Source: Clostridiaceae bacterium (GTDB lineage Bacteria > Bacillota > Clostridia > DSM-8532). Taken from it: DNA of 42,658 nucleotides. Below the pieces are notes generated by a model that saw nothing but the letters and a program-made list of their open reading frames with translations, was not told the origin of the DNA and made no database searches. Positions 1 through 42,658 of this stretch are shown piece after piece. The stretch lies in NCBI GenBank assembly GCA_012523705.1, contig JAAYTU010000073.1, positions 1 to 42,658 on the forward strand, read 5' to 3'. Both the position numbers and the translations under genes were made by a program. The number at the start of each line of letters is the position of its first letter. The first letter of the stretch is position 1.

Positions 1-136
1 CGATAAGCATTTTCGAAGCGAAATATAATTGAATAATTGCAGTTATTTATGTGTTTTTAAGAATTCTTACACACCAAAACTTTCTACTTATAAAGAAAGA
101 ATGGCTAGGCATAATAAGCATTGAGGAGGTGAGAAA

Positions 137-352
137 ATGGCAAACAACAATTCAAGAAGCAAGACCCAGTTTGATAATATGAAATATGAGATCGCTGGAC
201 AGCTTGGTATTAACTTGAAGCAAGGTTACAATGGTGATTTGACTTCTCGTGAAGCCGGAACAATCGGCGGTAACATCGTTAAGAAAGTTTTCCAGACCTA
301 CACCGGTAATCAGTATCCTCAGTATGATACAAACAACAACAAAAACCAATAA
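137..352 (+). CDS. alpha/beta-type small acid-soluble spore protein (SASP)
   Basis: 71 aa; KYEIAGQLGINL GPR-site-like segment and GDLTSREAGTIGGNIVKKV SASP signature; RBS gaggaggtgag just upstream. Confidence 0.95.
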   Translation: MANNNSRSKTQFDNMKYEIAGQLGINLKQGYNGDLTSREAGTIGGNIVKKVFQTYTGNQYPQYDTNNNKNQ

Positions 353-367
353 TTAAGCTAGTATCAT

Positions 368-407
368 AAAAAAGGGGCTGTATCGAGGAATCGTATAGCC
401 CCTTTTT
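368..407. terminator. bidirectional intrinsic terminator between convergent SASP and gerW genes
   Basis: aaaaaggggctgtat...gtatagccccttttt stem with A-run on one side and T-run on the other. Confidence 0.85.
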
Positions 408-427
408 CGTGCACTTCATTTGCTTTC

Positions 428-907
428 TTAAAAGCTATTGTCGTTCTCATCATCTAAAGCAGCTTTAATCGATTCGCCTTTTTGCCCTTCTGTATCGGAT
501 TCTTTTTCGTCTCTGTTCTTATCCTTCTTATTACCTGGCTCCAGGGCCTTTTTGATTTGCTCAATCAGATTGGGGATGTTATCCAAAGCACGATCCAAAG
601 CAGCATGTGGCGACGTTGGAATCATTTTAATAGTGTTATTTCTTCCAACTACCAAAAATGCTATAGGATTAATGCTTACACCTGCACCACTCCCCCCTGC
701 GAAGGGAAAGCCAGGGTTTTCATTTTTATTTTTCTGACAGTATTCACCACCACCAGCTGCAAATCCGAAAGCGACCTTAGAGACCGGAATAATAACAGTC
801 CCGTCAATGGTTTGAACCGCATCACCAACAATGGTGTTAACATCTACCATATCCTTAATACTTTCCATAGCTGTTTTCATAAGTTCTTCAATTGGATGCT
901 GTCCCAT
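428..907 (-). CDS. ytfJ: GerW/YtfJ family sporulation protein
   Basis: HPIEELMKTAMESIKDMVDVNTIVGDAV...VIIPVSKVAFGFAAGGGEY...GGSGAGVSINPIAFLVV. Confidence 0.93.
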   Translation of the reverse strand: MGQHPIEELMKTAMESIKDMVDVNTIVGDAVQTIDGTVIIPVSKVAFGFAAGGGEYCQKNKNENPGFPFAGGSGAGVSINPIAFLVVGRNNTIKMIPTSPHAALDRALDNIPNLIEQIKKALEPGNKKDKNRDEKESDTEGQKGESIKAALDDENDNSF

Positions 908-1469
908 AGTTTACTTCTCTTCCTTTCCCTATTTTTTCTTTCAAATAATTCACTATCAAAACTATAATATGGATGATTCGAACCCTTAATATACAGGAAA
1001 TATGAAAATCAGATTTTTCTTTTTGAAAATCGGGATAGAAATCAAAGATAAAATGTTTTTGTGGAATTATTGGAATAAGCATTCCCAGTATAGACCAGAT
1101 TCCCCCAAAAAGCTGAGCTGTAACTGCAGCATTTTTTGTAGCTAATCTGCCAGTTACTGATAAATCAAATACCTCTAAGTTTTTCTTCAAATGATTATAG
1201 GTATCGGTAGAAAAAAACATTTTTGTTACTGCTGCCAGTAGTCCCTTTTTCTTTTTTTTCTTTTCCGGGACATCCTTTTTCTTTTTAAGGAGAAAGCTTA
1301 ATCCACCTTCTTCAAGCCGCCAAGAATATAAGGTTAATATTTTATAAAGCATAACCTTGATATTAAGATGGAATCCTTTTTCATCTATTGAAACCAATAT
1401 CATTAAAGATAGCTTCAGGTTCAATAAAACAACTATTAAAATGGCAAAAATTAATAAGACCAGAAACAC
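888..1469 (-). CDS. DUF2953 domain-containing protein (YtfI-like)
   Basis: N-terminal TM, position directly upstream of ytfJ, overlaps it by 20 nt; family assignment from context and pattern. Confidence 0.75.
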   Translation of the reverse strand: MFLVLLIFAILIVVLLNLKLSLMILVSIDEKGFHLNIKVMLYKILTLYSWRLEEGGLSFLLKKKKDVPEKKKKKKGLLAAVTKMFFSTDTYNHLKKNLEVFDLSVTGRLATKNAAVTAQLFGGIWSILGMLIPIIPQKHFIFDFYPDFQKEKSDFHISCILRVRIIHIIVLIVNYLKEKIGKGREVNYGTASN

Positions 1470-1528
1470 AATCAGTACCTCCGCATTAAATATAGTTTCC
1501 GGTCTATAGTAATTTATTCCAAGATTTT

Positions 1529-2080
1529 TTAGTCTAGAGGAACATTTTCATATACCTCAGGAATTTCGTTCATTTCCAATGGAGGAAGCTCTTTAATTGA
1601 AGAAAAGCCAAAGGCTCTTAAGAATTCTTCGGTTGTTCCGTATAGTTTAGGTTTTCCGGGAGTGTTGTCCCTTCCAACCTCCTGAATGAGATTTCGGTCG
1701 GTTAGCGTCAGTAAAACACCGTCGCTGTTTACTCCCCTTATCTGCTCAATATATGCCCTCGTCACTGGCTGGTTATAAGCAATAATAGCAAGGGTTTCAT
1801 AAGCCTGCGGAGTTAGTCCCTGCTTTTTTCTTACAGTTCCTAACTGCTGGATATGCTCATCCAGTTCAGGCCTTGTGCAAAGTTGGTAGGCTCCGCCAAT
1901 TTCCCTTATGATTATACCCCGACTCGCATTCTGGAATTTATACATCAAATTTGACATGATTGCCTTAGTTGTTTTCTTATCATTTTCAATTATCTCAGCA
2001 ATCTTTTCTATGGGCAAAGAGTCACCCGAAGCGAAGAGTAAAGCTTCAATGATCATCTCAATTTTTTGTATCGAGTCCAT
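1529..2080 (-). CDS. scpB: segregation and condensation protein B
   Basis: IEALLFASGDSLPIEKIAEII...QAYETLAIIAYNQPVTRAYIEQIRGVNSDGVL...LYGTTEEFLRAFGF. Confidence 0.97.
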   Translation of the reverse strand: MDSIQKIEMIIEALLFASGDSLPIEKIAEIIENDKKTTKAIMSNLMYKFQNASRGIIIREIGGAYQLCTRPELDEHIQQLGTVRKKQGLTPQAYETLAIIAYNQPVTRAYIEQIRGVNSDGVLLTLTDRNLIQEVGRDNTPGKPKLYGTTEEFLRAFGFSSIKELPPLEMNEIPEVYENVPLD

Positions 2081-2100
2081 ATGCTAATCCCCATTCCATG

Positions 2101-2874
2101 TTAAGTTACAGAATCTATGTCTTTTTGCACGCTTTTAGGTGTAATATATATCTCACCAAAAGCAACAGGTTGATCAATTTCGGCCTTGCCAACCCTTACA
2201 ATTTCAAGTGTTGCCAAAAAACCCGTGGCAACCTCCAACCGGCTCTTTTCCTTTGTATTATAGCATTTCGAAAAGCATAGTTTTACACCCTTTTTTAAAG
2301 AGGTAAGAAGCTCCTTAATCTTTGCTCTCAAGGAAACCTTTTCATGGTCAAGAATTCTCGCCATTCTTTTAGATACATCATCCTGCTTATCCTTGTATCT
2401 TTTAAGAGCATCAGCCATGTAGTCCCTTAATGTTAATGGCGATAGTTCAAGCTCGTCAGGGGCAATAATATCGGGAATTATCTCTGGCAGCTTATAATGG
2501 GCCCCCTTCCATTTTTCATCCCTCGATGCCAAGACCCTAGAATACTCCTTATACTTCTTGTATTCAAGAAGTTTGATAATAAGCTCCTCTCGCGGATCCT
2601 CAGCTTCTCCTTCCAGTAAGGATTCTTTGCTAGGTAAAAGTAATCTGGATTTAATATGAAGAAGCGTTGACGCCATAACCAAAAATTCAGATGCTATGTC
2701 CAGGTCAAGTTCCTGCATGGCCCTTAAATAATCCAAATATTGATCTGTTATCTGAGAAATAGGGATATCATATATATCTATCTTATCCTTTTCAATAAGA
2801 TAGAACAATAAATCAAAGGGGCCTTCAAAGTTTTCAAGCTTTAAGGTACATGCATCGGTTAAAGCGCTTTTCAT
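2101..2874 (-). CDS. scpA: segregation and condensation protein A
   Basis: LENFEGPFDLLFYLIEKDKIDIYDIPISQITDQYLDYL; adjacent to scpB. Confidence 0.97.
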   Translation of the reverse strand: MKSALTDACTLKLENFEGPFDLLFYLIEKDKIDIYDIPISQITDQYLDYLRAMQELDLDIASEFLVMASTLLHIKSRLLLPSKESLLEGEAEDPREELIIKLLEYKKYKEYSRVLASRDEKWKGAHYKLPEIIPDIIAPDELELSPLTLRDYMADALKRYKDKQDDVSKRMARILDHEKVSLRAKIKELLTSLKKGVKLCFSKCYNTKEKSRLEVATGFLATLEIVRVGKAEIDQPVAFGEIYITPKSVQKDIDSVT

Positions 2875-2883
2875 AATATCACC

Positions 2884-3879
2884 TTAAATCCAGTCAATTC
2901 TCATGACCTTGCGAACCTCATCCATTGTCTTTTCGGCGATTACTCTGGCCTTTTTATTTCCTTCAGTAATAATGTCTTTTATATCATCGGTATGTTTTAG
3001 CCATTCCTGTCTTCTTTCATAAAGAGGAGTCATCAGCTCAGCAACACTATCAGCTAATTTTTTCTTGCAGGCTACACAACCGATTTCCCCTTTTCGGCAG
3101 TCTTGCTCAATTTCCGTAATCTGCCCCTCTGAAAACAGCTTATGATAAGAAAATACCGAGCAAACCTCAGGATGCCCCGGATCTGTTTTGCGAATGCGTT
3201 CAGGATCGGTTACCATGCTCATAATCTTCTTTCTGACTACTTCAGGGCTGTCAGATAAGGCAATAGTATTGTTATAACTTTTGCTCATCTTCCTTCCATC
3301 GAGTCCCGGCAAGACCTTAGCCTTGGTTAATAATGGCTGCGGCTCTGGGAAGACCTCGGAATTATACAGATAGTTAAACCTTCTGGCAATTTCTCTGGTC
3401 ATTTCAATATGAGGAAGTTGGTCCTCTCCAACTGGAACATAATCAGCCTTATACATTAAAATATCTGTAGCCATAAGACAGGGATATCCTAAAAAGCCAT
3501 AGGTAGTAATGTTCTTCTCCTTTAGCTGGTTAAGCTGATCCTTATAGGTTGGACATCTATACAGCCAGGATAATGGCAGGTTCATTGAGAATAGCAGGTG
3601 AAGCTCGGCGTGCTCTTTTATTGAGCTTTGCAAAAAGAATGTACACTTTTCGGGGTCGAGTCCTGCTGCAAGCCAATCCACCAAAAGGTTGGTGATATTA
3701 TCCTTATAATACTCTGTATCATCATAGCCTGTTGTCAAGGCATGGTAATCTGCTACAAAGAAAAAACAATTATATTCGTCCTGAAGACGGACCCAGTTTT
3801 CTAGCGCTCCAAAATAGTTTCCTAGATGAAGAGCTCCCGTCGGCCTCATGCCACTAAGTATAGTACCTTTTTTCTGCAT
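2884..3879 (-). CDS. trpS: tryptophan--tRNA ligase
   Basis: GMRPTGALHLGNYFGAL (HIGH-like) and DGRKMSKSYNN (KMSKS). Confidence 0.98.
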   Translation of the reverse strand: MQKKGTILSGMRPTGALHLGNYFGALENWVRLQDEYNCFFFVADYHALTTGYDDTEYYKDNITNLLVDWLAAGLDPEKCTFFLQSSIKEHAELHLLFSMNLPLSWLYRCPTYKDQLNQLKEKNITTYGFLGYPCLMATDILMYKADYVPVGEDQLPHIEMTREIARRFNYLYNSEVFPEPQPLLTKAKVLPGLDGRKMSKSYNNTIALSDSPEVVRKKIMSMVTDPERIRKTDPGHPEVCSVFSYHKLFSEGQITEIEQDCRKGEIGCVACKKKLADSVAELMTPLYERRQEWLKHTDDIKDIITEGNKKARVIAEKTMDEVRKVMRIDWI

Positions 3880-4066
3880 AATTTACACTCCTGATAAAGC
3901 TAATCTAATTCATTCTTTATGAACTTAATGATATTATAACCAATTCTCCTTGTCCAGTGTGGCAATTATCAAAAGGAATGAGAAAATCAATTAAATTTTC
4001 TTGCAAAGCCAAGTTCTTCGTGCTATTATTATGTTTGTTGTACAAAACTAATGGGAGGTGAATACT

Positions 4067-4333
4067 ATGGCAAATACAAAATCTGCAATAAAGAGAGTAA
4101 AAACAAATAGCAGTAAAAATTTGCAAAATCGCATGAAGAAGTCTGAGCTAAGGACCACTATCCGTAATTATGACGAGGCCATTAACGCAAATTCTCCTGA
4201 ATGTGAGGAAATGCTCAAATTTGCTATGAAGAAAGTTGATCAAGCGGCTTCTAAAAACATTCTTCATAAGAATACTGCCTCCAGAAAAAAATCACAGCTT
4301 CAAAAGGCGTACAATGCTATTTCAGCAAAATAA
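4067..4333 (+). CDS. rpsT: 30S ribosomal protein S20
   Basis: MANTKSAIKRVKTNSSKNLQNRMKKSELRTTIR; RBS gggaggtg places the start at 4067 rather than the track's GTG at 4058. Confidence 0.97.
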   Translation: MANTKSAIKRVKTNSSKNLQNRMKKSELRTTIRNYDEAINANSPECEEMLKFAMKKVDQAASKNILHKNTASRKKSQLQKAYNAISAK

Positions 4334-4361
4334 GAAAATGATAAACTTAAGCATACAATTG

Positions 4362-4384
4362 AAACGTACCTAAGGTACGTTTTT
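4362..4384 (+). terminator. rpsT intrinsic terminator
   Basis: aaacgtacc-taa-ggtacgttttt. Confidence 0.85.
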
Positions 4385-4396
4385 GCTTTTTATGCC

Positions 4397-4417
4397 TGAT
4401 TGCTGATTATTGATTTC
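4397..4417. repeat. short heptamer tandem array (TGATTNN x3)
   Basis: TGATTGC TGATTAT TGATTTC. Confidence 0.5.
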
Positions 4418-4423
4418 ATGATG

Positions 4424-4468
4424 AACAAAAAGTAAGAGGCTTTCTAAACCTTAATTTAAGAAAACCTC
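4424..4468 (-). terminator. probable spoIIIA operon terminator
   Basis: minus strand GAGGTTTTCT...AGAAAGCCTC followed by TTACTTTTTG, downstream of spoIIIAH. Confidence 0.6.
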
Positions 4469-4500
4469 ATCACATGTTATAGTTTTATGTAATAACCCCT

Positions 4501-5094
4501 TTAATTAACACTCTTAACCGTTATTTTGTCCATACTCACATCTGCATGGCGGGTAACTATATCAGTTATTTGCGCTACTTCCTGTTCTGTCAGACTTGGT
4601 GCCTTTACCATAACATCAATACTGTCGGTTTCGCTCATATATGCAAGGGCATCCTCAAATCCCCTTTGCTTTATCAGAGTCTCTATTGTGCTCTCTAATT
4701 CAGACCTTCTTATCAAATTAAGCAGCTGCGTCTGTGCATCCAAAGAAGTATCATTTGTGGTGGATGCTGACACGCTGTCTCCATCTACATCCATAGCAAG
4801 AGATTTCAATTCATCCTTTTGCTTGCTTCGTTCTTTATTTCTATTTATGCGAGCTTCGGCAAAAAAACCTGAGGTTTCCTGTTGAGCTAGTACATCATCA
4901 AGCAAATCACCTTCAGTGTTGTCAACATATACTGCTGCCCCGGGTATATCTTCAAGGCCTGTTCCCTGCACAAGGTCGAGGTCATCCCCGTATTCTTTGC
5001 TCGCTTGCCCTGAGGTATTGTAGTTGTACTGGAGTATCCCCACTGAAATTATTACTAAAACTAGTCCCAGTACAACAATTTGCTTTCTTTTCAT
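4501..5094 (-). CDS. spoIIIAH: stage III sporulation protein AH
   Basis: N-terminal TM plus C-terminal YscJ/FliF-like ring domain; last gene of the spoIIIA operon order. Confidence 0.92.
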   Translation of the reverse strand: MKRKQIVVLGLVLVIISVGILQYNYNTSGQASKEYGDDLDLVQGTGLEDIPGAAVYVDNTEGDLLDDVLAQQETSGFFAEARINRNKERSKQKDELKSLAMDVDGDSVSASTTNDTSLDAQTQLLNLIRRSELESTIETLIKQRGFEDALAYMSETDSIDVMVKAPSLTEQEVAQITDIVTRHADVSMDKITVKSVN

Positions 5095-5150
5095 ACCATA
5101 ACCTCCAAACCATTCTTATGACAGATATTTAAATACCGAGAGGTTAGAGA

Positions 5151-5185
5151 TTTCTAATTTCTAACTTCTAATTTCTAACTACTAA
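5151..5185 (-). repeat. five tandem 7-bp repeats, consensus TTAGAAR on minus strand
   Basis: plus strand tttctaa tttctaa cttctaa tttctaa ctactaa, exactly contiguous. Confidence 0.85.
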
Positions 5186-5216
5186 TTTATTATATTTACC
5201 TGAATATTCTAATATG

Positions 5217-5819
5217 CTACTTATGCTTCAATATCTGAACTCTGTGTTCGGGAATTCCTAACAGGGTACAGACTGCTTCATTAAGTTGAGCCTTAATAAG
5301 TATGTCATCTGCTCCCTCAGCCACGACCACCACTCCTTTTATCTGAGGAATTATTACCTTTAGTATTACCGGCTCATCCTTACCTGATAATGCAAGCTGC
5401 CTGTTCTCGCTTATCTCGGTTGTTCTTCCATCGGTCTTCTCATCATTCCTTGTGTCCTGCTCATTATTGTATGCCGGTACCATCTCACTGCCTGTGTCGG
5501 CGTAAACCATAACGCTTACCTCACCGGCGCCCTCAACCTTAGACAGAAGATCAGCCAGTCTTTCCTCTATGTCAGCCACGATATCATGCCCGTCATATGT
5601 GGATATACTGCTTGATTTTTGAACCGGCAAATTTGCTGAGCTACTGTTTACATAACCTAAGGTATCCTCATTTTTATTGCTGCTTGCTATGTAGCTTCCT
5701 GCAAGAATAATAATAATGCCTAAAGCAATCATGATTATTATACTTTCAGTTAATGATAGCTTTCGTTTTTCTGTCTTATCCTTTTTCTTTACGAAGAAAC
5801 CTGTTATGTTCTTAAACAT
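5217..5819 (-). CDS. spoIIIAG: stage III sporulation protein AG
   Basis: TM plus DIEERLADLLSKVEGAGEVSVMVYADTGSE...GVVVVAEGADD. Confidence 0.94.
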   Translation of the reverse strand: MFKNITGFFVKKKDKTEKRKLSLTESIIIMIALGIIIILAGSYIASSNKNEDTLGYVNSSSANLPVQKSSSISTYDGHDIVADIEERLADLLSKVEGAGEVSVMVYADTGSEMVPAYNNEQDTRNDEKTDGRTTEISENRQLALSGKDEPVILKVIIPQIKGVVVVAEGADDILIKAQLNEAVCTLLGIPEHRVQILKHK

Positions 5820-5821
5820 AT

Positions 5822-6382
5822 TTATTTCCCTCCGTTAAATTTACTCGAATCTATAATTACTTGGTCCTCCTTGAGGCCAAAAATCTCCATCAGATGATTC
5901 CTTACATATCTCTTCGATTCTTCAGGTAATAATCCAGTCCTATTATCCTTGCCCGGTGCTAATGTAATATAGATACAACGGATCTGTGCAAAATTTTCAT
6001 CATTGTGATTCTCATAGAGTACCGCATCAACATCTGTAACCTGAAATTCCCTATAGCCTTTGAAGCGGGCTTTGATATCATTAATCAATGATCCTCTATA
6101 TAGCTCAAGCATTTTAACAGAATCATCCTTTTCAATTCTCTCAATTCTGCCCTTCAGCTCCCTCTCTGAAAGCTGCATGTATTGATTCCAGGCCAATGAG
6201 TCCAGCTCCAGATCACTATTTAAAAAATTAAGCACAGGCATGGCTATAACTGAAGTTATGGCTAGTCCGCAAATCAACTTAACATACTTTTCCATATTGC
6301 CCTTTGGCACAAAACACTCAATAATTGCGCAAAGAACTGAAATAGTAACCAGGGTAATAACCCAGGATTTTAGCTCGTTCAT
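5822..6382 (-). CDS. spoIIIAF: stage III sporulation protein AF
   Basis: two N-terminal TMs (WVITLVTISVLCAIIECFVPKGNMEKYVKLICGLAITSVI...) and operon position. Confidence 0.93.
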   Translation of the reverse strand: MNELKSWVITLVTISVLCAIIECFVPKGNMEKYVKLICGLAITSVIAMPVLNFLNSDLELDSLAWNQYMQLSERELKGRIERIEKDDSVKMLELYRGSLINDIKARFKGYREFQVTDVDAVLYENHNDENFAQIRCIYITLAPGKDNRTGLLPEESKRYVRNHLMEIFGLKEDQVIIDSSKFNGGK

Positions 6383-6405
6383 TCTTGTACTCTCTCCTTT
6401 AGTGA

Positions 6406-6460
6406 GGGCGGGACAGCGAGACAGGGGACGGTCCCCTGTCCCACCCGTCTCGCCCCTGTC
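6406..6460 (-). repeat. dispersed palindromic repeat, copy 1 (in spoIIIAE-spoIIIAF gap)
   Basis: gggcgggacagcgagacaggggacggtcccctgtcccacccgtctcgcccctgtc; 10-bp perfect arms around one central nt, nested in a larger imperfect inverted repeat. Confidence 0.85.
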
Positions 6461-7654
6461 TTATGTTATTACTCCTCCTAACTGCATCATGGTTCCGGCA
6501 AGAAGGATATCTCCAAATAATGAGGCCCCCATTATGCCCATCATAACTGAAAAGCAATCAGCTGAGTCCTCAAGCGCATCGCATATAGCTTCATCACATA
6601 TGGGGGCACCGAAGGATGCTGCTAACCGGAAAGATATCATAATAACAAAAACCTTTATAAAGGGTATTGCGAATATAACTCCCAGACCGATTATGGTCAG
6701 TATCCCCACGAAATTGCTTGCTGCAGAAGTACACATCAATATAGTTTCTGCTGCATCGGCCATATATTTGCCTGCCACAGGAATAAATGTCCCCAGTGCA
6801 AACTTTGTAGTTCTGATAGTGACCGCATCAACCGATGAGCTTGCTATCTTCTGAACCGAAACAAGTATGGATAATATAAGGGTCATTATTCCTGTTGCCC
6901 ATACAGCAATGCTTTTTAAAAGCTTAGCCAGTGTCTTGAGCTTAAATCTTTCAGAGATCCCGTCTACAAGAAAAAGAACTCCAGCCATTACTGTAACAGG
7001 CAGTAAAACAACCTTAAATAGGTAGTTAATGCCGTTTACAATGACAAACATTATAGGTTGAATTGCTGCAACCGATACTATTTTTCCTGAAGAAGCCATT
7101 AACGCCAGCATTGCAGGCATAGCCAGGGAAGAAATCTGCTGCATGGAGTCTATTGTTGAGCGGGCAATATCTACCATACTCCCAAAGCTGACTGATGCTA
7201 TGATAATCAATACTCCGTTTACTGCCAGCCTGGCTGCTTCGTTGGATAATCCACCTTCCTTAGGCTGCATAGCACGGATTACCGCCCCTATAAGCATTAC
7301 GGCAAAAAGCTGAATGATTAGGGCAATATTGGCTTTTACCTCCTTGCCTAGAATACTCAGTAATGCATTGGGCAATCCCTCAAGACTCTTCAAGGGATTA
7401 CCCTTTAATAAGTTATTTAGTATTTCCTCCGATGTAATACTATATTTATTCGATATACTGGGGTTCGTAAGGGCTTTATCTACAGCATTCTTAACATTTT
7501 CTATTTCATCCATTTCTAGTTTGTCTTCAAGAATATTAACATTTATCTCCTCCTGATGGGTTAGAGAATCTTGATAACAAAAGCCAGACACAGTACTTGA
7601 AAATACAAAGTATATTACAGTGCCTACTATAAAAATAAACTTACTTATTTTCAT
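6461..7654 (-). CDS. spoIIIAE: stage III sporulation protein AE
   Basis: multi-pass membrane protein with signal-like N-terminus; VSVAAIQPIMFVIVNGINYLFKVVLLPV; operon position. Confidence 0.96.
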   Translation of the reverse strand: MKISKFIFIVGTVIYFVFSSTVSGFCYQDSLTHQEEINVNILEDKLEMDEIENVKNAVDKALTNPSISNKYSITSEEILNNLLKGNPLKSLEGLPNALLSILGKEVKANIALIIQLFAVMLIGAVIRAMQPKEGGLSNEAARLAVNGVLIIIASVSFGSMVDIARSTIDSMQQISSLAMPAMLALMASSGKIVSVAAIQPIMFVIVNGINYLFKVVLLPVTVMAGVLFLVDGISERFKLKTLAKLLKSIAVWATGIMTLILSILVSVQKIASSSVDAVTIRTTKFALGTFIPVAGKYMADAAETILMCTSAASNFVGILTIIGLGVIFAIPFIKVFVIMISFRLAASFGAPICDEAICDALEDSADCFSVMMGIMGASLFGDILLAGTMMQLGGVIT

Positions 7655-7681
7655 TGTTGATTGTGCCTCCTCCTTTGTGGA

Positions 7682-8113
7682 CTATAAAATAGTGGAAATA
7701 ATCTGTATTAAGGATGTCGCAATCGGTACCGCCACCACAAGCATCATGATTTTTCCCACTGTCTCAACCTTTCCTGCAATGGAGTTTTGTCCTGCATCCT
7801 TGCATATATCAGCTGAAAACTGGGTTATGTATGCCATGCCCGTAACCTTTAATACTGGGACCAGAAGCCTGGCATCAATACCGGCTTTATCTATTGCATC
7901 CTCTATTGCTCCAATAACTGCCCCGGCCTTTCCAAATGCTATCACCAGTGCCATTACGCCAAAGGCAAGAGCTATAACCAAGCCAATTTCAGGCTGCTTT
8001 TCAGATACAATCATTACAAAAACGGCTGTCACTATACCTAGTACTGCAACCTTTATTAACTCTGCCTCCATAGATTGGTTCACCCTTTGCTTCGTATGTA
8101 CATCTAATTTCAT
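7682..8113 (-). CDS. spoIIIAD: stage III sporulation protein AD
   Basis: small membrane protein LLVPVLKVTGMAYITQFSADICKDAGQNSIAGKVETVGKI. Confidence 0.95.
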   Translation of the reverse strand: MKLDVHTKQRVNQSMEAELIKVAVLGIVTAVFVMIVSEKQPEIGLVIALAFGVMALVIAFGKAGAVIGAIEDAIDKAGIDARLLVPVLKVTGMAYITQFSADICKDAGQNSIAGKVETVGKIMMLVVAVPIATSLIQIISTIL

Positions 8114-8122
8114 ATAAATAAG

Positions 8123-8317
8123 CTAAAACCCAAACATAGTTTTAACTGTATCGAAGAGGTATGATATTTCCTTTGCCACCATAAGCAGGACTACCACCAC
8201 TGCGGCTAATGTGGTCATCATAGCCATTTCTTCTCTTCCCGATTTAGTAAGAACAATGTTTAGGATTGATACCAAAATCCCAATGGCCGCTATTTTAAAT
8301 ATTAAATCCACATTCAT
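8123..8317 (-). CDS. spoIIIAC: stage III sporulation protein AC
   Basis: 64 aa, two TM, IFKIAAIGILVSILNIVLTKSGREEMAMM. Confidence 0.95.
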   Translation of the reverse strand: MNVDLIFKIAAIGILVSILNIVLTKSGREEMAMMTTLAAVVVVLLMVAKEISYLFDTVKTMFGF

Positions 8318-8330
8318 ATCTGTATCTCCT

Positions 8331-8870
8331 TCATAGCAAAAGAATCACTACTGCCGCTCCACTCAGAACCCCCATGTTTCGGTAAAGCTTGCCGTTGATT
8401 TTGGCTGTTTCTCTTGCCTCCCTCTCGAGAATTTCTATGTTTTCCCTGGCCAAGTCAAGAACAGATTCCTGATTCTGAATGTCTGATTTTCCAAGCATTT
8501 CTCCAAATTCTGAAATCACAGTCCAATCAGATTCCTCCAGTGGCATAGATTCTTTATTCTTATCTATTGCAAGTCTCCAGGCTTCACCGGTATCTATCTG
8601 CTGATTATTTATTATTTCTCCACAATCCAGTAATATAGCCGACCATTCCCCTGCTAAAGTATCTTTACCTATATTTTCAAAAGCAAAAAACAGCGGATTA
8701 CCCAGCCTGCACATTTGATTTCTTAGATTAAGAAGAACCTCTGTTAGTTTTGACAATATACGCTGTCTCTCGGCAAGCCTGTTTGACAGATTTATTCCCA
8801 TAGCTGTGCAGCCCGAAAAGACCAGTATGCATCCCACTATCTTGATCCAAAAAGCTAAGCTCGTTACCAT
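8331..8870 (-). CDS. spoIIIAB: stage III sporulation protein AB
   Basis: N- and C-terminal TMs, ERQRILSKLTEVLLNLRNQMCRLGNPLFFAFENIG; start placed at the second Met (8870), preceded by AAGGTGATGG. Confidence 0.92.
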   Translation of the reverse strand: MVTSLAFWIKIVGCILVFSGCTAMGINLSNRLAERQRILSKLTEVLLNLRNQMCRLGNPLFFAFENIGKDTLAGEWSAILLDCGEIINNQQIDTGEAWRLAIDKNKESMPLEESDWTVISEFGEMLGKSDIQNQESVLDLARENIEILEREARETAKINGKLYRNMGVLSGAAVVILLL

Positions 8871-9828
8871 TGGCATCCATCACCTTAATCCATCTTTTTC
8901 CTTTGTCTGTTCCCAATAAAAGAATCCTTTCAAATCCTCCTATACCAATAAGCTTTCCAACTCCTAATCTGCATTTTAAATCTTCAACTCCATAAGAATG
9001 TGCGGTGGCAATCAGGCGCACACCTGCATTCCATGCTCTTCTTACTGCTTCGGCATCCTGCGTACCCCCTAGTTCATCTACAATAATTACCTGAGGCGCC
9101 ATTCCCCTGAGCATGATTTCTATACCTTCACTCTTTCGACAACCATCCATTACATCAGCCCTCGGCCCCAAATCATTCTGAGGAATGCCTCTGTATATTG
9201 CTGCAATTTCAGATCTCTCGTCCACAATAGCAGTCCGTAGTCCATTAAATTTTTCACTTGGCACACCTTGGCTTATGAGGCGGCACAGATCTCTTAGCAG
9301 CGTGGTTTTACCCAGTCTTGGCGGTGAAAGAATTAAAGTGTTATAAATATCATGGTTATTGCGTATAAGATGAGGAAAGACCTTTTGGGCACAGCCCTTG
9401 ATTTGTCTGGAAAATCTGATGTTTACAGAGGAAATATCTTTAATAGCCACTATTTTTTCCCCCTCGTAAACAACGGTTCCACAAATACCGGCTCTATGTC
9501 CGCCCTTTAATGTAATAAAACCTTTGGCTATTTCGTTCTGAAAAGCATAAACAGAATGTTCACATATAAGAAGGAACAGGGATTCTATTTCCTTTGGAGA
9601 TACAAATAACGCAGCCCCGGGATTATCAGATAATGATCCTTTTTCACCGATGAAGTAATCAAACCCTGCGAAAACTCCCATAAGAGGAAGACCCTTTCTG
9701 ATTCTGATTTCCTCAAGTTTGTTTATGTATTCCCCATTAATCAAGCCCACTGCCTGCCTGATTCTGTCGGGCAGGTAGGAGGATAGTAGCTCAATAAAAT
9801 GTCTGTTATCGGATTTTCCCCATTCCAT
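8728..9828 (-). CDS. spoIIIAA: stage III sporulation protein AA (ATPase)
   Basis: LSPPRLGKTTLLRDLCR Walker A-like, QVIIVDELGGTQDAEAV; 49-aa C-terminal tail overlaps spoIIIAB out of frame. Confidence 0.95.
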   Translation of the reverse strand: MEWGKSDNRHFIELLSSYLPDRIRQAVGLINGEYINKLEEIRIRKGLPLMGVFAGFDYFIGEKGSLSDNPGAALFVSPKEIESLFLLICEHSVYAFQNEIAKGFITLKGGHRAGICGTVVYEGEKIVAIKDISSVNIRFSRQIKGCAQKVFPHLIRNNHDIYNTLILSPPRLGKTTLLRDLCRLISQGVPSEKFNGLRTAIVDERSEIAAIYRGIPQNDLGPRADVMDGCRKSEGIEIMLRGMAPQVIIVDELGGTQDAEAVRRAWNAGVRLIATAHSYGVEDLKCRLGVGKLIGIGGFERILLLGTDKGKRWIKVMDANGNELSFLDQDSGMHTGLFGLHSYGNKSVKQACRETAYIVKTNRGSS

Positions 9829-9907
9829 CTAAAGCCTCCAATTTAATTTATATGGACATGCTTTAGTTTATGAGGAGTAAATCATGGATATGATAATATT
9901 CTCCATC

Positions 9908-9951
9908 AAAAAAGAGCCTTCGTGAACATATCTGTTCGCAAAGGCTCTTTT
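9908..9951 (-). terminator. intrinsic terminator downstream of foldase gene
   Basis: AAAAGAGCCTTcGTGAACatatctGTTCGCaAAGGCTCTTTT long stem. Confidence 0.85.
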
Positions 9952-9976
9952 GGCTAGCTATCGGATGGGAAAAACT

Positions 9977-11146
9977 CTATTTGTAGGAAATAGATTCATA
10001 TACCCTGTCATTCTTTATTATATTATACCTGGATTCCAGTCCCCAGCTTTCAATAGCATCATCGTAGAATTCTTCACTTGCATTTGAAGTCATAGTGTCA
10101 TTTACATCAGTTTTAACATCATCGAAATCTGTGCGGCCCTCTATTTTAGCCACATATATAAAATATGTTGATTCCACTATACCCGCATCTCCAATTTTAT
10201 TATCAAAGGCCCACTCGATAAGTGACCAATCCATGAAATACTCGTATGAGGAATCCTGACTGTATGAGATGGTAGCTTTGCCTATTTGACGGGAAGGATC
10301 TGCGCCGGCAGATTCAGCATCCTCCTCAGTGTATTGGGTTACTAATGTGTCCATATTTTCACCCTCTTGTGCCTTTTTAAGTGCCTCTTCTGCTGTTTTC
10401 ATCTTTTCAGCTACCTCTTCTTCACTTAACATCTGACTCTCGTCATTAAACTTATAGAAAGTAATATAGCTTATGTCAACCTTGTCGTAATCCCGCTTAG
10501 ATTCTTCATAATGATCCTTAAGCTCCTGATCTGTAAATTCAGGGGCAGTAAATTCATTATCAATGTATTGTTTCTTATATTCGTCAATTACTGCGATTTT
10601 CTCATAGAGAGCCTGCAGATCCCTCGAATTAATCTTGTACTGCTGTTCTAATTGTTTATCAGTAAGGCCCAGACTCATTTTAATACTTTCTACCCGGGCT
10701 TTAGATTGTTCTTTACTCTCGGCTGTAACCTTCAGCCCGCTCTCCTGGGCTTTAATATATTGAATCATGAACTCCTTTAAATAGTTAAGGGTTTCTCTTT
10801 TTGCTGTCTCGTAAGGATCTTGTCCATCAGCAGGCGTAGTCCAGAATGCTTCCTTTTCATCTTTGGTCGATAACCCTTCCTCATTCTCAGTAGCCACCAT
10901 TTGCTGATCTAGGAAAAACATAAACTCTGATTTTGGGATCCTGTACCCATCAATTGTTGCAATATAACTGCCTGAATCAATCAAGAAATAGACCAGCGCT
11001 GCAATCAGTAAAACTACTATAAGAGCGATTATCTTATTTCTGTTTTTTTCGGCATCTGTTCTGATAAGATTCTTTTTGGAAGAACTATTCTTCTTTTTTG
11101 CATCTTTACTCATACTTTTCATCCTTCTTCTGTAATAAGAATACAT
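9977..11146 (-). CDS. SurA/PrsA-like membrane-anchored foldase (peptidylprolyl isomerase-type)
   Basis: single N-terminal TM, SurA_N-like helical region, degenerate parvulin-like segment; downstream of mfd. True start may be 11113 or 11122. Confidence 0.75.
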   Translation of the reverse strand: MYSYYRRRMKSMSKDAKKKNSSSKKNLIRTDAEKNRNKIIALIVVLLIAALVYFLIDSGSYIATIDGYRIPKSEFMFFLDQQMVATENEEGLSTKDEKEAFWTTPADGQDPYETAKRETLNYLKEFMIQYIKAQESGLKVTAESKEQSKARVESIKMSLGLTDKQLEQQYKINSRDLQALYEKIAVIDEYKKQYIDNEFTAPEFTDQELKDHYEESKRDYDKVDISYITFYKFNDESQMLSEEEVAEKMKTAEEALKKAQEGENMDTLVTQYTEEDAESAGADPSRQIGKATISYSQDSSYEYFMDWSLIEWAFDNKIGDAGIVESTYFIYVAKIEGRTDFDDVKTDVNDTMTSNASEEFYDDAIESWGLESRYNIIKNDRVYESISYK

Positions 11147-11190
11147 CTTGATTACATTTTACTAAGGTATATATATCCTATTATACGCTC

Positions 11191-14100
11191 TCAGCTGCCT
11201 AACTTCAATTTCAGCAGGTCTTGTAATAGAATCTTAATAATATCGATAATATCCCGATTCTTGCTGCCTTTGGGCCTTCTTAATGATAGATATGGGGGTT
11301 TGCCTGCACTAAACAAGAGTTTTCCCTTCCACTTGCCCACAATCTCACCAATCATGTCTAAAGGCAGACTTCCCAGCTCAGAAAATATAAACAGTAAGGT
11401 GTCATCCTTTTCTTTAACAGTTGAAAATCCGAGGTTTGATGCCAGGTTCTTTATATATGCAATCTCTATCAGCATATCAGTTTCTTCGGGAATATCTCCG
11501 TACCTGTCTATAAGTTCATCCTTTACATCAAGGATATCTTCTTCCGTATCAATAGTGGCAATAACCCTGTACATATCAATTCTCTGTTCCTCATCCCTGA
11601 TATAGGCAGAATCTATATATGCACTTACCTGAAGCTCCACCGTTGTATCCAGAGCTCTGCTTGAGGGGGCCTCACCCTTGAGTTCAACAATTGTTTCATC
11701 CAATATCTTCAAATACATGTCATAACCTACTGACTGCATATGCCCGTGCTGCTCCGAACCCAAAATATTTCCCGCTCCCCTGATCTGCAAATCCCGCATA
11801 GCTATTTTAAAGCCTGATCCAAACTCGGTAAATTCCTTTATGGCTCTTAATCTCTTATCGGCAATTTCACTTAATGTCTTATCTTTTTTATATGTTAAAT
11901 ATGCATATGCCAGGCGGTTTGATCTGCCTACCCTGCCCCTGAGCTGATACAGCTGAGCCAGTCCGAGACGGTCAGCATCCTCAACAATTATTGTATTAAC
12001 ATTGGGCATATCTATCCCCGATTCTATAATGGTAGTACAAATAATTACATCAAAATCCTTATCCATAAAGGACTGAATAGTGCGTTCCAATTCTCTTTCA
12101 CTCATTTGGCCGTGAGCATAATCTATCCTTGCTTCAGGAACCAGAGCTTTAACCTGAAGCATTTTAGTTTGTATGCCCCGAACTCTGTTATAGAGATAGA
12201 AAACCTGTCCTCCTCTGGCAAGCTCTCTATTGATGGCATTTTGGATAATATCGTCCCTGTATTCAACGACATATGTCTGAACTGGATATCTATGGTCGGG
12301 CGGATCCTCAAGCATACTGATATCCCGTATTCCCGACAAAGACATATTCAGTGTCCTGGGTATGGGTGTGGCAGATAGAGTCAATATATCAACCTTTGGA
12401 TACCTGCTTTTTATTGTTTCCTTATGCTCCACTCCAAAACGCTGCTCCTCGTCAATGATAAGAAGCCCTAAGTCTTTAAACCTAATGGCTTGGCCTAAAA
12501 TCATATGTGTCCCTATAAGTATATCCACTCTTCCGCCGTTGACTTCCCTGATAACAGACTTTTGCTCAGAATCGGTTCTAAATCTGCTGAGCATTTCTAT
12601 CCTAACAGGAAAACCCGAGAATCTCTTTATGAAAGTATCATAATGCTGAGCAGCCAATACCGTGGTAGGCACCAGCACGGCCACCTGCTTACTGTCCATT
12701 ACAGCTTTAAAGGCGGCTCTTATAGCAACTTCGGTCTTTCCATATCCCACATCACCGCATAACAGACGGTCCATTATAGAATCAGCTTCCATATCTGCCT
12801 TGATTTCCTCAATACAACGAAGTTGGTCCGGCGTTTCCTCATAGAGAAAGCTCTCTTCGAATTGTTTTTGCCAAACAGTATCGGTCGAAAAAGCATAGCC
12901 CTTTGTGTTTCGTCTCTCTGCCTGGATACGGATTAAGTCATCAGCCAGATTTTTAATGGACTCCTTGACCTTAGCCTTTGCTTTAACCCATTCCGTTCCG
13001 CCTAATTTATTAATCCTAGGGTTTCTTCCCTCCTGGCCAATATATTTTTGAATCAAGTCCATGCTTGTGGTGGGGATGTAGAGCGTTCCCCCATCCTTAT
13101 AGCTGATTTTCAGATAGTCCTTACGGATGCCTTCAACCTTAAGCTGCTCAATCCCATCATATACACCTATTCCATGGCTTTGATGAACCACAAAGTCCCC
13201 AACCTTTAAATCTGTAAATGATGAAATGCGCTTACCCTTTTCCTTTACACTTCGTCTCTGTTTTCTGGACCTTGCCCCTATGATATCGCTTTCAGAAATA
13301 ACAGCAAGCTTCTCATCCTTGTAAACAAAACCTGTCTGTAGATGGCCATAAAATACCACAATAGGGTTGTCCTCGGGCCAGTTGGCATCTTTCTCAGCTT
13401 CAACCGCAAAAATATCTCTTTCCCTTAATTCCTCAATTAATCTTTCGACTCTGCTTCTTTCAGGAACTGCAAAGGAAATTCTATATCCTTGGTCTTTCCA
13501 CTTTCTGATATCATCAATAATTAAGTCCAGCTTTCCATTATAAGGGCTTATGCTTGAAGCATTTATTTCAAGAGCTTCATAATCATTACCCATGAATAAA
13601 TTCTCATCGTCGAAGGATTCTAAAGCAATCAGGCTATTTCTTGCTGCTGCCTTTATCAGAATATCAGCATCAAAAAGCATAGCAAAAGCATCCTTCAGAA
13701 GAATGCCTTTTCCCATAAGGGTTTCACAAAGGTTTGCCAATGCCTCCTGTTCATTTTTCATTCTCTCTATAGTTCGATTGGTCTCTTCAAAGAAGACTAC
13801 ATGCTTTTCCTTCAGGTACTCAAACAGGCTGGCCTTCTTTTTGATAAGATAGGGAATAAACTTGTCCACCCCTGTGAAATAGTGGCTGTCATTTAGCTTA
13901 TCAAGATAACCTTCGATATTTTCCGAAAGAACGGGGGCAAGTTCCTCATCGATTAATGGAAGGGTTTGGTCAAGGGCCTCTCGTATCCTTTGTGCAATTA
14001 TGTTTACCTGAGCCTTTGAATATACTATTTCACGGGCAGGATATATATCGAGCTGATTACACAAATCCACCGACCGCTGCGTCTCCTCTGAGAACCAACG

Positions 14101-14706
14101 CATTGAATCAATTTCTATATCAAAGAACTCTATACGGCAGGGCATCTGGCTATTTACAGGGTAAATATCCAATATGCCGCCTCTTTTAGCATACTGGCCT
14201 TTGCTCTCCACCTTCTCTTCTCTGATATACCCCATTTCCAGAAGCTTTTGTTCTAATTCAGACCACTCCACATAATCACCTGGTTTAAGTGAAATAAGCC
14301 AGGTGGCAAAATCATCGGGATCCATTAAGAAGTGCATTATTGCCTCGCTGGAGGTTACAATAAATCTATAGTCTCCATTGATAATACGCGCCAATGCTGT
14401 GACTCTGTCATGAGTCTGTTCAAAGCTTCTCGCCTCTATATCATAGAGCATTATTTCTCTATTGGGCAAATAAACCACCTTATCATCTGCTAGATAAGAC
14501 AGGTCAAGATATGCCTGGCGAGCCTGCATTTCATTCCATGCTACATATAGCCCCTTAAATCCTGTTTTCTGAGTCACAAAGTCAGCCAAATGGCGTTTTT
14601 GAGTATCAGAAACACCCCGAACAAGAGTGTTTCTCCCCTTCAGTACATAATCTGTCAATGTTTTAATGTTTTTTGAATCTTTTAAGCTCGATGTAGTAAG
14701 CTTCAT
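11191..14706 (-). CDS. mfd: transcription-repair coupling factor
   Basis: 1171 aa; LLCGDVGYGKTEVAIRAAFKAV, DEEQRFGVEHKE, LYQLRGRVGRS, RNRGxGNxLGxxQxGH-type TRCF signature. Confidence 0.98.
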   Translation of the reverse strand: MKLTTSSLKDSKNIKTLTDYVLKGRNTLVRGVSDTQKRHLADFVTQKTGFKGLYVAWNEMQARQAYLDLSYLADDKVVYLPNREIMLYDIEARSFEQTHDRVTALARIINGDYRFIVTSSEAIMHFLMDPDDFATWLISLKPGDYVEWSELEQKLLEMGYIREEKVESKGQYAKRGGILDIYPVNSQMPCRIEFFDIEIDSMRWFSEETQRSVDLCNQLDIYPAREIVYSKAQVNIIAQRIREALDQTLPLIDEELAPVLSENIEGYLDKLNDSHYFTGVDKFIPYLIKKKASLFEYLKEKHVVFFEETNRTIERMKNEQEALANLCETLMGKGILLKDAFAMLFDADILIKAAARNSLIALESFDDENLFMGNDYEALEINASSISPYNGKLDLIIDDIRKWKDQGYRISFAVPERSRVERLIEELRERDIFAVEAEKDANWPEDNPIVVFYGHLQTGFVYKDEKLAVISESDIIGARSRKQRRSVKEKGKRISSFTDLKVGDFVVHQSHGIGVYDGIEQLKVEGIRKDYLKISYKDGGTLYIPTTSMDLIQKYIGQEGRNPRINKLGGTEWVKAKAKVKESIKNLADDLIRIQAERRNTKGYAFSTDTVWQKQFEESFLYEETPDQLRCIEEIKADMEADSIMDRLLCGDVGYGKTEVAIRAAFKAVMDSKQVAVLVPTTVLAAQHYDTFIKRFSGFPVRIEMLSRFRTDSEQKSVIREVNGGRVDILIGTHMILGQAIRFKDLGLLIIDEEQRFGVEHKETIKSRYPKVDILTLSATPIPRTLNMSLSGIRDISMLEDPPDHRYPVQTYVVEYRDDIIQNAINRELARGGQVFYLYNRVRGIQTKMLQVKALVPEARIDYAHGQMSERELERTIQSFMDKDFDVIICTTIIESGIDMPNVNTIIVEDADRLGLAQLYQLRGRVGRSNRLAYAYLTYKKDKTLSEIADKRLRAIKEFTEFGSGFKIAMRDLQIRGAGNILGSEQHGHMQSVGYDMYLKILDETIVELKGEAPSSRALDTTVELQVSAYIDSAYIRDEEQRIDMYRVIATIDTEEDILDVKDELIDRYGDIPEETDMLIEIAYIKNLASNLGFSTVKEKDDTLLFIFSELGSLPLDMIGEIVGKWKGKLLFSAGKPPYLSLRRPKGSKNRDIIDIIKILLQDLLKLKLGS

Positions 14707-14712
14707 AAAAAA

Positions 14713-15432
14713 TCATACCTGTCCTTGCATTATAAGCCAAAACGGATTGTTAGAATTTATTCCTAGTATTGCCTGAGTCACAAATGCCATACTCCTTCTC
14801 AGAGGCTCTGTAACAGCCTTCAAAATGTCTCCAAGAATATTATCGGGAAACAAAACCACCAGAGCCAGGAAAGCCAGACCTATAAAAGGTTCTATTCTAG
14901 TAAAGCTTTCATATGACTTTTCGGGTATAAATGAAGTTAAAAGTCTTGAGCCGTCTAATGGAGGAACCGGAATCAAATTAAAGAAAGCGAGATTCAAATT
15001 GACAATCACAAGTATATAAAAGAATAATGATACAAAGGATGTAAGCTGTACAGAGAATCTGGTGGTTAAAGGAATTATACCTGTTACCAGAAGCTTTGCT
15101 ACAATACCGCTGATAAATGTACTTATAAAGGCCAGTATTAAGTTCGATAAAGGCCCTGCTACCGATACCAAAACCATTCCCTTTCTGGGCTGCTTAAAAT
15201 TATTCGAATTTACAGGCACCGGTTTTGCCCATCCAAATCCCACAACAAACATCATTATGGTACCTATTAAGTCCAGATGCTTAAAGGGATTAAGTGTAAG
15301 TCTTCCCCTTTCTTTGGCTGTGTTATCACCAAGCTTATAGGCCACCCAGGCATGGGCAAGCTCATGAAATGGCAAGGCTATTAATAAAATAGGTACCATT
15401 ATCAAAATAGTTTCCAGCGAAAAGAAATCCAT
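14713..15432 (-). CDS. site-2 protease family (M50) membrane metalloprotease
   Basis: LPFHELAHAWVAYKLGD (HExxH) and NLIPVPPLDGSR. Confidence 0.94.
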   Translation of the reverse strand: MDFFSLETILIMVPILLIALPFHELAHAWVAYKLGDNTAKERGRLTLNPFKHLDLIGTIMMFVVGFGWAKPVPVNSNNFKQPRKGMVLVSVAGPLSNLILAFISTFISGIVAKLLVTGIIPLTTRFSVQLTSFVSLFFYILVIVNLNLAFFNLIPVPPLDGSRLLTSFIPEKSYESFTRIEPFIGLAFLALVVLFPDNILGDILKAVTEPLRRSMAFVTQAILGINSNNPFWLIMQGQV

Positions 15433-15455
15433 ATCTGCCTTCCTGATTATTTAAT

Positions 15456-15821
15456 CTACATGAATAATCCAATTAACGGTTCAATAAAAACCAGTATTCC
15501 TATTATAACTGATACAAATGCGCTCACCATTACTGCAGAAGCGCTTATATCCTTTACCTTTCCTGCCTGCTCAGAGAATTCATCTGTCACCATGTCTGTA
15601 AGTTTTTCTATTGCAGTGTTTAACAGTTCACAAATTAAAACCAGCCCTATTGCAAAGGTAAGGGCAATCCAGCTTATTTTATCCAAATTCAATATGATAC
15701 CCGTCACTATAACCAGAATTGTAGCCACTAGGTGAATTTTCATATTGCGTTCAGACCTGAATGCTTGACATATCCCATTCCAGGCATTTTTAAAGCTTTG
15801 GAGTACTGATTTATTTTTCAT
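15456..15821 (-). CDS. dgkA: diacylglycerol/undecaprenol kinase
   Basis: NAWNGICQAFRSERNMKIHL...ELLNTAIEKLTDMV. Confidence 0.94.
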   Translation of the reverse strand: MKNKSVLQSFKNAWNGICQAFRSERNMKIHLVATILVIVTGIILNLDKISWIALTFAIGLVLICELLNTAIEKLTDMVTDEFSEQAGKVKDISASAVMVSAFVSVIIGILVFIEPLIGLFM

Positions 15822-16306
15822 TCCCGGAAAAGCCCCATTTCTTCTAAAACTTCTTCCTGAATTGAAAACATAATATCCTCATCCTCTGTGGTCTCATGGT
15901 CATATCCAAGAAGATGCAAAACCCCATGCACAGCCAAAAAGCCAAATTCGCGCTCTATGGAGTGGCCATAGATTTCAGCCTGTTCAAGAGCCTTTTCAAC
16001 AGATATTATTATATCTCCCAAAAAAGCGAGGTTTGTCTCGGCATCAACATCCCCCGGCTCAATCTGTGGCTCTCCATTAATAAACTCAATCAACGGGAAG
16101 GACAGCACATCGGTTGGCGAATCAATCCCCCTGTATTCCTTATTAAGTGATTGAATGCTTTCATTATCCACCAGAGAAATAGCTAGTTCTGCATCGAAGG
16201 ATAATATCTCTTTTTTTAAACAAAGCTTAGCAGCTGATTCAATCAGTTTCTTTGTCTCATTCGGAATTTGAATTACCTTCTGATTATTGTACACCTTTAT
16301 CTTCAT
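15818..16306 (-). CDS. ybeY: rRNA maturation endoribonuclease YbeY
   Basis: LNKEYRGIDSPTDVLSFP and HGVLHLLGYDHE; start trimmed to MKIKVYNNQ at 16306. Confidence 0.96.
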   Translation of the reverse strand: MKIKVYNNQKVIQIPNETKKLIESAAKLCLKKEILSFDAELAISLVDNESIQSLNKEYRGIDSPTDVLSFPLIEFINGEPQIEPGDVDAETNLAFLGDIIISVEKALEQAEIYGHSIEREFGFLAVHGVLHLLGYDHETTEDEDIMFSIQEEVLEEMGLFRE

Positions 16307-18497
16307 TCTTATCTTCCTCTTTAATACCTTCAATTGTGTCAGGAGTATTATATATAGTACTGTCAAGCTCCGAAAGGCTCTTCTTCTTTTCTAACTCGGG
16401 ATACTCAGGACGCTCATGATAAATTCCGTTTAATACCTGCAGGAAGCTGTCCGCTATAATGCTTAGGTCCTTTAATGTAAGATCGCAGCGGTCTAACTGA
16501 CCATCGTCAAGCTTATCCTTAATAATTTTTCTGATCAGTCCCTCGATTTTACCTGGAGTTTTCTCAGACAATGATCTTACAGCCGCCTCTACCGAGTCGG
16601 CAAGCATAACCACAGCAGCTTCCCTTGTATCGGGGACAGGCCCTTCATAGCGGAAATTTTCTTCCTTCAGCTCTTCAACTTTATCGATTTGCGTAGCTTT
16701 ATGATAGAAATATGCCACAAGGGTATTGCCGTGGTGCTGTAAAACTATGTCACGGATTATCTTAGGCAGACGATACTTTAGCGCAACCTCCTCACCGTCC
16801 TTGGTATGAGACGTAATGACCAGGGTGCTTAAATTCGGGGTTAGCTTATCATGAGGATTATCTGAAAATTGGTTCTCTTTAAAAAAGTGAGGTCTCTTTA
16901 GCTTTCCAATATCATGAAAGTATGCTCCCACCCTTGCTAATAAGGAGTTGCCCCCTATTTCACGGGTCGCTACCTCGGCAAGATTTCCTACCATAAGGCT
17001 GTGATGGTAAGTGCCCGGCGCCTCCATTAAAAGACGCTTAAGTAACGGATGATTTGGATCAGCATACTCGAGCAGCTTCAGGGGGGTTACTATGTTAAAT
17101 ATACTTTCTAAAAATGGCAAGAGTCCAATAGCTAAAATTATGGAGAGAATTCCATTAATCAAAGCAAGCCCTGCATCGTTAAGAAGGCTTTCAATACCTC
17201 TTTTATCTATCATTCCTAGGAATACTATTATTACCGCGTTTAATAATCCAAGAAGAATGCCTGCCAGAGATATTCTCCGTCTTTGAGTGGCATTCGATGT
17301 GTAGAATGCCGCAAAGGTTCCCCCTACAATAGTCATTATGATAAACTCTAGATTTCTTCCGAGCATAAGAGAGTAGCTGAATGCAAGCATGATATTAATG
17401 CTAATTGCTGGCTCAACTCCTAAAAATATCGCTATAACTATGGGGGCAATGAAAATGGGTATTATAAAGGAAGACAACTCGGGTATAAACTCCTTGACGC
17501 ACCAGGCAAAAAAAGTTGTTATAAGTATTGTTACACATATGAGCATTATGGAATTACGGTCATAATAAACCTTGGGATGAAACCTCTTAATATATAAAAA
17601 TGTAACTATAAATAGAATAAAAATAATAAGAAACACTGATATATACAGCAGATAGTCGGGTTTTCCCTCACTGTCTATGTAATTGAGTTCTTTTAAAACC
17701 TCAAACTTATCTTCTGTTACTATATCATCCTTACTGATTATTCGTTCATCCTTATATATGATGACGGGATTTTCCATTATATAGCTTTCAATATATGCCT
17801 CCCTGCGGGCCGAAGTTGCTTTCTCGTCAACACGGCTGTTTGGTTTTATAACCTTTTGCAGTATATCTACAGCTATAGGTTCCAGGGGAGCAATTTTTTC
17901 CTTTCCTTCGATAACTTGCAATGCGCTGGCAATCTCAATTGCAATATTATCATCCATAAGATTCTTTTTAGTCAGTCCGGGGATAATATCCCGTATTACT
18001 ATTTTCTTTAGATCCTCCAGATTTTCCTTTCCCTCGCTTGTAAAGATGGATTCTAGTACAGTGTCATCCAGTTCCAACAAGACAGTGTAGTTTTCCAATG
18101 TATCAATTCTTTGAATCTTATCACTAATAGTCCCAATCTGACCATCCTCTTTAACCGACAAAATAAACTTCTCCAGCTCTTCGAAGTATTCGTAAGCATC
18201 ATTTAACATATCACTATTAGCATTTTCTATATCAATAATAACAGGGTCAAGCTGATCGGCGTTTTCCTCAGCATTTTGCTTTGTCTTTAAAGTATTGTTA
18301 ATATCCCTGGGTGCCTGAATGTCATACTGGGAAATATCACCCACATTAAGCTTATACTTTACAGGAGCTGCTCCATATGCAACGACGGCCGATAAAGCCA
18401 GTAAAGTGATGCCTATTGAAAGTAGTCTTTGAAAGGATTTCCTTTTAATTAGCTTAAATAATTTGAATTCCAGCTTCTTCCTATTCTTTTTTGCCAT
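16284..18497 (-). CDS. pgpH: 7TM-HD family c-di-AMP phosphodiesterase (PgpH-like)
   Basis: extracellular 7TMR-HDED-like region, multiple TMs, PGTYHHSLMVGNLAEVATREIGGNSLLARVGAYFHDIGKLKRP. Confidence 0.95.
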   Translation of the reverse strand: MAKKNRKKLEFKLFKLIKRKSFQRLLSIGITLLALSAVVAYGAAPVKYKLNVGDISQYDIQAPRDINNTLKTKQNAEENADQLDPVIIDIENANSDMLNDAYEYFEELEKFILSVKEDGQIGTISDKIQRIDTLENYTVLLELDDTVLESIFTSEGKENLEDLKKIVIRDIIPGLTKKNLMDDNIAIEIASALQVIEGKEKIAPLEPIAVDILQKVIKPNSRVDEKATSARREAYIESYIMENPVIIYKDERIISKDDIVTEDKFEVLKELNYIDSEGKPDYLLYISVFLIIFILFIVTFLYIKRFHPKVYYDRNSIMLICVTILITTFFAWCVKEFIPELSSFIIPIFIAPIVIAIFLGVEPAISINIMLAFSYSLMLGRNLEFIIMTIVGGTFAAFYTSNATQRRRISLAGILLGLLNAVIIVFLGMIDKRGIESLLNDAGLALINGILSIILAIGLLPFLESIFNIVTPLKLLEYADPNHPLLKRLLMEAPGTYHHSLMVGNLAEVATREIGGNSLLARVGAYFHDIGKLKRPHFFKENQFSDNPHDKLTPNLSTLVITSHTKDGEEVALKYRLPKIIRDIVLQHHGNTLVAYFYHKATQIDKVEELKEENFRYEGPVPDTREAAVVMLADSVEAAVRSLSEKTPGKIEGLIRKIIKDKLDDGQLDRCDLTLKDLSIIADSFLQVLNGIYHERPEYPELEKKKSLSELDSTIYNTPDTIEGIKEEDKNEDKGVQ

Positions 18498-19461
18498 CGT
18501 TCACCCCGCCCTTCGTTTCTTTTTCATAGGCCTTTATAATACGTTGAACTAACTCGTGTCTGACAACATCTTTGTGGGTTAAGTGTACCATTGAAATTCC
18601 TTCGATGTTCCTTAGAATGCGCCTGGCTTCAACGAGCCCCGATTTTCCGCCGGGAAGGTCGATCTGAGTAATGTCTCCAGTGATAACCATCCTGGAGCCA
18701 ATGCCCATTCTGGTAAGAAACATTTTCATCTGCTCAGCAGTAGTGTTCTGAGCCTCATCTAAAATTATAAACGAATCATCAAGTGTGCGTCCACGCATAT
18801 ACGCAAGTGGCGCTACTTCAATTATACCCTTTTCTAAATTGGTGTGATAGGTCTCAGGCCCCATAATTTGATAAAGAGCATCGTACAGAGGACGCAAATA
18901 GGGGTCTACCTTGTTTTGAAGATCTCCGGGAAGAAAACCTAAGCGCTCCCCCGCTTCGACGGCAGGCCGGGTTAGAATAATACGGTTTATCATCTTTTCT
19001 CTGAATGCTTTTACGGCCATGGCAACTGCTAGGAAGGTCTTTCCTGTTCCTGCAGGTCCGATACCAAAAACAATAGGGTTGTCCCTCATAGCATCAACAT
19101 ACTTTTTTTGACCAAAGGTTTTTATTTTAATAGGTCTGCCCCTATATGTGACACATATCTGATCCATAGGAATGTTCCTGAAGCTTTGCCGCTCCTCTTC
19201 TGTCATGTCCAGCAGATAACGTATGTTTTGCTCGGTAATAAGCTCTCCACCCTGTATAATAGTCATAAGCTTTTTAATAATATCAACAGCTATATCAGCC
19301 TTTTTCTCAAAGCCCCTTATATGAAGCTCATCGTATCTGGCTGTAATTTTGACATCTAATCGGTCCTCAATAATTCTGATATTTTTATCATTAGCGCCGA
19401 ACAGATTTAAAGCTAAATCGGGTTCTGGTAGTTCTAATTGTCTTTCAACAACTTTTTCCAA
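18481..19461 (-). CDS. phoH: PhoH family ATPase
   Basis: GIGPAGTGKTFLAVAMAV, RPAVEAGERLGFLPGDLQNKVDPYLRPLYDAL. Confidence 0.97.
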   Translation of the reverse strand: MEKVVERQLELPEPDLALNLFGANDKNIRIIEDRLDVKITARYDELHIRGFEKKADIAVDIIKKLMTIIQGGELITEQNIRYLLDMTEEERQSFRNIPMDQICVTYRGRPIKIKTFGQKKYVDAMRDNPIVFGIGPAGTGKTFLAVAMAVKAFREKMINRIILTRPAVEAGERLGFLPGDLQNKVDPYLRPLYDALYQIMGPETYHTNLEKGIIEVAPLAYMRGRTLDDSFIILDEAQNTTAEQMKMFLTRMGIGSRMVITGDITQIDLPGGKSGLVEARRILRNIEGISMVHLTHKDVVRHELVQRIIKAYEKETKGGVNDGKKE

Positions 19462-19486
19462 ACTCTTCTCTGCCTTTCTCTAAGGA

Positions 19487-20695
19487 TTATTCATCATTCA
19501 CAGGCTCCAACTTTGCTATGTCCTCTTCACATTCTATAACAACCTGTACATATATTGTACCATTTTCCCCCTCAATTTCTTTTACAACCTCATCTATTAT
19601 CGTACTTTCCCGGGGTATGATTTTTCTTAGATCTTCCCTGGCCATCTCGACAGCCACATCAACGGCTTCCTCATCAGTTAAATCCACCTGCTTTTCCATT
19701 ATTTCAGAGCTTATTTCAACAGTCAAGCCTATTGGAAGTTTTATCCCAAAGGGCCCCGTAATAATCTTATCCTCCACTTCGGTGTCATACAATGAGAAGG
19801 TAAGGGGATTGGAAGGGAGCTTAATTTTGCAGTCTAAAAACCTTAAGTAACTGACCTTATGGGTGTTCCCTGTCTTAAACCTCTGAGTATAAACAGAAGA
19901 TACAGGCAAGGAGCATTGATACCAGGTTCTAGCTATTATTTTACCGAGGGCATGAACCTCCCTGGTTCCATTATCGGGGTTTTGGCTTTGCATGGTGCCT
20001 GAAACAAGCACCTGTCCCTTCTTAACAGTATCTCCTTCTTTAACTAAAGCATTCCCTGCATAAACCTCTAATCTTGTTATTAATCCATCTCTATTGGCAA
20101 CGATATTATATAATTGGTCACTGTCAATTACAGTTGGGGTCGAGACCCTATCCTTAAATGTAATATACAGCTTTACACCCTTCACTTCAACTCCGACCCA
20201 GGCAATTTCGTCAACTCCAAGTGAAATCTCCGAAGCAATTTTTTTAGCATCTATATTCATTTTAAGGCTTCCTCTGCCAATGCTATTCTCATGAAGCACA
20301 GTCATAATCTTAGAGTTTAACTCGGGATCGCTGCCTGTTATTTCTATATCCCATATTATGGACATTGACAACAGTATCAGAACAGAGAAAATAATAACTC
20401 CAAGCTTAAATCCTTTTCGACGCCTGAACCGGCTAAATTTAAAAGGAAGGCCGCATCTCTTGCTTATGCGTACTTTACATCTGGATTTACGTGCCGCGGG
20501 CCTCATATGCTTAAAACCCCTGATGCTTGCCTTCATTTGGGCCGAGTCCTGGTTTATCCTTATAATTTCCCACAAAAGAATATTGCGTCTGGAACAAATA
20601 TTAATAAAGCGCTCTATATTCCTTCCTGTGACTGTTATAATAACATATCCCCTTATGTAGTTCCATAAGTATACTAAAAACATAGACTCTACCAA
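19487..20695 (-). CDS. yqfD: sporulation protein YqfD
   Basis: RGYVIITVTGRNIERFINICSRRNILLWEI; IAWVGVEVKGVKLYI; operon with yqfC and phoH. Confidence 0.94.
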   Translation of the reverse strand: MVESMFLVYLWNYIRGYVIITVTGRNIERFINICSRRNILLWEIIRINQDSAQMKASIRGFKHMRPAARKSRCKVRISKRCGLPFKFSRFRRRKGFKLGVIIFSVLILLSMSIIWDIEITGSDPELNSKIMTVLHENSIGRGSLKMNIDAKKIASEISLGVDEIAWVGVEVKGVKLYITFKDRVSTPTVIDSDQLYNIVANRDGLITRLEVYAGNALVKEGDTVKKGQVLVSGTMQSQNPDNGTREVHALGKIIARTWYQCSLPVSSVYTQRFKTGNTHKVSYLRFLDCKIKLPSNPLTFSLYDTEVEDKIITGPFGIKLPIGLTVEISSEIMEKQVDLTDEEAVDVAVEMAREDLRKIIPRESTIIDEVVKEIEGENGTIYVQVVIECEEDIAKLEPVNDE

Positions 20696-20701
20696 CTCTC
20701 T

Positions 20702-21025
20702 TTAAGCATCATAATCTATATTTGAAATCTTGCCCCCTATAATTATTTCCTCATTTGTAATCTCTCTAATGCTTAAGTCGCTTCCTGATACTTTTATAAC
20801 ACCATTATTGGTATTGATTCGTATCATACCGTCCTGAAAGTCCATAATGCCCTTAAAATTTTCGATCAGCACCTCTCCCCGCCCAATGGCTGTTACCTTC
20901 GGGCGATTCCCGCATATTTCAGCGGGAATTTCAAAAAGGCGGGCAAGCTTTTCAGCTACCCCTTCCCCTTGCTCCTTTTTCCTTCCTGCCTTGCTTTTTA
21001 TTCTATGAATCCCCTTTTTCATCAA
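20702..21025 (-). CDS. yqfC: sporulation protein YqfC (YabP/YqfC family)
   Basis: PKVTAIGRGEVLIENFKGIMDFQDGMIRINTNNGVIKVSGSDLSI. Confidence 0.92.
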   Translation of the reverse strand: MMKKGIHRIKSKAGRKKEQGEGVAEKLARLFEIPAEICGNRPKVTAIGRGEVLIENFKGIMDFQDGMIRINTNNGVIKVSGSDLSIREITNEEIIIGGKISNIDYDA

Positions 21026-21942
21026 CCCTCTCCCCTTGCCATCTTTTCCAACTCAAACACATCACCGAATTCGTACCCAATAGAACGGACATATTCGATG
21101 ATGGCATTTAACGCCTCACAATTATCCTTTGATACTGCGTGAAGAAGAATTATCTCACCGTTATGTATATTCTGTTTCACTTTTTCAAAAGCGTATTCCC
21201 AGCCCCGTTGATTATTTACAGCCCAATCATCGTATGCAAAGCTCCAGAATACATTTACATACCCCATCTTCGATGTCAGCTCCAGAGTCTTTTCACTATA
21301 TTCTCCCTTAGGCGGTCTTAGAAAGACCATGTTCTGGCCAAATTTTTGATTAAAGCATCTGTCTAGACCTACAATCTCTTCCTCAAGATCCTTTTCGCTT
21401 AACAGAGGTAGACTTTTATGATTCACTGTATGATTCCCTACTGCATGGCCTTCATCAAGCATCCGCTGAATCAATTCCTCCTGCTGCTCCAGATAGGGGC
21501 CAGTGATAAAGAATATTGCATTCACCTTATTTTCATACAGGACATCTAAAATTTTATCTGTATAGCCGTTTTCATAGCCCTCATCAAATGTAAGATAGAT
21601 TACTTTCTTGCTTGTATCTGCAAGATAAATAGAATTGTATTTACTCAAAAGCTCAGGAGCGCCCGGATCTGCCTTAGGAAGCTCTCCGTTTTTTCCTCTC
21701 AATATCCCCCAGCTCTTTAATCCAGCGTAATTATGATTATTCTTATTTGAGGCGTAATATTGCGCTTCTGTTGCCATATTTCCGGTTCCCTCTTCACTAT
21801 CTATAATGGCTCCGGTAAGCTCCTCAGAAAATGTTTTTTGGGCTGCTAAATCATTAATATCAGGCAGTATAAATACGCATACTGTAAAAACTGATAATAA
21901 AGCAAGAACTATGTAACTAAAATATTTATAGATTTTCTCCAT
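21022..21942 (-). CDS. pdaA: PdaA-like delta-lactam-biosynthetic polysaccharide deacetylase
   Basis: VIYLTFDEGYENGYTDKILDVL, GHAVGNHTVNHKSLPLL, LRPPKGEYSEKTL; start MEKIYKYF at 21942. Confidence 0.9.
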   Translation of the reverse strand: MEKIYKYFSYIVLALLSVFTVCVFILPDINDLAAQKTFSEELTGAIIDSEEGTGNMATEAQYYASNKNNHNYAGLKSWGILRGKNGELPKADPGAPELLSKYNSIYLADTSKKVIYLTFDEGYENGYTDKILDVLYENKVNAIFFITGPYLEQQEELIQRMLDEGHAVGNHTVNHKSLPLLSEKDLEEEIVGLDRCFNQKFGQNMVFLRPPKGEYSEKTLELTSKMGYVNVFWSFAYDDWAVNNQRGWEYAFEKVKQNIHNGEIILLHAVSKDNCEALNAIIEYVRSIGYEFGDVFELEKMARGEG

Positions 21943-21958
21943 CACATATCCCCGGTAC

Positions 21959-21989
21959 AAAAAAGAGTCATTGCTATACAATGACTCTT
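21959..21989 (-). terminator. hairpin plus T-run 17 nt upstream of the pdaA-like start codon (terminator or attenuator)
   Basis: minus strand AGAGTCATTGtatagCAATGACTCTTTTTT. Confidence 0.75.
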
Positions 21990-22003
21990 ATCTCCTACAA
22001 CCA

Positions 22004-22009
22004 TTATAT
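22004..22009 (-). promoter_or_regulatory. possible -10 TATAAT upstream of the leader hairpin
   Basis: minus strand AATAATATAATGG; -35 is weak. Confidence 0.35.
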
Positions 22010-22062
22010 TATTGGTGGACAGGCTAAAATTACTAATACTGCAAATTTGTTATATCGTGGTA

Positions 22063-22094
22063 GAACGCAGAACCGTCCTCTGTCATAGTCTCAC
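22063..22094 (-). repeat. degenerate copy 3 of the dispersed palindromic repeat
   Basis: minus strand GTGAGACTATGACAGAGGACGGTTCTGCGTTC, shares GAGAC...GACAGRGGACGGTTC with the other copies. Confidence 0.5.
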
Positions 22095-22780
22095 CTCACG
22101 GGTGTAAGCTTATCAATCTTGATATATTCCTCCCTTATGGCAGGAATAATAACATTTTCTTCCTTCTTGATGTTTACAATAAACTCATAGTACTGGAATT
22201 TCTCTAAAACACCTGCCATGAGCCTTAATGACCTTTCCATATTATCCGGGTCCCCTATTGCCTTTATTGTATATGGCGGAACAAGCTGATTACCGTTCAC
22301 CATGATATAGTCTCCGGCCTTTCTGATCTCACTCATTCCTACAATTCTTTCATCATTAATTGATACTGCCTGCACATCTGTGGCCTTAAGCTCGTTTATA
22401 AGCTCCTCTATGTGTCTGTCCTCAACTGTTTTAATGCCCCCGGCCTCTATTGTAATTATTAGTCCCGGGCCCTTTATGGTCTCTAATCCGGCTTTTATAC
22501 GGGCAAGCAATACTGCCTCCTCAAGCGCCTTGATATTTTCCTGGACATCAGTTTCTCCGGCTTTAAAGGTATCTACCTCCAATTGAAGCTCTTGCAAGCG
22601 AAGCTTAAGATTTTCATTATTATTTTTTTCTATCAATAATTCATCAAATATCTCATTAATATTCTTTTTCTCATATTGAGCCAATACCTGGTTTTGCTTA
22701 ACGCTGCTGAATTGCCAGGCCATCATTACGCCTAAGATAAGGCATACCACTGCAAGGGATATAGATTTAAATAACTTCAT
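22091..22780 (-). CDS. DUF881 family protein
   Basis: N-terminal TM; GLETIKGPGLIITIEAG...LINELKATDVQAVSINDERIV...PPYTIKAIGDPDNMERSL. Confidence 0.92.
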   Translation of the reverse strand: MKLFKSISLAVVCLILGVMMAWQFSSVKQNQVLAQYEKKNINEIFDELLIEKNNNENLKLRLQELQLEVDTFKAGETDVQENIKALEEAVLLARIKAGLETIKGPGLIITIEAGGIKTVEDRHIEELINELKATDVQAVSINDERIVGMSEIRKAGDYIMVNGNQLVPPYTIKAIGDPDNMERSLRLMAGVLEKFQYYEFIVNIKKEENVIIPAIREEYIKIDKLTPVR

Positions 22781-23496
22781 TTTTCTATCACCTCAATTCC
22801 CTTCAATTGGCTTTCGGTGGAGCTATATGTCCGATACCTGTTAATAATTATCTCTTCCTTTTTTTCTGTCTGAATTCTGATATCAGTCAACCTCATAAAC
22901 GCCACCTGCGGCAAGGTTTCAATTGCATCATACAAAACATCAGGGTCACCTATAGCCTCTATAACATAAGGAGGGGGATATCTGTTTTCATTCACAATAA
23001 TTGTCGGTCCTGCACAAACAGGCTTAGTATTAAAAACAACTCTCTCCCCGTTGATGGAAATGGCTTGAGCACCATTTTCCTTCAATGCTTCCAAAACGTC
23101 GTTTATATTACCGTCATGGATAATATATTCATTTACATCTAACTCCCCCTTGGCAGGGGCATCCTCCATTGTGATTACTATTCCTCTTCCTGAAACTGTG
23201 GTCAATCCTGCTCTTAGATATTCAAAATCCCTTTTTCTCAATAATTCATTTATTTCCTGATTATTCGAATTGGTCCCAAGGTTTTGCCAAAGTTGTTCCA
23301 GTTCAGCCTCTTTAACAGCTAACTGTTCCATCAGACGCTTGCCTTCATTTCTTTCTTTCTCAAGCTCAATTGCATACTCCTTTGCAGATGTGTCGGCATT
23401 AGGATTGGACGCAAGAGTGCTTCGTAATTGAACATTTATAAGAATCCCAAATAGTACAAATCCTATAAACATAACAGTGCGGTAGCCTTTTCTCAT
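22777..23496 (-). CDS. DUF881 family protein (tandem paralogue)
   Basis: GLTTVSGRGIVITMEDA...VLEALKENGAQAISINGERVV...PPYVIEAIGDPDVLYDAI. Confidence 0.92.
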   Translation of the reverse strand: MRKGYRTVMFIGFVLFGILINVQLRSTLASNPNADTSAKEYAIELEKERNEGKRLMEQLAVKEAELEQLWQNLGTNSNNQEINELLRKRDFEYLRAGLTTVSGRGIVITMEDAPAKGELDVNEYIIHDGNINDVLEALKENGAQAISINGERVVFNTKPVCAGPTIIVNENRYPPPYVIEAIGDPDVLYDAIETLPQVAFMRLTDIRIQTEKKEEIIINRYRTYSSTESQLKGIEVIEK

Positions 23497-23518
23497 TATA
23501 TCATGCCTTTCAAAACTG

Positions 23519-24574
23519 CTAAATAAACTCCTCGATTCTCACTATATTAGATATTGAGGTGTCAATATATCTCTCTCCCACCTTCACAACCGGCTTGGAC
23601 ATGTTTGAACTATTAATGAAAACTACAATACCAATTTCTCCTGTATTAAGCCTGACCTGAGAACCAATATAGTATGTCGTAACATTGTTTAAAAATGTAT
23701 TTAGTACTATCGGGTCAAGAACTCCAAAGCTCCCATGCTGCATTAACTCAAACACCTTAAAGGGAGTGTCCTTCCTCTTGTATACCCTGTTAGCTGTCAT
23801 AGCATCAAATATGTCGGCAACGGTAATTATTTTGGAATATAAATTAAGCTTATCACCAGTTAGTCCTAAAGGATATCCGCTTCCATCTTCCTTTTCATGA
23901 TGGGTAAGAATAGCTCTGGCAATCTCCGTAGATATGCTTCCATTGTTTTTTACCAGCAGATATCCATATTCGGAATGCTTTTTCATTTCGGCAAATTCAC
24001 TTTCGGTCAGCTTCCCTGGCTTATTCAGAATCTCAAGAGGAACCTTGGCCTTTCCAATATCATGAAGTAATCCAGCCTTCACAAGATTTTTTATATGAAC
24101 ACTGTCAAGCCTTAACCATTTTCCTATTATCATACATAGCATAGATACATTCAGGCTATGATAATATGTATATTCATCTATGCTTCTTACCTGATTTATG
24201 CTATCTATTATATTGCGGTTGCTGTCCACCTTCTGGAATACTGATTCTACTATTGTGTCAGTTTCTTCAATCTCAAGATTCCCACCGGATATTATAGTCT
24301 GAAACATTTTTTTAGTTTTATTTAAGTCCAGTGTGTATTCTAACTTAAAGCGTTCGGGGGAATCTACATATGCTCTTCTGCTGATTTCTTGGGGCTGCTC
24401 GATATGTATGGCCATCTCGCGGACGCCAATACTTTTGAGCCTCTCAATAGTAAGCTCATCAAGCACAACATCTTCCCAAATCAGGACATTTCCATTATTA
24501 TTGAAAACCACCTCGGCAGTTTTCATACCAGCTTTTACTTCATCAATTGGTATAAATTTTTTAACTATTGCCAT
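23519..24574 (-). CDS. HD-GYP domain-containing phosphohydrolase (probable c-di-GMP phosphodiesterase)
   Basis: YYHSLNVSMLCMIIG...LLHDIGKAKVPLEILNKPGKLTESEFAEMKKHSEYGY...HHEKEDGSGYPLGL. Confidence 0.95.
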   Translation of the reverse strand: MAIVKKFIPIDEVKAGMKTAEVVFNNNGNVLIWEDVVLDELTIERLKSIGVREMAIHIEQPQEISRRAYVDSPERFKLEYTLDLNKTKKMFQTIISGGNLEIEETDTIVESVFQKVDSNRNIIDSINQVRSIDEYTYYHSLNVSMLCMIIGKWLRLDSVHIKNLVKAGLLHDIGKAKVPLEILNKPGKLTESEFAEMKKHSEYGYLLVKNNGSISTEIARAILTHHEKEDGSGYPLGLTGDKLNLYSKIITVADIFDAMTANRVYKRKDTPFKVFELMQHGSFGVLDPIVLNTFLNNVTTYYIGSQVRLNTGEIGIVVFINSSNMSKPVVKVGERYIDTSISNIVRIEEFI

Positions 24575-24665
24575 TAAGCATACCCTTATCTATCTTATTT
24601 TCTTAACCATCAAATGCTTAATTATCAATTACTGACCCCTGATAATTATCAAAGTCTGTAAATAC

Positions 24666-26672
24666 TTACAGTCCACACATCCTTTTGAATTCTTCCTCAT
24701 CTATAATTTTAACCTGTAACCGTACTGCCTTGTCAAGCTTACTCCCTGCGTCATCCCCTGCCAAAACATAGGAGGTTTTCTTTGATACGCTTCCTGAGAC
24801 CTTGCCCCCTCTTTCCTCTATCAGCTTAGTTGCCTCGCTTCTTGTGTAGCTTGGCAAAGTGCCTGTTAGAACAAATGTGAGTCCCGAAAAAACATCTGAT
24901 TCGGCTTCCCGGAAATGAGACTCCATGTTTATACCTAAGTCCTTCAAAAGATTAATTGTATGTTTTGTCTGCTCCTGTGCCATAAACCCAACAAGACTTT
25001 CTGCCATTTTTTCTCCAAACTCCTCGACAGCTTGAATGTCTTGATTTGTGGCATTCATAATGGCATCCATTGATTTAAAGTGTTCAGCCAATAGCTGTGC
25101 AGCTCGTTTACCGATATGTCTTATTCCCAGTCCAAACAGTAATCTGCCTAAATCATTCTCTTTCGATTTTTCAATAGAATTTAAAAGGTTATCTACTGAT
25201 TTATTACCCATATTCTCCAGATTTATCAACTCATCCTGCCGATTTTTTAAAATGTAAAGATCCGGAATCCATTTAATAAATCCTTTTTCAAGCAGCATTT
25301 CTATTAATGCCGGTCCTAGCCCCTCAATATTCATGGCATCTCTTGAAGCAAAATGAATTATACTTCTATGTAATCTGGCAGGGCATTCAATTCCGGTACA
25401 TTTTACCACTGCCTCCTGCTCCTCTCTAACAGCAGGAGCTCCGCATACCGGGCATTTCTCAGGCATTTGGAAGGGTTTAGTATTATCTGGCCTTGACGAA
25501 AAATCTACTTTAATTACCTCGGGAATAATTTCACCAGCTTTTCTGACAAAAACCCAGTCGCCTATTCGTATGTCTCGCTCTTTTATATAATCCTCGTTGT
25601 GGAGAGTTGCTCTGGATACTGTCGTCCCTGCCAACACAACAGGTTCTAAAACCGCATTGGGAGTTAGGGCGCCTGTTCTTCCAACCTGGATGATAATATC
25701 ATTAAGGCGTGTCTTCTTTATCTCAGGAGGATATTTGTAAGCTACCGCCCATCTTGGGGCTCTGCTTGTGGAGCCTAATGTCTCTCTTTGCACCAAGCTA
25801 TTAACCTTTACAACAGCACCATCAGTTTCATAGGAGTACTCAGATTTAGTATTCCCCACATAATTGATTTCTTCAATTACCTCTTCTATGGTATTACAAA
25901 GCTTATACTCGGGACTGATTCTGAACCCCAGTTCTTTTAAAAACTCCAGGGCTTCACTATGGGACGAAAAGGTTACCCCCTGAATGCTTTGAACATTGAA
26001 CACAAAAATGTCGAGCCTCCGTGATGCTGTGATTGACGGATCCAGCTGTCTTAAGGAGCCAGCAGCAGCATTTCGCGGATTAGCAAAGGTTTTTAGACCC
26101 AGCATTTCCTGCTTCTCATTTAGTGAAGCAAATTCTTTTTTAGACATAAACACCTCACCACGAACCTCAAGGTAAGGAATGTCAAGCTCCTTGGGGATAG
26201 AAAGCCTTAAGGGAACAGATCTTATGGTCTTTAAATTATTGGTAACATCCTCGCCAACTGTTCCATCGCCTCTGGTTGAACCCCTTGTAAAAATTCCGTT
26301 TACGTATTCTAGGGAAACAGAAAGCCCATCTATTTTTTTCTCGACAATATACTGTACCGGCTCATTTTTTAAGCTACTACGGACACGATTATCAAAGGCA
26401 AAAAGCTCTTGTACATCGAACACATCCTGGAGGCTTTCCATTTTCACCTCATGTATAACCTTTGTAAAAGCATCCTCGGCTTGTCCACCAACCCTTTGTG
26501 TAGGCGAATCTGGGGTTATCAAATGGGGGTTTTGTTCCTCTAAATCCAAAAGCTCATGATAAAGCTTATCGTATTCATAATCTTCAATTTCGGGACTATC
26601 CTTTACATAGTATTTATGGCTATGATAGTTAATAAGCTCACGGAGCTCTTCAATTCTCTTTTGAATATCCAT
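24666..26672 (-). CDS. ligA: NAD-dependent DNA ligase
   Basis: [13 protein letters not shown] (KxDG), [17 protein letters not shown], Cys4 zinc finger, C-terminal BRCT. Confidence 0.98.
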
Positions 26673-26678
26673 AAAGTA

Positions 26679-27563
26679 TCACTCTCCAATGTTCTTAAAA
26701 ACGTACATTTCATCTTCATGCTCAAATACTCCGATTTCAGCCATTGCATTCTCGATACCATCTGCAATGCCTTGAGCAGTTTTTTCCCGAAACTCATCTG
26801 ATTCCAATCTTTCATGATCCTCTTTACTTGTAATATATGCTGTTTCGATTAATACTGCAGGCATTTTGGTATTTCTGACCACAGCCAGCTGCCTACCGCC
26901 CTCAAAGAATCTAAAATTTACGTTACTCGCTTTAACAACAGCATCCTTCATTATTTCTGCAAAGCGTAACTGAGTAAAGCCGTCATAAACCTCCGGCTTA
27001 TCTTCGTAATAATATATTTCCATACCATTGACGCCTGCAGCACCTTTCCCGTCATAGGCATTGACATGCACACTGACAAATAGGGATGCATTGTGCTGGT
27101 TTGCAAAGCTCCATCTGGCTATTAAGTCCTCGTCCGAGTTTTCCTTCAGATGAATATCATCTTCACGCGTCAACAAAACATTGATTCCTCTTTGTAGAAG
27201 TATATTTTTCACCCTTTTCGAGATATCGAGCACAATATCCTTTTCATACAATCCCTCATTGTCCTTTGAAGTTGTTCCCCCGTCTCTGCCTCCATGGCCA
27301 GGATCAATAACCACCAAAAATGGTTCCATAGCCTTTCCTTCTGGAACAGGATAAGGAGTAGGTGTTGGCTCAGGAGTTGCCGGATCCTCTGTAAGCTGAT
27401 CAGTTGGTGCTGTACCATTACTGGGGTTATTAGCCTTCAAAATTATGAAGATTACACCGGCAATTACCAGCAGAAGAACTAAAATAGCGGCAAAAACCCT
27501 ATAGGGATTTTTCACCCTGTAACGGTATTTTGACTTTCTAAATTTTTGTTGTGGTTGATACAT
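26679..27563 (-). CDS. N-acetylmuramoyl-L-alanine amidase (Amidase_3), TM-anchored
   Basis: VVIDPGHGGRDGGTT, LFVSVHVNAY, AVLIETAYITSKEDHERL. Confidence 0.95.
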   Translation of the reverse strand: MYQPQQKFRKSKYRYRVKNPYRVFAAILVLLLVIAGVIFIILKANNPSNGTAPTDQLTEDPATPEPTPTPYPVPEGKAMEPFLVVIDPGHGGRDGGTTSKDNEGLYEKDIVLDISKRVKNILLQRGINVLLTREDDIHLKENSDEDLIARWSFANQHNASLFVSVHVNAYDGKGAAGVNGMEIYYYEDKPEVYDGFTQLRFAEIMKDAVVKASNVNFRFFEGGRQLAVVRNTKMPAVLIETAYITSKEDHERLESDEFREKTAQGIADGIENAMAEIGVFEHEDEMYVFKNIGE

Positions 27564-27753
27564 TTGACCTTCTCTCCTACTTAACCAAATTGCTTAAAAA
27601 CACCTTGTTTCTGAATTTGGGAATCCACTTATAACTTTACGGCAGGATTAATACTTCACCATGCCAGATTACATTAATATTATAATACACTAATTTGTAT
27701 TCTATGGACAGAGAAAAACGCAAATACCGTGGTGGGTGTAATTACCTTGTAAT

Positions 27754-28752
27754 CTACCTTATAAACCTATCCACATCCTGAGGGCCAATATTCTTGTGCA
27801 ATGCCATGTTTATACCATTAGCAATTAATTTTGAAAGGTATTCGACTATATCGTCGCTATCCTTGGGAGTAACAATAAGATTTCCCGAATTAGGTTCTAA
27901 CAGTTCAATTATCATTTTATATTTTTCATCCCTGTCCACCTGGGACAGCATTTTGTAAAAATCACTCTCAGGGCCGGCTTGCTGCATCATACTATCCATA
28001 ACTAAATCTAAAACATCACTGGCCATTGTGGCAGCATCCACTACAGTTGGTACACCTATAGCAATAACAGGAACTCCGAGCGTCTCCTTTGTAAGTGCCG
28101 TCCTTTTATTTCCCACGCCTGAGCCTGGGGCAATGCCTGTATCAGCAAACTGAACAGAAGAGTTTACCCTTTTCATACTGCGGGAAGCCAATGCATCAAC
28201 TGCAATAACCAATGCCGGCTTAACATTATCCACAATCCCCTTTATTATATGGCTTGTTTCTATCCCCGTTATTCCCAGCACCCCTGGTGAGACAGCACAT
28301 ACAGGCCGTTCAGTAGAGTCAACTTCTTTAGGAAGATACTCATAAATGTGACGGGTTACCAGAACATGTTGAGCAACCTTGGGGCCAAGGGCATCGGCAG
28401 TGACATTCCAATTTCCCAGGCCAACAATAAGAACGGTATCCTTCATATCCAGATGAATGAGGCTCTCTAATTCCCTGGCCATCATTCTGCTTGATTTTTC
28501 ATATAAATCACGGCTCTTTTGTGAGATTGCGGGGATATCCATTGTGATATAGCTTCCAATAGGTTTGCCAACCTTTTGCTCCCCTTCCGGGGTATCAACA
28601 TGAACTCTTGTGATAGCAACCTCTTCGTCGCCATCCCTCTCAACCCTTATACCTTCACCGAATCCATCAGCTGCTCTGACCTGTGATCCGGCTCCCACAA
28701 CCCTCGATTCATCAGCCATATCTGTCCGTATAGTGCGTTTAAACATCTCCAT
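27754..28752 (-). CDS. gpr: GPR germination endopeptidase
   Basis: VLIVGLGNWNVTADALGPKVAQHVLVTRHI, VSPGVLGITGIET, IAPGSGVGNKR. Confidence 0.97.
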   Translation of the reverse strand: MEMFKRTIRTDMADESRVVGAGSQVRAADGFGEGIRVERDGDEEVAITRVHVDTPEGEQKVGKPIGSYITMDIPAISQKSRDLYEKSSRMMARELESLIHLDMKDTVLIVGLGNWNVTADALGPKVAQHVLVTRHIYEYLPKEVDSTERPVCAVSPGVLGITGIETSHIIKGIVDNVKPALVIAVDALASRSMKRVNSSVQFADTGIAPGSGVGNKRTALTKETLGVPVIAIGVPTVVDAATMASDVLDLVMDSMMQQAGPESDFYKMLSQVDRDEKYKMIIELLEPNSGNLIVTPKDSDDIVEYLSKLIANGINMALHKNIGPQDVDRFIR

Positions 28753-28832
28753 AATAAACCTCCAGTAGTTTTATCAACTTCTAGTATTGACAAAAAGAAA
28801 AGGTTCATTCAAAGAAAGATAAACGCTAAAGG

Positions 28833-30665
28833 CTATTTGCTTTCAAGCTGCTTTTTTATTTTCTCTGCAAGATTAGGGCCTATTCCCTTGACCTGTGCAA
28901 TCTCCTCCACACTGGCTTCTTTGAGCTTCTTGGCTGAGCCAAAGGCCTTAATCAGGGCCTTCTTACGGACAGGTCCTACTCCTTCAAGCTCATCTATAAC
29001 TGACTTTTGCATACGCTTTCTTCTGAGGTTTTTATTATACTGTAGCGCATACCTATGGGCTTCGTTTTGTATTGATGCTACAAATCTCAATAAGTCATTG
29101 TCTCTTCTGAGTTCTACTCCCGTAACACCGTTCACCAGCCTATGGGAACGGTGCCTGTCATCCTTTGCCATACCCCAAATTGGAATATCTATTCCTAAAT
29201 CTTCAAGAACCTCTTTGGACACGCTTACATGCTGTGCTCCACCATCAACCAATATAAGATCCGGCAGGGTGGAAAAGGCTTCATCATTGCTCCCCGATAA
29301 ATATCTGTTAAAGCGCCTCAGCAAGGTCTCCTGCATGCTTCCATAATCATTCTGCTGAGTAATAGCCTTCATTTTAAACCTTCTGTAGCTTTTGGTATCT
29401 GGATGCCCTTCTTTGAAAACAACCATTGATGATACAATCTCGGTACTCCCAGTATTGGATATATCATAAGCCTCTATAACTTTCGGCAGTTCTTCGAGTC
29501 TTAAAGTATCCTTAAGCTTCTTTAACAGCTCCATGGACTTTGCCTGCATGGCCAAAACATTCCTCTGGTGTAATTCCAGCTCCTCTTTGGCATTCTGCTC
29601 GGCTATATTAACTAGTTCTGCCTTTGCCCCTCTTTTGGGAACAACAATATTAACTTTACTCCCCCGCCTTTTAGAGAGCAGCCCTGAAAGAGCTTCAAAA
29701 GATTCGGGTTCATGTTGAAGGGCTATTTCCTTTGGTATTTCAGGGTTAGAATCATAATACTGCACCAAAAAGGATTCTATAGCCTTACCAGGTTCTTCTG
29801 CTCCCATCCCCTCTAAGACATAAGCCCGCTTACCAACCAGTCTTCCGCCGCGTATGGCCAGGACACTGGCAGCATAATGCCAGTTATCAGAATATAGGGC
29901 AATGACATCCCGTTCCTCCTTTTTAAGAGTGTAAACTGACTGCTTTTTATATAATTCATTAATGCTCTTTATCCTGTCTCTAATAACTGCTGCCTTTTCA
30001 AACTTCAGTTCCTCGGCGTATCTGTTCATTTCCTCGTTAAGCATATCTATTACATCATCATGACGCCCGTCAAGAAATGCCAATGCTTTCTTTACCAGCT
30101 CCATGTATTCCTCTTTACTTATTTTACCTGCACAGGGGGCAGAACAAAGCCCGATCTGATAATACAGGCAAGGTCTTTGAGTTTTTTGAGTTGATATGGC
30201 TCTTTTGCAGGTTCTGACGGGAAACAGTTTTCTTAACACCTCAACAGAGTCCCTTACCGCTGACATCTTTACAAAGGTACCAAAATACTTGGCTCCATCC
30301 TTTTTCACCCTTCTTGTTATCTCTACTCGGGGGAACTCATCCTGAACTGTAATCTTTATATGAGGATAGGTTTTATCATCCTTTAGGAGAATATTATATT
30401 TGGGTTTATGCCGCTTTATCAGAGTGTTTTCAAGAATTAAGGCTTCTTCCTCGGTGTGAGTTACTATATATTCTAGGCTGTAAATATTGGACACGAGCAT
30501 GGCAGTCTTTGAGTCTCTGTCTTCACTGTGTCTGAAATAGGACCTGACACGGTTTTTCAGGATTTTCGCCTTGCCTACATATATAATTGTCCCTTCGCTA
30601 TCGCGCATTATATATACGCCCGGTGACTCGGGCAGATTATTTAACGTTTCTTTAAGTGATGCCAT
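28833..30665 (-). CDS. uvrC: excinuclease ABC subunit C
   Basis: LPESPGVYIMRDSEGTIIYVGKAKILKNRVRSYF, CLYYQIGLCSAPC, VDGGAQHVS, C-terminal HhH; start trimmed to MASLKETL at 30665. Confidence 0.98.
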   Translation of the reverse strand: MASLKETLNNLPESPGVYIMRDSEGTIIYVGKAKILKNRVRSYFRHSEDRDSKTAMLVSNIYSLEYIVTHTEEEALILENTLIKRHKPKYNILLKDDKTYPHIKITVQDEFPRVEITRRVKKDGAKYFGTFVKMSAVRDSVEVLRKLFPVRTCKRAISTQKTQRPCLYYQIGLCSAPCAGKISKEEYMELVKKALAFLDGRHDDVIDMLNEEMNRYAEELKFEKAAVIRDRIKSINELYKKQSVYTLKKEERDVIALYSDNWHYAASVLAIRGGRLVGKRAYVLEGMGAEEPGKAIESFLVQYYDSNPEIPKEIALQHEPESFEALSGLLSKRRGSKVNIVVPKRGAKAELVNIAEQNAKEELELHQRNVLAMQAKSMELLKKLKDTLRLEELPKVIEAYDISNTGSTEIVSSMVVFKEGHPDTKSYRRFKMKAITQQNDYGSMQETLLRRFNRYLSGSNDEAFSTLPDLILVDGGAQHVSVSKEVLEDLGIDIPIWGMAKDDRHRSHRLVNGVTGVELRRDNDLLRFVASIQNEAHRYALQYNKNLRRKRMQKSVIDELEGVGPVRKKALIKAFGSAKKLKEASVEEIAQVKGIGPNLAEKIKKQLESK

Positions 30666-30678
30666 ATTAACACTCCTA

Positions 30679-30719
30679 CATGGGACAGGGAACCGTCCCA
30701 TGTCTTACCCCTGTCTTAC
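30679..30719 (-). repeat. dispersed palindromic repeat, copy 2 (uvrC leader)
   Basis: minus strand GTAAGACAGGGGTAAGACATGGGACGGTTCCCTGTCCCATG; shares TAAGACAGGGGYRAGAC with copy 1. Confidence 0.8.
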
Positions 30720-30746
30720 AAAAAGCCGGCTTCCCAGCCGGCTTTC
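30720..30746 (-). terminator. intrinsic terminator of the HPr-like gene
   Basis: AAAGCCGGCT-tccc-AGCCGGCTTT with T-run on minus strand. Confidence 0.85.
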
Positions 30747-30760
30747 AAATCTGATGAATA

Positions 30761-31024
30761 TTACTCTGTCATTCCGTTATTGGCAAACTCCTCTAGCTCC
30801 ATCAGAGCCGTTGCCTCGTCTCTTCCATCGGTAATGATTGTAATCTTATCTCCGGGGCTTATGCCCAATGACAGAAGACCTAGAAGGCTTTTTGCGTTTG
30901 CTTTTCTTTCATCTTTTTGAATCCATATATTGGCTTCATAGCTTGAAGCTTTTTGGATTAGCCGGGCAGCCATTTTTGACTCTAGTCCGGTTTTGCTAAA
31001 TATTGTAACTTCCTTAGATAACAT
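30761..31024 (-). CDS. HPr-family protein lacking the active-site histidine (Crh-like)
   Basis: MLSKEVTIFSKTGLESKMAARLIQKAS...NAKSLLGLLSLGISPGDKITI; E at position 15, S at 46; RBS aggaggaag. Confidence 0.9.
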   Translation of the reverse strand: MLSKEVTIFSKTGLESKMAARLIQKASSYEANIWIQKDERKANAKSLLGLLSLGISPGDKITIITDGRDEATALMELEEFANNGMTE

Positions 31025-31111
31025 GTTATGCTTCCTCCTGGCTGTTACCAAGTGTAACTTGTATTATTACCACAGAATTTATTTAAGCTCTTATTAATAA
31101 ATATCATCCCT

Positions 31112-31140
31112 ATTATACAATAGTAAAGCGAAAAATAAAA
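31112..31140 (-). promoter_or_regulatory. candidate promoter of the HPr-like gene
   Basis: minus strand TTTTAT-N17-TATAAT. Confidence 0.45.
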
Positions 31141-31152
31141 GTTTTTTTGCTG

Positions 31153-31179
31153 ATTTGCATCTTATTTGTCAATTTGCAT
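31153..31179. repeat. 8-bp direct repeat pair ATTTGCAT, 19-bp period
   Basis: ATTTGCATcttatttgtcaATTTGCAT. Confidence 0.6.
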
Positions 31180-31250
31180 TAAGTAATTGCAGCTACTCCA
31201 TGTTATATTGGATAAAACACTTAATTCTTCCCATCAATGTCTAATATGGC

Positions 31251-32075
31251 TCAACCCGCCGGATTAGGTTTTAGTTTAGCGTTCTTAACTATGGTGTTTG
31301 TAATACAGTGCTGTGGGCAAACGGCTGCACATTCCCCGCAATTGATACATTTTGTAGGATCTATTACTGCCAGAAAGTTATCCATATGAATCGCATCAAC
31401 TGGACAAACCTTTACACATTTCTGGCATGATATACAGCCCACATTACAATTCTTTCTAGCTGCCGCTCCTTTATCATGGCTGTTACATTTTACAGTAAAG
31501 CCTGAAAGAACAGGGATCAAGGCAATAATATCCTTCGGACATTCTGCAACACATTTCCCACAACCCGTGCATTTATCTGCATCTATATATGCCAAGCCGT
31601 TTTCTACAATAATTGCATCGAACTGGCAGACTTTCTTACAGCTCCCCAGCCCTATGCAACCGTAATGGCATGCATCCATACCTGAAGATAATGCATTTGC
31701 TGTGTGGCAATCATCCAAGCCTTGATAATTATATTTTATTTTCACATTATCACAATTACCCTGGCATAATACCCTGGCAACATTAAGATCTATAGAGCCC
31801 TCGTCAACCCCCATATAGTCGGAGATAGAATTTACAACAGCGATTCCACCCACCGGACATCGGCTGGCATGGACTCCTTCATTTACTATAGCTTCTGCAA
31901 AGCCATCACAGCCTGTATATCCACACGCCCCGCAATTGGCTCCTGGAAGCATTTCTCTTACTACAGCAATTCTTTCATCAACCTTGACCTCAAATACCTT
32001 GGCTGAAACAGAGAGTGCTAATCCAAAGGCAAGCCCCAAGCCTGATATAATAGCGACAGGAATCAATATACTCAT
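31251..32075 (-). CDS. rnfB: Rnf complex subunit B (ferredoxin-like, multi-[Fe-S])
   Basis: GANCGACGYTGCDGFAEAIV, CTGCGKCVAECP, CINCGECAAVCPQHC. Confidence 0.97.
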   Translation of the reverse strand: MSILIPVAIISGLGLAFGLALSVSAKVFEVKVDERIAVVREMLPGANCGACGYTGCDGFAEAIVNEGVHASRCPVGGIAVVNSISDYMGVDEGSIDLNVARVLCQGNCDNVKIKYNYQGLDDCHTANALSSGMDACHYGCIGLGSCKKVCQFDAIIVENGLAYIDADKCTGCGKCVAECPKDIIALIPVLSGFTVKCNSHDKGAAARKNCNVGCISCQKCVKVCPVDAIHMDNFLAVIDPTKCINCGECAAVCPQHCITNTIVKNAKLKPNPAG

Positions 32076-32089
32076 TTGTGTCCCCCTTC

Positions 32090-32671
32090 TTACGAAATTA
32101 TTAAGCCTGCAAACCCTACGAAGGTTATTGAAACTAATGAGGCTGAAATCAGAGTGATAGGCATGCCTTTGAAGGCCTCAGGAATATCGGCCGTTTCAAG
32201 ACGCTCTCTGATACCTGAAAACAATAATAATGCAAGTGTAAATCCAATCCCTGCGGCGAATCCGAATACAACAGCTTCAAGAAAGCTATAGTCACGTTCT
32301 ACAAAAATCAGTGCTGAACCCAGTACAGCACAGTTAGTGGTTATTAGAGGAAGATATACCCCCAATGCCTTATACAGAGATGGAATCAGCTTTTTCAGCA
32401 CAGTTTCCACAAACTGAACCAGAGCAGCAATAGTCAAAATAAAGGCTATGGTCTGTAAATATTCCAGCTCTTTAGGCTCCAGCAAAAACTTATTAACAAG
32501 CCATGTTACGGCCTGTGAAATTACAAGGACAAAGGTAACGGCACCACTCATTCCCAACGCTGTTGAGGTCTTCTGGGACACTCCCAGGAAGGGGCAAATC
32601 CCCAGAAACTTTGATAAAACAAAGTTTTCTACAAAAATCGCACCTATAAGTATTACAAACAATTCCTTCAT
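32090..32671 (-). CDS. rnfA: Rnf complex subunit A
   Basis: FVENFVLSKFLGICPFLGVSQKTSTALGMSGAVTFV. Confidence 0.97.
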   Translation of the reverse strand: MKELFVILIGAIFVENFVLSKFLGICPFLGVSQKTSTALGMSGAVTFVLVISQAVTWLVNKFLLEPKELEYLQTIAFILTIAALVQFVETVLKKLIPSLYKALGVYLPLITTNCAVLGSALIFVERDYSFLEAVVFGFAAGIGFTLALLLFSGIRERLETADIPEAFKGMPITLISASLVSITFVGFAGLIIS

Positions 32672-33357
32672 TTCACATCACCTCCGCCAGCAGCATTGCT
32701 GCAGCCCGGACACCCTACAGCACAAGCATCCTGGTGTTCTATGGTATTATCGTTTTTCTTCCTGTTAGCCAATTTATTAAACAACGCAACTAAGAATCCC
32801 ATAATCATAAATCCTCCAGCAGGCAAAATGAAAAATGTTGCCGGAGAAAAAAGATTTACTGTAACGGGATATCCCATCCATGTACCTGAACCCAGGATTT
32901 CTCTGACAGAGCCAATAATGGTTATGGCAATAGTAAATCCCGCTCCCATCCCAAGGGCATCGAGAATGGAAAGTATAGGTCCATTTTTTTGTGCGAACAT
33001 TTCTGCTCTGGCGAAAATGATACAATTTACGACTATCAAGGGAATGTATATGCCCAGCTGCTTGTTAAGCTCGGGCAATAATACTGCAAGCAACATTTGA
33101 ACTATGGTAGTAAAGGTTGCTATTACTGTTATGTAAGCAGGTATTCTTACCTTATCGGGTACAATATTTCTTATCAATGAAATAATGAAATTAGAGCCGA
33201 CAAGAACGAATGTGGCCGCCGCTCCCATGCCTAATCCATTCTTAGCCATTGTAGTTACAGCCAGGGAAGGGCACATACCCAAAAGCATCCGGAAAGTGGG
33301 GTTTTCGTTTATAATTCCATTAATAAATACTGAAAAACCTTTTTTCTTCTTTGCCAC
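32668..33357 (-). CDS. rnfE: Rnf complex subunit E with Cys-rich C-terminal tail
   Basis: NPTFRMLLGMCPSLAVTTMAKNGLGMGAAATFVL...LGMGAGFTIAI. Confidence 0.97.
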   Translation of the reverse strand: MAKKKKGFSVFINGIINENPTFRMLLGMCPSLAVTTMAKNGLGMGAAATFVLVGSNFIISLIRNIVPDKVRIPAYITVIATFTTIVQMLLAVLLPELNKQLGIYIPLIVVNCIIFARAEMFAQKNGPILSILDALGMGAGFTIAITIIGSVREILGSGTWMGYPVTVNLFSPATFFILPAGGFMIMGFLVALFNKLANRKKNDNTIEHQDACAVGCPGCSNAAGGGDVK

Positions 33358-33358
33358 C

Positions 33359-33949
33359 TTAATCGCCTCCTATCACTGATCTTACCATAGCTACAGCATC
33401 TGCTACCCCATCTGTAACTGCTCTGGATGATTTTGTAGCACTGGCCACGGCTTCTATCTCATTATCATCAGAGGCTTGTCGCTGTACAACAGAAAAGACC
33501 TTCTTTGGTATTTCGCCCTTAAACTGATCGGTAAAATCAGGATTTGTTACCTTATCCCCCAACCCGGGGGTTTCATTGTGGCTAGTAATTACTACGCCAG
33601 TAATGCTTTGATTAATATCTATACCAACGAGAATATTCATATCCCCGCCATATCCCTTAGTAGAAACTACAACTACATATCCTGTCAGATTTCCGTCTTT
33701 TTCGGCTTCATATAGCTTCTGAACCCCGTCCGGAACAACAAAGCCATTTTCTCTTAATTGGTCAGCCTCAATTTCTTTAGAAAATCTGTCTGCCTCGGCA
33801 AATACCCGTATCAGGGTTTCCTGCTCCTCGAGCCTTTGATTTTCTTCTATAATGGGCTTTGTAATATGGTTCACATAGGCTAATGCGGCTGTTAATACAA
33901 TACAGATTAAAAACAGTATCAATGCAGGCTTTATTATTTCCTTATACAT
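33359..33949 (-). CDS. rnfG: Rnf complex subunit G (FMN-binding)
   Basis: single TM; GYGGDMNILVGIDINQSITGVVITSHNETPGLGDKV; ASATKSS flavinylation-site-like. Confidence 0.95.
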   Translation of the reverse strand: MYKEIIKPALILFLICIVLTAALAYVNHITKPIIEENQRLEEQETLIRVFAEADRFSKEIEADQLRENGFVVPDGVQKLYEAEKDGNLTGYVVVVSTKGYGGDMNILVGIDINQSITGVVITSHNETPGLGDKVTNPDFTDQFKGEIPKKVFSVVQRQASDDNEIEAVASATKSSRAVTDGVADAVAMVRSVIGGD

Positions 33950-34952
33950 GGGTAGCACCTCCAAACCGTCGAGGCCTTGTAAGTCTGTCTATAAGAGGAG
34001 TTGCCACATTCATAAGAAGTATGGCATAGGAGACACCCTCCGGCATTCCTGTATAAAGTCTGAATACGATTGTAAGCAGACCGCAGCCCAATGCATAAAT
34101 CACTGTGCCCTTTTTGGTCATAGGACTTGTTGTGTAGTCGGTAGCCATAAAAAAGGCTCCCAGCAGAAGTCCACCAGCAAGTACATGATACAGAGCATAC
34201 CCTGTGAACATCCCTTCTGGGGCAAGGACCCAGGCCATCAGCGCTACTGTGCCTGTGTAAATAACCGGAATATGCCATGAGATAACTCCCTTAATTATGA
34301 GATATAATCCTCCAATTATTATGGCTAATGCACAGACCTCACCAACAGACCCCCCGGTTTGCCCTAAGAACATGTCAAGCAGGGAAGGAGGCTCTCCGCC
34401 ATCCTTAAGTATACTTAGAGGTGTGGCATATGTGCTTACATCAACAGTTGCACCTGAGGTTGCGCCCGATGTCGTCCCCGACACTGCTTCTGCTGCAAGC
34501 GCCGTAATTCTGTTAATTGGCTCTGTCCACTTGGACATGTCCGAACCAAAGGAAACAAGGAGAAAAGCGCGAGCTGCAAGTGCAGGGTTGACAAAATTGT
34601 ATCCTAATCCTCCGAAAAGCTGCTTTACTATTACTATAGCAAAGAAGGCGCCCACTACTGCCATCCAGATGGGCAAAGTGGGTGGCAGATTCAGTGCAAG
34701 CAATAAGCCAGTTACAACTGCACTTAAATCGCCTATTGTGTTATTGCGTTTTAAAACGAGCCGGCTGAGATATTCAAAGCCAACCGATGCTAATACTGTT
34801 ACAAAAATTAATAATGCAGCCCTGGCACCAAAAAAATATATGCCGGCAAGAGTTGCGGGTAAAAGAGCAATTATTACATTAAGCATAATTTTCTGGGTGG
34901 TTGCCCCGTGCCTTATATGCGGAGAGGAACTCACATTCAGCCTCTTATCCAA
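33942..34952 (-). CDS. rnfD: Rnf complex subunit D
   Basis: SSSPHIRHGATTQKIMLNVIIALLPATLAG...FGGLGYNFVNPALAARAFLL...MATDYTTSPMTKKG. Confidence 0.97.
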   Translation of the reverse strand: MDKRLNVSSSPHIRHGATTQKIMLNVIIALLPATLAGIYFFGARAALLIFVTVLASVGFEYLSRLVLKRNNTIGDLSAVVTGLLLALNLPPTLPIWMAVVGAFFAIVIVKQLFGGLGYNFVNPALAARAFLLVSFGSDMSKWTEPINRITALAAEAVSGTTSGATSGATVDVSTYATPLSILKDGGEPPSLLDMFLGQTGGSVGEVCALAIIIGGLYLIIKGVISWHIPVIYTGTVALMAWVLAPEGMFTGYALYHVLAGGLLLGAFFMATDYTTSPMTKKGTVIYALGCGLLTIVFRLYTGMPEGVSYAILLMNVATPLIDRLTRPRRFGGATHV

Positions 34953-35023
34953 AAAAATTCCCCCTCTATCGTTTATTGAGATACTTCATGCTTCGTTATC
35001 ATTAATGCTTATGACTTGTATGC

Positions 35024-36331
35024 TTATTTCTGCAAAGCTCTTCTTGTGGCATCCTTAGCCAGACGGATTGACTGAAGCAGCATCCGCTTGGCAGGACAGA
35101 TGTACACACATGCTCCACACTCTATGCAGTCCATAGCATGATGATCATTTAAATCTTCTATTCTATTGGCCTTAACTAATCTGTCAATATCAAAAGGAAG
35201 CAAATTAACCGGACAAACATTTACACATCGTGCACAACGAATACACGGCCCTTCTTCAGGTATTAATCCCTCTTTTTCATCAAAGGCTAAAATCGCATTA
35301 GTGTGCTTCATGACAGGTAATTCCTCAGAATAAAGAGCTATACCCATCATGGGCCCGCCCATGATTACTTTTCCCGGATCCATTATTAGCCCGCCGCAGA
35401 AATCAAAGACCTCCTGTAATGGTGTGCCTATTAACACTTCAACATTCTTAGGCGTTACAACGCATGATCCATCTACTGTAATCCGTCGTTTAATTAAAGG
35501 AAGTCCTGTTTTTATGTATTGGGCTACAAAGGCAACACTTGTTACATTCATAACAAGGCATCCTACATCATGGGGCAGCTTTCCTGATGGAACCTCCCGT
35601 CCGGTCAGGGTTTGAATCAGCATTTTCTCAGCACCCTGAGGATATCGGGATTTAAGGCTGCAAACGGTAATATTATCATAGGATGACGCAACCTCCGAAA
35701 GCTTTTTAATAGCCTTAGGCTTATTGTCCTCAACTCCTATTATTGCCTTCGGTATGCCTGTCCACTTAAGCACATGATTAATGCCTTCAATAATATTGCT
35801 GCTGTTCTCCATACACTCTCTATAGTCAGATGTGATATAAGGCTCACATTCAGCTGCATTTATTAATAGAAGATCTACAACAACTTCTTCGGGAGGATTA
35901 AGTTTCACATGAGTTGGGAATCCCGCACCTCCTAATCCAGTAAGCCCTGACGCTTTTATGGCATTTAAAAAAGACTCCCTGCTATCTATCGAGGGAGGCT
36001 TAACTTCCTCAGACAGCTCCTGGAGTCCATCTGGTTTTATTTCAACACAAACTATGGGCTTACTTGCCGATATTATTCTTTCATCTATTGAAGTTACAGT
36101 CCCTGAAACGCTTGAATGAATAGGTGCTGATACATATGAGCCAGCATTTCCAATCACCTGGCCAACCTTTACATTATCACCCTTCTTCACAAGAGCTTGA
36201 CAAGGAGCACCTATATGCTGATTCATAGGAATTACTACTTTACTTGGAACATCCATTCTGACTGTAGCCAGTTCCATAGTATTTTTTGATGAAGGAGGAT
36301 TAACTCCTCCTCTGAAACCACCGAATATCAT
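35024..36331 (-). CDS. rnfC: Rnf complex subunit C
   Basis: GGAGFPTHVKL, two CxxCxxCxxxCP ferredoxin motifs, SLBB/RnfC barrel-sandwich N-terminus. Confidence 0.97.
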   Translation of the reverse strand: MIFGGFRGGVNPPSSKNTMELATVRMDVPSKVVIPMNQHIGAPCQALVKKGDNVKVGQVIGNAGSYVSAPIHSSVSGTVTSIDERIISASKPIVCVEIKPDGLQELSEEVKPPSIDSRESFLNAIKASGLTGLGGAGFPTHVKLNPPEEVVVDLLLINAAECEPYITSDYRECMENSSNIIEGINHVLKWTGIPKAIIGVEDNKPKAIKKLSEVASSYDNITVCSLKSRYPQGAEKMLIQTLTGREVPSGKLPHDVGCLVMNVTSVAFVAQYIKTGLPLIKRRITVDGSCVVTPKNVEVLIGTPLQEVFDFCGGLIMDPGKVIMGGPMMGIALYSEELPVMKHTNAILAFDEKEGLIPEEGPCIRCARCVNVCPVNLLPFDIDRLVKANRIEDLNDHHAMDCIECGACVYICPAKRMLLQSIRLAKDATRRALQK

Positions 36332-36382
36332 TTTATCAACTCCGGCAAAAAAATAACAAAAAAAATCTATTTATCGACCCTT

Positions 36383-36411
36383 AATATAATACCATAATAA
36401 CTGTATTTGAA
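36383..36411 (-). promoter_or_regulatory. candidate rnf operon promoter
   Basis: minus strand TTCAAA-N17-TATATT, about 50 nt upstream of rnfC. Confidence 0.5.
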
Positions 36412-36428
36412 AAAGGATAAAGATTGTT

Positions 36429-36469
36429 AAAAAACAGACAATCAGAGGGATTCAGCCCTCCGACATTGT
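36429..36469 (-). terminator. intrinsic terminator just upstream of the rnfC promoter
   Basis: minus strand ACAATgTCGGAGGGctgaatCCCTCTGATTGTctgTTTTTT. Confidence 0.75.
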
Positions 36470-36522
36470 ATTTAGTATACATTTTAAAAACAAAGAATTA
36501 AAATAAGAGAAAGTAACAATTA

Positions 36523-36565
36523 TCGCTGTTGAATGGCAAAGCCATACCTACTAACAGGATAGCGA
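36523..36565. other. structured intergenic hairpin of unknown function
   Basis: TCGCTGTTgaATGGCaaaGCCATacctactAACAggatAGCGA: nested ATGGC/GCCAT, GTT/AAC and TCGCT/AGCGA pairings. Confidence 0.5.
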
Positions 36566-36619
36566 AAAAATACACTAAAAACTATTTATGTAAAACATGT
36601 ATGAGCTATTCTGAATGTT

Positions 36620-36660
36620 AAAAAGCGCCATATTACATTTCCCAGTAATAGGCGCTTTTT
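36620..36660 (-). terminator. hppA intrinsic terminator
   Basis: AAAAAGCGCCTATTACtgggaaatGTAATAtGGCGCTTTTT. Confidence 0.88.
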
Positions 36661-36674
36661 ATGAATTTATAATC

Positions 36675-38843
36675 TTAGAATAATCCAGATATTAAATCGA
36701 AGAGATTGTATTGACTAAACACTGATACCGCAACTAAGGAAACGGTGGACATAATTTTAATAAAGATATCCAGACAAGGTCCGACAGTATCCTTCAGAGG
36801 ATCACCAACAGTGTCTCCCACTACAGCAGCATCATGTGCAGGGGTACCTTTTCCATGGCCTTTGATTGCGCCGGATTCAATATATTTCTTACCATTATCC
36901 CAAGCTCCGCCGGAGTTACCGGTAAAGATAGCAATCATAATTGCTGTAATTGTACAGCCAATAATTAAGCCACCAACAAACTCAGGCCCAAAGATAAAGC
37001 CACAAACTACCGGAACAGCGATAGCCAATAGAGAAGGAACCTTCATCTCGCCTATAGCACCCTTAGAGGAGATCTCAATACATGTCTTATAGTCAGGCTT
37101 TGATTCCCCTGTGAGAATTCCAGGGATTTCTCTGAACTGACGGCGTACTTCGTCAACCATCTTTCTGGCAGCTTTAGCAACAGCTTCAATCAGCATACCT
37201 GAGAAGAGGAAAGGTAAAGCACCACCGACAATAGCACCTGCTAGAATCATAGGGTCAATAATATTCAAAATCAGATTAGTTCCAATTTCATTATATGAAT
37301 ATAAATATGAAATCATCAGAGACAACGCAGCTAATGCACCAGAACCGATTGCGAAGCCCTTACCTATAGCCGCAGTGGTATTTCCAACTGAGTCTAGAGT
37401 ATCGGTAATACGACGAACATCAGGATCAAGGTCTGACATTTCTGCAATACCACCTGCGTTGTCAGAGATAGGACCGTAGGTGTCAACAGATACAGTTGCA
37501 GCAACGAAGGATAACATTCCCATTGCAGACATGGCTACACCATATACACCCGAAATAAAGTATGATGAGATAATAGCTGCACCAAGAATTATACAGGGAG
37601 CCATAGTGGATTTCATACCAAGTGCCAATCCTTGTGTTATGGTTAGCGCTGGACCCTCCAAAGAGGTATTAGCAAGATTTCTAGTAGGTTTATATTCTTC
37701 TGAAGTATAATACTCAGCTATCATACCAATAACAACGCCCGCTACAACACCAATTGCAGATGCAATCCAGGGAGACAACCAGCCAGCAGAAAAGTTAAAT
37801 ATGCTCAGGTCAGCAACGCCGCCGAACATTGCTTTGGCCATGAAAAATCCGGCAACAATTGTAAGACCGGACGATACATAAGTTGCAAAGTTTAAATCCT
37901 TGTGAGGATCATTGGACATCTTGGATTTAAACAATAGAGAAGCAATTCCAATACAACATGCAATAAGTCCTCCGGCTGCAAATATCATCGGGAACATAAT
38001 AAGCTTGGACAACATATCTGCAGGAACATTTGCACCGTTAGCCACGGCAGAAATAACCAAGTGGTAAGCCAGAATAATGCCCGACGCTATTGCACCAACA
38101 AAACTTTCAAGTAAATCGGAACCTAAACCTGCTACGTCACCAACATTATCACCAACATTATCAGCAATAGTTGCAGGGTTTCGTGGATCATCCTCGGGTA
38201 TATGAGCTTCAGTTTTTCCAACAAGGTCAGCACCCATGTCAGCAGCCTTCGTGTAAATTCCGCCTCCAACACGGTTAAACATTGCCACCATAGAACAACC
38301 CAGCGCATAACCGGATAGTGTCATTGTAAAGGGTATATAAGAAACTCCTATCCAGTTGGTCAAAGTATTAAGATTATCCAATTGACGCATGCCCACACCA
38401 AAGACCATGTATACAATAAAAAGACCTAATAAGGCAAAGCCTGCAACACAAAGACCCATAACAGAGCCGCCGCGGAAAGCAACCTTAACTGTTTTACCAA
38501 TATCTTTTGTTTTGCGAGCTTCATTGGATACACGCACATTAGCATAGGTTGCAATTCTCATGCCTACCAGACCTGCAGCTCCGCTCATTACAGAACCTAT
38601 AATGAGTGCAACCGCTGATTGCCAACTGGTGAGCAATGCCATAATTACAGCAACAATTGCAACAACTGAGTATAGTACCTTATACTCATAATTCATAAAT
38701 GCATTTGCACCGATGCGGATTGCACCGGCAATTTCCTTCATCTTATCAGTGCCTTCGTCCAATTTCTTCACTTTTGCGAAGTTGAATGCAGCGAAAGCAA
38801 GAGCTAAGATAGAGGCTAAGATGACTAAAATAACAACTGACAT
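36675..38843 (-). CDS. hppA: membrane-bound ion-translocating pyrophosphatase, K+-dependent type
   Basis: DNVGDNVGDVAGLGSDLLES, GPISDNAGGIAEM, GNTTAAIGKGFAIGS (Ala at the K+-dependence position); start MSVVILV at 38843. Confidence 0.97.
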   Translation of the reverse strand: MSVVILVILASILALAFAAFNFAKVKKLDEGTDKMKEIAGAIRIGANAFMNYEYKVLYSVVAIVAVIMALLTSWQSAVALIIGSVMSGAAGLVGMRIATYANVRVSNEARKTKDIGKTVKVAFRGGSVMGLCVAGFALLGLFIVYMVFGVGMRQLDNLNTLTNWIGVSYIPFTMTLSGYALGCSMVAMFNRVGGGIYTKAADMGADLVGKTEAHIPEDDPRNPATIADNVGDNVGDVAGLGSDLLESFVGAIASGIILAYHLVISAVANGANVPADMLSKLIMFPMIFAAGGLIACCIGIASLLFKSKMSNDPHKDLNFATYVSSGLTIVAGFFMAKAMFGGVADLSIFNFSAGWLSPWIASAIGVVAGVVIGMIAEYYTSEEYKPTRNLANTSLEGPALTITQGLALGMKSTMAPCIILGAAIISSYFISGVYGVAMSAMGMLSFVAATVSVDTYGPISDNAGGIAEMSDLDPDVRRITDTLDSVGNTTAAIGKGFAIGSGALAALSLMISYLYSYNEIGTNLILNIIDPMILAGAIVGGALPFLFSGMLIEAVAKAARKMVDEVRRQFREIPGILTGESKPDYKTCIEISSKGAIGEMKVPSLLAIAVPVVCGFIFGPEFVGGLIIGCTITAIMIAIFTGNSGGAWDNGKKYIESGAIKGHGKGTPAHDAAVVGDTVGDPLKDTVGPCLDIFIKIMSTVSLVAVSVFSQYNLFDLISGLF

Positions 38844-38912
38844 TTTACAACCCCCTAAATAATAATTCAATAATTTAAATATTGTTAAAATAACTGCAAA
38901 CTCCGCTTATAT

Positions 38913-38941
38913 AGAATAAAGCAAAAAAAATAACTTTGCAA
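38913..38941 (-). promoter_or_regulatory. candidate hppA promoter
   Basis: minus strand TTGCAA-N17-TATTCT. Confidence 0.55.
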
Positions 38942-38953
38942 TCACTTTCCGAC

Positions 38954-39010
38954 AAAATTAGACTTTGTGCACAAATCATTTTATAAATAAGTGCACTTTG
39001 CTCTAATTTT
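38954..39010. promoter_or_regulatory. imperfect inverted repeat containing two GTGCAC-centred palindromes
   Basis: AAAATTAGActTTTGTGCACAAA-like left arm / AAGTGCACTTtgctcTAATTTT right arm; TTTGTGCACAAA (38964-38975) and AAGTGCACTT (38989-38998) are each perfect palindromes. Confidence 0.6.
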
Positions 39011-39279
39011 ATCAATTCGCATTATTCGCAGCTTTTAACGATTCTATTCAAAAGGCTTATATCTCAAAGCATTTGCGATAGTTAGCTACTTCTAGTTTGG
39101 TTATTTATTTAACAAACTTGTCTTGTACTTCTTAAGAAATTAAGCTAAAATGGTTCATGATTATCTTTATTTTTAATAATTTGATAATTACCCGTTGCCT
39201 ACAAATAATACTTATATGAAAACCAAAAATTTATAGGTTTTTGAATATAAATAACAAATTACGAGAGGAGAGTGTATTT

Positions 39280-40656
39280 GTGAAGGTAAATATCACTGAA
39301 ACTGTTTTAAGAGATGCCAATCAATCCCTCATCGCTACAAGAATGCCTTTTGAAGATTTTGAGTCCATTCTTGAAAAGATTGATAATGCAGGCTACTACT
39401 CAATCGAATGCTGGGGAGGAGCAACCTTTGATTCTTGTCTAAGATATCTGTCAGAGGATCCCTGGGAAAGACTAAGAAAAATAAAAGAAAAGGTCAAGAA
39501 CACTAAGCTTCAAATGCTCTTAAGAGGGCAGAATATTTTGGGTTATAAGCATTATCCCGATGATGTTGTAAGAAAATTTGTAGAATACTCCATTAAGAAC
39601 GGTATGGATATCATAAGAATATTCGATGCTCTCAATGATTTCAGAAACATTGAGGTTGCAATGGAGGAGACTCTTAAATGGGGCGGTCATGCCCAGGGAG
39701 CGATCTGTTATACCACTAGCCCTATTCATAACTTAGAAAGCTATGCCAAACTAGGTAAACAGCTTGAGGAAATGGGTGCCAATTCTATTTGTATCAAGGA
39801 TATGGCAGGAATCATGGATCCTAAGGATGCCTATGAAATATTTAAAGCCCTGAAAGAAACAGTAAAAATTCCATTAATTTTGCATACCCACTCAACAACA
39901 GGCCTCGGGCCTATGACCTATCTTAAGGCAATTGAAGCTGGCTGCAGCGGAATAGATACAGCCATATCAACTTTTTCTGGTGGTACATCCCAGCCCGCAA
40001 CTGAGACTATGAATTTTGCCATTAAGAGACTGGGTTATGAAACAGATTTAAAAGAAGAAGTATTAAAAGAAATCAATGACTTCTTTAAGCCCATTAAGGA
40101 AAGATTCCTTGAGGAGGGCGTTTTGAACCCATATGTTATGGGCACAGAAACAGATGCTTTGACTTATCAGATACCCGGCGGAATGCTTTCTAATCTTATC
40201 TCTCAGCTTAAGCAACAAAATGCTTTAGACAGGTTGGACGAGGTTCTGCAGGAAACTCCTAGGGTCCGAGCCGATTTAGGTTATCCACCACTTGTTACAC
40301 CTATGAGTCAGATGGTTGGCGTTCAGGCAGCTACCAATGTATTGCTAGGTGAAAGGTATAAGAGTGTATCCAAAGAGGTAAAAGCATACTTCAAGGGTGA
40401 GTACGGTAAAGCACCCGGAGAGCTTAATCAGGATTTGGCCAAGCAGGTTCTTGGCGATGAAGAACCAATCACAGGAAGATTCGCCGATACCCTTGAGCCG
40501 GCCTTTGAAAAGACTAAAAAAGAGCTTGGGAGTATGGCTCAATCTGACGAAGATGTGCTTTCCTACATTGCTTTCCCACAGATAGCAGAGAAATTCTTCA
40601 AGGAAAGAGAAGAGCGAAAAGCCGCAACTGTCACCTACTCCATTAGAAAAGTGTAA
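39280..40656 (+). CDS. oadA: oxaloacetate decarboxylase alpha / carboxyltransferase subunit (no biotin domain)
   Basis: ITETVLRDANQSLIATRMP, CWGGATFDSCLRYLSEDPWERLR, LRGQNILGYKHYPDDVV, LGYPPLVTPMSQMVGVQA; GTG start at 39280 after agaggag. Confidence 0.95.
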   Translation: MKVNITETVLRDANQSLIATRMPFEDFESILEKIDNAGYYSIECWGGATFDSCLRYLSEDPWERLRKIKEKVKNTKLQMLLRGQNILGYKHYPDDVVRKFVEYSIKNGMDIIRIFDALNDFRNIEVAMEETLKWGGHAQGAICYTTSPIHNLESYAKLGKQLEEMGANSICIKDMAGIMDPKDAYEIFKALKETVKIPLILHTHSTTGLGPMTYLKAIEAGCSGIDTAISTFSGGTSQPATETMNFAIKRLGYETDLKEEVLKEINDFFKPIKERFLEEGVLNPYVMGTETDALTYQIPGGMLSNLISQLKQQNALDRLDEVLQETPRVRADLGYPPLVTPMSQMVGVQAATNVLLGERYKSVSKEVKAYFKGEYGKAPGELNQDLAKQVLGDEEPITGRFADTLEPAFEKTKKELGSMAQSDEDVLSYIAFPQIAEKFFKEREERKAATVTYSIRKV

Positions 40657-40669
40657 AGGATGTGTATTT

Positions 40670-40984
40670 ATGTCGTTATTTGAAAGTTTACAGATAGCTC
40701 TTTTTGGTTTAGTGACAGTATTTGCTGTTCTGGTAGCTCTTAGCATTGCGATTTCCGTGGAATCCAAAATATTTAACTTTTTTGTTAAAAAGAAGGATGC
40801 AAAGCCTTCTGCTGAGCCTAAAGAACAAACTGTTAAAGCAAATCTTACTGACATTATACCAGGACAACTAAAGCTAATAGATGTTGATGAAAAGACTGCA
40901 GCCATGATAATGGCTATAGTCAGTGATGAATCACAAATCCCGCTGTCGGAGTTAAATTTTAAGTATATCAAGGCTATAGATTAA
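40670..40984 (+). CDS. oadG: sodium pump decarboxylase gamma subunit (OadG family)
   Basis: single N-terminal TM FGLVTVFAVLVALSIAI; position between oadA and the biotin carrier gene. Confidence 0.85.
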   Translation: MSLFESLQIALFGLVTVFAVLVALSIAISVESKIFNFFVKKKDAKPSAEPKEQTVKANLTDIIPGQLKLIDVDEKTAAMIMAIVSDESQIPLSELNFKYIKAID

Positions 40985-41027
40985 CGAACATCTTATCTTA
41001 AGCTTTAAAGTAGGAGGATAATAATTT

Positions 41028-41414
41028 ATGAAATATATGGTAACTATAAACGATAAGAATTATGAAGTTGAGGTCGAAAGGGGTCAGGCAACCCTTTTAA
41101 GTACAACTCAGGCTGCCGCACCAGCTCCGCAACCCGTTGCCCCTGCTGCTCCAGCACCTGCACAACCTACACAGGCTGCTGCAGCACCTGCTAATGTATC
41201 GGGTGAAGCTGTTAAAGCCCCCATGCCCGGGACCATACTTGATATAAGGGTATCACCCGGCTCTTCTGTTAAAGCAGGAGATATTCTCATTATCTTAGAA
41301 GCAATGAAAATGGAAAATGAGATCATGGCTCCAAGAGACGGAGTGGTGTCCCAGATTATTACATCGAAGGGAGCATCGGTTGCTACAGGCGATGTTCTAT
41401 TATCATTGAATTAG
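41028..41414 (+). CDS. biotin carboxyl carrier protein of the decarboxylase
   Basis: Ala/Pro-rich linker and [38 protein letters not shown] biotinylation motif. Confidence 0.95.
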
Positions 41415-41430
41415 GGGGTATATATTATTC

Positions 41431-42576
41431 ATGACGTACTCATTTGCAGATACACTGGTTAAGATATGGGAGATGTCAGGCTTTGCTACTATTACATGGC
41501 AACAGCTTGTTATGATACTTGTATCTTTTGTTCTTATTTATTTGGCTATTGTTAAGAAGTTTGAGCCTCTCTTGCTTCTACCAATTGCTTTTGGTATGCT
41601 CTTAGCAAATATGCCTATGACTGGATTAATGGATGGTCCTTTAGGAGATCAGCCGGGAGGATTATTGTACTACCTTTACCAGGGCATTGAACTGGGTATA
41701 TACCCGCCACTTATTTTCCTTGGTATAGGTGCAATGACTGATTTTGCTCCCCTTATTGCCAGACCTTCCAGTCTGTTCCTAGGTGCTGCTGCTCAATTCG
41801 GTATTTATATCGCATTTTTTATAGCAATTGCCTTAGGGTTCTCCCCTGAAGCCGCCGCAGCAATTGGAATTATAGGAGGTGCTGACGGGCCAACTGCTAT
41901 TTGGCTTACCTCAAAACTGGCACAAGACTTGCTGCCTGCCATTGCAATTGCAGCATATTCCTATATGGCACTTATTCCAATGATTCAGCCCCCACTAATG
42001 AGGCTGTTGACTACAAAGAAGGAAAGAGAAGTTAAAATGGAGCAATTAAGAGAAGTCTCCAAGACCGAGAAGATAGTATTCCCTATCGTAGTAACCGTCT
42101 TATGTATATTACTTCTTCCCTCTGTAGCACCCCTTATTGGTATGCTGATGCTTGGTAACCTGCTTAAGGAATCAGGAGTCACAGAGAGACTATCTAAGAC
42201 GGCCCAGAATGAACTTATGAATATAGTGACTATATTCTTGGGTATAACTGTAGGCTCTAAAGCAGTGGGTGAGACTTTCCTTAAACCTGAAACATTAAAG
42301 ATCATTGCTTTAGGATTATTAGCATTCGCATTTAGTTCAATTGGCGGATTACTGTTAGGAAAGCTCATGTATTTGCTTTCAGGTGGAAAAATCAATCCAC
42401 TTATTGGGTCTGCTGGTGTTTCAGCAGTTCCTATGGCAGCAAGAGTATCCCAGGTTGAAGGCCAGAAGGCAAATCCAAATAACTTTTTACTTATGCACGC
42501 CATGGGACCAAATGTGGCCGGAGTTATCGGATCAGCCGTTGCAGCAGGTATTTTCTTTGCTCTGTTTGGCAAATAA
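41431..42576 (+). CDS. oadB: Na+-translocating decarboxylase beta subunit
   Basis: [73 protein letters not shown]. Confidence 0.97.
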
Positions 42577-42601
42577 TCTAAGATTAATAATTTCACAATA
42601 T

Positions 42602-42633
42602 ACAAAAGGACTGTCATTTAACAGTCCTTTTGT
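42602..42633 (+). terminator. oad operon intrinsic terminator
   Basis: acaaaaggactgt-catttaacagtccttttgt. Confidence 0.88.
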
Positions 42634-42658
42634 TATTGAAATCAATTCCGTAGTAGCC

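Follow-up and report, generated by a model that had tools for sequence, protein, structure and literature searches.

Members of the HPr family are phosphate carriers of sugar uptake, in which a histidine carries the phosphate and a serine is switched by HPr kinase. The solved structure nearest to the protein reported here is 7ff5, a phosphocarrier of R. cellulolyticum with Asp15, which may be the same protein as Ccel_0806. R. cellulolyticum has been modelled with Ccel_0806 as a Crh-like protein, with the LacI-family CcpA homologues LfpC2/3 and with no HPr orthologue or EII (PMC3656788). In Bacillus, unphosphorylated Crh inhibits methylglyoxal synthase (PMC9631020), and in Thermoanaerobacterium a His15Asp change in HPr relieves catabolite repression (PMC3526391). 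The literature searched held no paper on 7ff5, on Crh of Clostridium thermocellum or on structures of LfpC.

The window analysed here, a stretch of 42,658 nucleotides from a Clostridiaceae bacterium (GCA_012523705.1, contig JAAYTU010000073.1), encodes an 87-aa protein with the translation MLSKEVTIFSKTGLESKMAARLIQKASSYEANIWIQKDERKANAKSLLGLLSLGISPGDKITIITDGRDEATALMELEEFANNGMTE (Table 1). This protein matches the Pfam PTS-HPr model (PF00381) with E=4.6e-25 and 87.9 bits against a cut-off of 23, and its AlphaFold model (mean pLDDT 92.5) matches HPr structures at TM 0.9, with 7ff5 as the best match (TM 0.94, 57% identity). Judged by sequence and predicted fold, it is a member of the HPr family beyond chance. 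It shares this fold and family with canonical PTS HPr (ptsH), but has GLESKMA where the latter has GLHARPA, i.e. His15, Arg17 and Pro18 are replaced by Glu, Lys and Met. The hallmark of a PTS phosphocarrier (a phosphorylatable His15 with Arg17) is thus lacking, and that of Crh (no His at residue 15, Ser46 kept) is present. Translation confirms Glu15 and Ser46 at the codons that had been named for them in an earlier note on this DNA.

Table 1. Features of the HPr gene and its flanks in the window
Feature	Position	Strand	Basis
HPr-family protein, 87 aa, Glu15/Ser46, Crh-like, uvrC-linked lineage	30761..31024	(-)	translation, PF00381, predicted structure
Codon 15, GAG = Glu, replaces phosphorylatable His15	30980..30982	(-)	translation
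Codon 46, AGC = Ser, HPr kinase site, inside NAKSLLGLLSLG	30887..30889	(-)	translation
Ribosome-binding site AGGAGG, 9 nt 5' of ATG	31034..31039	(-)	sequence
Predicted intrinsic terminator, 9-bp stem AAAGCCGGC/GCCGGCTTT, loop TGGGAA, T tail (TT)	30720..30745	(-)	sequence
uvrC, conserved downstream neighbour, independent tree marker	28833..30701	(-)	ORF neighbourhood
rnfB, neighbour on the upstream side; retained there in near relatives but not in more distant ones	31251..32075	(-)	

The gene lies between uvrC and the rnf genes and has a terminator, as previously described. With a ribosome-binding site on its 5' side and a terminator stem on its 3' side, it looks self-contained between rnfB and uvrC, and this layout makes monocistronic transcription plausible. 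The terminator scan gave a match at 30739-30724, inside the stem-loop element of Table 1. No strong sigma-70 promoter was found by the promoter scan; a perfect TATAAT is present at 31117-31112, without a good -35. An operon with the rnf genes is unlikely given the 226-base gap to rnfB and the HPr gene's own ribosome site.

Among described proteins, the window HPr is closest to the Crh-like HPr of R. cellulolyticum. Both belong to the uvrC-linked lineage (for R. cellulolyticum via the R. papyrosolvens orthologue), both have an acidic residue 15 and an identical Ser46 block, and the R. cellulolyticum protein likewise occurs in an organism without an HPr orthologue or EII. They differ in that residue 15 is Asp there and Glu here, and in that LfpC2/3 are modelled there whereas the LacI proteins here are just two, both of them distant. 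The kind is already described; what is added here is a variant with Glu15 that has become fixed throughout a neighbouring family, together with more detail on the genes missing from the genome.

We think it likely from sequence and gene content that the window HPr is purely regulatory, i.e. that its Ser46 would be a phospho-switch written and read by HPr kinase/phosphorylase and that the PTS carrier role has been lost. We examined residue 15 in 24 genomes of the organism's family (its own genome and G001-G023), and every HPr orthologue recovered from them has Glu15. In 28 DNA-distinct family sequences, codon 15 is GAA (17) or GAG (11) and codon 46 is AGC (14) or AGT (14), i.e. the two codons vary only silently within the family. 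The gene is under strong purifying selection, with a median dN/dS of 0.06 for family pairs not saturated at silent sites. Within the family, 36 of the first 80 HPr positions are invariant, and these are clustered at residues 14-25 and 42-53, the stretches that contain residue 15 and Ser46. Ser46 is invariant in the HPr alignment; many loci were retrieved by patterns including NAKSLLGL, so its constancy in those loci is partly due to their selection, while the genome-by-genome search is free of such bias.

The clade-wide conservation of Glu15, which the earlier note had proposed to check, is borne out by a tree of the neighbouring protein UvrC, built without any HPr sequence, in which the organism's family forms one clade of 31 rows, all with E at HPr residue 15. 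The concern that Glu15 might be a sequencing error or peculiar to one strain can be set aside, as it is family-wide and encoded by both GAA and GAG. Outside the family, the uvrC-linked HPrs without His15 differ from one another in this residue (D, Q, N, E, G, A or K), and many further uvrC-linked HPrs in the class retain GLHARPA.

These data also bear on whether, as had been suggested for this protein, Glu15 acts as a permanent mimic of phospho-His15; such a mimic would lock HPr in a PTS-idle state. Glu is invariant in the family despite silent codon change, Asp15, also acidic, occurs in most Ruminiclostridium, and HPr His15Asp has been treated as phosphomimetic in Thermoanaerobacterium (PMC3526391). 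However, Q, N, G, A and K all occur among orthologues of the wider clade and B. subtilis Crh has Gln, and an invariant Glu15 is unexceptional where 36 of 80 positions do not vary. The occurrence of D, Q, N, G, A or K in relatives indicates that a negative charge is not generally required at this position. The relief of catabolite repression by His15Asp leads one to expect that a phospho-His mimic would oppose CcpA binding. The engineered His15Asp proteins (Thermoanaerobacterium; E. coli 1cm2, 1cm3 and 3ccd) resemble the window HPr in their acidic residue 15, but they are laboratory changes in hosts with an active PTS, whereas Glu15 is natural and fixed in a family in which most members lack EI. 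We therefore regard a functional mimic as unlikely.

We then consider the partners that a regulatory HPr would need. The genome assembly is 99.7% complete, which makes it unlikely that a gene was missed, but its 146 contigs leave room for this. No match to the enzyme I N-terminal domain (PF05524) was found in it, and its sole protein with the EI-type PEP-binding domain (PF02896) comes from an 887-aa frame, which matches pyruvate phosphate dikinase (PpdK) in size. There is likewise no EIIC match to PF02378, the only EII model searched. The only other HPr-family gene in the genome also lacks the histidine. The absence of enzyme I, of an EIIC match and of the histidine in both HPr-family genes excludes PTS relay and sets the window HPr further apart from canonical PTS HPr. 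The earlier note's claim that the protein cannot relay PTS phosphate holds up, also in view of its changed Arg17 and Pro18. Of the canonical ptsH and ptsI that it had proposed to look for, ptsI was not found, and the other HPr-family gene is not of the GLHARPA type. The first refuting condition of the note, a sole HPr alongside functional PTS transporters, has no bearing here, as the searches found no PTS. The positive control, B. subtilis, returned EI, EIIC and CcpA; it gave no match for HprK or WhiA, whose genes presumably lie close together in that genome, and so the search can miss genes. Within the family, EI is present in 6/24 genomes.

The loss of His15 together with a PTS that was not found is what a decaying ptsH remnant without present function would leave. 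This is most improbable for a gene that has a dN/dS of about 0.06, an invariant Ser46 block and a copy in every family genome examined; its dN/dS also rules out a pseudogene.

By contrast with the transport side, HPr kinase is present in the genome (PF07475, E=2.2e-73), adjoining murB, with intact Walker A (GESGVGKSE), HRLVADD and EIRGIGILDV motifs, and it occurs in 56/61 relatives, including 24/24 of the family. The predicted gene content thus indicates that the kinase side of the system is kept in this genome and the transport side lost. The presence of an intact HprK, for which a search had been proposed, agrees in kind with the earlier reading of a regulatory protein that faces HprK through Ser46. 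We infer that HprK phosphorylates the window HPr and that this serves carbon-state sensing. When glycolytic intermediates are plentiful, HprK would phosphorylate Ser46, and when they are scarce it would remove the phosphate; Ser46-P and unphosphorylated HPr would then bind a target differently. The protein would work like Bacillus Crh but have a separate origin, in which the uvrC-linked HPr of this clostridial group lost its His15.

The other HPr-family gene of the genome encodes a 76-aa HPr-like protein (L004, contig C23, 6281-6511) without the His region and with DAKSIMGI round a Ser46-type site, which may be another HprK substrate. Short matches resembling it are present in most relatives searched.

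The separate origin is suggested by both locus and tree. B. subtilis Crh is 41% identical to the window HPr. The best NCBIfam match of the window protein is PRK13782, which we take to stand for Crh, with 84 bits, below the cut-off of 123. In the HPr tree, a weak one from a short alignment of 88 columns, B. subtilis Crh falls with the whiA-linked rows (SH-aLRT 89) and the window HPr with the uvrC-linked ones. The whiA-linked proteins that group with Crh include N15, Q15, Y15 and H15 forms from other clostridial families, and some of the uvrC-linked proteins that group with the window HPr still have His15. The B. subtilis crh locus is presumably whiA-linked, and no HPr lies beside the whiA of the present genome (L214). 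Orthology with Bacillus Crh is rejected by the locus and, weakly, by the tree. The earlier label of a Crh-like regulator therefore stands for the likeness (an HPr fold with Ser46 but without His15, in a genome that has HprK) and does not extend to the lineage. The two also differ in Gln15 there and Glu15 here, and in that the Crh partners CcpA and MgsA are absent here in canonical form. Present evidence suggests that the window HPr may act like Crh, without being shown to be Crh.

A protein that was Crh in the strict sense would, in its Ser46-P form, bind CcpA and drive cre-dependent repression; the earlier note had proposed to look for ccpA and to test CcpA binding. The identity to B. subtilis Crh, the kept Ser46 and the presence of HprK are in line with this, as is the CcpA-homologue model proposed for R. 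cellulolyticum (PMC3656788). However, the genome has two LacI proteins only, whose scores of 140 and 119 bits lie below the CcpA cut-off of 442, and canonical CcpA was not found in it. The CcpA helix YDIGAVAMRLLTK, whose residues other than the Arg presumably also contact HPr, to judge from CcpA-HPr structures, is aligned with YTMAQKAVQALSE in the first of them and EAIGREAARQLID in the second. Neither keeps both the contact Arg and Lys, of which the Arg contacts HPr-Ser46-P (PMC4591507), and a CcpA partner is thus not supported in this genome. Furthermore, the first LacI protein adjoins an apparent cellobiose phosphorylase gene, as expected of a local regulator, and the second a likely sugar-binding protein gene (both named by sequence resemblance). 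Taken with the separation of the window HPr from Crh by tree and locus, this makes strict Crh function unlikely. Among the relatives, the CcpA survey covered the best CcpA-model matches, and for the wider family the negative result is limited to these.

MgsA, as the alternative Crh target, is rejected, as canonical methylglyoxal synthase was not found in the genome and only a diverged MGS-like protein is present (L218, 1204-1593, after an apparent minE; 102 bits against 146.9, PHDPD motif lost). Similar sub-cut-off MGS-like matches occur in most family genomes searched.

The target of the window HPr is thus probably not canonical CcpA; the likeliest candidates are a divergent regulator of the LacI family and a metabolic enzyme. 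We tentatively propose that the family runs a stripped-down relay from HprK to Ser46 on a His-less HPr, in members like this one without EI, EIIC permease or canonical CcpA and MgsA, with an output outside the described HprK pathways; this is possible rather than probable. Besides the 146 contigs and the search of a single EIIC family, two points weigh against purely regulatory function of the window HPr, which remains our preferred reading. As far as the genome sequence tells, neither known Crh output (CcpA, MgsA) is found in canonical form, and the His-less HPr-like protein at L004 could be the main HprK substrate.

The PDB entries 7ff4, a LacI-family regulator, and 7ff5, the Asp15 HPr, are consecutive and both come from R. 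cellulolyticum. 7ff4 has Gln where CcpA has the Arg that contacts Ser46-P. The two proteins are possibly a partner pair.

The HPr kinase branch outlives the sugar-transport branch in this group, with HprK and Ser46 HPr kept under strong selection after the loss of His15 and, mostly, of EI. The group is thereby well suited to a search for the role of HPr-Ser-P where PTS and canonical CcpA are both missing. This bears on cellulose-degrading clostridia, where catabolite control remains unsolved.

The EI and HPr genes of relatives are arranged in several ways. In Acetivibrio-like relatives, an EI-like gene lies between a His-less HPr (E, A or G15) and uvrC (L071, 4274-6028; also L059, L060, L061, L066, L070 and L078), and these EI-like genes keep the phospho-His (THASI/SHAAI), PEP-site and Cys motifs. 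This order, with a motif-intact EI-like gene after an E/A/G15 HPr, might suggest that enzyme I phosphorylates the window HPr elsewhere than at His15, e.g. as an acyl phosphate on Glu15. Such a reaction is hardly to be expected, as the present genome lacks EI, and at some of these loci it is Ala or Gly that faces the EI-like protein.

EI-bearing relatives have an extra HPr of the GLHARPA type near PTS genes. Residue 46 of this extra HPr is R, R, K or N at L031, L024, L034 and L115 (G003, G009, G008 and G004, respectively, of the same genus), which in these four places the His15 and Ser46 functions on two separate proteins. G007, G010 and G004 (in the last, a further copy at L116) have an EI-linked HPr with Ser46 retained. 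In G003, an H15/R46 HPr adjoins an EI homologue (L113, 2914-4675) that reads TSLTST where the phospho-His is lost and GLFQTE where the PEP-site Arg is lost, and that has no GTND motif; the two appear to form a degenerate EI-HPr pair.
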